From positions 1 through 42,041 of the forward strand of contig NZ_CP090426.1 in assembly GCF_023518235.1 (NCBI RefSeq): 42,041 nucleotides of DNA, read 5' to 3'. The notes beneath the pieces are model-generated. The model made no database searches. It was not told the DNA's origin and saw only the letters and a list, made by a program, of their open reading frames with translations. The DNA is from Stenotrophomonas maltophilia. GTDB lineage: Bacteria > Pseudomonadota > Gammaproteobacteria > Xanthomonadales > Xanthomonadaceae. Positions 1 through 42,041 of the stretch are shown piece by piece. The number at the start of each line of letters is the position of its first letter. Position 1 is the first letter of the stretch. Both the position numbers and the translations under genes were made by a program.

Positions 1-235
1 CCGCGCCCATGCGCAACATGGTCGAAAGCATCGTGGCTTCAGGGCGAGCGGTGCCATTGGCGATCATCGACCCCAACAGCTCGTCACGGGCCATCGCCTC
101 ATCCTGCTTGATCTGCGCCCCAGCCAGCAGCTGCGCAAGCTGCGCCTGCTTCGAAACGCCGCGTGAATAGGAGTCGTTGCCCCCAGCAGCGGTGCCGGCG
201 AACACCTCTCCCAGCCTTTCCCATCCGTTCGCCAT
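1..235 (-). CDS. Putative ejection/internal virion protein, N-terminal part (gene spans the window ends)
   Basis: The gene starts at ATG 235 and runs off the window at position 1. Joined in frame to the minus-strand sequence entering at 42041, it gives one 344-residue protein that ends at 41242; residue 79 spans the junction. The visible N-terminus is rich in Ala, Gly and Gln with amphipathic helices and has no recognised domain. The upstream gene stops at 237-239, so the two are nearly fused (TGA, one base, ATG). Position between the tail genes and the 709-residue membrane-active protein suggests a DNA-ejection or internal virion protein. The function is inferred from context only. Confidence 0.75.
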   Translation of the reverse strand, partial: MANGWERLGEVFAGTAAGGNDSYSRGVSKQAQLAQLLAGAQIKQDEAMARDELLGSMIANGTARPEATMLSTMLRMGA

Positions 236-236
236 G

Positions 237-911
237 TCAGCGCCCCCACAAGGATTGATTGTTGAACCAGCTGGACGCCTCGTTGCCGAAGCCCCGGTTC
301 GATCCCTTCCCCATCAAGCCAGCAAGGGTGGGAGCGTCTTTGCTCGCCTGGTTCGCTGAGTAGGCGCGTGCGCCCGCCTGTGCCATCTGGCCGGCCGCCA
401 TCAACCACGGATCGGCCTGAATCCCCTGCATGCGCATCCTCGCCAGGAAGTCGTCGCTGGCCGCCTCGCGCCCGATCAGGCCCAGCTGCGACGCGAGATT
501 CCCGCTCTGCAGCGCTTCGCGCCTGCGCAGCTGCTGTGGTGCATCGATTCGGGCCATCAGGTTGGCGGCGCGCTGGCCGTAATCGCTGATACCCAGCGCG
601 GCGTCATTGGACGCGGTGCGGTAGGCCTCGCTCACAGCACCAGCCTGATTCAGGCCGCGGCTGGCGGCGGCCTGCGCGGCACGCGACTGATCCATCATGC
701 TGCGCGCGGTACTTGCGCGCTCGGTGCTTCCGTCATCCGTCGCACGCTGTGTCAGCAGCTGGTTCACAGCATAGTCGGCACGGTCCTGGTTCTCCGCCTG
801 CTGATAGATCCGATTCGCTGCCTGCCGGTCGGCCTTCTTCCCGGCTTGGTGCTGTGCGTATTGCTGCGTTGCGGCGCCGATCACCGCGATGGCCGTTGCG
901 ACCCACGTCAT
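237..911 (-). CDS. Putative internal virion/tail-associated protein (224 aa)
   Basis: ATG 911 overlaps the upstream stop (ATGA at 908-911), which fixes the start. The N-terminus is a hydrophobic helix (TWVATAIAVIGAA, residues 2-14), followed by a long Ala/Gln/Arg-rich helical region with no catalytic motif. The arrangement of an N-terminal membrane-seeking helix and a helical body, next to adaptor, nozzle and GNAT-like genes, resembles the small internal virion proteins of T7-like and related podoviruses. I do not recognise a specific family. It is co-translated with its neighbours through stop/start overlaps on both sides. Confidence 0.75.
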   Translation of the reverse strand: MTWVATAIAVIGAATQQYAQHQAGKKADRQAANRIYQQAENQDRADYAVNQLLTQRATDDGSTERASTARSMMDQSRAAQAAASRGLNQAGAVSEAYRTASNDAALGISDYGQRAANLMARIDAPQQLRRREALQSGNLASQLGLIGREAASDDFLARMRMQGIQADPWLMAAGQMAQAGARAYSANQASKDAPTLAGLMGKGSNRGFGNEASSWFNNQSLWGR

Positions 912-1345
912 GGCTGTTCCTCCAATTCCAACGGCTCGTCGTCGGGCATGATCACCAGCGCCTCGATCCGCTCCAGATCGGTTTCGTCCGTGAGGTGGAC
1001 GGTTACCAGTTCGCTCGGCGCGTGCGCGTAGATGGCGCGCTTCATGCCAGGCGGCGAGTCGATGACGTGGAAGCCCTGCAGCTCCACCATGCCGTCGGCA
1101 GTGCGCAGGGTGACGTGGCCAGAGACGATCAGGGCATGCCGGAAGCGGTGCCGCTTCCCCACCACCAGGGCGCCGGCTGGCATCGACATACGGCGCAGGT
1201 ACTGGCCGGGGAGGAAAGTGTGCTGCACCGGCATATCCGCCTGCGGCAGCTGCGCGCACAGGTCCTGCAGCTGCACGATGTCAGCCAGCGAAGGCTGGCT
1301 CACCAGCCGAGCCATAGTGCTGATCACATCAGGCATCGTGTTCAT
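908..1345 (-). CDS. Cupin-like virion-cluster protein (145 aa)
   Basis: Starts at ATG 1345 in an ATGA overlap with the preceding gene. From about residue 55 the alternating short strands, Gly turns and conserved-looking pieces (RHALIVSGHVTLRT, DSPPGMKRAIYA) look like an RmlC/cupin jelly-roll. The metal-binding His/Glu set of enzymatic cupins is not evident. The N-terminal 50 residues are helical. It lies in the tail/ejection gene cluster between two helical proteins, so a structural role in the virion is as likely as an enzymatic one. The fold call comes from pattern alone. Confidence 0.65.
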   Translation of the reverse strand: MNTMPDVISTMARLVSQPSLADIVQLQDLCAQLPQADMPVQHTFLPGQYLRRMSMPAGALVVGKRHRFRHALIVSGHVTLRTADGMVELQGFHVIDSPPGMKRAIYAHAPSELVTVHLTDETDLERIEALVIMPDDEPLELEEQP

Positions 1346-1953
1346 TGGCGACCGCCATAGCCGAAGCCCGGCTGGAACAGGGTGTTGAAGTCGCGTGCTC
1401 CACGCCGCTCCTGCGCCGCCTCTCGGCTGCGGCTGTACAGGTCGGCGAATCCACTGAAGATGTCGCCCAGGTTCTCCGCCCGCAGCCGGCCCTGCGCGGC
1501 CTGCAGGTTGCCCTGCAGCGCCTGCGCCGACTGCGTGGCGCCGCTGGTCAGGCTCATTCCGCCGGCGACCTGCGACAGCAGGTTCTGGCGTGAGGTCTCG
1601 TCCGAGGCCTTCAGGTCGGCCAGCGCTCCCTGCGCCAGACGCTCGGCATCCAGCACGCCGCGCTGATAGTCCTCGCCCAAGCGGCGGTTGGCGTCGATGG
1701 ATGCAGATCCACCGGCGAGGCCGCTGCGGGCCATCGCGAACTTCAGGCTTCTGTCTGCCTGTTCCTTCTGCCGCGCCAGCTCGCCGCCGTAGAAATCCCG
1801 AGTGGCGCCCAGGAAGTCGTCGTAACCGGCCTGGCGCGAGGGTGCGCTGTACAGCCGGTTCACCTGGTCGGTAGCGCGATTGATGTTCGAGGTTCGCCAA
1901 GCCTCGGTCTGTGATGCGGCATTGGCCGCTTTGCTTCCGCTACTACCGCCCAT
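1342..1953 (-). CDS. Putative internal virion protein (203 aa)
   Basis: ATG 1953 overlaps the upstream stop as TGATG, which argues against the longer upstream extension whose residues are Arg-rich and out of character. The protein opens with a Gly/Ser-rich stretch and continues as Ala/Gln/Arg-rich helices with coiled-coil character and a Gly-rich end (FGYGG). There are no enzyme motifs. It is one of four consecutive small helical proteins downstream of the nozzle gene. By analogy with podovirus gene order these are internal or ejection proteins, but no family was recognised. Confidence 0.7.
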   Translation of the reverse strand: MGGSSGSKAANAASQTEAWRTSNINRATDQVNRLYSAPSRQAGYDDFLGATRDFYGGELARQKEQADRSLKFAMARSGLAGGSASIDANRRLGEDYQRGVLDAERLAQGALADLKASDETSRQNLLSQVAGGMSLTSGATQSAQALQGNLQAAQGRLRAENLGDIFSGFADLYSRSREAAQERRGARDFNTLFQPGFGYGGRQ

Positions 1954-2462
1954 CAGGCACCTCGCATGCGTGAAAAGTGAGCGATGTCCTCGCCGTTGGC
2001 GCCCTGCCCGCTCCAGACACCGTCGTCCTGCATCCCCAGCGATCGTTCGAACCACTCGATGGCCGCCAAGCGGTCAGCCAGAGCATTGACCTGCAGCCGC
2101 CGCGCGCCGGCCTCGAACAGCTGGTCGATCAGCCAGCGGCTGGCCTTCGTCATGGAGCGCCACTGCTCGGCCCAGCCCTGTTCCGTGCCAACCATCCACG
2201 ATTGCCAGGTGCCCGGGCCGACCGGCTCGAATCCACCAGCGGCAGCCGGCGTACCGTCGGCGCGCAGAACGGTGAGGGCATACGGGGAAGAAGTGGCCCA
2301 GGCGTTCACCAGGGCGTGTGCAGCGGTGTCGGGACTGTAGGCGGTGCCGCCCAAGACGGCCCGGAACTGGCGCTGCTCTTCGTGCCGAAGGATGTCGGCC
2401 AGCACCACCAGGTGGAGTGGCCGACAGGGCACAACATTGCGGGGGAGACGGGGGGAAATCAT
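1953..2462 (-). CDS. GNAT-fold protein resembling T7 gp13 (169 aa)
   Basis: The layout is that of the phage acetyltransferase-like family that includes T7 gp13. An N-terminal strand-helix carries a DILRHEEQRQF stretch, the central strands YALTVLRADG and AAGGFEPVGPG are followed by TWQSWMVGTEQGW, and a C-terminal helix-strand-helix contains RRLQVNALADRLAAIEWFERSLGM, the usual end of a GNAT domain. The canonical acetyl-CoA pyrophosphate loop is not clear, so catalysis is doubtful. It directly follows the nozzle gene after 37 bases. T7 gp13 is needed for virion morphogenesis, and a similar role is inferred here. ATG 2462 has only a distant purine-rich stretch upstream, so the start is uncertain. 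Confidence 0.7.
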   Translation of the reverse strand: MISPRLPRNVVPCRPLHLVVLADILRHEEQRQFRAVLGGTAYSPDTAAHALVNAWATSSPYALTVLRADGTPAAAGGFEPVGPGTWQSWMVGTEQGWAEQWRSMTKASRWLIDQLFEAGARRLQVNALADRLAAIEWFERSLGMQDDGVWSGQGANGEDIAHFSRMRGA

Positions 2463-2499
2463 GCCGAAATGCTGACTTCCTACCCCCCTTGATCAATGG

Positions 2500-4980
2500 T
2501 CACGCCATCGGGCGGAAGTCCTGCAGGTACAAGCCGAAAGCATTCCACTGCCACGCCTCGGTGCCGTCGTAGACCAGCCGCACCGCGAACGTCGGCGCTG
2601 CCATCGACATTGGGACAGGCCCACCGGTGAGCGTGTCCGGGTCGACCTGGTATGCAGGGGTGAACGCCCCGCCGTTGGTCTGGTCGAAGCCGACCTGGAT
2701 GCCGACCTTGCCCCGCCCCACCACCTCGAAGCCATAGAGCATCTTCGTGACGCCTGCCGGGCCGAAGTCCAGCCACGGCCACTGGATGACGCCTTGGAAC
2801 GGGGTGAACACGCCCGGGGAAAGCTCGTCCCCGATCGCGCCGTCCACCATGCGGTAGATGCGGTTGGCCGAACGCAGATAGAGGGAGTCGCCTTGGATAG
2901 TCCACGTGTGGACCTCGAAAGGCAGCAGGTACCGCGACCAGGCGCCCACCTGCCCGATTTGGGTCATGGTGTAGACGAACACCTCTGTCTGGCCGTCCTT
3001 CGCGAACATCAGCCAGTACTGGCCGGCAGCCGGGAAGTACAGTCCGCGCGGCACCACTGAAGGCTGGGCCAGCCACGCCTGCACCAGCGGGTCGATCGGC
3101 ATGCCCACGTCGCCAGCCTGGAAGTTGGTGCTGCTGGCGGCGATACCCACGCTGCGCACGCCCTGACTGGCCAGGAACAACAGGTCGTTGCCGACGGCTG
3201 CGATGGCGCGGTGCTGGGTGCTACCCACCGGCAGCGCGTCGAGCAGCGACATGCTGGCCGGGTCTTCATCGATCTGCCACAGCTGGAATGCCTCGGCGTT
3301 GAAGACGGTCAGGTTGCCGCGATAGAGCCCCATCGCTGCCACTGGGTTCGCGCCGTAGTTCTGCAGGCCAGTGGGGAGGAACCCTGCATCGTTGGCGCTA
3401 CTCCAGTCCTTCGGCGCCACGGTTGCGCTGTAGGGCACGGTGTCGCCATCGCCGGCGAAGACCTTCGAGGCACCGATCAGCACCACCTTGCTGTTCGGGC
3501 AGTTCGGGTCCTCTACCCGCCGGCTCACGGCCTGCCAGGTCACGCTGCCGTCCACCACGGTGCCGCCGACGTTGGTTGGCCATGCCGGTTCGCTGCTGCC
3601 GCTGACGTACAGCGGAGACGCAGTCCACGTCACGCGGGTAATCGCCATCGCCTCCCAGGTCACGCCGCCATCGACCACACGCTTGCCGAGGATGTTCGGC
3701 CAGGCCGGTTCAGTGGCGCCGGTGTGCGCCACCACGTCCTGCACCGCGCGGTAGACAAGGCCCGCAGGCAGGCCGTTCACCGCGCCGCTGACGGTCAGGT
3801 TGTCAGCGCCGGTCACGTGATCATGGTCACCCACCGACCACAGTGCGATGACGCCGCGGGCGTACGAAGCACCTGCAGGCTTCGGTGACACCGCAGTGGA
3901 GATCGCCGCATCGCTGCTGACGATGTTCCCCTGCGTGTAGGAGATCATCACGTCGTCCTTGTCGTACCACCGGACCTCCACCCAGCCGCGCGTCGCGCCA
4001 GCCTTGGCCGGTCCCTGCTCGATCAGGCAGTTCGCGGTGAGTGATCCGCCATCTGCGACGACGAAGCGCGCCTGGTTCACGGCGGCGCCATCGCTGATTC
4101 GCCCGGGCAGCTCCAGCTTGCCCGCAACGATGTGCGCACCGCCTTCCAGATCCCAGCCGGTGTTGCCGTCGGTGAAGTTGCCGTTGATTGGAGCCGTCGC
4201 CGTCGGGCTGGGCAGGTTCACCGGCCTGATCAGATCGCCCTTGGCCGCCTGCTTGGCAGCAGTCCACTGCGGAACCGAGCCGCCGGCCGTGCCGCTGCCA
4301 ACGTTCCCCAACGGGTTCTCCAGTGGCACGTCCTCGTTCACGGTGCCGCCGGCTGTTGCCGGCCACTGCGGTTCGGTGTCGCCGGAGCGCGCGTTGGCAC
4401 CGCTCACCGAGCTGACCGTGTACTTGAAGCCGTTGTTGGCCGACGGCACCACCACGTTACCCACCGTGCGTGCTGCGTAGGCCTCCCATGTTGCGTGGCC
4501 ACCACCGGTGCCCACCAGCGAATAGGCCAGGCCGTTGGGCGTTGTCGGGCTTACCAGCGCACCGGGCAGGTACGTGGTGTTAGGTGCCCAGGGTTTCCCC
4601 TCTTCCAGCCAGTAGTGATAGGTCGACCCATCGGAGAACTCGGCCACCACGTACAGGAATCCCAGGTACGGCAGCGAGTAGTGGATCTCCTTCAGAGTCG
4701 CCGCGCCGTTGCTCGGATGCCTCAGCACCACCACCGAGTAGCCGGGACCCGCCGGCATCACCTGGTCGGCATACACCACGAACGCTCCCTTGAAGGAGGT
4801 CAGTCCGATCGTGCCGGGCGGCAGGTCCAGCTGGATGCGCGCGGCCTGGCGCATACGGATGGTGCGGGCTGCGGTCACGTAGCCGTTGAGCAGGTCGAAC
4901 AGCGCATCCTCCGACGCGCCGCCCTTGTCGCGCAGGCGGGTGATGCCGGCCTTTACGGCGGTCAGGTAGGTGGCGCGCAT
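2500..4980 (-). CDS. Tail tubular protein B-like nozzle protein (826 aa)
   Basis: Size, position directly after an adaptor and overall beta-rich composition match the gp12-type (tail tubular B) nozzle of podoviruses, which closes the tail tube distally. The N-terminal 130 residues (helix, then SFKGAFVVYADQV, YSVVVLRHPSN, YVVAEFSDGSTYHYWL) and the C-terminal 300 residues (PYSATVAPKDW, YRGNLTVFNAEAFQLWQID, LPVGSTQHRAIAAVGNDLLF) are the conserved-looking parts. Between them are repeated TEPxWP...GGTVxDGxVTW modules near residues 198, 415 and 462, probably inserted carbohydrate-binding-like pieces. ATG 4980 overlaps the adaptor stop as TGATG. Confidence 0.85.
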   Translation of the reverse strand: MRATYLTAVKAGITRLRDKGGASEDALFDLLNGYVTAARTIRMRQAARIQLDLPPGTIGLTSFKGAFVVYADQVMPAGPGYSVVVLRHPSNGAATLKEIHYSLPYLGFLYVVAEFSDGSTYHYWLEEGKPWAPNTTYLPGALVSPTTPNGLAYSLVGTGGGHATWEAYAARTVGNVVVPSANNGFKYTVSSVSGANARSGDTEPQWPATAGGTVNEDVPLENPLGNVGSGTAGGSVPQWTAAKQAAKGDLIRPVNLPSPTATAPINGNFTDGNTGWDLEGGAHIVAGKLELPGRISDGAAVNQARFVVADGGSLTANCLIEQGPAKAGATRGWVEVRWYDKDDVMISYTQGNIVSSDAAISTAVSPKPAGASYARGVIALWSVGDHDHVTGADNLTVSGAVNGLPAGLVYRAVQDVVAHTGATEPAWPNILGKRVVDGGVTWEAMAITRVTWTASPLYVSGSSEPAWPTNVGGTVVDGSVTWQAVSRRVEDPNCPNSKVVLIGASKVFAGDGDTVPYSATVAPKDWSSANDAGFLPTGLQNYGANPVAAMGLYRGNLTVFNAEAFQLWQIDEDPASMSLLDALPVGSTQHRAIAAVGNDLLFLASQGVRSVGIAASSTNFQAGDVGMPIDPLVQAWLAQPSVVPRGLYFPAAGQYWLMFAKDGQTEVFVYTMTQIGQVGAWSRYLLPFEVHTWTIQGDSLYLRSANRIYRMVDGAIGDELSPGVFTPFQGVIQWPWLDFGPAGVTKMLYGFEVVGRGKVGIQVGFDQTNGGAFTPAYQVDPDTLTGGPVPMSMAAPTFAVRLVYDGTEAWQWNAFGLYLQDFRPMA

Positions 4981-6392
4981 CAGTTGCCCTCCGGCCAGCC
5001 GCCAACGGGAATCGGGCGCCGGGCCGGCGGAATCTGCCGCGCGCCGGGGATGTAGCGCCGGGTGCCGTGGGAGCCGGAGATCAGCTGCCGAACGTAGGCC
5101 TGGGCCTGCTGCATGTAGTTGCCGGCGTCGGGCTGCTTGTAGTGCGCCTTCGCGTTCGCCAGAGCATGCAGGAACACCGCGCGGCTGTTGACCGTCAGCA
5201 GATCGCCATCACCAGTGAGCCACTTCAGGCCAAGATGGCCGCGGATCTTGATCGTGTACGCGCGGTCCGGTGCCGGGAAGATCTCGATGCAGCCGGTGAT
5301 CCGGTAATAGGCTGGCTTGCTCAGCGAGGTGCTGGTGTACAGCACAGGGTCGATGCCCTCGATCAGGGGCATCCACTGCACGTCGTCCTGAATGCCCGCC
5401 CAGGTGATTCGCCGGAAGTCCAGGTACTGATCCAGATCCAGCGGCACGTCGTACAGGTTGGCGCCCGGCACGCACTGGATGGTCCACCACCGCTCGGTGC
5501 GCAGCTCCTTGTACTGCTGATACAGCTGGTCCTGAGCGTCACGAATGAAGCTGTCGACCATCGCGTCGAGGTCGAACGGCCGACGCTGTGCCATCTCCTG
5601 CAGGCGGCTGTAGTAGGCCTCGGCATCCTTCTGGCCGTACTTTGCCTTCGCATCGGCGATCGCCTGCATTTCCACGGCCACGCCGTCGATCAGGGTCTTG
5701 TCGTCGCCTTCGACCAGCGGCGCCTTCCCGTCGCCGTAGCGGTCCATTGCATACCGCTGCAGCAGCGAGTCCTGCGCGGTGTTGATGATCTGGTCCACGT
5801 CCGCAGACTTCGCAACGGTGGTGATGTAGCCGCCCAGCTGGTCGTAGTAGGCCTTCGCGTCCTGCTGGCCGTGGTGGGCCTTGCCGTTGGCCAGCGCCAG
5901 CAGGAAGACGGCCCACGGATCGAGCGTGGTCACGTCGGCGTCGTCATGGAACGGCGCCAGCGGCGTGCTGACGCTCAGCCGGTACTGGTGCTGCAGCGCC
6001 ACCTGCGCTTCGGAAAGGAAGTTGGTCAGCAGCTCTTTGACGCCCGGCGCCCAGGCATCGGCCGTGGCCTGAGCAGAGAAGCCGAGCCGACGCAGAAGAT
6101 CCAACCGCAGCGATGCCATCGTGCGCGGCGCAGGCGTGCCCACGTAGGTGAAGCCAAGCGCCGTCGATACCGTCTGTCGCAGCTGGTCGAACGTGCGCTG
6201 CACCTTCACCGGCTCGACCACGAAGCCGAGGCGGCGGATCACCTCCTGCCGTGCCTTCTTCAGGGACCATTCCACGCCCAGCGACGACAGGTTCACCTGG
6301 CCGGTGTCGTAGTTGATCGGCGCGTCATACCCCAGCGGGCTGTCGTAGACGTTACCGCCGTTGACCATGATCGGTGCGTTGTTGCCGCCCAT
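4980..6392 (-). CDS. Tail tubular protein A-like head-tail adaptor (470 aa)
   Basis: The C-terminal half has the hallmarks of the gp11-type adaptor (tail tubular A) family: an ERWWTIQCVPGANLYDVP segment at about 300-317, a strand ending EIFPAPD, then TIKIRGHLGL. This protein links the portal to the tail nozzle. It is much longer than T7 gp11 (about 196 residues) because an AQxxLxxxY helix (residues 125-137, 204-214, 284-294) and an ALANxKAHxxQxDAxxYY-like helix (161-186, 239-264, 405-430) each occur three times. It starts at ATG 6392 below a terminator-like hairpin and overlaps the nozzle gene at its end. Confidence 0.85.
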   Translation of the reverse strand: MGGNNAPIMVNGGNVYDSPLGYDAPINYDTGQVNLSSLGVEWSLKKARQEVIRRLGFVVEPVKVQRTFDQLRQTVSTALGFTYVGTPAPRTMASLRLDLLRRLGFSAQATADAWAPGVKELLTNFLSEAQVALQHQYRLSVSTPLAPFHDDADVTTLDPWAVFLLALANGKAHHGQQDAKAYYDQLGGYITTVAKSADVDQIINTAQDSLLQRYAMDRYGDGKAPLVEGDDKTLIDGVAVEMQAIADAKAKYGQKDAEAYYSRLQEMAQRRPFDLDAMVDSFIRDAQDQLYQQYKELRTERWWTIQCVPGANLYDVPLDLDQYLDFRRITWAGIQDDVQWMPLIEGIDPVLYTSTSLSKPAYYRITGCIEIFPAPDRAYTIKIRGHLGLKWLTGDGDLLTVNSRAVFLHALANAKAHYKQPDAGNYMQQAQAYVRQLISGSHGTRRYIPGARQIPPARRPIPVGGWPEGN

Positions 6393-6408
6393 ATCGTTCT
6401 CCAGAAAG

Positions 6409-6440
6409 AAAAACGGCCGACCGAGTCGCCCCGGCCGGCC
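6409..6440 (-). terminator. Rho-independent-type terminator between head and tail genes
   Basis: On the minus strand an 8-bp stem (6433-6440 with 6415-6422, one G-U pair) closes a 10-base loop and is followed by G and five T residues (6413-6409). It lies in the only sizeable gap of this part of the late operon, just before the adaptor gene, and would reduce tail-gene transcription unless read-through or antitermination occurs. Confidence 0.6.
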
Positions 6441-6461
6441 GCCAGCCCGCCGCCAGCGGAC

Positions 6462-6995
6462 TTAAACGGTTTCGCTGCCCTGGTCGCCCAGCGCCGCAGC
6501 AATGGCATCCAGCACGCCCTTGCGCGGCTTCTCGCGGGCGTTCTCGATCGCCGCCAGCTCGTGCAGGTCCTCGTCGGTCAGGTTGTCCAGCGCCGCCTCG
6601 ATCTCGGCGACGGTCTTTCCGGCGATGGCTTCCAGCTCGGTCGGCTGGCCGTCGTCTTCCTCGTCGTCCTGGTCAACCTGCTCGGCTTCGTCCTTGGCCG
6701 AGTCGATGCTGGCCTGCACGGCCTTGGCGAACTCGCGCTCGTTGCGGTACGCGTTCTTCAGCGCCTCAGCGCCTTCTGCGGTGCGGCCGTACTTGTTCTG
6801 CAAGCCGGCGAAGACTTCCGAGACGTCGAAGTCCTTGACCTCGATGGCCTCGCGCTTCGACTCGCTGATGGATTCGGGCGGATACAGCTCTTCCACGATC
6901 GGCAGCTCGTAGTCGAAGATCTGCACCGGCAGCTTGGTGGTCGCGTCGCGGTCGATGACCAACGTCAGCAACAGCAGGGATACGGTCTTGGCCAT
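6462..6995 (-). CDS. Acidic virion-cluster protein of unknown function (177 aa)
   Basis: An N-terminal strand region (KTVSLLLLTLVIDRD) is followed by helical segments, a highly acidic stretch near residues 108-118 (DQDDEEDDG) and a C-terminal mini-domain (TVAEIEAALDNLT...LAAIENAREKPRKGVLDAIAA) that looks like a HeH/SAP-type helix-extended-loop-helix motif found at the ends of many phage head-tail proteins. ATG 6995 overlaps the upstream stop as TAATG. It lies between the capsid genes and the adaptor, where head-completion proteins usually sit. The exact role is unknown. Confidence 0.75.
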   Translation of the reverse strand: MAKTVSLLLLTLVIDRDATTKLPVQIFDYELPIVEELYPPESISESKREAIEVKDFDVSEVFAGLQNKYGRTAEGAEALKNAYRNEREFAKAVQASIDSAKDEAEQVDQDDEEDDGQPTELEAIAGKTVAEIEAALDNLTDEDLHELAAIENAREKPRKGVLDAIAAALGDQGSETV

Positions 6996-7306
6996 TACTG
7001 CACGCCCTCCAGGGTGATCGGCGCCGTTGCGGCGGTGCCGGTGCGGATGAAGTCCGGCAGGTCGGCGATCTCGACCACCGGCGCCAGGTTGGCGGCTGCG
7101 CTCAGCAGGGTGAACCAGCCCGAACTGCCAGCGGCCGGGGTGCTGCCGTCGGCCGGCGCTTCATGGCCCTGCAGCAGAACGCCGGTGGTCACGGTGGTGT
7201 TGTCACCCAGGTTGGCCAGGCCTTCGCGGCCCCAGCCGCCCAGCAGCGGGGTCTTGTTGAGCTTGACGATGGTGCCCCCGGTCGGGAGCGTCTTCACGTT
7301 CGGCAT
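6995..7306 (-). CDS. Small head-region protein, possible decoration protein (103 aa)
   Basis: The sequence is Gly/Thr/Ala-rich with little charge (for example PLLGGWGREGLANLGDN and TTVTTGVLLQGHEAPADGS), as in small beta-structured capsid decoration or head-associated proteins. No family motif is recognised. It directly follows the major capsid gene and overlaps the next gene (TAATG), so expression is coupled to the head operon. The revised call is position-based; a head-fibre or joining protein would fit equally well. Confidence 0.7.
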   Translation of the reverse strand: MPNVKTLPTGGTIVKLNKTPLLGGWGREGLANLGDNTTVTTGVLLQGHEAPADGSTPAAGSSGWFTLLSAAANLAPVVEIADLPDFIRTGTAATAPITLEGVQ

Positions 7307-7352
7307 TTCGTTCTCCTGCCGGCGAGGAATGCCCCGCCGGCGTTGCGTGGGG

Positions 7353-8414
7353 TCAGGCGATCGAGAAGACCGCGTTGCTGTTGCCCTTCTTCAGCGTCAG
7401 GCCGTAGTGCGCCGTCATGCCGAAGTAGTGGGTGTGGCGGTCGTACACGCGCGGCGGCGTGCGGCGGACCATCCAGCGGCCCTTCACCGGGCGCAGCTTC
7501 AGCGACTTGCTGTTGAGGAAGTAGCCGCGCTTCTTCCACGGCACCGCGATGGCGCCCAGCAGATCGTCCAGGGCGTCGAAGGTCGGATCCCACACCACCG
7601 GCACGCCCTTGAAGGCGAGCGCCTTGGTGGACGGGTCCAGGGTGACGCCGCCGGTGGCCGAAGTGCCCATGGTGATCTGGCGGCTCATGACCTTCAGCGC
7701 GTCCGCCTGGATGGCGTCGTACATGTCCGAGCCGACCACGATGAAGTCGGGTGCACCCAACTTTCCGTAGGCGATGGACTTGCGCCACAGAGTTTCCAGG
7801 TGCGAGATCAGGTTGCCGGCGGTGGCGGTGCTGATGCCGATGTCGGCCCAATTGCGCCAGTACGGGGTGGCCGCGCGATCGATGCCGCCGACGGTACCCA
7901 CGGTCGGGGTAGTGCTGACCAGCGCGTCCAGACCCGGAACAGCCTTCGGGTTGGTGGCGCCGTCCAGGTGCACTTCGATGTCCCAGTTCTCCTGGAAACC
8001 ATCCTTCAGGGTGGTCCAGTTCTCCTGGAGGATGTTGACGATCTGGATCTTCTCGGCCTCGGTCATGACCGCATTGCGGTCATCGGTGAGGATGATGCCG
8101 TTGTTGGCCAGCTCGGTTTCGTTGAGGGTGAAGCCGTCGAAGGCCTCGTATGCCTGGAACGGCGCCAGACGCACGGTCTTCTTGCGGTTGTAGGTGACCT
8201 GGTCGTCACCGGTGTAGTTCTGGTAGTTCGAGTCGTTCGTGTAGCGGATCTTCTCGTTGAAGACGCCGTTGCCGAAGATCGAATCCTGGCGGTTCTGGAT
8301 CAGCCAGTTGGCCAGCGGTCGCTGGGTGGTGAACTGGTCGATGGGGTCGTTGTTGGCGTAGGACTGCATCTGGGTATTGGCACCAGACAGCAGCTGTGCG
8401 GCGGTAAGCGGCAT
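7353..8414 (-). CDS. Major capsid protein (353 aa)
   Basis: The length, the position after the scaffold and the pattern of an N-terminal arm, a spine helix (TEAEKIQIVNILQENWTTL), beta-hinge segments and a P-domain (DFIVVGSDMYDAIQADALK, FKGVPVVWDPTFD) point to an HK97-fold coat protein. The C-terminal YDRHTHYFGMTAHYGLTLKKGNS is typical of podovirus coats that end in a beta strand. The start is ATG 8414, with a GAGG ribosome binding site eight bases upstream. That site is the 3' strand of a long hairpin (8423-8479), which suggests controlled translation. Confidence 0.9.
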   Translation of the reverse strand: MPLTAAQLLSGANTQMQSYANNDPIDQFTTQRPLANWLIQNRQDSIFGNGVFNEKIRYTNDSNYQNYTGDDQVTYNRKKTVRLAPFQAYEAFDGFTLNETELANNGIILTDDRNAVMTEAEKIQIVNILQENWTTLKDGFQENWDIEVHLDGATNPKAVPGLDALVSTTPTVGTVGGIDRAATPYWRNWADIGISTATAGNLISHLETLWRKSIAYGKLGAPDFIVVGSDMYDAIQADALKVMSRQITMGTSATGGVTLDPSTKALAFKGVPVVWDPTFDALDDLLGAIAVPWKKRGYFLNSKSLKLRPVKGRWMVRRTPPRVYDRHTHYFGMTAHYGLTLKKGNSNAVFSIA

Positions 8415-8422
8415 AGGAGTGG

Positions 8423-8479
8423 CCTCGGAAGGAAAGATGGCCAGCCCGCGAGGGCTGAGGGTCTTTCCGCGTTCCGAGG
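8423..8479 (-). promoter_or_regulatory. Leader hairpin that sequesters the capsid gene ribosome binding site
   Basis: The minus-strand leader can form a three-part stem: 8472-8479 with 8423-8430 (8 bp), 8462-8468 with 8431-8437 (7 bp) and 8452-8457 with 8442-8447 (6 bp), separated by a 3-base bulge and a 4x4 internal loop and capped by four bases. The GAGG that must serve as Shine-Dalgarno for ATG 8414 lies inside the basal helix. There is no T tract after it, so a terminator is less likely than translational control or an RNA stability element. Confidence 0.6.
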
Positions 8480-8650
8480 GCGCGAGGCTCGTTACAGCGC
8501 TACCGGCGGCGAACCCGGCTTACGTCACACGCGGGGCGGCTGGTGTGCCGCTCGGTGGTCAAGATGCCAGCGCTGGTGGGCGCGTCAATGGGCGCTGGCG
8601 GTACACTCGCCGAGCCGGGGCAAGCCGGCTACACCAAAAGGGGCAATGGA

Positions 8651-9139
8651 ATGAGCTTTCCCGTAACCGCGTTCTTCGTGGCTGAAGCATCGGAAGTGCC
8701 AGCAGGACGCTTCTACCGCAACAACGGCCAGTGGTTCATGTCCGTCGACGCCAACCAAGGCCAAGGCGGAGGCCTTTCGGCTATCTGCCTGACAGGCGAT
8801 CAAACCGGCGTGTTCTCCCCCCGAGAGAACGGAACCGTCACCTACGTGGGGGGCGAGTTTCAGGTGGAGATCCGGGTGGCCGGAATCGATGCGACCGTGG
8901 ACCGGCAAGAGGGGTACTGGAACGCTTCGATCATCATCGGCGAAGAGTTCGCCATCTACGCCCAGCGCGGCAACGGCGACGCAGTTATCTCGCTCGACGG
9001 GAAAATGAGTAGGGGCAACGGGCTGTCTGGATGCCGCCGGCGATTCACTGCGTGGTCGGCATGGCTGATCCGGCCGGACGGTCGACAGATCGGGGAAGAG
9101 CCACTTTTCAGTGTGGTTTCGATTCCGAAGGTCGATTAA
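8651..9139 (+). CDS. Antisense moron-like gene of unknown function (162 aa)
   Basis: This plus-strand gene sits inside the minus-strand head operon, between the capsid and scaffold genes. ATG 8651 has a purine-rich AAAAGGGG about seven bases upstream. The protein is beta-rich (RFYRNNGQWFMSVDANQG, FQVEIRVAGIDATVDR, YWNASIIIGEEFAIYAQRG) and has no signal peptide or enzyme motif. It ends against a bidirectional hairpin terminator. An own leader, opposite strand and own terminator describe a moron, a gene added to the phage and often expressed in the lysogen. Its function is unknown. Confidence 0.65.
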   Translation: MSFPVTAFFVAEASEVPAGRFYRNNGQWFMSVDANQGQGGGLSAICLTGDQTGVFSPRENGTVTYVGGEFQVEIRVAGIDATVDRQEGYWNASIIIGEEFAIYAQRGNGDAVISLDGKMSRGNGLSGCRRRFTAWSAWLIRPDGRQIGEEPLFSVVSIPKVD

Positions 9140-9140
9140 A

Positions 9141-9166
9141 GAGAAAGGGGCCGGAAGGCCCCTTCT
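9141..9166. terminator. Bidirectional terminator between moron and scaffold gene
   Basis: GGGGCC (9147-9152) pairs with GGCCCC (9157-9162) around a GGAA loop, and the flanking GAGAAA/TTCTC extends the stem to about 11 bp with one bulge. The minus-strand side continues into TTTCTCTTT, the plus-strand side into TTCTCTGTT. It separates the convergent genes ending at 9139 (+) and 9170 (-) and would also limit read-through from scaffold into the capsid gene. Confidence 0.65.
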
Positions 9167-9169
9167 CTG

Positions 9170-10255
9170 TTACAGCCCGCGTGCCCTGGCCGCCTGGACG
9201 CCGATGTCGAACGCGTTCTCGGGCGTGATCTGCGGCGCCACCGGCGCGGCGGAGTTCGCCCGGATCGGGTTCGGTGCGCTGCGGGCGACAGGTGCCGCTG
9301 CAGCTGGCGCGGCAACCGCGGTGGCCGGCAGGGCCAGGTAAGCGCGATGGATCTCGGTCTGCCACTGCGCCGGCGGCAGCGTGCGCTGGATGATGTCGAT
9401 CGTCGGCGCCAGCAGCGCCAGCTTCTGATCGAACAGGGCATCACCAGCGCGCAGATGCGTCCCCAGCGCCTGCACCGATGCGATCCCCTGCTGGTACTGC
9501 AGATCCTGCTGCTGGCGATCCTGCTGCGCCTGGGTGTGGTTCTGCTGCAGCTGGCCCGTCTGCCGGTGCTGGGCCAGTTCCAACGCCACGTCGCGGGTGA
9601 TGTCACCAGAGGTGACGCGGCCGGCCAGGTCCGGGTGGGCGCTCAGCGGATCGAAGCCAGGCGCCTCGCGGCCCAGCTGTTGGCCCAGCCACTGCAGCTC
9701 GCCCTGCATGCGCTCGTAGGCGTCTGCCATGCGCTTTGGGTCGCCCGAGTTGATGTCGGACAGGTAACGCAGTGCGCCCCCGAACTGCTCCGGCGTGGCC
9801 CCGGTGCTCTGGACCGTTTCCTCCCACTGGCTGACCCGCTCGCGGGCGTCGCGGGCCTGAGTGTGCAGCTCCTGGAAGCGCTCGGCCGCGCGTTCCTTCA
9901 GGCCCAGCTGCTTTACCTCGTCCTCCACGGTCGGCTGCTGCGGATGTGCGGGCTGTGCCGGCGGCTGCTCATTGGCTGGCGGTGCGTTCGGCTCGGCGGC
10001 GGCCGGCGTGGCCGGTGTGCCGTCCTGTGGCTGCTGGCCATCCGCTGCCGCTGGGGCATCACCGGGCAGTAGGTCCTCGCGGGCCTCCTGCTCGCGTGCG
10101 GCTTCAACGCCAGCCGAGAATGCATCCAGCTCAGCAGCAGCGGGCTGCGGCGTATCGCCGCCGTCGGCAACCGGCGGTGCGCCAGTGTCGGCCGGCTGGA
10201 CGTCGGTCGGGGTGGTGTCCGGCGTGGCCGGGGTGTTCGGATCTTCGATGTGCAT
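9170..10255 (-). CDS. Putative capsid scaffolding protein (361 aa)
   Basis: The protein has a Pro/Ala/Gln-rich disordered N-terminal third, a charged helical centre (LGLKERAAERFQELHTQARDA) and a helical C-terminal half rich in Gln, typical of phage scaffolds, which assemble the procapsid and then leave it. It lies between portal and major capsid genes, the usual scaffold position. A short motif occurs near both ends: AFSAGVEAAR at about 45-54 and AFDIGVQAAR at about 349-358. The C-terminal copy could be the coat-binding helix. ATG 10255 is the natural start before a 41-base gap. Identification rests on position and composition. Confidence 0.75.
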   Translation of the reverse strand: MHIEDPNTPATPDTTPTDVQPADTGAPPVADGGDTPQPAAAELDAFSAGVEAAREQEAREDLLPGDAPAAADGQQPQDGTPATPAAAEPNAPPANEQPPAQPAHPQQPTVEDEVKQLGLKERAAERFQELHTQARDARERVSQWEETVQSTGATPEQFGGALRYLSDINSGDPKRMADAYERMQGELQWLGQQLGREAPGFDPLSAHPDLAGRVTSGDITRDVALELAQHRQTGQLQQNHTQAQQDRQQQDLQYQQGIASVQALGTHLRAGDALFDQKLALLAPTIDIIQRTLPPAQWQTEIHRAYLALPATAVAAPAAAAPVARSAPNPIRANSAAPVAPQITPENAFDIGVQAARARGL

Positions 10256-10296
10256 GGTGGAACCTCAGTTGGCGGCGGGTGGCGTGGCTCGGGCGA

Positions 10297-10647
10297 TCAG
10301 CCCAGGCCAGGGTGATCGGGGAGCTGGACGTCTTCATCGCGCAGCACATACCAGTCATCGGCCAAGCAGTCGTTGACGCTGGGCACCCACGTGCTGACCG
10401 TGTCGTTGACGTTCTTGATGGCGAAGTAGGCGTTGTACGGGACCATCGAGCCTTCGCCGAAGTGCGCCTTTGCCGCGCCCGTCTGCACGGCATAGCTTGC
10501 CGGCGGGACCAGGTAGACGAACATGCCTTTGCCGTTCCAGCCATCACGCGCCAGGCGGCGGCCCTTCTTCAGGTGGTCCAGTGCACCGCCGAAATCGAGG
10601 CCGAAGGTGAATTCGGATGCGGGAAGACTGGTGCGTTGTTCATTCAT
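10297..10647 (-). CDS. tad2: Tad2-like (DUF2829) protein, candidate anti-Thoeris sponge (116 aa)
   Basis: The sequence carries the hallmark order of the DUF2829 family: FGGALDHLKKG (19-29), RDGWNGK (34-40), a hydrophobic strand (MFVYLVP), then a C-terminal TWVPSVNDCLADDW (86-99). Members of this family were identified as Tad2, which protects phages from Thoeris defence by binding the cyclic ADP-ribose isomer made by ThsB; some Tad2 proteins also bind CBASS cyclic nucleotides. Length is normal. CAGGAG lies seven bases before ATG 10647. The gene sits between portal and scaffold in the late operon. Family assignment is by motif recognition; activity in this phage is inferred. Confidence 0.8.
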   Translation of the reverse strand: MNEQRTSLPASEFTFGLDFGGALDHLKKGRRLARDGWNGKGMFVYLVPPASYAVQTGAAKAHFGEGSMVPYNAYFAIKNVNDTVSTWVPSVNDCLADDWYVLRDEDVQLPDHPGLG

Positions 10648-10662
10648 GGTCTGCTCCTGTGG

Positions 10663-12708
10663 TCAGAGAGGCGGGGCGACAACGCCGCCCGCTGGTGCTG
10701 CGGTGGGTGCCGGCGCTTCGGCCGGCGGAAGGGCTTGCATCGGGTCAGCAGGCGGCATGCCGGGCATGGCTGGCGCGTCGATAACGGCGCCAGGCGCAAC
10801 CTGCGGCACCTGCGGAATAAAGGTGTAGGCGTCGATCGATGTGTCGCCGGTGCGCTCGATGGTTTCGACCATCAGCTGCTCCAGGCTGTTGGCAATGTCG
10901 AACGGCGTTGCGCCGCGCATCTGACCGATGGTGACGACGGCCTCCTGCAGCTGCGGCAGGATCGCGCCCCACTGCTGCCGGCGCAGGTTGGACGCCGGGC
11001 GGCCCGAGCTGCCCGCGCGAATGTCGACGTTCAGCAGCGCGGTGACCAGCTCCGGCAGGGTCGCGTTGAACCACAGCGCCTCTGGCCCGGCAATGTCGCT
11101 CACCTCTTCCGGCGACAGGCCGGCGGGTGACATGGCTTCCTCGGCGGTGTACTGCGCGACCTCGCCCAGCACATCGTCCAGGCTGTCGCGGCTGTAGCCC
11201 AGGCGCGACTCGGTTCCCTGCTGCTGGATGTCGGCCTCGGTGGCCGTCTTCGCGGTCTGGATGCTGGAGGACAGCGCCTCCTGGATGCCCCAGATCAGTT
11301 CCAGTTCGGCGCGGATGGGCGCGGTGTCGTACAGCGCGGCGTCGATCTGGTTGTACTGGATGGGGAACAGCACGCTGGTGGCGGGCAAGCCCTTCAGGTC
11401 CAAGCCGACCATCTCTCCGATGCCAGCGCCCTCCAGCTTCGCTGCGTCGTCCGGCTCGACAGCACCACGGTCGAAGCCCAGCTTCGGGATGGCGCGACGG
11501 CGATGCTCCCGATAGTTCGTGCGGGTGCGGTTGTATTCGTCCAGCAGGGCGCGTGAGCGGTCCACCAGCGACTGCGGATGCCGCTCCCCATCTACCCACA
11601 GCGGCGCCCACTGGAAGAAGGGGTAGAAGCGCGTACTGCGCTGGTCAGGGGTATACGGCTGGCGCAGGTTGCGGCGCAGGCCGGGCGTGATGGTGTGCAC
11701 CAGGTTGGTGGTCAGGTCCCACACCTCCCAGACGCACAGGAAGCGTGGGCCGGCATCACTGCCCTGCCCCGCTGCCGTGGCGCTGCGGAACACCTCGGCG
11801 TCGCTGTCGCTCACCACGCCGTCGGCCGGGGCGAACCCATCCTCGCGCGCGCGGCTCTCGGGCTGCACGTGGTAGTAGGCCTCGGCCTTCCCCAGATCGT
11901 CGCGCAGCTCCGGGAACGTGGCCTGCGCCTTGTCGTACGGCATGAAGGTGCGGTGGGCAATCCACGGCGAGATGGCGTAGTCCTTCAGCGTGGCCACGTC
12001 CATGGAGACCTGGATGTCTTCGCCGCGCACGAAGTCGAAGACCAGGCCGTTGTAGATGATGTGCTCGACCTGGGATTCCAGCGTCTGCATCTGCTGTTCG
12101 TACTGAGACTTCAGCAGGTCCGGGTTGGCGGCGTTTCCCTCGGCCAGCTCGCTTTCCATCAGGGCCAGGGATTCGAGCTTGGCGCGCAGGTCGGCGATGC
12201 GCTGATCGGTGGTAGGGTCGCGCTCGGTCTCGCGGTGCCATGCCGCCTTGATCCAGCCGATGCCGATGCTGAGGCCCGAACGCACCATGGCGTCGGCAGC
12301 GTGCTTCAGGCGACCACGCTTCCACAGCGAGGCAATGACGATCTCCAGCGTGCGGCCGACCTGCTTGGCCAGCTTCACCCGGCTGGAGCCGACCGACTCG
12401 GCGGGCTGCACGGCGGGCTCAGGGTCGCGCGCGTACAGGAACGACGTCAGCAGGTTCACGTAGGTGCCGGCGATCGGCACGCTCACGTCATAGACCGGAT
12501 CGACCTGGTTGCGGCAGTAGCGACGGTCCAGCGCGTAGCCCTTCCGGGCGTGCTTGTCGAACTCGCGCGACTCCTTGATGCGTTTGTGCCAGTTGGCTAC
12601 GTCTGCCTCTTCCTGTGCCAGCGCCTGGGCCTGCGCCTCGCGCTCTGCGTCGGCTGCCTGCTCGGCCGCCAGTGCGTCGTTGAAGCTGTCGGCGGTGGGC
12701 ATGGTCAC
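10663..12708 (-). CDS. Portal protein (681 aa)
   Basis: The length, position immediately after the large terminase and features such as DKHARKGYALDRRYCRNQVDPVYD, DVSVPIAGTYVNLLTSFLYARDP and a long C-terminal helix (IRAELELIWGIQEALSSS...ATEADIQQQ) match large podovirus portal proteins, which form the dodecameric DNA gate. A coiled-coil insertion lies at about residues 170-220. The Pro/Ala-rich C-terminal 50 residues are probably disordered. The frame opens with GTG 12708, which overlaps the terminase stop (GTGA); ATG 12702 two codons later is an equally good start. Confidence 0.88.
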   Translation of the reverse strand: MTMPTADSFNDALAAEQAADAEREAQAQALAQEEADVANWHKRIKESREFDKHARKGYALDRRYCRNQVDPVYDVSVPIAGTYVNLLTSFLYARDPEPAVQPAESVGSSRVKLAKQVGRTLEIVIASLWKRGRLKHAADAMVRSGLSIGIGWIKAAWHRETERDPTTDQRIADLRAKLESLALMESELAEGNAANPDLLKSQYEQQMQTLESQVEHIIYNGLVFDFVRGEDIQVSMDVATLKDYAISPWIAHRTFMPYDKAQATFPELRDDLGKAEAYYHVQPESRAREDGFAPADGVVSDSDAEVFRSATAAGQGSDAGPRFLCVWEVWDLTTNLVHTITPGLRRNLRQPYTPDQRSTRFYPFFQWAPLWVDGERHPQSLVDRSRALLDEYNRTRTNYREHRRRAIPKLGFDRGAVEPDDAAKLEGAGIGEMVGLDLKGLPATSVLFPIQYNQIDAALYDTAPIRAELELIWGIQEALSSSIQTAKTATEADIQQQGTESRLGYSRDSLDDVLGEVAQYTAEEAMSPAGLSPEEVSDIAGPEALWFNATLPELVTALLNVDIRAGSSGRPASNLRRQQWGAILPQLQEAVVTIGQMRGATPFDIANSLEQLMVETIERTGDTSIDAYTFIPQVPQVAPGAVIDAPAMPGMPPADPMQALPPAEAPAPTAAPAGGVVAPPL

Positions 12709-14060
12709 AGGGCGGATCTCCTACGTTCGGCGAGTGAGGGCTGGTCGGAGTGCTCCAACCACTGGCGGCTATGGGGCACCAGCACCCGAGGCCGTTCAAT
12801 GGACGGTCGGTCGCGCGCGCTCACTGCGGCGGGGAATTTGCTGTGGATGAAGTAGCCCAGTGCGTCCGGCGGATGGTCGAAACCGGTCGTCTTGTCGGGC
12901 AGCCCGTTGGCGTCGTAAGGCTGTTTCTCCAGCGCCTCGGTGAGCTTCGGGCAGTTACGCACATTCACCAGGAAGCGACGGCTGCGCTTGGCGTTGAGGA
13001 TCATGGCGTTGACGCTTACCACCCGCGAGCGGATGCGCGGGTTGGCCGCCGGCACCACGATGGTCATCGACCTTTCGGCGCGGATCAGGCCCAGGTCGGA
13101 CGTGCTGGCGTTGTTGGTGTGCTGGCTGTCGCCGCTGGCGTCCGGGTAGATCGTCATGCGGTGACCGCCGTACTGGTCCCGCAGCGCCTGGATCATCGCC
13201 GGTGTGTCGCGGATGCCGGTCAGCTCGGCCAGCGCCATCGGCTCGCCGTCGCGGATCACGCAGATGATGGCCGTCATGTTCAGCACGTTGAAGTCCATGC
13301 CGATGTGCAGCGCCTCGCCGTCCTGGATCTCGGCCGTCGTGTTGTTGGCGGTGCGGGAGAACGCCGGATACACAGACCCGGTGGTCAGGTTGACGAACAT
13401 CCCATCGATGTAGGCCTGCACCAGCTGCGGCGGGTAGCTCTCGAACAGCGACTGGATGTAGTCGTCGGGCAGGTTGGCCTCGTTGTCGTAGGTGCTGGCG
13501 TGCACCAGGCCGTACAGCGCCTGCAGCTTCGGGTTCTCGCTGGGCAGCTGGTGGAACTGCTCGTAGACGAAGTTGAACCCCTCGGGGGTGGTCGTCACAT
13601 CGATGCCGTTCTGCAGGCCGTCGGCCTTCACGCGCAGGCGGGCGATGATCTTGCGCCAGGCGTCCTGGGCCTTCCGCTTCTTCAGGGTGTCGATCTCATC
13701 GACCAGGGCCTTGCCGACCTTGAAGCCGACGATGCTGGCCGGGTTGTCCATCGACCGGCAGATGATCGTGCCGCGGTACTGGCGGCCTGAGTACAGGTGG
13801 GCCTCCTTGTTCGACTCGACAATGCGCGCGCGCAGCCCCCAGTCGAAGGCCACTTCCTCGATGGTCGGATAGAAGATGTCGCGGATCTGCGGATAGCTGG
13901 GCGCGAAGTAGCCGGCCGGCACGCGCGGATGCGTCCACACGTGGCTGCACAGCGAGCCACAGCCAACCCAGGTCTTGCCCGAGCCGAACCCACCCACGAA
14001 GGCGCGAAACTTGTGCGGCAGCTGCAGGAACGCGGCCTGCGGTTCGTTAAGGGTTGGCAT
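12705..14060 (-). CDS. terL: Terminase large subunit (451 aa)
   Basis: This is the DNA-packaging motor. The ATPase domain has Walker A GGFGSGKT (23-30) and a Walker B ALVDEID (118-124) followed by coupling residues (TTTPEGFNFVY). The nuclease domain shows acidic residues in IGMDFNV, YPDASGD and DHPPDALGYF, as in RNase H-fold terminase nucleases. ATG 14060 lies inside the 3' end of the small-subunit gene (14-base overlap), so the two subunits are translationally coupled. The C-terminal 45 residues are basic and Pro-rich, possibly portal-contacting. Confidence 0.92.
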   Translation of the reverse strand: MPTLNEPQAAFLQLPHKFRAFVGGFGSGKTWVGCGSLCSHVWTHPRVPAGYFAPSYPQIRDIFYPTIEEVAFDWGLRARIVESNKEAHLYSGRQYRGTIICRSMDNPASIVGFKVGKALVDEIDTLKKRKAQDAWRKIIARLRVKADGLQNGIDVTTTPEGFNFVYEQFHQLPSENPKLQALYGLVHASTYDNEANLPDDYIQSLFESYPPQLVQAYIDGMFVNLTTGSVYPAFSRTANNTTAEIQDGEALHIGMDFNVLNMTAIICVIRDGEPMALAELTGIRDTPAMIQALRDQYGGHRMTIYPDASGDSQHTNNASTSDLGLIRAERSMTIVVPAANPRIRSRVVSVNAMILNAKRSRRFLVNVRNCPKLTEALEKQPYDANGLPDKTTGFDHPPDALGYFIHSKFPAAVSARDRPSIERPRVLVPHSRQWLEHSDQPSLAERRRSAL

Positions 14061-14565
14061 TCCGGCGGCGCCCGCTGACCACGTTCACCGTGACCGCGAC
14101 CGGTGCTGGTGTATCGCCGTCATCCTCGCCCTCTGGCTTGTCGCGCCAGCTGCCTGGCCTGCGGTTCTTCAGCCAGAAGATCGCTGCGGTGGTGTCCGGG
14201 GGGTACTGCTTGTCGGTCGAGGTGACCACCACCTCCCCTTCCACCACCCGGACGTCGTCCTCTCGGCAGCGGTAGCCGGTTGCCCGCTCGAACAGGGCGC
14301 GCTCCACCCGCAGGTCAGCCTCGGCCTTACTCAGCTTTAGGGCTTCCGAAAACTCGGGGTGCTTGATCTTCCACAGGTTGACCGTGGACAGGGCTACGCC
14401 GAAGAACTCCGCCACCTCCGGGTCGGTGCAGCCCCTACGGCCCAGCAGTGCGGCCTGGCGCGTGAACTCCGCGCGGTACTTGGTGGGCCTGCCCCCCTTC
14501 GAAGGGGATTTTGCGGCCTTCTTGGCCGGTTTGGCCTTAGGCGCTTCTGGCTTCTTGCGGGGCAT
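14047..14565 (-). CDS. terS: Terminase small subunit (172 aa)
   Basis: A Lys/Pro/Ala-rich N-terminal tail precedes a helix-turn-helix (FTRQAALLGRRGCTDPEVAEFFGVALSTVNLW and following, about residues 34-68) with a helical oligomerisation segment (ALKLSKAEADLRVERALFERATGY) and a C-terminal strand region. This is the DNA-recognition subunit that selects the packaging site. ATG 14565 is preferred over upstream TTG 14586 because AGGGGG lies at good spacing. A 26-bp dyad about 107 bp upstream is a candidate recognition site. Confidence 0.85.
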   Translation of the reverse strand: MPRKKPEAPKAKPAKKAAKSPSKGGRPTKYRAEFTRQAALLGRRGCTDPEVAEFFGVALSTVNLWKIKHPEFSEALKLSKAEADLRVERALFERATGYRCREDDVRVVEGEVVVTSTDKQYPPDTTAAIFWLKNRRPGSWRDKPEGEDDGDTPAPVAVTVNVVSGRRRNANP

Positions 14566-14759
14566 CAGCTCGCCCCCTGCGGGCAAGGCTGCCGATTCCC
14601 GAGGGCATGAACGTCACCATGGAGAGGCAAGTCCCCATGGCCGCCGCAACGCGGCATTCCCCGTGTCGGCTGCACGCTGTTGTCGACACCTGCGTGCTGG
14701 TCGTCCCGGTACTCGCCCCGGGTGGCTTCCTGACTGGATGGCGTCTGGCGGTCGCTCAT
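14565..14759 (-). CDS. Doubtful small reading frame upstream of terS (64 aa)
   Basis: This frame starts at ATG 14759 and stops in a TGATG overlap with terS, which is how real genes are joined in this operon. However, it lacks a Shine-Dalgarno sequence, its composition (many His, Gly, Arg, Pro, Cys) is unlike the neighbours, and the stretch contains a long dyad better explained as a packaging or regulatory site. It may be non-coding. Confidence 0.25.
   Translation of the reverse strand: MSDRQTPSSQEATRGEYRDDQHAGVDNSVQPTRGMPRCGGHGDLPLHGDVHALGNRQPCPQGAS
14672..14697. other. 26-bp imperfect palindrome, candidate packaging (cos/pac) or regulatory site
   Basis: Outer arms GCACGC (14672-14677) and GCGTGC (14692-14697) are centred exactly on the inner 8-bp palindrome TGTCGACA (14681-14688). 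In all, 11 of 13 base pairs are symmetric. The site lies about 107 bp upstream of the small terminase start, where cos or pac sites are commonly found. Confidence 0.4.
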
Positions 14760-14799
14760 GCTGCTGTTATCCCAGCCTGAGCATTCCGATCAATGGCGA

Positions 14800-15213
14800 T
14801 CAGGCAGCAGCGAACAATTCCAATTGCATCGGCCAGCGGATGGGCTCTGGCTGCTCCCAGCCGTAGTGCTCCCGCAGGTCCTCGGCGATCTGCTCCGGGC
14901 TGGGGAAACTGACCCGTTTGCCGTCGGCGGTGTCGGCGCCGTAGAGCCCGAACAGCCAGTCGGGGTGCTCCCGCAACATGCCCTCCCCTGCTGCCGAGCC
15001 GATGCGCAGGGCGAAGATGCAGCAGGCAGGGTCGCCGAAGACATAGCTACCCTCGCCCTGGGCGTTGCGGATGTCGCGCACGCGGGAAAGCACCTTCCTG
15101 GCCACCACCAGCACGTCCGCCTCGCTGGCCACGGCAAGGCTGACCGCTGACCGGCGGAACTGCCGGTGCGGTGCCGCCTGCCTGGTCGTCTGGTTGTCGG
15201 TCTTCTTGCGCAT
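14800..15213 (-). CDS. Unknown protein at the early/late boundary (137 aa)
   Basis: ATG 15213 follows GGGGGAA at suitable spacing. The sequence contains a helical N-terminal region (VASEADVLVVARKVLSRVRDIRNA), a GEGSYVFGDPACCIFALRIG segment and a C-terminal EQIAEDLREHYGWEQPEPI. No domain is recognised. It sits between the resolvase and terminase genes, the place where lambdoid phages encode the late antiterminator Q, but it shows no zinc ribbon or Q-like HTH, so that role cannot be claimed. Confidence 0.7.
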   Translation of the reverse strand: MRKKTDNQTTRQAAPHRQFRRSAVSLAVASEADVLVVARKVLSRVRDIRNAQGEGSYVFGDPACCIFALRIGSAAGEGMLREHPDWLFGLYGADTADGKRVSFPSPEQIAEDLREHYGWEQPEPIRWPMQLELFAAA

Positions 15214-15242
15214 GGTCGTTCCCCCGGTGGGGTTCGTCGGGA

Positions 15243-15773
15243 TCAGGCTGAGGCCTCGTCGGTGATGTGCGAGGCCAGGTGGGTGTTCTCGAACCAAAGG
15301 GCAATCAGCAGCGCGTCGGCGCGGCCGTTATCCTTCTTGCGGCGCAGAGACGGCGCTGCGGAGGGGAACCGGCTGATCGCCAGCACGCGAGCGGCGTCCT
15401 TCTCCTGCTTCAGCAGACCGAACGACCGCTTCCAGCTGGCGGGCTCCGCTCTGGCGGTGGGAATGCCGAGCAGCTCCAGCACGGCCTTGGCCTTGCCGTA
15501 GGTGTCGCCGAAATTCATGGATGACTGCGCACCCTGCTTACGGCCCTTGGCCGGCATGGCCCGCACGCGCTCGATGCAGGCCGAGACGTGGGCGCCAGGG
15601 TTCATTTCCTTTGCGGCCCGTATGAACATCGCCATGGCGCGCGCGTCGAGCTCGGTGTGGCCGTCCACTTCCATGGTGGGGGTGTCGATCACCGGCCCGG
15701 CCTCGCCGTCCACCAGCGTGGCAATGGCTCCGCTCAGGCCCGGGTCGATGCCGAAGGTCAGGCTGCGCGCCAT
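15243..15773 (-). CDS. RuvC-like Holliday junction resolvase (176 aa)
   Basis: This is an RNase H-fold endonuclease with the RuvC pattern: Asp10 in FGIDPGLSGA, Glu68 in ACIERV, a KASWKR-like basic patch (PASWKRSFGL at 111-120) and the final acidic pair in KKDNGRADALLIALW (Asp148, Asp153). It would resolve branched DNA formed during replication and recombination before packaging. ATG 15773 overlaps the end of the Ref-type nuclease gene by 16 bases. Phage RuvC-like enzymes often take the place of RusA in this operon position. Confidence 0.88.
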   Translation of the reverse strand: MARSLTFGIDPGLSGAIATLVDGEAGPVIDTPTMEVDGHTELDARAMAMFIRAAKEMNPGAHVSACIERVRAMPAKGRKQGAQSSMNFGDTYGKAKAVLELLGIPTARAEPASWKRSFGLLKQEKDAARVLAISRFPSAAPSLRRKKDNGRADALLIALWFENTHLASHITDEASA

Positions 15774-16141
15774 GGCCGCACCCTCCCCCAGTACTGATCG
15801 AGCGCGGTGTTCTGCAGGTCCAGCAGGTAGTCGTCGTTGCCGATCTCCTGGCGGAACCGGCGCGGCTGCTTGGCGTAGGACGGGCCGAACAGGCGCTCGC
15901 AGGTGTCCGCGTCCATGCCGCCGAAGGGCTCACCGCGGTGCGACCACGGGTTCAGTCCAATGGTGAAGTCGTGGCCTCGCCGCTTCTGACCGTGCTTGCC
16001 GCCGACGGTCAGGTGGTGCACGTCGCAGGGGATGTAGCCGAGGCCCAGGGCGTAGGCGACCACGCAACCAATGTCCTTGATGGCGTCCATGCGCTGCTGC
16101 TGCTCAACGGTGGGCTTGCTGGTGCTGCGTCCGCGCTTCAT
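15758..16141 (-). CDS. Ref-type RecA-dependent nuclease (127 aa)
   Basis: The body from residue 35 matches the P1 Ref superfamily: CDVHHLTVGGKHGQ, the HDFTIGLNPWSHRGEPF strand-loop, then CERLFGPSYAKQPRRFRQEIG. P1 Ref is an HNH-like nuclease that cuts DNA at RecA-made D-loops, and lambdoid relatives (NinG-like position) support recombination. The starting ATG 16141 overlaps the NinB stop (ATGA). The much longer open frame upstream is Arg-rich and is a shadow of the NinB gene. Short length is normal for phage members lacking the long P1 N-terminus. Confidence 0.82.
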   Translation of the reverse strand: MKRGRSTSKPTVEQQQRMDAIKDIGCVVAYALGLGYIPCDVHHLTVGGKHGQKRRGHDFTIGLNPWSHRGEPFGGMDADTCERLFGPSYAKQPRRFRQEIGNDDYLLDLQNTALDQYWGRVRPWRAA

Positions 16142-16590
16142 GCCGCATACCTCTGCAATCGTCGGGGAGCTTGGTCGCTCAGGCGCACGTTGTTGTCCAC
16201 GGCCCAGGCCTGCGCGAAGGTGATCAGCTCGGCCATCTGCCCCACGGTCATGCGCCGGGTCTGGATGGACAGGTTCACGATGCTGGCGCCGTCGAGGGAC
16301 GGCACCACGTCGCCCTGCTGGCGGTTGGACTCGCGCGCCCAGGCGTCGACCAGCAGGCGCTTCCAGCCCTCGGCATCGATGTAGCGGCCGGCCCACTTCA
16401 GCTGGGTGGCCAGCTCGCCGCAGATGGCGTGGAACATGGCGTTCTGCTCCAGGCTACGGCTCGGCTTGTGTTCCTTGACGGTCACGCACACGTCCTGCCC
16501 CAGCTCCAGGAACTGGCAGGCGAAGCGCCATGCAGCGGCCATTCGGTCACGCGCATTGCCTGCGCGGAGAATGAAGGTTCCCAGGTTCAT
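16138..16590 (-). CDS. ninB: NinB-like recombination protein (150 aa)
   Basis: The sequence shows the NinB/Orf signature: an N-terminal strand, then CVTVKEHKPSRSLEQNAMFHAICGELATQL at about 43-72, a WKRLLVDAW segment, and VNLSIQTRRMTVGQMAELITFAQAWAVDNNVRL. Lambda NinB (Orf) is a recombination mediator that binds ssDNA and helps load recombinase in place of RecFOR. ATG 16590 forms an ATGA overlap with the 56-residue gene before it. The downstream neighbours Ref and RuvC-like complete a recombination set. Confidence 0.88.
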   Translation of the reverse strand: MNLGTFILRAGNARDRMAAAWRFACQFLELGQDVCVTVKEHKPSRSLEQNAMFHAICGELATQLKWAGRYIDAEGWKRLLVDAWARESNRQQGDVVPSLDGASIVNLSIQTRRMTVGQMAELITFAQAWAVDNNVRLSDQAPRRLQRYAA

Positions 16591-16757
16591 GCGGCGCGTT
16601 CCTCTTCCGTCGCCAAGGCGGTGGCCATACCCCTGCACCAGCCGGCGATCGCGTAGCCGATGGGGATCAGATCTAGATCGGCATCCACCGGCTGCAGGCC
16701 TGCCTCGATTTCCTCGGCCTGCTGAATGCACCAGTTCGCCCTCTCGTTCGGTGTCAT
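16587..16757 (-). CDS. Small unknown protein between dnaB and ninB (56 aa)
   Basis: The gene fits exactly between its neighbours: ATG 16757 overlaps the helicase stop as ATGA, and its own TGA overlaps the NinB start as ATGA. The peptide begins MTPNERANWCIQQAEEIEAG and contains IPIGYAIAGWCRGMATALA; it is acidic at both ends with a hydrophobic centre. No family is recognised. The double overlap is the main evidence that it is translated. Confidence 0.65.
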   Translation of the reverse strand: MTPNERANWCIQQAEEIEAGLQPVDADLDLIPIGYAIAGWCRGMATALATEEERAA

Positions 16758-18235
16758 GCACGCTCTCCGGTTGCCATGTCCTTGCCGCTCCTGCGGCGAT
16801 CGCGCGGCGCGTCGAATCCGCCGCTGTCATCGTCTGCATAGCGCAGCACGGTCTTGAGCGAATAGTTCGGCTTCTCGCCGTGGTAGTTCTCGAATCGGCT
16901 GCACTCCAGGTGATGCCGCAGGTAGGCGGTGCCGGTCTCACCCTGCCGGTTCTTGGCCAGGATGAATTCCGAGATGCCGGGAGCGCCGCAGGCATCCTTC
17001 GTGTAGTAGTCGTCGCGGTAGATGAAGGCGATCACGTCGGCGTCCTGCTCAATGCCGCCCGACTCGCGCAGGTCGGCCATCACCGGGCGCTTGTCGGTGC
17101 GCGTTTCCAGCGACCGATTGAGCTGCGACAGCGCGATCACCGGGCAGCCCAGCGTCTTGGCCAGCTTCTTCAACGTGCGAGAGATGTAGGAGACTTCCTC
17201 GGTCCGGTTACCGGCCTTGGCCGGCCCTGACAGCAGCTGCAGGTAGTCGACCGCGACCACGCCCAACCCGCCCTTCACCTTGGCGTGCATGCGGGACGCG
17301 CGCGCCACCAGCGAATCCACCGGCAGCGAGCCGCAATCATCGATCGCCAGCGGCAGGCCATGCAGGAAGTTCCGAGCGATGCTCAGCTTGTGCCAGTCGT
17401 CGTTGGTCAGTTCGCCCTTCACCCGCATGCGCGACAGCGGCACGCCCGAATGCATGCTCATCAGCCGCGCCAGCAGCTGCCGGCGGGCCATCTCCAGGCT
17501 GAACACCGCAGCGTGCTTGCCCTGCGCCGCCACGCTGTAGACCCACTCCAGCATGTTGGCCGTCTTCCCCATCGACGGCCGAGCCGCGAGGATCATCAGG
17601 TCGGTGGGTTCCAGACCGGGCAGTTTCCTGGCCACGTTCTGCCACGGCGGGACTAGCCCCAGGTCGGCGGTGCCTTCGAACCGGGCCTCCATTTCCTCCC
17701 ACATGCCCTGCAGATCGCTGCGCACCATCACCAGGCCACCGTTGCCGCCCGACTGCACGCTGAGGTTGGCGAACTTGGCGGTGGCGCTGGCCACCAGCGC
17801 ATCGGCGTCCTCGTCGGCCGTGCCGTAGGCGTCGTTGGTGATCTCGGTCGCGCGCTCGATCACGCCGCGCAGCAGCGCCTTGTTGCGCACGACCTCGGCA
17901 TAGCCGCGGATGTTGGCCGCAGACGGCGTGGTGCTGGCCAGCTCGACCAGGTACGCGCCATCGCCCACCAAATCCAGCTGCCGCTGGTTCTCGAACCAGT
18001 TGATCAGCAGCACCGTGTCGAAGGGCTGTTCACGGTCGGCCAGATCGCAGATGGCGTGCCAGATCAGCTGGTGATCGCGGCGGTAGAAGTCCCGCTCGGT
18101 CAGCAGGTCGCGGACATCGCGCAGCGCTTCCGGCGCCAGCATCAGGCCGCCCAGGACGGACTGCTCAGCGTCGATCGAGTGCGGCGGCACTGGCAGGTAG
18201 GCGTAGTCGTCACGGTAGGCAGGCTGGGCGCTCAT
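16754..18235 (-). CDS. dnaB: DnaB-like replicative helicase (493 aa)
   Basis: The N-terminal DnaB domain (PPHSIDAEQSVLGGLML at 17-33, FYRRDHQLIWHAI) is followed by the RecA-fold C-terminal domain with Walker A ARPSMGKT (218-225), VFSLEMARRQLLARL, Walker B region GVVAVDYLQLL, and the arginine-finger region FILAKNRQGETG. Full length is normal. It unwinds DNA ahead of the phage fork and is probably loaded by the DnaT-like protein encoded just upstream, whose gene it overlaps by four bases. Confidence 0.93.
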   Translation of the reverse strand: MSAQPAYRDDYAYLPVPPHSIDAEQSVLGGLMLAPEALRDVRDLLTERDFYRRDHQLIWHAICDLADREQPFDTVLLINWFENQRQLDLVGDGAYLVELASTTPSAANIRGYAEVVRNKALLRGVIERATEITNDAYGTADEDADALVASATAKFANLSVQSGGNGGLVMVRSDLQGMWEEMEARFEGTADLGLVPPWQNVARKLPGLEPTDLMILAARPSMGKTANMLEWVYSVAAQGKHAAVFSLEMARRQLLARLMSMHSGVPLSRMRVKGELTNDDWHKLSIARNFLHGLPLAIDDCGSLPVDSLVARASRMHAKVKGGLGVVAVDYLQLLSGPAKAGNRTEEVSYISRTLKKLAKTLGCPVIALSQLNRSLETRTDKRPVMADLRESGGIEQDADVIAFIYRDDYYTKDACGAPGISEFILAKNRQGETGTAYLRHHLECSRFENYHGEKPNYSLKTVLRYADDDSGGFDAPRDRRRSGKDMATGERA

Positions 18236-19149
18236 GCGGCCTGCTCCTGCTCACGGGCCTTCTCGGCATCACGCTCACGGGCCAGCTGCACGCCGGCCGT
18301 GGTCAGCTCACAACCACCTGCAGGCGGCAACCACCAGAGCTTGAACCAGTTACGGCGAACGGCATCGCGGAAGTGGGCGCGCCAGTCCTTCTGCATCTTG
18401 CCGCTGTCGCGGTGTCTGCCAGCGAACTCTCGCCACGCCAGGTGCAGGAAATCCTTCGGGATCCCAGCATCACGGGCGAAGGCAAAGATCGGGTCCGTCC
18501 TCGGGATGGCCGATTCGCCGGCGTCCTGGCACTGGTCGAGGAAGGCAGCGAAGGTGATCTTCTCCCGCTTCTTCCGCCCTGGCTTCGCCCCTTCGGCGGC
18601 AGCCGGAGGGGTATGGGGAGGTTCTTCTTCTTTTGGAGACGGATTCGGAGACGGAGACGGATTCGGAGACGGGGCAGTGCCAGAATCTGCTAGTGGCATA
18701 GTTCCACCTGCTACTGGCAGACCACTGCCCTGCTCGTTCTGTGCTTGTAGCAGCTTGGCCGCATACTCTGGCATCAGCTGCGATGCTTCTTGCCTACCGT
18801 GCCGACGGCAGAGTGCAGCCCATTTCGCCTTCTCCGAACGGGCCTCAGCGCCAGCTGACCAAGGCTGATGCTCGGCCCAGTCGTGCAGGTGGTAGGCGCC
18901 ATCGCTGCCATCTAGGAATCCGACCGAGGCCAGCTCACGCACGAGCGCGTCGTTGTCGCCAGCCCAGTCCGCAGCCAACTCGATGTCCTCGGCGGTCATC
19001 CCTTCCAGATCGCCATCCGGCCGGTTGGCGCGCGCCCACAGGATCAGGCACACCAGCGACCAGCCAGCGGCAGGACCGAGCCGACGAACCAGCTTTTTCG
19101 TCTTCGGGTGGCCGGGCAAACCCGTGCTGAGACGCGCGTCGGTACTCAT
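18232..19149 (-). CDS. Replication protein with DnaT-like domain, probable origin-binding/helicase-loading protein (305 aa)
   Basis: The N-terminal 115 residues (GHPKTKKLVRRLGPAAGWSL, ADWAGDNDALVRELASVGFLDG, YHLHDWAEHQPW) form the winged-helix replication domain common in phages. A Pro/Ser/Asn repeat linker follows (about 160-180). The C-terminal 90 residues (FAFARDAGIPKDFLHLAWREF, KMQKDWRAHFRDAVRRNWFKLWW) match the DnaT DNA-binding domain, which helps load DnaB. The gene plays the part of lambda O/P ahead of the helicase. The repeat-encoding DNA (18635-18719) is a candidate origin. Start ATG 19149 overlaps the CII-like stop. Confidence 0.82.
   Translation of the reverse strand: MSTDARLSTGLPGHPKTKKLVRRLGPAAGWSLVCLILWARANRPDGDLEGMTAEDIELAADWAGDNDALVRELASVGFLDGSDGAYHLHDWAEHQPWSAGAEARSEKAKWAALCRRHGRQEASQLMPEYAAKLLQAQNEQGSGLPVAGGTMPLADSGTAPSPNPSPSPNPSPKEEEPPHTPPAAAEGAKPGRKKREKITFAAFLDQCQDAGESAIPRTDPIFAFARDAGIPKDFLHLAWREFAGRHRDSGKMQKDWRAHFRDAVRRNWFKLWWLPPAGGCELTTAGVQLARERDAEKAREQEQAA
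18635..18719. repeat. Repeats inside the replication gene, candidate origin
   Basis: Four copies of GGAGACGG (18635, 18647, 18653, 18665) are followed by two 12-bp copies of CTGCTASTGGCA at 18687-18698 and 18708-18719, 21 bp apart (two helical turns). Lambda's origin iterons also lie inside its initiator gene. The first set also encodes a simple Ser-Pro-Asn linker, so codon-level repetition is an alternative explanation. Confidence 0.35.
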
Positions 19150-19517
19150 GCGCCCCTCAGCATCCCGGCCAGGCGCGACACTTCCGAGCGCCAGCACGGC
19201 GGCTCCATGGCAGCCTGCAGGTCGAAGAACTGGCGCAGCAGGTTCGATTCCGTCGCAGCGCACAGAGGACCTACAAGCCGGCGCGGGATCGGACGCATGC
19301 CGCGGCGCATGCGCGACACGTAGCTCTCCGACTTGCCGATGGCAGCGGCCACGTTCGCCAGCTTGTGGTCGCCGGCCTTCATCGCGATGGCCAGCGCCTG
19401 GTCCGGGGTCTCGATTTGCCGCACGACCTGCAGCGGCGCGTCCTTCGGTTTCCGGGTCACGCAGATACCCAGGTGAAGCCGTCCAGTTGGATCCGTCAGG
19501 TTGTCAGTGATTTCCAT
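19146..19517 (-). CDS. CII-like HTH regulator (123 aa)
   Basis: A helix-turn-helix occupies about residues 52-76 (KLANVAAAIGKSESYVSRM, then RRGMRPIPRRLVG), with a C-terminal helical tail (ATESNLLRQFFDLQAAM). ATG 19517 is preceded by AAAAGG at good spacing, so the longer upstream extension is rejected. The stop overlaps the replication gene (ATGA). By position, downstream of Cro and directly before the replication genes, it corresponds to lambda CII, an activator of lysogeny. Direct sequence similarity to CII cannot be judged here. Confidence 0.7.
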   Translation of the reverse strand: MEITDNLTDPTGRLHLGICVTRKPKDAPLQVVRQIETPDQALAIAMKAGDHKLANVAAAIGKSESYVSRMRRGMRPIPRRLVGPLCAATESNLLRQFFDLQAAMEPPCWRSEVSRLAGMLRGA

Positions 19518-19582
19518 GATTTGCCTTTTCTTGCCAGGGGGTTGGGGGCGGAAATGGAGGCCCACCACAACGGAAGGCCCCG

Positions 19583-19768
19583 ATGCCCGGTTCACTGCGG
19601 AATGCCCACGGAAACGTCGTCCAGATGATCTGGACCGGTGGGCGGTGCTTTGCCCTCGTAAGGGCGGGGGAAAAGACCCGCGTGCGACCGCTGAAGCGGA
19701 AGAAGCGCGAGCCGATGGCGGCCGGTGCGGTGGGCGTGGTTGTGCCCTTCCCCACCAGGCCGGTGTGA
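19583..19768 (+). CDS. Possible small plus-strand gene overlapping a minus-strand frame (61 aa)
   Basis: ATG 19583 has GGAAGG five bases upstream, the best ribosome binding site in this stretch, and the peptide (VVQMIWTGGRCFALVRAG, then KKREPMAAGAVGVVVPFPTRPV) has plausible composition. It runs against the right operon, in the leader between the 71-residue gene and the CII-like gene. A minus-strand frame covers the same DNA (19592-19777). Only one, or neither, may be translated; an antisense regulatory RNA is an alternative. Confidence 0.4.
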   Translation: MPGSLRNAHGNVVQMIWTGGRCFALVRAGEKTRVRPLKRKKREPMAAGAVGVVVPFPTRPV

Positions 19769-19777
19769 GGTAGCCAT
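19592..19777 (-). CDS. Alternative minus-strand small frame over the same DNA (61 aa)
   Basis: ATG 19777 begins one base after the stop of the upstream gene, a spacing like other operon junctions here, and the frame runs to TGA 19592. The peptide is rich in His, Arg and Pro (HRPGGEGHNHAHRTGRH, PRPYEGKAPPTGPDHLDD) and looks less like a protein than the opposite-strand frame. It is listed because the coding strand of this stretch cannot be decided from sequence alone. Confidence 0.25.
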   Translation of the reverse strand: MATSHRPGGEGHNHAHRTGRHRLALLPLQRSHAGLFPRPYEGKAPPTGPDHLDDVSVGIPQ

Positions 19778-19778
19778 G

Positions 19779-19994
19779 TCAGGTGCCATCGGATACCGAC
19801 AGGCGCTCGTCCTGCCACTGGCCGAACATGGAGGCTGCGAACTCGACGCTCGTGTGCGCTTCGACGCTGCGCCAGAATGCGATCTCGGCCAGGGCCGACT
19901 CGGCGTAGCCTTCGGGCATGCCACCATTCGCGTCGCACCACGCCAGCATCCGGCGGTGCGAGGCTTCCAACAGATCCGAGGTCTTTTCACACAT
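19779..19994 (-). CDS. Small early protein of unknown function (71 aa)
   Basis: The peptide begins MCEKTSDLLEASHRRMLAW and contains GYAESALAEIAFWRSVEAH. It is acidic and helical, with codon and residue use like a real gene. ATG 19994 shares its CATG with an opposite-strand start at 19993, so the two genes diverge from the same four bases. It lies in the right operon downstream of the small membrane protein. No family is recognised, and the ribosome binding site is weak (GGTGG). Confidence 0.6.
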   Translation of the reverse strand: MCEKTSDLLEASHRRMLAWCDANGGMPEGYAESALAEIAFWRSVEAHTSVEFAASMFGQWQDERLSVSDGT

Positions 19995-20160
19995 GGCAAC
20001 CACCGAGCAGATCGAAGCAGCCCAGCGAAAGCTGGAACGTGCCCGCGCCGAGCGCGATTCGTGGAAGGGAAGCAACCGGCACAACTACGAGATGGCCTCG
20101 CACCTGGTGGCGGCGCTGGAGAAGGAGTTGGCGAAGCTGCTGAGCGAGGACGGGCATTAG
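19993..20160 (+). CDS. Small coiled-coil protein on the strand opposing the right operon (55 aa)
   Basis: The frame starts at ATG 19993 and ends at TAG 20160, filling exactly the gap between the minus-strand genes ending at 20157 and starting at 19994. The peptide (EQIEAAQRKLERARAERDSW, HLVAALEKELAKLLSEDG) is a charged helical protein of convincing composition. GAGG lies 11 bases before the start, a weak placement. Its plus orientation within a minus operon is unusual; transcription would have to come from an internal promoter not identified here. Confidence 0.5.
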   Translation: MATTEQIEAAQRKLERARAERDSWKGSNRHNYEMASHLVAALEKELAKLLSEDGH

Positions 20161-20348
20161 GAGTTGCCCCCCTTTTTGCGTGCGCGGATCTCTGCGATCG
20201 CTGCGGCGACAAGCAGCATCACGGCCACGCAGCCGCCGAAGCCGTAGAGGCCGGTGTCAGTCAACGTCGCGAAGGTGATGGGAATGATGTAGAGGCAGCT
20301 GACACCCAAGCCCCATACAACGCCGGCGGCGAATGGAGACTTGAACAT
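20157..20348 (-). CDS. Small membrane protein after cro (63 aa)
   Basis: Two hydrophobic segments (GVVWGLGVSCLYIIPITFA at about 9-27 and LYGFGGCVAVMLLVAAAIA at about 34-52) and a basic C-terminus (EIRARKKGG) predict a two-helix inner-membrane protein. ATG 20348 directly abuts the Cro-like stop (TGAATG). Early two-helix proteins in this place in other phages include superinfection or holin-like factors, but there is no basis to choose. Confidence 0.65.
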   Translation of the reverse strand: MFKSPFAAGVVWGLGVSCLYIIPITFATLTDTGLYGFGGCVAVMLLVAAAIAEIRARKKGGNS

Positions 20349-20603
20349 TCAGGCCTCCGTTCCGGCCGATTCTGTGGCCGAGTCGGAAGCGCGGATTGCC
20401 TTACGCCGCTTGCCCTTGGGCGCGGGCGCGGGCGCGAACAGGTCGGGCCGCTTCTGGGCCGCCTTCCAGCACCAGGCATCGGGAATGGGCTTGGCTTCAT
20501 CCCGTCCGGTCATGGACTGTCGGGGAAGGCCAAGGAATCGGGCGAACTCGGCGTTCGTTTCGATGCCGAGGGCGGCTTTGGCGCTAGCGAGGGTCGGGTT
20601 CAT
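20349..20603 (-). CDS. Cro-like regulator, probably from a leaderless transcript (84 aa)
   Basis: A small HTH protein: TNAEFARFLGLPRQSMTGRD at about 16-35 fits helices 2-3 of a Cro/CI fold, with a Lys/Arg-rich tail (APKGKRRKAIRAS). It is the first gene transcribed rightward, divergent from the repressor. No Shine-Dalgarno precedes ATG 20603, and the -10 element of its promoter ends only seven bases upstream, so the mRNA should start at or next to the AUG. It presumably competes with the repressor for the operators at 20612-20675. Confidence 0.7.
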   Translation of the reverse strand: MNPTLASAKAALGIETNAEFARFLGLPRQSMTGRDEAKPIPDAWCWKAAQKRPDLFAPAPAPKGKRRKAIRASDSATESAGTEA

Positions 20604-20610
20604 GCCGAAG

Positions 20611-20640
20611 AGTAAATCATCGGTTACCGGGAGTCGTCAA
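20611..20640 (-). promoter_or_regulatory. Right promoter (PR-like) for the cro operon
   Basis: On the minus strand the -35 is TTGACG (20640-20635) and the -10 is TTTACT (20616-20611), separated by 18 bases. Operator O1 covers the -10 and O2 covers the -35, so repressor binding would block polymerase. The same TTTACT -10 is used by the left promoter. Confidence 0.65.
20612..20627. promoter_or_regulatory. Operator O1
   Basis: 16-bp site GTAAATCATCGGTTAC with symmetric outer GTAA/TTAC. It overlaps the -10 of the right promoter. The left operator matches its reverse complement at 14 of 16 positions. Confidence 0.7.
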
Positions 20641-20651
20641 CCATGATTTCC
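20636..20651. promoter_or_regulatory. Operator O2
   Basis: 16-bp site GTCAACCATGATTTCC, starting exactly 24 bp after O1 and matching O1 in inverted orientation at 12 of 16 positions. It overlaps the right-promoter -35 and lies where a -35 for the repressor gene would be, the same geometry as lambda OR2. Confidence 0.6.
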
Positions 20652-20659
20652 AACTTTCC

Positions 20660-20675
20660 GTCAATCATTCGTTAC
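20660..20675. promoter_or_regulatory. Operator O3
   Basis: 16-bp site GTCAATCATTCGTTAC, again 24 bp from O2, matching O1 at 13 of 16 positions. It ends directly before the repressor ATG 20676, so occupancy would shut off the repressor's own promoter, as at lambda OR3. Confidence 0.65.
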
Positions 20676-21170
20676 ATGAGCATTGGCGCCCGTCTCGAAG
20701 ACCTGCGGAAGAGCAGGCAACTAACCCAGCAGCAGATGGCCGACATCGTCGGAACCACGAAGCAGTACGTGGGCCGTCTGGAAAAGGGGCAGAACCAGAC
20801 ACCTAACGGGGTGTTCCTCACAGAGTGGGCCCGATATTTCGGAGTGAACCCCCGGTGGCTGTCGTCAGGCGATGGACCGCGTAATGCGGCGGAGTCAACG
20901 GCGTCTCATGCCACGCGACCGGATTTTGTGAAGCTTGCCGCCTCGGTCGACGTGCTTCGGCACTACCTAGAGTTCACAGGAGATCCAGGGGATTGGATCA
21001 GCGACCCCGTGCTCTTGGAGACCGCGTACGAGGTGGTCGAACAGTTCGGTGGCGATGCGCCGACGAACAACGTGTTCGACCTAACGAAGATTCTGGCAAA
21101 GAAGATCAGGGGTGGCGCGGATGGACAAGAACAGCAAGTTCGAGGAGCTCGCACAGCGTCTAGCGGCTAG
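20676..21170 (+). CDS. CI-like repressor without an S24 peptidase domain (164 aa)
   Basis: An XRE-type HTH fills residues 1-65 (IGARLEDLRKSRQLTQQQMA, TTKQYVGRLEKG, YFGVNPRWLSSGDGPR). The C-terminal 95 residues are helical (VKLAASVDVLRHYLEF, LLETAYEVVEQF) and contain no Ser/Lys LexA-type autopeptidase motifs, so RecA-stimulated self-cleavage is not expected. ATG 20676 is chosen because HTH repressors typically begin at this point; ATG 20643 is upstream in frame. No Shine-Dalgarno is present, suggesting a leaderless message as for lambda cI made from PRM. It heads a three-gene plus-strand operon. Confidence 0.82.
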   Translation: MSIGARLEDLRKSRQLTQQQMADIVGTTKQYVGRLEKGQNQTPNGVFLTEWARYFGVNPRWLSSGDGPRNAAESTASHATRPDFVKLAASVDVLRHYLEFTGDPGDWISDPVLLETAYEVVEQFGGDAPTNNVFDLTKILAKKIRGGADGQEQQVRGARTASSG

Positions 21171-21495
21171 AGCCTCGGTACTGAGGGTGAGTGATACGAA
21201 GAAGCCCACATTACGAGTCGTACCAACTGGGAAGGCCTTCGCGCAGAAGGATGGCTTTCGGATGGACGTGGTGCTCCGCGAGTCCCATATCCGCATGATC
21301 AGGCACTTCAAACGACGCTGGGGGCAGCCTATGCAACTGCTCATTGACCAGGCCTGCTTCGGCTACATGGGCGTCGAGCAGCTGCCCGATGACGATCTGA
21401 TTCAGCTGCATCAGGACTTGGAGCGCGCACAGGATTGCATGCGCGACGGGGTCTCTTTCGAGGATGCCGGCCTTCTACGCTCACGCTACGGTTAA
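21121..21495 (+). CDS. Unknown protein in the repressor operon (124 aa)
   Basis: The gene overlaps the repressor 3' end by 50 bases, so it is co-expressed in the lysogen. The protein is basic in its first 90 residues (EELAQRLAARASVLRVSD, VLRESHIRMIRHFKRRWG) and acidic later (PDDDLIQLHQDLERAQD). A ribbon-helix-helix or other DNA-binding fold is possible but unproven. GTG 21112 is an alternative start nearer to CAGGGG. Position suggests a lysogenic function such as partner regulator or superinfection factor. Confidence 0.65.
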   Translation: MDKNSKFEELAQRLAARASVLRVSDTKKPTLRVVPTGKAFAQKDGFRMDVVLRESHIRMIRHFKRRWGQPMQLLIDQACFGYMGVEQLPDDDLIQLHQDLERAQDCMRDGVSFEDAGLLRSRYG

Positions 21496-21499
21496 CCTA

Positions 21500-21955
21500 A
21501 TGATCACCCTTCTACCACTCATCGCCGCATTGGCACTCCCTCCCCTATCAGTAGCGGATCAGCAGACGGTTCAGGATGGGAAGACACGGGCCAACGAGTT
21601 CGCGGATTGCGCAGGGCTGTGGGACTACCTAGCGCAACTCGAGCACCAAGCTGGCAACCCCGCTTCGGCAGAACAACTCAGCAACATGGGAAATGGAGCG
21701 CAGACCGCAGCCCTTTGGCTACACGCGAACATCCACGCAGTGGAAGGCGGGAAGGCCGCCAGATACAAAGCGTGGCTGCCCATGGTCGCCCCGCGCCGTG
21801 AAGCCATGAAGCTGCGCCTGATGTCGGCCGCTGAGCGCGGTGACTACGATTACGTGAACACCCAAGGCATGCAGTGCAAGTCGCTACTGGATGTACAGCA
21901 GCAGGCAATCGATTCGATCAGAGCGGACATGGTTAAGGCGCAGATCGGCGACTAA
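21500..21955 (+). CDS. Exported lysogenic-conversion candidate (151 aa)
   Basis: ATG 21500 begins a typical signal peptide (ITLLPLIAALALPPLSVADQ; cleavage likely near residue 17-18), so the mature protein is periplasmic or secreted. The body is helical, with two conserved-looking Cys (ADCAGLW and GMQCKSLL) that could form a disulfide, and a YDYVNTQ segment. It is the last gene of the repressor operon before a strong terminator, the position of lambda rex-type morons, so expression in the lysogen is expected. The function is unknown. Confidence 0.7.
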   Translation: MITLLPLIAALALPPLSVADQQTVQDGKTRANEFADCAGLWDYLAQLEHQAGNPASAEQLSNMGNGAQTAALWLHANIHAVEGGKAARYKAWLPMVAPRREAMKLRLMSAAERGDYDYVNTQGMQCKSLLDVQQQAIDSIRADMVKAQIGD

Positions 21956-21960
21956 CAGAC

Positions 21961-21986
21961 GCCCGGGACCTCCCGGGCACTTTTTT
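21961..21986 (+). terminator. Terminator of the repressor operon
   Basis: GCCCGGG (21961-21967) pairs with CCCGGGC (21972-21978) around ACCT, followed by AC and six T residues. It is the clearest Rho-independent terminator in the window, five bases after the stop at 21955. Confidence 0.9.
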
Positions 21987-21995
21987 GCAGTTCAT

Positions 21996-22011
21996 GTAAC
22001 TTTTTGTTGAC
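21996..22011. promoter_or_regulatory. Weak left operator candidate (OL2)
   Basis: GTAACTTTTTGTTGAC keeps the outer GTAA and a GAC end but matches the consensus core poorly (10 of 16 against inverted O1). It starts 23 bp before the strong left operator and overlaps the left-promoter -35. Confidence 0.35.
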
Positions 22012-22035
22012 CGCAAAGGTAACCCATGGTTTACT
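22007..22035 (+). promoter_or_regulatory. Left promoter (PL-like) with embedded operator
   Basis: TTGACC (22007-22012), a 17-base spacer and TTTACT (22030-22035) form a good sigma-70 promoter for the left operon. The spacer and -10 contain GTAACCCATGGTTTAC (22019-22034), a near-perfect palindrome matching inverted O1 at 14 of 16 positions, so the repressor should also shut off this operon. Confidence 0.75.
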
Positions 22036-22077
22036 GCGTCTGCCGGCCCACCCGGGCCATCCAAGACGGGGTCCACC

Positions 22078-22167
22078 ATGGCAGAAGCAATCCTCTACCT
22101 GATCGCCTGGGCAGCGCTGGTCGCCAGCGCGGTGCTGCGGTATCGCCGCCAGCGTGGGGAGGCCTGA
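22078..22167 (+). CDS. Small single-pass membrane peptide, first gene of the left operon (29 aa)
   Basis: ATG 22078 opens a 29-residue frame, AEAILYLIAWAALVASAVL then a basic tail RYRRQRGEA: one transmembrane helix with cytoplasmic Arg. It is about 43 bases downstream of the predicted -10 and three bases before the next gene, whose ribosome binding site (GGGAGG) lies within it. Shine-Dalgarno for this one is weak, so it may also act as a leader frame. Confidence 0.5.
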   Translation: MAEAILYLIAWAALVASAVLRYRRQRGEA

Positions 22168-22170
22168 GTC

Positions 22171-22521
22171 ATGGCCTTCCACACTCCCTCCGACCGGGCA
22201 CGCAACGCCCAGCGCAGCTGGGACGACCAGGAAGATCCGCGCCTTGAACAGGAGTACCGCGCCGAGCAGGCAGCGGACCTGGCCAAGGCCTACCGCACCG
22301 ACCCGGCGAAGCTGCGCGAGGCCGAGGAACTGACGGCCGGCACCTTCAGCGGCACCCACTACACCGAGGTTTCGCTGGCGCTGCACCGGCTGCACCACAC
22401 GGACCCGGCCGACCTGATGGGCTCGGGCGTTCTACTGGACCTGTACCGGCTGGCCCGCGACGAGGCCGCCGCAATCGACGCGCAGCTGCTGGAACTGGCG
22501 CTGCAGCAGGTGGCGGCATGA
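22171..22521 (+). CDS. Unknown left-operon protein (116 aa)
   Basis: GGGGAGG precedes ATG 22171. The protein is charged and helical (QEDPRLEQEYRAEQAADLAK, VLLDLYRLARDEAAAIDAQL) with a short Gly/Thr/His-containing middle (TFSGTHYTEVSLALHRLHH). No domain is recognised. Its stop overlaps the next start as ATGA. Expression is early, from the left promoter. Confidence 0.75.
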   Translation: MAFHTPSDRARNAQRSWDDQEDPRLEQEYRAEQAADLAKAYRTDPAKLREAEELTAGTFSGTHYTEVSLALHRLHHTDPADLMGSGVLLDLYRLARDEAAAIDAQLLELALQQVAA

Positions 22522-22850
22522 GCCGGGCCAACGAGCGCGAAGCCCGCCGCCTGTCCTTCGATGCCATCGGGGAAACCTGCCCGAAGCTGGACAAGTTGAG
22601 GGACAAGGCTATCGAGTCCATCCCATCTGCGATCGAGGATGTGCTGAAGGATCTGGTTGAGAGCATCAAGGACGAAGCGACCATCCCGCTGCGCGAGGCA
22701 TTGGACAACGCCTACCTCGAACTGATCCAGGCCCAGCAGACCATCGCCGAGCTGGAAGAGCGCATCGCGGAGAAGAACCAGCACATCGAATCGCTGGAAG
22801 CGGAACTGGAAGAAGCAACCAAGGCGCTCGACGCCATGGAGGCCGCATGA
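22518..22850 (+). CDS. Coiled-coil protein of the left operon (110 aa)
   Basis: The C-terminal half is a continuous coiled coil (LIQAQQTIAELEERIAEK, HIESLEAELEEATKAL), and the first half is charged and helical (ETCPKLDKLRDKAIESI, DVLKDLVESIKDEA). The gene overlaps both neighbours by four bases (ATGA). Such proteins are common in left operons of phages of Xanthomonadaceae and Burkholderia; no function is known to me. Confidence 0.75.
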   Translation: MSRANEREARRLSFDAIGETCPKLDKLRDKAIESIPSAIEDVLKDLVESIKDEATIPLREALDNAYLELIQAQQTIAELEERIAEKNQHIESLEAELEEATKALDAMEAA

Positions 22851-22963
22851 CCGCCGCCGAACGCGAGCATCGGCACCACGTGGTGGCTACTGTCGTCGCC
22901 AATTCCCTGTCGTTCTGCCTGGGCGTGCTGGCCGCTGTGCTGGCGCAGGCGGTGCTGTCGTGA
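22847..22963 (+). CDS. Small membrane peptide (38 aa)
   Basis: ATGA overlap with the preceding gene and GTGA overlap with the next bracket a 38-residue peptide: basic N-terminus (REHRHH) then one hydrophobic helix (VVATVVANSLSFCLGVLAAV). The two overlaps are the main support for translation. Confidence 0.6.
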   Translation: MTAAEREHRHHVVATVVANSLSFCLGVLAAVLAQAVLS

Positions 22964-23247
22964 GCCGGCGCATCGACGTGCTGCAGGTGATCTATGGCAC
23001 CCAATGCGTGCTTGCCATCGATCTACCGAATGCCGATCCCGACAACCAGCTGGGCCTTGCGCACGACCTGATCGCCGAGGTCTTCGCCGCCGCCCGCGCC
23101 TCCCTTGCAGCCCGCGACCTGGCGGACCATATGGCCGCCGACGACCGCCTGCGCGCCGCTCTGGCCGCGTGCGAACCCACAGACACCGATCACAACCGCG
23201 AGGCCGTGGACGGCCTGTGCGTGGAGGAAAACGACGATGAGCAGTAA
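22960..23247 (+). CDS. Unknown acidic left-operon protein (95 aa)
   Basis: Starts at GTG 22960 in a GTGA overlap. The first 25 residues form strands (RRIDVLQVIYGTQCVLAIDL), the middle is an Ala-rich helix (AHDLIAEVFAAARASLAARD) and the C-terminus is acidic (VEENDDE). No family is recognised. It overlaps the next gene by 11 bases. Confidence 0.7.
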   Translation: MSRRIDVLQVIYGTQCVLAIDLPNADPDNQLGLAHDLIAEVFAAARASLAARDLADHMAADDRLRAALAACEPTDTDHNREAVDGLCVEENDDEQ

Positions 23248-23569
23248 GCACACGCCGGGGCCGTGGGCCGTAACCCCGCATCCGCAAACGCACGTGGACG
23301 TTTTTGGCGTCGGCGTTATCAGGGACGACAAGGAATTTCAGTACGGGCTTTCCCACACCTTCTGCTACCAGAACGCGGAAGCCAACGCCCGTCTGATCGC
23401 CGCCGCGCCGGATCTCTTGGAGGCGTTGGAGCGAATCGCCCGGCCGCACGACTGCGGATGCGTTCCCTGCACTGGGCAGTGCCGCAGCCAGATTGCACTG
23501 GAAATCGCAGTGGAAGAAATGCAGGAACTGGCTCGCGCCGCCATCGCCAAGGCCACAGGGGAAGCCTGA
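23237..23569 (+). CDS. Phage protein of the HTPGPW...NARLIAAAPDLLEAL family (110 aa)
   Basis: The N-terminal KHTPGPWAV and the central NAEANARLIAAAPDLLEALE are the two signatures of a very widespread, uncharacterised phage family found in early operons of many temperate phages. A C-terminal Cys cluster (HDCGCVPCTGQC) suggests a metal site not present in every member. GTGGAGG lies 11 bases before ATG 23237. The gene stops in a TGATG overlap with the next. Confidence 0.8.
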   Translation: MSSKHTPGPWAVTPHPQTHVDVFGVGVIRDDKEFQYGLSHTFCYQNAEANARLIAAAPDLLEALERIARPHDCGCVPCTGQCRSQIALEIAVEEMQELARAAIAKATGEA

Positions 23570-23688
23570 TGCGCCTCCTGACCTTCTTTGGCTGCAGCAA
23601 CTGGCGCGACGTCGCCGCCTGCCTCGCCTGCTACGCCATCACCGCCGCGCTCGCAGCCGCCATGTGTTGGCCGCTGGCCTGGTCCTGA
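23569..23688 (+). CDS. Small Cys-rich membrane peptide (39 aa)
   Basis: TGATG overlap places the start at 23569. After a polar opening (LLTFFGCSNWRD) there is one transmembrane helix (VAACLACYAITAALAAAM) and a short end (CWPLAWS). Four Cys in 39 residues is notable. No homologue is recalled. Confidence 0.55.
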   Translation: MRLLTFFGCSNWRDVAACLACYAITAALAAAMCWPLAWS

Positions 23689-23729
23689 CTTCCCGCCGGC
23701 GCGGCCGGCCTTCCTGAGAGGCACCACCG

Positions 23730-24257
23730 ATGTTCGAACTGATCGACGCGACCGCCAAGGTCTCCAACTACAACCCCCGCGCCGAGAAACATGGCGGCGA
23801 AAACAAGATGGCCGGCGACCTGAAGCTGCTCGCCACCACCGGCAGCAGCGTGCTGGATTTCTTCAGCAAAGATCTGCGCAAGGCCCTGTATCGCAAGCCC
23901 GGCCAGGGCGAGCAGCAGGATCTGATCGAAGGCGCCGACGGGCTCACCGCCGTGAAGTTCCCGCGACTGGGCGCCCTGCCCTGGGACGAGGAATACCCGG
24001 GCTATGAACTGGTGATCGCTGGCGGCCTGGGCCTCACCGAACCGATGGTGCTGTCCGGCGTGACGCTGAAGAACTTCAAGTTCGAAGCGCTGGACGGCGG
24101 CAGCCTGCAGGTCACCGTGAGCGCCCTGTTCCATCCGACCACCGAACAGGCCGGCGCCCTGTGCGCACTGATCCAGGAAGACGTGCAGATCACCCTGATC
24201 CCGCCGACCAAGCAGGCCAAGGGCAGCAAGCCGCAGCAGGAAGACCTGGCCGCGTAA
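23730..24257 (+). CDS. Putative ssDNA-binding partner of the Sak4-like protein (175 aa)
   Basis: The gene stands directly before the Sak4-like ATPase and exonuclease genes, after a clear GAGAGG ribosome binding site. The sequence has strand-rich blocks (GYELVIAGGLGL, VLSGVTLKNFKFEALDGGSLQVTVSALF, VQITLIPP) compatible with an OB-like or other beta fold, and a Lys/Gln-rich tail (TKQAKGSKPQQEDL) ending in acidic residues, as SSB proteins have. Sak4 annealases normally work with an SSB, so this role is proposed. It is inference from fold pattern and gene order, not family recognition. Confidence 0.6.
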   Translation: MFELIDATAKVSNYNPRAEKHGGENKMAGDLKLLATTGSSVLDFFSKDLRKALYRKPGQGEQQDLIEGADGLTAVKFPRLGALPWDEEYPGYELVIAGGLGLTEPMVLSGVTLKNFKFEALDGGSLQVTVSALFHPTTEQAGALCALIQEDVQITLIPPTKQAKGSKPQQEDLAA

Positions 24258-24349
24258 CGCATTCCCCCGCCCTCACGGGCCCCGCGCCGGCCGGGATTCC
24301 ACGACGCCGGCATTCATTCCCCTTCATCACGCCAACGGGAGTTCTAACC

Positions 24350-25243
24350 ATGGCACTGCGCATCATCCGCTCCACCGACCCGATCACGGTCACCCGCCTG
24401 AACGTCTGCATCTATGCCGCCCCCGGCCTGGGCAAGACGTCCATTTCCTTCACTGCCGACAAGCCGCTGCTGCTGGACTTCGACCGCGGCGCGCACCGAT
24501 CGGCCAACCGAAAGGACACCGTGCAGGTGGAGCGCTGGGAAGACGTGGCGCACATCACCGCCGACGACCTGGCCGACTTCAACACGGTGGTGGTCGACAC
24601 TGCCGGCCGCGCGCTCGACACGCTGACGCCGGACATCATCCGCCGCAATCCGAAGATGGGCCGGGGTGGTTCGCTGACGCTGCAGGGCTTCGGCCAGCTG
24701 AAGGCCGAGTTCGTGGCATGGCTGAAGCACCTCAACAGCCTGGGCAAGGACGTGGTGCTGATCGCCCACATGGACGAGCAGCGCAACGGCGACGAGATCA
24801 TTGAGCGTCTGGACGTCCAGGGTGGCAGCAAGGGCGAGATCTACAAGGCGGCGGATGCCATGGGCCGGCTGTCGATCCGCGACGGCAAGCGCATGCTCAA
24901 CTTCAGCCCCACCGATGCGTCGTTCGGCAAGAACCCGGGCCAGCTGGAACCGCTGGAAGTACCGCACCCGGAGCGTGACCCGCAGTTCCTCGCTCGCGTG
25001 ATCCAGCAGATCAAGGACCGGCTCAACGCCATGACCGAGGAACAGCGCGAGGCTCAGGCGGCGCTGGAGAAGTGGCGCGACCGCACCACGGCTGCTCAGG
25101 ACGTCACCGCGATCAATGCGCTGCTGCCGGAGGCAAAGGGCGGCTCGCAGGCCATGAAGGTGCTGCTGAACGACCGTGCCGCCGCACTCGGCCTTACCTT
25201 CGACAGCAAGGCCGGCCAGTACGCCGCGCCGAAGGCAGCCTGA
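24350..25243 (+). CDS. Sak4-like RecA-fold ATPase, phage recombinase (297 aa)
   Basis: A compact RecA-core ATPase: Walker A AAPGLGKTS (23-31), a LLDFDRGAHRS segment, Walker B TVVVDTAG (79-86), then LNSLGKDVVLIAHMDEQ. This is the AAA_24/Sak4 layout of phage single-strand annealing proteins. The C-terminal 70 residues (TEEQREAQAALEKWRDRT, AKGGSQAMKVLLNDRA) are an extra helical domain. GGGAG lies eight bases before ATG 24350. With the following exonuclease it forms a two-component homologous recombination system. Confidence 0.82.
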   Translation: MALRIIRSTDPITVTRLNVCIYAAPGLGKTSISFTADKPLLLDFDRGAHRSANRKDTVQVERWEDVAHITADDLADFNTVVVDTAGRALDTLTPDIIRRNPKMGRGGSLTLQGFGQLKAEFVAWLKHLNSLGKDVVLIAHMDEQRNGDEIIERLDVQGGSKGEIYKAADAMGRLSIRDGKRMLNFSPTDASFGKNPGQLEPLEVPHPERDPQFLARVIQQIKDRLNAMTEEQREAQAALEKWRDRTTAAQDVTAINALLPEAKGGSQAMKVLLNDRAAALGLTFDSKAGQYAAPKAA

Positions 25244-25245
25244 CC

Positions 25246-25836
25246 GTGCTGGCCCGCGTGTCCAACATCGAGGCGTTCCGGAAGTGGCGGGACGCCGACG
25301 ACCAGCCGGTGGCAGACCTGGTGCGCTACATCACCGTGGATCAGCCCACCAAGGCGATGCTGGCCGGCACCGCGTTCCACGATGCCCTGGAACACGCGGT
25401 GCCGGGCGACTACGAAGTGCTGCAGGCGATGGATCACACGTTCCACCTGCCGGACTGCGAGCTGGTGCTGCCGACGATCCGCGAGGTTCGCGCCTATGGC
25501 GAGTACGGCGGCCTGACCGTGACCGGCAAAGTGGACTGCCTCGACGGAAAGCGCGTCGATGACCACAAGACCACCAGCCGGTTCGATGCCGAGCGGTATC
25601 TGGCCGGCTACCAGTGGCGGTTCTATCTGGACCTGTTCGGCGCCGACGTCTTCCGATGGAACGTGTTCGAACTGAAGGAGGTCGGCGAACTGGAGTACCG
25701 CGTGTCGCCGCCACAGCTGCTGGAGGTCACCCGCTACCCCGGCCTGCACGACGACTGCATGCAGTTGGCGCTGGACTACTTGGCCTTCGCCGAGGAACAC
25801 CTGCCTGCGGGCTACAGCACAGAGGTGGCCGCCTGA
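25246..25836 (+). CDS. PD-(D/E)XK exonuclease, RecB/Cas4-like (196 aa)
   Basis: Motifs in order: GTAFHDALE (41-49, the upstream His motif), VTGKVDCLDG with catalytic Asp97, VDDHKTT (D105/D106, Lys108) and GYQWRFYLDLF (Gln123, motif QxxxY-like). This is the RecB-family nuclease domain without the Cys cluster of true Cas4. It would resect DNA ends so that the Sak4-like protein can anneal or exchange strands. GTG 25246 starts two bases after the ATPase stop, so the two are translated together. Confidence 0.85.
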   Translation: MLARVSNIEAFRKWRDADDQPVADLVRYITVDQPTKAMLAGTAFHDALEHAVPGDYEVLQAMDHTFHLPDCELVLPTIREVRAYGEYGGLTVTGKVDCLDGKRVDDHKTTSRFDAERYLAGYQWRFYLDLFGADVFRWNVFELKEVGELEYRVSPPQLLEVTRYPGLHDDCMQLALDYLAFAEEHLPAGYSTEVAA

Positions 25837-26051
25837 TGGACGTCGCCCTCTACCCCTACCACGCAAAAAGCCTGCGCCGTGCCGGCCAGGCCCGCGCCCA
25901 GCTGTTCGCCCATGTGATCGAGGGCAAGCGCTACACCACCGCGCAGGTGGCCGAGATCTTGGACATATCCCACAGCGCCGCATACGAGCGGATCAAGCGG
26001 CGCCCTCACCCGCTCACCTGGGCGGACCTGCAGAAGGCACGCACGCCATGA
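25836..26051 (+). CDS. Small HTH protein (71 aa)
   Basis: A helix-turn-helix (YTTAQVAEILDISHSAAYERIKRR, about residues 33-56) follows a basic helical N-terminus. The pattern is that of DNA-binding excisionase-like or homeodomain-like phage regulators. It overlaps the exonuclease stop (TGATG) and the zinc-finger gene that follows (ATGA). A true excisionase candidate lies next to int, so this is more likely a regulator. Confidence 0.7.
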   Translation: MDVALYPYHAKSLRRAGQARAQLFAHVIEGKRYTTAQVAEILDISHSAAYERIKRRPHPLTWADLQKARTP

Positions 26052-26269
26052 AGGCCTGCACGAAGTGCGCGGCCCGGCTGCCGCTGCGGTTCTTCCCGCT
26101 CATCAACGGCAAGGCCACCGCCGCGTGCGCGCCCTGCCGGAACACCGAGCGCCGCCTGCACGACCCGCTGCGCCCCCTGCGCCGCGACCCGCTGCAGGTG
26201 CGCCTGAACAACCTCACCAACCTGTGGCACGGGCCAGTGCGCCGCGTGCCGCTTCGGAGCTACGCATGA
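26048..26269 (+). CDS. Small zinc-finger-like protein (73 aa)
   Basis: Two CxxC pairs (CTKC at 4-7 and CAPC at 27-30) form a treble-clef or zinc-ribbon-like site, followed by a basic tail (RRLHDPLRPLRRDPLQVRLNN). This arrangement recalls short phage proteins related to HNH-type zinc modules, but the catalytic His-Asn-His residues are absent. DNA or RNA binding is likely. ATGA overlaps occur on both sides. Confidence 0.7.
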   Translation: MKACTKCAARLPLRFFPLINGKATAACAPCRNTERRLHDPLRPLRRDPLQVRLNNLTNLWHGPVRRVPLRSYA

Positions 26270-27126
26270 AGATCCAGCAGATTGCCCCGTGCAACAAGGT
26301 GACCAGCTGTAAGACGGACCCCAAGTACTACGCGCCGTCGACCAGCTACGGCAGCGCCTGCCCGACGCGCACAGCTGCCATTGCCCTGCAGAAGTTGGAA
26401 CAGGCCTACGCGGAGGACAAGGCAACCCATGAAGCGAACCTACCCGCGATGGCGGCAAACCAGGAAATCATCGAACGGGTAACAGCGCTGATGGCCGAGA
26501 TCGGAATGCCTTCGCGCTTCAGCGAACGCGATCTGCGCTCCCGTTCCCGCTACCCGAAGTCGATCACACATGACGCCGGCTACCTTACCGACCTGCGCCG
26601 GGAGGTGAAGACGAGCGACGGGTGGGACCATGCCCAAGCATCCTACGAGCGTTTGCTGGCCGACTACCGCCGGTTCGAAGCGGAAGCAGCGAAGCAGAAG
26701 GAGCAGGCTGACCGCCACAAGGAAAGGGAGCACAACCGGCTGATCGAGCAGCGCAAGGCGGATATGGCTCTGGCCGCGATGCTGCTCAGGTACGACCTCC
26801 CCATCGATGCGTCATGGGAGGACGTCCTGGAAGCGTTGCGCGGCCGTGATAAGCGCCTCGACTTGGCCGTGGCAATGCGACAGACGCGCGGCGATTGGAG
26901 CGAAGGCCCCTACCGTGTGCGCCATGCGCTCGACCGGTTCTCCGTCGAAACCGACGAGGACAAGGCCATTGCCAACGACGTGCTGGATTGTCTGCGCGAC
27001 TTCGACGACGGGCGCGTGTTCCGCGACACGACCTGGAACTACGACGTTCTGTTCGCCAGCGTGGCCGACCAGCAGCTTTCGGCGGACGTGCAGACCGCCC
27101 TGGACAACGCACGGGGCACCTACTGA
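26266..27126 (+). CDS. Unknown left-operon protein with central coiled coil (286 aa)
   Basis: The N-terminal part has Cys (APCNKVTSCK, SACPTR), the centre is a long charged helix (RRFEAEAAKQKEQADRHKER, then LIEQRKADMALAAMLLRYDL), and the C-terminal third is a mixed domain (YRVRHALDRFSVETDEDKA, LDCLRDFDDGRVFRDTTWN). I recognise no enzyme motif. It is the largest uncharacterised early gene here. Its neighbours are small regulatory proteins, and an anti-host or anti-defence role is possible but unsupported. Confidence 0.7.
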   Translation: MKIQQIAPCNKVTSCKTDPKYYAPSTSYGSACPTRTAAIALQKLEQAYAEDKATHEANLPAMAANQEIIERVTALMAEIGMPSRFSERDLRSRSRYPKSITHDAGYLTDLRREVKTSDGWDHAQASYERLLADYRRFEAEAAKQKEQADRHKEREHNRLIEQRKADMALAAMLLRYDLPIDASWEDVLEALRGRDKRLDLAVAMRQTRGDWSEGPYRVRHALDRFSVETDEDKAIANDVLDCLRDFDDGRVFRDTTWNYDVLFASVADQQLSADVQTALDNARGTY

Positions 27127-27416
27127 TGAGCCACCACCGCTACGACCGCCGGCTGCCGAAGCGCACCGAGGGCTTCGCCTGGGGCCGGTCCATCGACAAG
27201 GTGCTGGGCGGCCACGTCCTCACCTACCGCCTGTTCCGCCGCGACCTGGCCGGGAAGCTGCACATCGAGACGCGGACGTTCAAGCTCACCGACCACCGCC
27301 GGTTCATCGCAATGGAGCTGCTGAAAGCGCGCCGCGTGTTGCGCGCGCGCGTCGACGCCATCGGCTATGCCCTGATCGAGGCCGAGCAGGCCTCCCAACT
27401 GCAGGAGGTTGCATGA
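27126..27416 (+). CDS. Basic protein of unknown function (96 aa)
   Basis: TGATG overlap fixes ATG 27126. Strongly basic (HHRYDRRLPKRTEG, YRLFRRDLAGKLHIETRTF, LLKARRVLRARVD) with a beta-then-helix pattern, which suggests nucleic acid binding. It overlaps the next gene, whose GGAGG ribosome binding site lies in its last codons. Confidence 0.7.
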   Translation: MSHHRYDRRLPKRTEGFAWGRSIDKVLGGHVLTYRLFRRDLAGKLHIETRTFKLTDHRRFIAMELLKARRVLRARVDAIGYALIEAEQASQLQEVA

Positions 27417-28198
27417 ATACCAAGAAGACCCTGGCAGACGCGCAGCCCGGTGGGAGGGTGCAGGTGATGCCGTCCGACGCGGCGCGCGCCTTGCTCGCGG
27501 CGCAGTACCGAGACGATGGTGATAAGGCGAAGGCCATCCGCATCAATCACAAGTCGCTGACTGACTCCGACAAGCGCGCGTTGCGAGCCATCGAAGCCGC
27601 CCTCTCCGCCCAGCCCTCCCCGGGTGGTCAGGGGGGTGCGCTTTTGGAATCGCTGGTCGCCCGGTGGCGCAAGGACGCCGACGAGGTCGGAATCAGCGAC
27701 AACACGCTCTGCCAGAAGATCGCAAACTGCACCATGCGTCACGCGGCAGAACTGCAAGCAGTACTCGCCGCCCGCCAGCCGGTGGAGTTGATCGCGCAGA
27801 AGGTGGGTGCCTACCGCGTAACCGTGGCCGAGGACGCCATCACAGTAAGCCACGGGCGCGACATTGTGTTTGCCTACAGCGCTGGCGACGCAGAGCCGAT
27901 CAACGCCCGCCAGCCGGTGGGGGAGCCGGTGGGCTACGCCAACATCCACCAGCTCAACGATCCCCGTAATGACGGGGTGGTGCTTCGTAGGAAGGATGAC
28001 GATGGGTTCTTCACCGAGCCCCTTTTTCGCCGGCCGCCCGCGCAGGCCGTGGACATGGGTCTGCAGCTGGACCGCTACGACGCCGGGCTGCTGGGTGACG
28101 GCGGTGGCGGCGATGTTTGCTGGTGGCAGGACTACATCCGCACCGAGCTGGATCGCGCCCATGAGTTCTACCAGGACCAGGCCGACGCCCATGGCTGA
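27413..28198 (+). CDS. Multidomain phage protein of unknown function (261 aa)
   Basis: A perfect GGAGG precedes ATG 27413. The middle has a helix (ESLVARWRKDADEV, IANCTMRHAAELQAVLAAR), followed by strands (KVGAYRVTVAEDAITVSHG) and a segment VGYANIHQLNDPRNDG that resembles the small domain appended to many Stenotrophomonas and Burkholderia phage early proteins. The C-terminus is acidic. Such mosaic proteins with swapped segments are common in left operons; no function is known. Confidence 0.7.
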   Translation: MNTKKTLADAQPGGRVQVMPSDAARALLAAQYRDDGDKAKAIRINHKSLTDSDKRALRAIEAALSAQPSPGGQGGALLESLVARWRKDADEVGISDNTLCQKIANCTMRHAAELQAVLAARQPVELIAQKVGAYRVTVAEDAITVSHGRDIVFAYSAGDAEPINARQPVGEPVGYANIHQLNDPRNDGVVLRRKDDDGFFTEPLFRRPPAQAVDMGLQLDRYDAGLLGDGGGGDVCWWQDYIRTELDRAHEFYQDQADAHG

Positions 28199-28343
28199 CC
28201 AGCTGCTCACCGCTGCAATGGTCCACGTGTTTGCCCTGGCCGGGTTCCTGGCCGGCATCGCCACCCTGTGGGCGATCAGCCGCGCATGCCGCGCCGCGCG
28301 AAATGGGCTGCGCTGGTGCTGGCGGAGGTGCGCTCATGGCTGA
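28191..28343 (+). CDS. Small membrane protein (50 aa)
   Basis: ATG 28191 overlaps the preceding gene by eight bases. One long hydrophobic helix (TAAMVHVFALAGFLAGIATL) is followed by a very basic, Cys-containing tail (RACRAARNGLRWCWRRCAHG), so the tail should face the cytoplasm. The next gene's ribosome binding site GGAGG lies inside. Confidence 0.6.
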   Translation: MADQLLTAAMVHVFALAGFLAGIATLWAISRACRAARNGLRWCWRRCAHG

Positions 28344-28548
28344 GGCAGCCATCCGCCACGCCGGGAACCCCGCGTGCGAGGAATACACGTTGTGCGGTGT
28401 CGCCTGGGACTGCAACCACATGGATACCTGCGCCGACGAACCGGACGTGCTCTTCGCCGAAGCTGGCCAGACGATCGACTGCGCGGGTTGCCGGAAGGTC
28501 ATCGCCTACTGCAAGGCGGTCAAACGCTGGAAGGAGCCAGGAAGATGA
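28336..28548 (+). CDS. Cys-rich small protein, possible zinc binder (70 aa)
   Basis: GGAGG lies seven bases before ATG 28336. Seven Cys and two His (NPACEEYTLCGVAWDCNHMDTC, DCAGCRKVIAYCK) suggest one or two metal sites; the last DCAGCRKV...YCK resembles a zinc-knuckle. It overlaps both neighbours. No family is recognised. Confidence 0.65.
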   Translation: MAEAAIRHAGNPACEEYTLCGVAWDCNHMDTCADEPDVLFAEAGQTIDCAGCRKVIAYCKAVKRWKEPGR

Positions 28549-28727
28549 CCGCCCAGCTTTTCCCCCGCGAACCACGCCGCATGAAGCAGCCGGCCAAGGA
28601 CGTGCTGCGCGAGCAGCTGGTGGTCGCGGCCGATGAAGTGATCCGCCTGCGCGCCGAGGTGCTGCGCCTGCGCGATGCAGCAACCCAGGCCACCGAGCAG
28701 CTGCGCGCTGCGCTGGCCACGAACTGA
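28545..28727 (+). CDS. Small coiled-coil protein upstream of xis (60 aa)
   Basis: ATG 28545 overlaps the preceding stop (ATGA), with CCAGGAAG just before. Residues 20-58 form one amphipathic coiled coil (VLREQLVVAADEVIRLRAEV, LRDAATQATEQLRAAL). No function is apparent. Confidence 0.65.
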   Translation: MTAQLFPREPRRMKQPAKDVLREQLVVAADEVIRLRAEVLRLRDAATQATEQLRAALATN

Positions 28728-28738
28728 AGGAAACCAGC

Positions 28739-28939
28739 ATGCAACTGATGACCCCCGAGCGGTGGCTGGCCCGCTACTTTGAAGAAGGCAGCCGCCCGTC
28801 CATGCAGGTGCTGCAGCGGCTGCTGCGCGAGGGTAAGCTGCCCGGCCGCAAGGTCGGCGGCACCTGGTTCATCGACGAACACGAATGGCTCGCCGGCGGC
28901 GATGATCTTGTCGCGCGAGTATTGGGTGAGGCGGCCTGA
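28739..28939 (+). CDS. xis: Excisionase-like HTH protein (66 aa)
   Basis: This is a MerR/excisionase-type winged HTH: LMTPERWLARYFEEGSRPSM, LQRLLREGKLPGRKVGGTWF, IDEHEWLAG. The KLPGRKVGGTWFIDEHEW block is the usual recognition-wing signature of phage DNA-binding excisionases. It ends two bases before the integrase gene, the standard xis-int order, and is expected to bind attP arms and reverse integration. Confidence 0.8.
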   Translation: MQLMTPERWLARYFEEGSRPSMQVLQRLLREGKLPGRKVGGTWFIDEHEWLAGGDDLVARVLGEAA

Positions 28940-28941
28940 CG

Positions 28942-30039
28942 ATGGCACCGAGGCAACGAAGCAAGAGCCGCCAGGGATGGCCGGCCAATCTGTACCCCAA
29001 CCGGGACGGGTTCAAATACCGGCACCCGGTCACGAAGAAAGAGACGTGGATGGGCACCGACCAGGCCCGCGCGTTCGCCGCGGCCAAGAAGCTCAACGCG
29101 CTGCTGATCCCCACCGACGACCTGGTGGCCCGGGTCATCACGCCAGGCGAGACGGTGGCTGATGCGATTGTGGTGTTCCGCCGCGATGACGTGCCTGGCA
29201 GGAAGTGGGCGTCGAAGACGGCCGAGGTCTACGAAAGCGTGATCCGACGCATCGAGGCCGGGCTGGGTTCGAAGGCGGTGGCCGACGTGACGGTGAAGGT
29301 GTGCGCCACCTTCATCCGCGAAGTGACCGAATCCGACCGCGCGCGCCAGCAGTTCCGGCTGGTGCTGGGCTGGATACTGGCCTGCGCCGTGGAAGAAGGC
29401 TGGATAGATACCAACCCTGCGCTGGCGACTCGCCGATTCCAGCACGAGCGGAAGCGCGTGCGCCTGACCCTCGACGTATACCGCGCGATATGGGACCAGG
29501 CAGCACCCTGGCTGCGCAACGCCATGGACCTGTCGCTGGTGACGCTGCTGCGCCGCGAGGACGTGGTTACGGTGAAGTTCGCCGACATGCGCGACGGCCA
29601 CCTGTGGGTGGTGCCGTCGAAAACCGAGGGCTCGACGAACGTTCGACTACAGATCGCTGTGGCTGGCCCGCTGCTCGACCTGCTGGCCCGGTGCCGCGAT
29701 GACGTGGTTTCGCCGTTCGTGATCCACCGCCTGCCGGAAAAGGCCAGGCCCAGCGACAAGCGCGCGAAGGACCGCGCGCACCACACGCAGGTGTTGCCCG
29801 AGCAGCTGTCGCGTGCATTCGCAAAGGCGCGCGATGCTGCCGGCGTGGGTGGCGATGCGCCGCCAACCTTCCATGAGATCCGCAGCCTGGGCGGCGCGCT
29901 GCTGCGCGATGCGGGCTGGACCACGGAACAGATTCAAGCGCTGATGGGGCACGGCAACGCGTCGATGACTGAGCATTACCTGGGTGGCCATGAAGCGCCG
30001 TGGCAGCCGGTCACCACGGGTATCGCGCTGCCTCGATAG
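28942..30039 (+). CDS. int: Tyrosine-recombinase integrase (365 aa)
   Basis: N-terminal arm-binding region (GFKYRHPVTKKETWMGTDQA, residues 23-42), a core-binding domain (TVADAIVVFRRDD to about 170) and a catalytic domain with Arg205 (LLRREDVV), Lys227 (PSKTEG), His311-x-x-Arg314 (FHEIRSLGG), His337 (LMGHGNASM) and the nucleophile Tyr346 (TEHYLGG). Full length. It recombines attP with a chromosomal tRNA-Pro gene. Its stop codon lies inside the first of three tandem arm-type repeats, and attP is 83 bp downstream. Confidence 0.95.
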   Translation: MAPRQRSKSRQGWPANLYPNRDGFKYRHPVTKKETWMGTDQARAFAAAKKLNALLIPTDDLVARVITPGETVADAIVVFRRDDVPGRKWASKTAEVYESVIRRIEAGLGSKAVADVTVKVCATFIREVTESDRARQQFRLVLGWILACAVEEGWIDTNPALATRRFQHERKRVRLTLDVYRAIWDQAAPWLRNAMDLSLVTLLRREDVVTVKFADMRDGHLWVVPSKTEGSTNVRLQIAVAGPLLDLLARCRDDVVSPFVIHRLPEKARPSDKRAKDRAHHTQVLPEQLSRAFAKARDAAGVGGDAPPTFHEIRSLGGALLRDAGWTTEQIQALMGHGNASMTEHYLGGHEAPWQPVTTGIALPR

Positions 30040-30066
30040 GGTGGCGATAGGGTGGTAATAGGGTGC
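30036..30066 (+). repeat. Three tandem arm-type repeats beside attP
   Basis: ATAGGGTGG occurs at 30036, 30047 and 30058 (last base C in the third) with an exact 11-bp period, one helical turn. A fourth copy lies across the core at 30276. Position and orientation fit binding sites for the integrase N-terminal domain. The first copy overlaps the integrase stop codon. Confidence 0.7.
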
Positions 30067-30072
30067 ACAACG

Positions 30073-30105
30073 AAAAAGGGCCTGCACCGCATGGCGCAAG
30101 CCCTT
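30073..30105 (-). terminator. Terminator placed downstream of the attP tRNA half
   Basis: On the minus strand AAGGGC (30105-30100) pairs with GCCCTT (30081-30076), extended by an inner TGC/GCA, and runs into TTTTT (30077-30073). It starts 17 bases after the CCA end of the tRNA half at 30122, so after integration it would terminate the reconstituted tRNA-Pro transcript. Confidence 0.65.
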
Positions 30106-30121
30106 GTTCTATCGCTGCTTT

Positions 30122-30169
30122 TGGTCGGGACGGCCGGATTCGAACCGACGACCCTCTGCCCCCCAGGCA
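30122..30169 (-). other. attP: attP core: 3' half of tRNA-Pro(GGG)
   Basis: Read on the minus strand, these 48 bases give the end of the anticodon 5' stem, a GGG anticodon loop, the 3' stem, the T arm with GGTTCGAATCC and an acceptor strand ending in CCA. The 5' half of a tRNA does not follow, so this is not a tRNA gene. Temperate phages carry such a segment to rebuild the tRNA on integration. Exact crossover bases within the segment cannot be told. Confidence 0.88.
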
Positions 30170-30255
30170 TCGTTACAGATAGGACCATCCTTTTGATCTA
30201 TAAGGGTTTCGGGGCTGCGCGAGGCATCCCAAAAGTGCAGATTGCGCCCCAATAC

Positions 30256-30268
30256 GATCAATCACTTA
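30256..30268 (+). promoter_or_regulatory. IHF-like site in the attP right arm
   Basis: GATCAATCACTTA matches the IHF consensus WATCAANNNNTTR at every fixed position except the first. It lies between the core and the right arm repeat, where lambda has its H' site. A single 12/13 match is only moderate evidence. Confidence 0.5.
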
Positions 30269-30275
30269 CGCGCGG

Positions 30276-30285
30276 ATAGGGTGCA
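30276..30285 (+). repeat. Fourth arm-type repeat, right side of attP
   Basis: ATAGGGTGCA is identical over ten bases to the third left-arm copy (30058-30067). It is eight bases beyond the IHF-like site. Together with the left-arm cluster it brackets the core. Bases 30170-30255 between core and IHF site show no other feature. Confidence 0.6.
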
Positions 30286-30293
30286 GCCTGCCC

Positions 30294-30638
30294 CTACCCG
30301 ATCCAGCCGAATGGCGGATCCTGGTCGGCCTTGGCCAGCCGGTTCCCCCGGACCTTCTCCTGCCACGCCAGGATCTTGGCCACATCCTCCCGCAGCCTTT
30401 CCTCGTGCCTGGCCACCCACAGCTCGGCCCCTGCCCGGCCCTGCTCGTAGCTGCTGCACCAGCGGAACGGACCGCCGGGGCCATGCCGATGCCGGTCCAG
30501 CGAGGCGATCCAGATCCCGTCGTTCACCCGCTGGGCCATGGCCACCACCCACACGCTGTGGCAGGCAATCACGGTGAGCGGGTCGTTCGGCAGGCTGGCA
30601 GACCTGGTCGTCCAGCGGAAATCGGCGGGGAGCGGCAT
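30294..30638 (-). CDS. Unknown protein at the end of the late operon (114 aa)
   Basis: Last minus-strand gene before attP. The protein (SLPNDPLTVIACHSVWVVAM, NDGIWIASLDRHRHGPGG, HEERLREDVAKILAWQEKV) combines a short beta segment with a C-terminal helix. No family is recognised. ATG 30638 lacks a good ribosome binding site; GTG 30689 is a longer alternative but its GGGAGG is too close. Genes between tail fibres and attP are often late lysogenic-conversion or superinfection genes, so its role is open. Confidence 0.55.
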   Translation of the reverse strand: MPLPADFRWTTRSASLPNDPLTVIACHSVWVVAMAQRVNDGIWIASLDRHRHGPGGPFRWCSSYEQGRAGAELWVARHEERLREDVAKILAWQEKVRGNRLAKADQDPPFGWIG

Positions 30639-30736
30639 GGCCGGGAGGATACGGCCGGCCGTCGCAGATCCTGCGAACGGGCCGGCCACCTCCCTGAATC
30701 GTTTGGGCTACCAATTGTTAGCCCTGCATCGGCAGC

Positions 30737-30752
30737 TTGACGAAATCGTCAA
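30737..30752. other. Perfect-arm palindrome upstream of the last late gene
   Basis: TTGACGA (30737-30743) and TCGTCAA (30746-30752) flank two bases. It does not match the repressor operators or a LexA box. It lies in the 161-base gap (30639-30799), which otherwise holds only the hairpin at 30768. Confidence 0.35.
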
Positions 30753-30767
30753 TTTGCCCGAATCGCG

Positions 30768-30788
30768 GGGCCGAGTCTTGCTCGGCCC
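30768..30788 (-). terminator. Hairpin after the tail genes, possible terminator without T tract
   Basis: GGGCCGAG (30768-30775) pairs with CTCGGCCC (30781-30788) around five bases. It is 12 bases beyond the stop of the lectin-like tail gene. Neither side has a T run, so it may stabilise the mRNA 3' end rather than terminate transcription. Confidence 0.35.
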
Positions 30789-30799
30789 TGCCATCTACC

Positions 30800-31555
30800 T
30801 CACTTCAGCATGATGCCTCGCGGCGCCAAACGGGCGCGACTGTGGGAATACACGCTCATCATCTGGGCGGCAGAATCGGCCAGGTTGGGCTTGATCAGCA
30901 GCTCGCCGACCCGGAGGTCTGCAGGGGTGTAGGTGCTGGAGCTGTTGAGCGGGTTGCCGATGGCGATGTGATTGCTCCCCGAGACCGCCTGAACTGCGGG
31001 CCACACGACCTCGTAAACCACGCTACCGACGCTGGTCAGGGTCTTCGAGACTCCTGCCTCCACTCGCTTCGAAAGGCCCAGGAATATCCAGTCCCCCACC
31101 GCCGTATTGGCTGGCACGCCATGGTTCACCAGTACGGTTCCACTGGAGTTGCGCAGAATCGTACAGACGTTGCCGTTGCCGTCGATCCAGATGCCAGCGC
31201 CCTGGCTAGCGAGGCTGATGTTTCCGACCACAATCACATTCTTTCCAGAGACTGGGGCATAGCGCACGGCCGCGTAGAAGGTCTGGACGGTGGCATCGGC
31301 AACGCTGGAGATCAGTGCGTTCTGGTAGCTCGGCAGGTTGACGTAGTTGGATCCCCATGTATGCGAAACGCCCTGTGCGGTGAGCGTCGCATCACCACCG
31401 TATGGTACAAGGCTCGACCCATCGCCTCCCAGCAGCCAATGCGCGTAGCCAGGCTCGGGTGCTGGCGTGTACGGATACAGCTGGGTTGCTCCATTGATGA
31501 TTGGTGCGCCCGGAGTGTCCTGGCCGAGCGGATAGACGGGGAAGATGTAAGGCAT
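30800..31555 (-). CDS. Lectin/LamG-like tail protein (251 aa)
   Basis: AGGAG lies seven bases before ATG 31555. After a short Pro/Gly N-terminus (PYIFPVYPLGQDTPGAPIIN) the protein has the strand succession of a concanavalin-like LamG fold: TFYAAVRYAP, NVIVVGNISLASQGAGIWID, NVCTILRNSSGTV, DWIFLGLSKRV, then VGELLIKPNLADSAAQM. Such domains at the end of tail operons bind or decorate host surface glycans. It follows the esterase spike by 11 bases, so the two probably act together at the tail tip. Fold call by pattern. Confidence 0.65.
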   Translation of the reverse strand: MPYIFPVYPLGQDTPGAPIINGATQLYPYTPAPEPGYAHWLLGGDGSSLVPYGGDATLTAQGVSHTWGSNYVNLPSYQNALISSVADATVQTFYAAVRYAPVSGKNVIVVGNISLASQGAGIWIDGNGNVCTILRNSSGTVLVNHGVPANTAVGDWIFLGLSKRVEAGVSKTLTSVGSVVYEVVWPAVQAVSGSNHIAIGNPLNSSSTYTPADLRVGELLIKPNLADSAAQMMSVYSHSRARLAPRGIMLK

Positions 31556-31566
31556 GTCAGGCTCCT

Positions 31567-33750
31567 TTACGCCGGAATCACATCGCACTGGAAGTGCGGA
31601 GAGACGTTGTAGAGCGGGTACTCAGTACCCGCGAATGTGAAGGATGAGGGATCGCTATCAACCAGGTTCCCGCCTGCGGACCCCGCATAGTTCACCTGGC
31701 CAGCCGGAAGGTAGTCGAGGCCGTAGCGCAGCTGCACGGCTCCTGTCGGAACAGACACCAACGTGATCACCACTTCATCGCCGGCCTTGCTGATGCCGAC
31801 ACTCTCGATCGCGCAGCCGCCGTTGGCATCGCGGACCAGGAAACCAAAGTCAGTGGTCTGGCGCAGATTGCCATCTGCGAGGAGACGAAGAGGCGCCACG
31901 GGAATTTCCTTCGGCTTGTACCTCAGCACCCTGCCGCTGACCGTTGCGAAGCCAACCCGCATCCACGTTGGGCGCTGCCCATCCAGAAGCTGCTTTACCT
32001 TCTTCGCCGCGTACTCTCCAACCCAGTAGCTACCCAATGCAGTCAGGTGGCCATCCGAGGCGAGCGGCAGGTGGTAGAGCGCAGTGAGGTGGAACGCTCC
32101 CGGCGTCTGCTCGCAGAAAGTGATCTGGTCCATTGTCGCGTGGGGGCGCTCCCGCAGGGTCCGCGCGAAGGTCTGGTAGACACCGATCCATGGAACAAAG
32201 CTGGACCCGGTCGCGGCCTGTACCTTTGCAGAAACCGCCTCGTGCAATTGCTGCAGCTTCGCCAGATAGACGCCCCCAGCCATCGCCGCGTCCGCATTGT
32301 CGCCCTCGCCCTGCATGTAGATCCAGCACGGCAGGCTGTAGGTCAAGCCGGCGCCCAGAGATAGAACGCGCGCCTGGTCAACGGCGTCGCGCAGCACCTG
32401 GAACCACTCGCCGAGGTCCGATGATCCACCCGGCAACAGGTTATTGATGCTGGCACTACCCTTGCCATTGGCCGTGGCCAGCCAGCGCGGGCCGGCGGTC
32501 CGCCAATCCACACCACCCAGCGCGAGGCGTCGCGTCAGGCCGTTCGCCCACGCCGAGCAGGGTGTTTCGCCGTGCTGCGGGCTGGCCACGCCGTCACCTG
32601 TCAGGGTGTTTTCGATCAGGGGCACCAGTGAATCCATGCCCGGCAGCTGGCCAACGCTTCCGGCCTTGGTCGATCTGGGCCCCTGCGCGAAGGTGAGGTT
32701 GAGGAAAGGTTGCCCGGTGCTGGCCGGCGGAATGCTGTTTACGCCGTTGCTCAGCGATTGCCCGTATGTCATCAGGTGCATGACGCCCGTCACTGGCACT
32801 GGCTGAATAGCTACAACAGGCGCCCATCGCAGAGATTGGCTGACAGCGGACTCGCCATTCACCAGAAGCGACTTTGCGTCCACGTCGTACTGTACGTTGG
32901 CCACTACGTCGCCAGCCCCGTTGGTCGTTCCCACCAAGGGAATACGCCTAGATGCTGGTGCCGAGTAGGTATCTGTCCCCATCGTGCCGGCCAGGTTCGC
33001 GTTGATCTGCATTTCCGCTGCTGGACCGTCGAGCAACGGGGATCCATTCAACAGGACCGTCCTCATGTCGACGTCATACATCACGTTCCCGACAACATCG
33101 CCGACAACGTTCGTGGTGCCGGCAATCGGAATTCTGCGCATCAACGGAACGGAGTAGGAATCGGAAAGGTACTGCTGGGTCTGGATGAGGTCTGCCTGGT
33201 CTGCCTTCTGAGTCAGCATGTCGGCGCGGAGAAACTCCCAGGCGGATCCAGTCCAGCGGTATTGACCAGCGCCGGTACCGTTCAACGCGAAACCACCCTG
33301 CCCGATGTACGAGCCAGATACGGCCTGCAAATCGGCCAGGGTGTTTGCATAGATCGCCTGCGTCTGCTGCCCATCGACAAGCCCGTCGATCTGCGTCTGC
33401 AGCTGCGTCTGCGACGCGGCAATTTCAGCCTGCAGCTGCTCAGTCGCCGAATTCAGCTGGATGGGTTGCACAGCGGAATCTGCCCTGATCCCCTGCGCAG
33501 CATTGGCGAAGGCCTCCTTGGCTTCGTATGCGGCGCTCTGGATACCGTCGGTGATGCCAACGACAATCCGCACCTTGTAGTCCAAGGACTCAGGATCGAC
33601 CGATCCATCGACCCCCACCTTGCGCTGAATGGCCTCCAGCGCATCGTTTGCATCACCGTGCTGCTGCGAGTGCGTACGCGCCTGCGCCTGGCTGCTGTCC
33701 GGTCGCGGGTTGTCGAAGGCGTCGATGTCTTCGGGGAAGCGAGTCGCCAT
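31567..33750 (-). CDS. Tail spike with SGNH-type esterase domain (727 aa)
   Basis: The N-terminal 200 residues are a virion-anchoring region with coiled-coil (ATEQLQAEIAASQTQLQTQI). Two tandem repeats follow (about 198-240 and 261-304, each RRIP...GTTN..GDVV.NV.YDVD). The central domain is SGNH/sialate-O-acetylesterase-like: Ser332 in TYGQSLSNG, block III MQGEGDN (479-485), and Asp566/His568 in SDGHLTALG. The enzyme would deacetylate O-acetylated LPS or capsule during adsorption. The C-terminal 130 residues are beta-rich. AGGAG precedes ATG 33750. Confidence 0.82.
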   Translation of the reverse strand: MATRFPEDIDAFDNPRPDSSQAQARTHSQQHGDANDALEAIQRKVGVDGSVDPESLDYKVRIVVGITDGIQSAAYEAKEAFANAAQGIRADSAVQPIQLNSATEQLQAEIAASQTQLQTQIDGLVDGQQTQAIYANTLADLQAVSGSYIGQGGFALNGTGAGQYRWTGSAWEFLRADMLTQKADQADLIQTQQYLSDSYSVPLMRRIPIAGTTNVVGDVVGNVMYDVDMRTVLLNGSPLLDGPAAEMQINANLAGTMGTDTYSAPASRRIPLVGTTNGAGDVVANVQYDVDAKSLLVNGESAVSQSLRWAPVVAIQPVPVTGVMHLMTYGQSLSNGVNSIPPASTGQPFLNLTFAQGPRSTKAGSVGQLPGMDSLVPLIENTLTGDGVASPQHGETPCSAWANGLTRRLALGGVDWRTAGPRWLATANGKGSASINNLLPGGSSDLGEWFQVLRDAVDQARVLSLGAGLTYSLPCWIYMQGEGDNADAAMAGGVYLAKLQQLHEAVSAKVQAATGSSFVPWIGVYQTFARTLRERPHATMDQITFCEQTPGAFHLTALYHLPLASDGHLTALGSYWVGEYAAKKVKQLLDGQRPTWMRVGFATVSGRVLRYKPKEIPVAPLRLLADGNLRQTTDFGFLVRDANGGCAIESVGISKAGDEVVITLVSVPTGAVQLRYGLDYLPAGQVNYAGSAGGNLVDSDPSSFTFAGTEYPLYNVSPHFQCDVIPA

Positions 33751-33759
33751 GGGGCTCTC

Positions 33760-34500
33760 CTATCGGTCGAACTCGTAGCCGACCAGGTTGATGGAAACGG
33801 AACCGGTCAGGAGCGCGATGATCCCGCCGAGAATGTTGGTAGCGCTCAGCAGCACGGTGAACTGCCGATTGGCGTCCAGGGTCACGTCCAGCACCGGGCA
33901 GCTGCCGGCAATGGCCGCGTACTGGTAATTGGAAGGCGAGGGCGCGCCGACGTCCGACCGCGAGGTGTAGAGCGTGAAACTCGATGGATTCAGCACCTGC
34001 ACGATCGCGCGAGTGGCAGTAGACGGCAGAACCGAGGACAGATCGATGGTCTGCGGAGTGGTCGACACCAGGCCAGACAAGAGGGTCACCGGGACCGATC
34101 CGGCCGCGCTGGCGGCATCCAGCATCACGCGGTTGCCCATCTCGGCCGGCCGGGTGTGGCGGCCAGGCCGCAGCACGCCGCTGGCATTGGTGCGGCCGGA
34201 GATCAGGTAGCGGCGCGTCGGGTCGCCGGTCTTGTAGCGGGCCGTGCCCAGGTACGGTGCCGCCGGCGCCACGGTGCTGGCTTCCAGCGCGCCCACGCCG
34301 CCGCCGCTGTCGTAGCCATACAGGTGGAAAAACGTGTTGGGCTGGCCGGTGGGGATGTCCACCGAGGCCGTGCCGTCGAACAGCATGCGGATGGGACCCG
34401 GCAGATAGCACATGCCAGGCGACACGCTCACCGTGCGGCCGTTGAGGCCCACCGAGGCCTGCAACCCGCGGATGATCGAAATGGATGGATCGAGGGCCAT
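33760..34500 (-). CDS. Tail protein of unknown type (246 aa)
   Basis: TGATG overlap with the tail fibre gene fixes ATG 34500. The N-terminus (ISIIRGLQASVGLNGRTVSV) resembles attachment segments of fibre proteins, and the body is strand-rich and Thr/Ser/Gly-rich (SVDIPTGQPNTFFHLYGYD, AIVQVLNPSSFTLYTSR). It sits between the fibre and the esterase spike, so it may be a baseplate-like connector or fibre accessory. No catalytic motif is seen. Confidence 0.7.
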   Translation of the reverse strand: MALDPSISIIRGLQASVGLNGRTVSVSPGMCYLPGPIRMLFDGTASVDIPTGQPNTFFHLYGYDSGGGVGALEASTVAPAAPYLGTARYKTGDPTRRYLISGRTNASGVLRPGRHTRPAEMGNRVMLDAASAAGSVPVTLLSGLVSTTPQTIDLSSVLPSTATRAIVQVLNPSSFTLYTSRSDVGAPSPSNYQYAAIAGSCPVLDVTLDANRQFTVLLSATNILGGIIALLTGSVSINLVGYEFDR

Positions 34501-35495
34501 CAGTTTGCGATGCTCCGGTCGGAGAAGCGGCGCCACTTCGTGCCGGTGGCCACAGTAGCGTCGTACCAGCACAGCTCACGGCCGCCGCTCAGGTCGGTGA
34601 TGCCCACCACCTGGAAGTCCTGCACGCCAGTCAGCGCGTTGGCAGCGGCCAATGTCATGGCGGGAGCGGCCGCAGGTGCTGCGCCAAGGTCGGCCAACGT
34701 CAGCACCACCGTGCCCGTCTTGCCGTTTACCGACTGCACCGGTGCTGCGGGCATCAGCAGCTGGGTCCAGTCAGCCATCGTGCCGCTGGTACCGCCGTTC
34801 TGGATGTAGGTGCGGTTCTGGTCCGTGCGGACGGCTACGTCGCCCTCCTCCACCACCAGCGCCAGCTGCGCGGCCTCACTGTTCACCACATAGGTGGCCG
34901 TGATCGCAAGCGCCGGCAGGTACTGCGTCGGGATCTTGCTGGCGGCGTCCAGCGGCGTAATACCGTTGGGCTGGCCCTTCTGCGCAGCGATGCGCGCATC
35001 GGCCCGTGCATCAGCACGCGCGGCGGTGAAGTACAGATTGCTCCCGCCCTCGGCCAAGTCGTCGGTTGTCGCTGCCGCGGTGGCGATGACGCGGCCGTAC
35101 ACGTCGCGGGTGATCTTCAACAGCGCCTGGCCGTCTTCGGTGTTCCCAACTTCTTCCAGCCGCACCACAGTGTCGCCATCGCGGCCATTACCGTTGACGA
35201 CGGTGATGCCGCCGCCGGCACGGAAGGTCCGCATGCGCCAGTCGGCAGGGCCGACCAGAACCGGGTAGCCAATACCCGACAGCTGGGCCAAGGCGTTGAT
35301 GTTGCGCGGGATGCCGGACAGGCTGTCCCAGGGCGTGCTGCTGCTCCCGCCGCCACCGAGCCCCAGCGACGCCGGATCGATCAGCGTCTCCCCATCTGGT
35401 CCGTACAGGTTGACGCCCACGATGGCGCCCTTGGTGGCATCAGCATTGATGTTCACCACACGGCCGAGGTTGTCCTGGAGCTTGACCTTGCTCAC
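34500..35495 (-). CDS. Tail fibre protein (331 aa)
   Basis: Features typical of phage fibres: a Gly/Ser linker (LGLGGGGSSS), the LYFTAARADARADARIAAQ segment, SKIPTQYLPALAITATYVV with DQNRTYIQNGG, and a VQSVNGKTGTVVLTLADLGA repeat, a fibre building block in many tailed phages. The N-terminus (KVKLQDNLGRVVNINADATK) probably attaches to the tail. GTG 35495 overlaps the Rz1-like stop. Host range is expected to depend on this gene with the spike and lectin-like protein. Confidence 0.82.
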   Translation of the reverse strand: MSKVKLQDNLGRVVNINADATKGAIVGVNLYGPDGETLIDPASLGLGGGGSSSTPWDSLSGIPRNINALAQLSGIGYPVLVGPADWRMRTFRAGGGITVVNGNGRDGDTVVRLEEVGNTEDGQALLKITRDVYGRVIATAAATTDDLAEGGSNLYFTAARADARADARIAAQKGQPNGITPLDAASKIPTQYLPALAITATYVVNSEAAQLALVVEEGDVAVRTDQNRTYIQNGGTSGTMADWTQLLMPAAPVQSVNGKTGTVVLTLADLGAAPAAAPAMTLAAANALTGVQDFQVVGITDLSGGRELCWYDATVATGTKWRRFSDRSIAN

Positions 35496-35767
35496 GGCTG
35501 GGTCTTCCCCTCACCCAGGCTGCGGATCTCGCCCATGCGGTTGTCGCAGTCCTGCAGCACGATCAGGTTGGCGTTGTAGGCGGCCACCACCGCCTCAACC
35601 GTGCGGGACCTGGCGCGCTTGGCCGGGCACGGTTTGGTCAGGCGGGCGTCGACGGGCACCAGCTTCTCGACGGGGACGTGAACCACCTCGGGTAGCTTCG
35701 GCCGCTCCGGTTTGTGGGTGCAGCCGGCCAGCACCAGCAGCATCAAAGCAGCGGGATGGAATCGCAC
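35492..35767 (-). CDS. Rz1-like outer-membrane spanin lipoprotein (91 aa)
   Basis: GTG 35767 begins a lipoprotein signal peptide with lipobox LAGC (Cys16), preceded by LMLLV. The mature part starts with a Pro/Lys-rich stretch (KPERPKLPEVVHVPVEKL) and has two further Cys. The gene starts inside the last 25 bases of the Rz-like gene in a different frame, the typical Rz/Rz1 arrangement. It would fuse inner and outer membranes with the i-spanin in the last step of lysis. GGAG lies nine bases upstream. Confidence 0.78.
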   Translation of the reverse strand: MRFHPAALMLLVLAGCTHKPERPKLPEVVHVPVEKLVPVDARLTKPCPAKRARSRTVEAVVAAYNANLIVLQDCDNRMGEIRSLGEGKTQP

Positions 35768-36177
35768 AGGGTCTGCTCCAGTTGTGCCCGGCACGCGGGC
35801 TGGGTCTTGGCGGCCTCCAGGGCCTTCTCCGCGGCAGTGGCGCGTCGCTGACCCTCAGCCGCTGCCTTTTCGGCACGGCGGGCCGCAGCATCGGAGGCCT
35901 TTCGGGCTGCCTCGGCCGCATCGATCGACGCCTGGGTCTGCCTGTTCACTTCCTGCAGCAGCTGGCCGGCGGCGGTGGCCGCGCGAAGATTCTCGTCGGA
36001 AGCGGCCTGGGCCTTGTCGCGCTGCTTCTCGGCAGCGGCGATCAGAGCCTGGTCCTTCTTGATCCGGTAATCCGACCCGAGCCGGGCGCCCATCAGAATC
36101 AAGGCTGCTGCCACTGCCGCCCATAGGGCCGCAGTGATCAGCTTCGCGTAGGGTTGCAGCGGGTCAGGGATCAGCAC
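35743..36177 (-). CDS. Rz-like inner-membrane spanin (144 aa)
   Basis: GTG 36177, with AGGA nine bases upstream, gives one N-terminal transmembrane helix (LITAALWAAVAAALILMGARL at about 13-33) followed by a long periplasmic coiled coil (KDQALIAAAEKQRDKAQAAS through EKALEAAK) and a Cys-containing end. This is the i-spanin topology. It pairs with the lipoprotein encoded by the overlapping downstream gene. A longer frame upstream overlaps the 48-residue gene and is less likely. Confidence 0.78.
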   Translation of the reverse strand: MLIPDPLQPYAKLITAALWAAVAAALILMGARLGSDYRIKKDQALIAAAEKQRDKAQAASDENLRAATAAGQLLQEVNRQTQASIDAAEAARKASDAAARRAEKAAAEGQRRATAAEKALEAAKTQPACRAQLEQTLCDSIPLL

Positions 36178-36317
36178 GGCCGCTGTCCTGCTGGCCGCTG
36201 TGCATATGCCATCAGCGGGGCTCCAGGCTTCACGCACAGCACCGCCATGGGATCGCTCTTGATGTCGCGGGGATCACGCGGCATCCCGGTGTAGGGGTTG
36301 TGGGTGATGGGCTTCAT
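36171..36317 (-). CDS. Small protein in the lysis cassette (48 aa)
   Basis: ATG 36317 forms an ATGA overlap with the Acb2-like gene and the stop overlaps the Rz-like start by seven bases. The peptide (KPITHNPYTGMPRDPRDIKSD, then MAVLCVKPGAPLMAY) is Pro-rich and largely unstructured. Translation is supported only by the tight fit between neighbours. Confidence 0.5.
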   Translation of the reverse strand: MKPITHNPYTGMPRDPRDIKSDPMAVLCVKPGAPLMAYAQRPAGQRPC

Positions 36318-36703
36318 GCCGCTGGACCTGCTTCAGCGACCTCGTACTCAGCACGGGCGCGATTGACACGGGACAGCAGCGCGTTCCAGTAGCCGACCAT
36401 GCACTTGCCCTGCGCATCCAGATCGGCGCGCTCGTCTTCCGACAGGCTGGAGTAGATGTCGGTGCCCTGGAACTTGCCGAGCTTGCTGATCTTGTCGTTC
36501 AGCTGCTCCAGTTCGCCGACCATGCGCTGCACATGCGGCGGCAGATGACCGACGTGGCCGATCGGCAGGTAGGCCGCTTCGAACACATCCTTGGGCGACC
36601 AGCTGATGTAGCCGTCGGCGTACTTCACCGAGTATCCGTCCGCGCCGTCCTTCTGTGCGGGCCATGCCTCGATGATCTTCGAACCGATGTAGTGCTGGGT
36701 CAT
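36314..36703 (-). CDS. acb2: Acb2-like protein, candidate anti-CBASS cyclic-nucleotide sponge (129 aa)
   Basis: Residues 56-118 (PHVQRMVGELEQLNDKISKL, GKF, SSLSEDERADLDAQGKCMVGYW, LLSRVNRA) have the helix-loop-helix pattern of the phage family that includes Acb2 and T4 Vs.4 (also named crAss001_48-related), which bind cyclic di- and trinucleotides and block CBASS. Residues 1-55 (HYIGSKIIEAWPAQKDG, GYSVKYADGYISWSPKDVF) are an extra domain seen in longer phage members. AAGGAGG precedes ATG 36703. It is embedded in the lysis cassette between holin and spanin genes. Family call by motif memory; activity is inferred. Confidence 0.72.
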   Translation of the reverse strand: MTQHYIGSKIIEAWPAQKDGADGYSVKYADGYISWSPKDVFEAAYLPIGHVGHLPPHVQRMVGELEQLNDKISKLGKFQGTDIYSSLSEDERADLDAQGKCMVGYWNALLSRVNRARAEYEVAEAGPAA

Positions 36704-36939
36704 ACGCCCTCCTTTGGGCTCTTGGGTTTCTGCTTGAAGCTGGTGGCCACGGGAACCAGGAAGGCGCCGCCGACGGCCAGGCCGCCCAGCACGATCAGGC
36801 CCCACTCGGGGAACAGGTTCTGCGCCCGCTCCGGCATCAGCGCGTAGGCGCCGAGCGCAGCGGCTGCGGCGGCAGCAAGGGTGGCCAGCCAGGTGCTGGC
36901 CCGGCCGGCGACGCCCTGCCAGTTGAATCGGTCCTTCAC
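36700..36939 (-). CDS. Two-helix membrane protein, holin candidate (79 aa)
   Basis: Two hydrophobic helices (TWLATLAAAAAAALGAYAL at about 16-34 and WGLIVLGGLAVGGAFLVPVA at about 46-65) and a basic C-terminus (KQKPKSPKEG) match class II holins. It lies between endolysin-proximal membrane gene and the spanins, in a cassette whose other parts are clear, so a holin role is likely. GTG 36939 overlaps the upstream stop (GTGA). Confidence 0.7.
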   Translation of the reverse strand: MKDRFNWQGVAGRASTWLATLAAAAAAALGAYALMPERAQNLFPEWGLIVLGGLAVGGAFLVPVATSFKQKPKSPKEGV

Positions 36940-37253
36940 TTCAGCCCCCTGAGCTGTTTCAGCTCCTTGATGTCAGCCTTGTTCTGCTCGACCTGCACGG
37001 CCTGCTTGGCCAGCTCGAGCTTCAGCGCCGGCACGTCGGCCAGCTGCGTGTTGAAGGTCTGCAGCTGCTGCTGCACGGTGGCCATCTGCTGGTTCGTGAC
37101 CTGCTGCTGGGTCAGCACCGCCTGCATGGAACTGATCAGCCAGTACCCGCCAGCAACGATGAATCCGGCGAAAGCGGTCACGAACCACTTTTCCACCGGG
37201 CCGAGGGAAACGCGGGTGCGGCCGTCCTGGCTCGGCTGGGCTTCCATGCTCAT
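36936..37253 (-). CDS. Membrane-anchored coiled-coil protein of the lysis cassette (105 aa)
   Basis: One transmembrane helix (KWFVTAFAGFIVAGGYWLIS, about 22-41) is followed by a long Gln-rich coiled coil (TQQQVTNQQMATVQQQLQTF to KADIKELKQLRGL). The topology recalls haemolysin XhlA-like or antiholin-type accessory proteins placed next to endolysins. It follows the endolysin gene in an ATGA overlap and precedes the holin candidate, so a holin or antiholin partner is plausible. Confidence 0.65.
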   Translation of the reverse strand: MSMEAQPSQDGRTRVSLGPVEKWFVTAFAGFIVAGGYWLISSMQAVLTQQQVTNQQMATVQQQLQTFNTQLADVPALKLELAKQAVQVEQNKADIKELKQLRGLK

Positions 37254-37741
37254 ACGCCCCCACCCAGAGTGCCGCCGGCCTTCTTGTAGATCTGCCGCAG
37301 CTTCTCCAGGCTCTGCTCATGCTGGCCATAGCCGGCGCCCGGCAGGCTGGCCCACTCCTTGGCGCACAGGGCCACGGCGCGGTCGAATTGGCCGGCCTTC
37401 ACCGCATCGAGCGCGCGGCGGCCGCGGATCAGTTCGATGCAGGCCTTGTCCTGGCTCAGCGGGCCGAAGTCCGGCAGCTTCAGCCGCGCCTGCAGCACGC
37501 TCCAGGTGCGCTGCAGGAACTGGTAGCGGCCGGCCGCGGTGGACTTCAGCGTGGCGTTGAGCCGCACCAGCTTGCCGGGGTGCTTGCTGAGGTCGGTGAA
37601 CAGGCCGCCGCCCACCAGGACGTCGTAGCCGTTCTGCTTAGTCGGCTGCCGGCCGTTATCGGTCCCTTCGGACCAGGCCAGCATGTCCAGGAACGCCACG
37701 ACGTTCTGCCCGCCCGCCTCCTGTGCTGTGATTCGTGCCAC
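37250..37741 (-). CDS. Lambda R-like endolysin (lytic transglycosylase) (163 aa)
   Basis: The body is strikingly like lambda R: AFLDMLAWSEGTDNGRQPTK with catalytic Glu25 (Glu19 in R), NGYDVLVGGGLFTDLSKHP, LKSTAAGRYQFLQRTW, and a C-terminal WASLPGAGYGQHEQSLEKL. Lambda R cleaves the MurNAc-GlcNAc bond to an anhydro product. No signal peptide is present, so a holin must release it. GTG 37741 with AAGGGGG about eight bases upstream is the start. The upstream extension is rejected because it overlaps the divergent moron leader. Confidence 0.9.
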   Translation of the reverse strand: MARITAQEAGGQNVVAFLDMLAWSEGTDNGRQPTKQNGYDVLVGGGLFTDLSKHPGKLVRLNATLKSTAAGRYQFLQRTWSVLQARLKLPDFGPLSQDKACIELIRGRRALDAVKAGQFDRAVALCAKEWASLPGAGYGQHEQSLEKLRQIYKKAGGTLGGGV

Positions 37742-37812
37742 TGTCGGCCCCCTTGGAAGTGATGGGCCTACGGTGCCTTTTGGGGGGCGGCGATCAATGG
37801 GAGGAATCCGTT

Positions 37813-37857
37813 CTCCGGTAGAGTTGGCGGCGCCAACCAACCCAACCACTACCGGAG
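37813..37857 (+). promoter_or_regulatory. Leader hairpin over the ribosome binding site of the 37866 gene
   Basis: CTCCGGTAG (37813-37821) pairs with CTACCGGAG (37849-37857); an inner stem GTTGGC/GCCAAC (37823-37828, 37832-37837) sits inside. The GGAG at 37854-37857 is the Shine-Dalgarno for ATG 37866, eight bases away, so the stem would hide it. A protein-binding palindrome in DNA is the alternative. Confidence 0.55.
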
Positions 37858-37865
37858 ACGGACAG

Positions 37866-38345
37866 ATGGAACTACTTGACAGGGCATACCAGCTGCAATT
37901 GCTCCAGCGTTTGGCCGAGAGCTACCCGGAGCCAGTCGATGCAGGGACGATGGCCCAGGGTGAGTTCAATAGGGCCAACGTGAACATCGCCTACTTGCAT
38001 GAGCACGGTCTAGTGAAGGGCCAATGGCTTGGCAGCTTGGACCGTGGAAACATGCTCATGCAGGCAACCATTACCGCTCGAGGTATGGATTTTCTGGCTG
38101 ACGATGGCGGATTGGGCGCAATCCTCGGTGTCGTCACGATCAAACTTCACGACGACACGCTAAAGGCACTCATCGAGGCCAAGGTGCTCAGCTCGGATCT
38201 GCCTCCGCCCGATAAGCAGCGATTCCTCGATCAGCTTCGAGAGCTGCCGGGCGAGACCACCAAACACCTTGTACTGAAGCTGGTGGATGCCGGTCTGGAC
38301 AACTGGCAGAAAGCACTGCCACTGCTTCAAAACATGCTGGGCTAG
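37866..38345 (+). CDS. Antisense moron of unknown function, possible winged-helix protein (159 aa)
   Basis: The first 75 residues (LLDRAYQLQLLQRLAESYPE, NRANVNIAYLHEHGLVKG, ITARGMDFLADDGG) look like a winged-helix domain, where ITARGMDFL is the usual wing end in archaeal and phage wHTH proteins. The rest is helical (LHDDTLKALIEAKVLSSDL, PDKQRFLDQLREL, TTKHLVLKLVDAGLD). It is on the plus strand between the endolysin and ejection genes and has its own structured leader. Lower GC and ordinary codon use suggest acquisition. DNA binding is a guess; similar full-length phage proteins of this layout are uncharacterised. Confidence 0.7.
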   Translation: MELLDRAYQLQLLQRLAESYPEPVDAGTMAQGEFNRANVNIAYLHEHGLVKGQWLGSLDRGNMLMQATITARGMDFLADDGGLGAILGVVTIKLHDDTLKALIEAKVLSSDLPPPDKQRFLDQLRELPGETTKHLVLKLVDAGLDNWQKALPLLQNMLG

Positions 38346-38469
38346 ACGCGACCCGCCGGAACAGGATGACGGCATCGGCATGCAGCGGAACGGTGAACTC
38401 GTCGTCGGGGCACCCCGGCCACTCAATGAACATGCCTTTCCCGGTGACGACGATGGCGGCTGACAGCAT
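38188..38469 (-). CDS. Doubtful or decayed minus-strand gene overlapping the moron (93 aa)
   Basis: ATG 38469 has AGAGG seven bases upstream, and the first 42 residues (AAIVVTGKGMFIEWPGCPDD, EFTVPLHADAVILFRR) read like a genuine beta-rich phage protein. From about 38345 on the frame is antisense to the end of the moron gene and the composition deteriorates. The original 3' part may have been replaced when the moron arrived. It could also be a short real gene or no gene. Confidence 0.35.
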   Translation of the reverse strand: MLSAAIVVTGKGMFIEWPGCPDDEFTVPLHADAVILFRRVASSPACFEAVAVLSASCPDRHPPASVQGVWWSRPAALEADRGIAAYRAEADPS

Positions 38470-38583
38470 GGCGGCCTCTGGACTGAACGATACGGGCCAC
38501 CCTACCCCCCGGCCCCTGCCCTTCAATGGGCGCGGGGGGCGGCCGGGGCTGGTGGTACCATCCGGGTAACGCAGGGAGGCATC

Positions 38584-38970
38584 ATGGGCTGGAAGGGAAT
38601 AGTAATTTTGGCAGCTACCGTTGTGCTTGGCGGGTGCTCGACATTTGGACAGCCGGCGTACTGCTCAGGGATGCTGGAACAGAATCGTGCTGTGATGGCT
38701 GCGAAGAGTGACGTTTCAATCGCCTACATCGCAACAGCACTTGCGAAGCTTGAGTACGGTGGCGAATGCGCGTGCCCCGATGACAAGGACTCCATCGGAG
38801 AGGTCTGCGGTGGAAGAAGCGCGTACAGCCGCATGGGGGGATCCCAGCCATACTGCTACGCCGATCAGGTCCCGGCCTGGGTCATACCGCGCGTCAGAGA
38901 GGCGTCCGCTCATGAGGCACTCCCCTTTGAATGCGGTGGCAGCGGCACGACCCAACTACTCGACTTCTAA
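38584..38970 (+). CDS. Lipoprotein moron with many cysteines (128 aa)
   Basis: GGAGG precedes ATG 38584. A lipoprotein signal (GIVILAATVVLGGCSTFGQ, lipobox LGGC with Cys18) directs it to the envelope. The mature part has several Cys (AYCSGML, GECACPDD, EVCGGRS, PYCYADQ, FECGGS), so disulfides in the periplasm are likely. Exported lipoproteins in antisense islands of temperate phages are often superinfection-exclusion or host-surface modifiers; this one is not a recognised family. The 238 bases upstream (38346-38583) hold only the doubtful minus frame and no clear promoter. Confidence 0.72.
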   Translation: MGWKGIVILAATVVLGGCSTFGQPAYCSGMLEQNRAVMAAKSDVSIAYIATALAKLEYGGECACPDDKDSIGEVCGGRSAYSRMGGSQPYCYADQVPAWVIPRVREASAHEALPFECGGSGTTQLLDF

Positions 38971-38983
38971 CAAGGAACTGAAA

Positions 38984-39178
38984 ATGGACGACAGATTCAA
39001 GGATGCGGGGCAGTTCCACCCGGAGAAGGCGTGGAGCGAGATCCGGCGGAAGGACTGGGAGCGGAAGCACGAGGCCAGCCTTGGACTCAAAGGCTGGGGC
39101 CTGTTGATAGCGCTATTTTTGTCGATTGTCGGTACCGTTGTTTGCGCCCTTCTGTTCGTCGGGCATTACTTTCTCTAG
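38984..39178 (+). CDS. Small membrane protein following the lipoprotein (64 aa)
   Basis: AAGGA lies eight bases before ATG 38984, 13 bases after the lipoprotein stop, so the two genes form a unit. The N-terminal 38 residues are charged and cytoplasmic-looking (RFKDAGQFHPEKAWSEIRRK, DWERKHEASLG), then one transmembrane helix (WGLLIALFLSIVGTVVCALLF). The last 66 bases are antisense to the end of the ejection protein gene. The function is unknown; a partner of the lipoprotein is plausible. Confidence 0.65.
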   Translation: MDDRFKDAGQFHPEKAWSEIRRKDWERKHEASLGLKGWGLLIALFLSIVGTVVCALLFVGHYFL

Positions 39179-41242
39179 TTCTGCGGCAATGTCCGCCAGT
39201 TTTTGATCACCAGTGCTGGACGCAATGTTGCGCAAGGATGCGAGCGATCCGATCACCGACCCTACTGGCGCCGTGGTCGCTCGAGAAAGCCAGCGCACAG
39301 CTGGCGGGTAGGTCAAGATGCGGGCAGCGACATTCGCCCCCGCTCCACCTAGCAGCAGAGTGCCTGTGGATGTACCAGTAAGGTCCATCAGCGAGGCCAC
39401 CAGCGCGGCACCATAGGTATACGCTGCAGCGCGATTTCCTGTGCCGCTCGGGTTGGCGAACACCTGCGACCCGCTCTTGATGTTGTCGGCCACCCGGGCG
39501 ATCTGGTCCATATCCTTGGCGAAGCCCGGCCCGTAGTGGCCGAACAGCTCCCGCCTCGCCTCGTCGGAAAGCTTGCTCCAGTTGGTCATAAACGTGCCGG
39601 GGCTGAACTGCTCGGCAGGCAGCCCGGCCTGGCCCGGCGTTGGTCGGCCCATCCGGTTCAGCACCGCGGCCGTCAGGGACTTCTTCCCGTCATCCGGCAG
39701 AGCCTCCATCACTCGCTTCAGCGTGGTGCCGCCCTCGCCAGCGCCGGCCATCACCGCGTTGTAGACCTTCTCCGGGCCGCCGGCCTTGTTCACCACGCGC
39801 TCCAGCTGCTTCAGCTGCTCCTGCGTGGACTTGAAGTAGGCGTTCGCCCGCGCCAGCGCTGCCGGGGCCTTGCCGCCCTGTGCCTGCACCGCCGCCTCGA
39901 TGTCGTCGCCCATGGCGCGGTACACGCCGCGCAGCTGCGACGTGGCGCGGTCAGGGGTCAGGGTGAAGTCGAACAGGCCATTGCCCAGGTTCGACCGCAG
40001 ATCCTTGAAGGTCTGGTACGGCAGCGCGGTGCCACCGTCGCCCAGGTCGGATGCGATGTTGCGGGCCAGCTGCGTGACTTCGTCCGGGATCATCGATGCC
40101 GCAGAGGCAGGTGCACCGGGGTCCACAGCGGTCAGCCGTGCGAGTTCGGCATTGGTCCGGTCCAGGCGCACCGGGGTGTCCGGCGGCACCAGCTGGTCGA
40201 CGGCGTCATACAGTGCCCGGCGGCGTGCAGTGACGTCGCCCTTGAAGGCTGCGACACCCTTCTCGATGGCCATGCCAGCGTTCTGTCGGGTGGGGTCTGC
40301 CGCCAGTGCGCGAGACCGCTCCCCGAGGTTCTTGGCGATGTCGTTGCCCTGCCCTTCGGCGAAACGGCGCATCACGCCCGAGCTGGTCGGCGCGCCCGCC
40401 AGCAGGTTCTCCACGCCCTGCAGGTTGGTGTTACCCGATGCCTGGCCGACGGATGGGGTCGTGCCCAGCGCTTCGAAGTCGGCGATGGAGTTCCGCATGG
40501 CCTCACCGGACCGGCCACGCACGGCACCTCGAACTGCTGCAGCGCCGCCCTGCATGAGAGCCGCCGGGCCAATGCCGCCGGCAAGTGCGGCCGCCAGCTG
40601 GCCAGCAGGACCTGCGCCACTCTCTCGGGCCAGCCCGGCCGCACCAGAACTGCCGATCGTGCTGATCGCCTGCAGCACTGGCTGAGCAGTGAGGAATTCT
40701 CCAGCGCGCTCGGCAAGACCAGGTACTGCCGTAGGCGCCGGTGCAGCTGAAGTCAGCGTGGGTGCCACCGCACGCCCTGCATTGAGGGCTGCACCGCCGC
40801 CAAGCGTCAGTGCGGTACCGGTCAGCGCCTCGCCGACATCGCCCAGCACGCGGTCGCCGGCGGTCTGCGCCTGTGGCAGGCCCAGCACATCGGCCAAGCG
40901 CGCAGCATTGTCCCGGAAGCTGGCCACGGGGCGGCCGGTAATCTTCGTCTCCAGCGCGCCGAGGGCGTCACCGCCCAGCGCACCGAGCAGGCTGCCGCCT
41001 CCCTGGAGGATTGAGCGCAGGCCGAAGGCAGCATCACGCCCCATGCCGTACTCCCAGCCATCGGGTGCCACGGCCTGCACCGGCGGCAGATCCGTGATTG
41101 GAGGCTTGGCAGCCGGAGCCTGAGACCCCTGCTCCGCGTCCCGCTGGGCCTTGTACGCCTGTGCGAGCCGCCGAGCATCTTCGGTGTTGCCGGCGGCATC
41201 AGCGGCACGCAGGGCCTGTTCCAGTTGCTCCAGAGTGGCCAT
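39113..41242 (-). CDS. Ejection/pilot protein (709 aa)
   Basis: The N-terminal LEQLEQALRAADAAGNTEDARRLAQAYKAQ is the short helical motif at the start of many podovirus ejection proteins. Next come Gly/Ala-rich hydrophobic stretches (GGGSLLGALGGDALGALE, TALTLGGGAALNAGRAV, GAAGLARESGAGPAGQLAAAL), a helical centre with conserved-looking YQTFKDLRSNLGNGLFDF and AYFKSTQEQLKQLERVV, and further membrane-type segments (AALVASLMDLTGTSTGTLLL). Such proteins leave the virion to form a DNA channel in the cell envelope. It starts at ATG 41242 in a TGATG overlap. Confidence 0.78.
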   Translation of the reverse strand: MATLEQLEQALRAADAAGNTEDARRLAQAYKAQRDAEQGSQAPAAKPPITDLPPVQAVAPDGWEYGMGRDAAFGLRSILQGGGSLLGALGGDALGALETKITGRPVASFRDNAARLADVLGLPQAQTAGDRVLGDVGEALTGTALTLGGGAALNAGRAVAPTLTSAAPAPTAVPGLAERAGEFLTAQPVLQAISTIGSSGAAGLARESGAGPAGQLAAALAGGIGPAALMQGGAAAVRGAVRGRSGEAMRNSIADFEALGTTPSVGQASGNTNLQGVENLLAGAPTSSGVMRRFAEGQGNDIAKNLGERSRALAADPTRQNAGMAIEKGVAAFKGDVTARRRALYDAVDQLVPPDTPVRLDRTNAELARLTAVDPGAPASAASMIPDEVTQLARNIASDLGDGGTALPYQTFKDLRSNLGNGLFDFTLTPDRATSQLRGVYRAMGDDIEAAVQAQGGKAPAALARANAYFKSTQEQLKQLERVVNKAGGPEKVYNAVMAGAGEGGTTLKRVMEALPDDGKKSLTAAVLNRMGRPTPGQAGLPAEQFSPGTFMTNWSKLSDEARRELFGHYGPGFAKDMDQIARVADNIKSGSQVFANPSGTGNRAAAYTYGAALVASLMDLTGTSTGTLLLGGAGANVAARILTYPPAVRWLSRATTAPVGSVIGSLASLRNIASSTGDQKLADIAAELEKVMPDEQKGANNGTDNRQK

Positions 41243-42041
41243 CAGCGGACCCCATACTTGCCGAGAATATCATCCACACCGCCGCCAGCGGAGGGTGCAG
41301 CGGTTGGCGCAATGCTGACGCCTTGGAGCTCGGTCACGAAGTCACGCAGCTGACGCATGGTGCGCGCGTTCACTTCCGGCGCGACGCCGAGACTTGGGTA
41401 CTGCAGCGCGGCGATGCGTGCTTCCAGGTCGGACTGCGAACCAACGCCTGGAACGCGAGTCAGCGCCAGCATCGAGTTCTGGATCGCACCCACAGCGGCG
41501 TCCAGCTCCTGGCCGGCGGGCGTGTTCCGCATCACGTACTGGTCCAGCGGCCCGGTATCGACCAGAGCCCCCGATAGCCCCCCTAGGGCGCTCTGGATGC
41601 GATCAAGTCCGCGCGTAACGTTGCCCAACTGCGCAGCCTTCGTGGTCGCCGCCTGCTGTGCCTTCATGTCGGCTGCACTGGCACGCTTCGGCTGACCTGG
41701 GGAGGCGGCTCCGCCAGCGCCGGCGCGCATTTCCTTCATCAGGTCCAGCTGCTGCGCCTGCCTTGTCCGCGCGGCAGTCGCGTAACTGGCCGCGGCAGCT
41801 GCGTTGCGCTGGCCGATGGTCGACTGGCCAACGGGCGTGACGTTGACGGACTGGCCGACGGCGCCATAGGGGTCGAAGAGCGTGCCTTCGCTCATGGTGG
41901 CCGTTTGGCGGGGCCGGCCAGAGATCGCGGTCATGATGTCATTGAGCAGCGGCACGTTCCCGCTGCGCGCTGCGTCCATCGCCTCGGATTGGAACCCCTG
42001 CGTCTGGACATCGCCCTGGTAGCCGGAGAACTTCGTAGGAT
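41242..42041 (-). CDS. Putative ejection/internal virion protein, C-terminal part (continues from position 1)
   Basis: This is the rest of the gene that starts at 235. Reading continues in frame from 42041 (FSGYQGDVQTQGFQSEAMDA) to TGA 41242. An internal ATG at 41979 is not the true start. The region contains NDIMTAISGRPRQTATMSE, Ala/Gln-rich helices (QRNAAAAASYATAARTRQAQ) and a GKYGVR end. It overlaps the large ejection-protein gene by one base set (TGATG). The whole 344-residue protein is helical and low in Cys/Trp, as expected for an internal virion protein. Confidence 0.75.
   Translation of the reverse strand, partial: PTKFSGYQGDVQTQGFQSEAMDAARSGNVPLLNDIMTAISGRPRQTATMSEGTLFDPYGAVGQSVNVTPVGQSTIGQRNAAAAASYATAARTRQAQQLDLMKEMRAGAGGAASPGQPKRASAADMKAQQAATTKAAQLGNVTRGLDRIQSALGGLSGALVDTGPLDQYVMRNTPAGQELDAAVGAIQNSMLALTRVPGVGSQSDLEARIAALQYPSLGVAPEVNARTMRQLRDFVTELQGVSIAPTAAPSAGGGVDDILGKYGVR

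Follow-up and report, generated by a model that had tools for sequence, protein, structure and literature searches.

Why should a phage keep a gene of the Tad2 family, whose products sequester bacterial immune signals, in the operon that encodes its head? The gene in question lies in the window, by which we mean the whole 42,041-bp stretch of Stenotrophomonas maltophilia DNA that was analysed. A sequence-only reading had proposed it as an anti-Thoeris candidate between portal and scaffold genes, had treated its late placement as an oddity, and had asked whether the product acts late, is packaged, or is also expressed early. We consider it probable that the gene encodes a ModTad2-type sponge of His-ADPR, carried as a facultative cassette of the head operon and most likely made late. 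The placement turned out not to be an isolated case, since the gap that holds the gene is an exchange site, occupied in relatives by Acb2, Acb4-family and other genes.

The phage and its lysogen

The window makes up the entire contig C4 in a four-contig assembly of 4.92 Mb, and the identical sequence recurs rotated as contig C3 and integrated within C1. The integrase, an HTH repressor-like gene also present in the window, and the integrated copy together indicate a temperate phage. The phage is integrated, and an excised form is also present, provided that the additional contigs do not stem from the assembly process. Contig C2, of similar length (42,189 bp), gave no blastn match to the window at E 1e-20. 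Against 50,697 phage records, megablast of 15 kb gave no match, and tblastn with the major head (capsid) protein (MCP) found three remote records, less than 30% identical, with no close isolate among them. The Stenotrophomonas maltophilia contig L014 encodes a Tad2 88% identical to that of the window.

Table 1. Positions of the features discussed, in window coordinates
Feature	Position	Strand	Basis and remarks
Major head (capsid) protein, MCP	7353..8414	-	phrog_9953, E 1.6e-31
Antisense gene	8651..9139	+	162 codons; in the scaffold-MCP gap, opposite to the head operon; no Pfam match
Terminator-like hairpin	9144..9165	-	directly after the scaffold gene; 9-bp stem, T-rich tail
Putative scaffold	9170..10255	-	position only (in relatives, homologues are flanked by portal and major head protein); neither Pfam nor PHROG gave a match
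tad2 segment	10281..10660		380 bp, with its own AGGAG
tad2-like gene	10297..10647	-	116 aa, ATG start; domain at about residues 16-103; PF11195
Shine-Dalgarno-like AGGAG	10654..10658	-	before the tad2 ATG
Portal	10663..12708	-	phrog_12082, E 6.9e-7 (weak); no Pfam match
TerL, terminase large subunit	12705..14060	-	PF03237, E 3.3e-31
Terminase small subunit	14047..14586	-	phrog_309, E 9.8e-53
Integrase	28942..30039	+	PF00589; phrog_1
Attachment core	30122..30169		48 bp, common to both ends of the integrated copy; inside the host tRNA-Pro(GGG) gene
YVGTK-like domain + crAss001_48 (PF21825) protein	36314..36703	-	near lysis genes

The location in the head operon is supported by the matches of portal, TerL and major head protein (Table 1). 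As for the more precise placement between portal and scaffold, the portal side stands, through a weak match, and the scaffold gene is named by its position only; 41 nt separate it from the tad2 stop codon. The antisense gene beyond it is conserved, at 33 to 97% protein identity, in L102, L103, L104, L106-L108, L111 and L153. The L102 and L103 versions are merely 33% identical to that of the window, despite flanks that are 89 to 95% identical in DNA.

Family and predicted fold

Assignment to the Tad2-like (DUF2829) family, proposed from motifs alone, was borne out by profile search: Pfam PF11195 matched at E 9.8e-24, with 84.1 bits against a curated cut-off of 25. The motifs FGGALDHLKKG, RDGWNGKGMF and SVNDCLADDW occur in the order claimed, within an open reading frame whose limits are exactly those proposed and which lies on the minus strand, a point on which the sequence-only reading was silent. 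Five PHROG families matched, the best two (872 and 1048) both annotated as unknown function, and the NCBIfam search of the protein gave no match. Among 1,390 candidates in a protein search, 1,379 proteins, the window's own included, were at E <=1e-10. An alignment of 40 relatives has 12 invariant columns, among them R34, W37, N38, G39, W87, D93, D98 and W99. The domain is under purifying selection (dN/dS 0.03 to 0.12 in seven pairs with the window, eight genes being compared).

The AlphaFold2 monomer model has 85 of its 116 residues at pLDDT >=90. Its top Foldseek match is ModTad2 with hisADPR (9eib, E 3.2e-11), so that the structural comparison proposed earlier favours Tad2, as far as a monomer model can tell. 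All 24 matches at E <=0.001 are Tad2 chains, and the next match has E 0.62. The gene product is thus predicted to have the Tad2 fold. These matches also speak against the idea that the fold has been turned to a structural head or neck role, as a virion or assembly protein, which we regard as very improbable; for packaging in the virion nothing spoke in favour but a single neck protein, matched weakly in fold.

Many Tad2 relatives (among L015-L101) are longer than the window protein; they bear a domain at the N terminus and, in some cases, a crAss001_48 part. In L047, for example, an N-terminal domain similar to that of the YVGTK-crAss001_48 protein is fused to Tad2. By eye, L031 and L094 appear to combine Tad2 and an Acb4-family domain in one protein.

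Subgroup and likely ligand

The sequence-only reading had proposed a sponge of the Thoeris signal, adding that some members of the family also bind CBASS nucleotides. The sponge family stands; the subgroup, judged from sequence, tree and Foldseek rank, is not that of SPO1 Tad2 (gcADPR) but that of ModTad2, which binds His-ADPR (PMC13299392, in the part available, and the PDB title of 9eib), the signal of type II Thoeris. By sequence, the closest solved chains are those of ModTad2 (9eib/8v3e, 91 bits), with 51% identity over 85 aligned positions compared to 38 to 39% for SPO1, Spt and Hgm Tad2. In the tree, the protein groups with ModTad2 and leaves SPO1, Hgm and Spt outside (UFBoot/SH-aLRT 99/96, on long branches and with the bootstrap unsettled). 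With VIA-align, SptTad2 (with cGG) came out level with ModTad2.

A variable loop provides a further comparison. It is 15 residues long in the window protein and 13 in both ModTad2 and SPO1 Tad2, but reaches 24 in Spt Tad2 and 30 in Hgm Tad2; the long insertion of the Hgm/Spt type, which a review links to cyclic-dinucleotide binding, is thus absent. Since the loop is 9 to 15 residues shorter, cyclic-dinucleotide binding, and with it the CBASS part of the earlier proposal, is less likely for this protein.

ModTad2 (also MoTad2, from a Myroides odoratus prophage) therefore appears to be the nearest known system, alike in predicted fold, clade and loop. The window protein differs from it by 15 N-terminal and 13 C-terminal residues of its own, mostly of low model confidence, by its place in the head operon of a temperate Stenotrophomonas phage, and by a ligand that is predicted only. 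SPO1 Tad2 (8sme-8smg) has the Pfam family, the fold and the W-N-G and D-W motifs in common with it, yet is 39% identical and falls outside the ModTad2 clade. HgmTad2/AcrIIA7 and SptTad2 (8kbi-8kbm, 8wjd) agree in Pfam family and fold, with 38% identity and the longer loop.

We searched 91 genomes of the host genus for possible targets. ThsA_Macro (PF20016) was found in three, one match being a short fragment, and ThsB_TIR (PF08937) adjoins it in two, so that type II Thoeris is rare in this sample. None of the 91 had a match to STALD, which is the ThsA domain of type I, a weak result since the control was silent. In the lysogen's own genome, none of four models (ThsB_TIR, ThsA_Macro, STALD, SMODS) matched, and the target is therefore expected in other strains.

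Proximity to ModTad2, together with the type II Thoeris genes of the genus and a type I ThsA domain that was not found there, makes His-ADPR the likeliest target. The protein would sequester this signal, and without free His-ADPR the macro-domain effector ThsA would stay inactive, which is how it would protect the phage. The ligand is read across from a relative 51% identical, in a family whose sponge ligands vary. That the protein instead takes up gcADPR or cyclic dinucleotides, and so acts against type I Thoeris or CBASS, seems unlikely: ModTad2 is closest by sequence and tree and comes first in Foldseek, the dinucleotide-linked loop is short, and the STALD result, for what it is worth, points the same way.

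An empty site and differing cassettes

Three close relatives (L102, L103 and L111) lack the tad2 segment. In blastn of the window against them, the match stops at locus position 4340 and restarts at 4721, with flanks 95 to 96% and 89 to 91% identical, and 24 bp separate the portal stop from the scaffold ATG, compared to 407 in the window. Their TerL is 99% identical to that of the window, their portal 97 to 98% and their scaffold 93 to 94%. A gene absent next to head and packaging proteins so nearly identical is hardly a structural component, which adds to the case against a role in assembly.

Elsewhere the site is filled. A tad2 gene is found in the portal-scaffold gap of L014, L022-L026, L029 and duplicates, and in the scaffold-MCP gap instead in L027, L028 and L030. 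Ten slot ORFs from relatives, scanned with Pfam, gave three matches to PF24729, the Acb2/Tad1 hairpin (L106, L116, L186), two to PF13876 (L180, L157), two to crAss001_48 (L157, L206) and one to Tad2 (L014); for three of the ten there was no Pfam match. The L116 protein matches solved chains named p26 (8h2j, 8ixz; best E 9.8e-20), of which 8h2j is described as Acb2 (PMC11722364). The L180 protein has a weak match (E 0.0033) to Acb4 (9e4w), a protein that the same source assigns to PF13876.

Acb2 and Acb4 are anti-CBASS sponges that occupy the same head-operon gap in relatives. They belong to Pfam families separate from that of Tad2, and the available part of PMC11722364 describes Acb4 as without structural homology to Acb2, Tad1 or Tad2; place and kind of action are common to these proteins, ancestry is not. 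That unrelated sponge families take the place of tad2 again argues against a structural role.

By an exchange slot we mean a site that is empty in close relatives and holds differing cassettes in others, and both were found here. From these comparisons, we read the portal-scaffold and scaffold-MCP gaps as a slot in the late head operon at which sponge genes would be exchanged by recombination. Different members of the phage family appear to fill it differently, some with a sponge of the Tad2, Acb2 or Acb4 family, others with small uncharacterised genes. The P2/P4 hotspots, as described in part in PMC9122126, are alike in that immunity-related genes are exchanged at a fixed site. In contrast to variable-gene hotspots and anti-defence islands, the site here lies among portal, scaffold and capsid genes, and its known-family content is mostly signal sponges, that is, counter-defence. 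An abstract-level literature search brought up no account of sponge genes being exchanged within a head operon; two recent works cited in PMC13232231, that of Hadary on the functional diversity of sponges and that of Tal (Science 2026), could contain one.

In some relatives, a gene similar to the YVGTK-crAss001_48 gene of the window is located in the gap of the head operon; a PDB search with the slot protein gave merely two matches, near E 0.9. A mini-ORF with the end (R/H)HPLTLAIWRVFATWSK or similar is present between portal and scaffold in 20 of the 88 distinct slots (for instance L153, L184, L199 and L203), alone or adjoining sponge cassettes; it was not seen in the window. In the remote relatives L164 and L168-L170, the scaffold-MCP inserts are larger, and by eye are methyltransferase-like and glycosyltransferase-like.

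Frequency of sponge genes in the slot

Relatives were gathered as the best 80 of 106 by the window MCP, plus 31 loci by the L014 MCP. With local HMMs, 31 of the 88 distinct slots had a Tad2, Acb2 or Acb4-family gene; any of seven families was found in 40, none in 48. Among these loci, 32 of 33 sponge hits were within the two gaps, a count that favours slots, as the seven HMMs were built from slot genes.

The test was repeated without slot-built HMMs, by running Pfam models on whole contigs. The 50 contigs of at least 33 kb, derived from the 88 distinct slots (the window counts among the 88 but not among the 50), yielded 7 Tad2, 7 Acb2 and 11 Acb4-family hits. All but one of these 25 hits were in a gap, and the gaps make up 1.86% of 2.08 Mb; the sole exception was an Acb4-family gene in the L029 contig. 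Six contigs of low MCP identity (L159, L161-L163, L165, L169) had first been left out by hand; two others, L171 and L173, had been retained though they are not closer to the window. The six gave one Acb2 hit (L161), upstream of the portal and outside the gaps, no Acb4-family hit, with a silent control, and no Tad2 by our own HMM alone. Over the 56 contigs, 24 of 26 Pfam hits were in gaps and two outside; 23 contigs had at least one gap hit and 33 had none. We rely on these counts as such, since binomial figures would disregard common descent. The control was silent for the STALD search, our own Acb4 and Acb2 searches, and the Acb4 search in the six extra contigs.

Might the gaps then be a general landing site for morons, with sponges present merely as common small genes and late expression meaningless? 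The 48 slots with none of the seven families are in line with this, as are slots with uncharacterised genes, the antisense gene or large unrelated inserts (L164, L168-L170). We nevertheless consider it somewhat unlikely, given that 17 of the 19 Acb2 and Acb4-family hits in the 56 contigs are in the gaps, and that unrelated isolates also place sponges by head, packaging or lysis genes, as detailed below. The reading as a sponge slot has consequences of its own: new counter-defence genes could be sought there purely by where they lie, and the close relatives whose slots are empty or hold Tad2, Acb2 or Acb4-family genes constitute a natural experiment.

Exchange between phage lineages

We grouped the phages by MCP with single linkage at >=95%, a procedure by which not all pairs inside a group reach 95%. 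The slots of one 11-phage group held Tad2 in five cases (three with KKPV or CL5), Acb2 in one, the Acb4 family in two and YVGTK-crAss001_48 in one, and the two remaining had none of the seven families. One C-terminal tail is common to Tad2, Acb4-family, YVGTK-crAss001_48 and KKPV genes, and the LPDHPGLG tail of the window protein is also on the Acb4-family gene of L187. Between the tad2 genes of the window and L024, dS is 0.33, although the portals are 37% identical; for L027, with portals 61 to 63% identical, it is 0.91, so that tad2 is closer where the portals are further apart. Cassettes thus pass from one phage lineage to another, and purifying selection maintains them.

Timing of expression

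Given the location in the head operon, the timing of expression, raised from the outset, is a real question. By its place in the operon, tad2 would most likely be made late, together with portal, scaffold and capsid protein. A hairpin after the scaffold gene may put tad2 and MCP on separate transcripts, although terminator-like sites in the scanned region amount to three compared to 4.0 expected in shuffles, which is statistically nothing. That an internal promoter drives tad2 early, or during lysogeny, is distinctly unlikely in our view. The tad2 ATG follows the portal stop after no more than 15 nt, with the AGGAG in between, and no sigma-70-like site was found in 7300-14800, a weak result as 0.6 were expected in shuffles and the scan covered the sigma-70 type only. 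Sponges need not be late, since the 3'3'-cGAMP-binding activity of SPO1, traced to Acb4 (PMC11722364), is early, at about 15 min.

A late sponge would suit signals whose production begins once capsid protein appears. Staphylococcal and streptococcal Thoeris are described as activated by the major capsid protein (PMC12578639); the product of this capsid-sensing Thoeris is given in the source as cyclic ADP-ribose, and the abstract does not describe type II. By analogy, if Thoeris sensed capsid in the present host, a sponge encoded alongside the capsid genes would be produced together with its trigger, and so when needed. The slot bears on the question of how phages time sponge production with respect to the event behind the signal.

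More tentatively, and with slightly less than even confidence, we suggest that this phage family keeps a dedicated, exchanged site in the head operon so that sponges are made with the capsid proteins that would trigger TIR and CD-NTase sensors. If true, the slot families YVGTK-crAss001_48, the KKPVVIEA domain and 'CL5' become candidate new sponges or other counter-defence proteins.

Sponge placement in unrelated phages

We opened 13 regions of isolate phages, hand-picked from the Tad2 and Acb2 hit lists. In five, the sponge was elsewhere or its placement unclear (JK004, Tlacuache, Ro157c2YLVW, Rollin and SPO1L3, the last with tad2 among small hypothetical genes, unlike the window). In the other eight, its strand also carried terminase, portal, capsid or lysis genes at a distance of no more than about 2 kb. 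Late-side placement is therefore common enough among the opened regions for the window to be no exception. If the dedicated-site reading above is true, sponges beside such genes in phages outside the family would turn it into a general rule of design. The gene orders were Tad2, Acb2, TerS, TerL in PB119; Tad2, one gene, TerS, TerL in QDWS595; gp49_66, Tad2, lysozyme, then on to terminase in Y3; lysozyme, three genes, Tad2, 'gene 66' in AP1; and TerL, Acb2, one gene, portal in PS6. In Skulduggery, the sponge follows TerL by 1.9 kb. In SS2019XII and AV002, which look alike and may be kin, Acb2 is one gene past the capsid gene.
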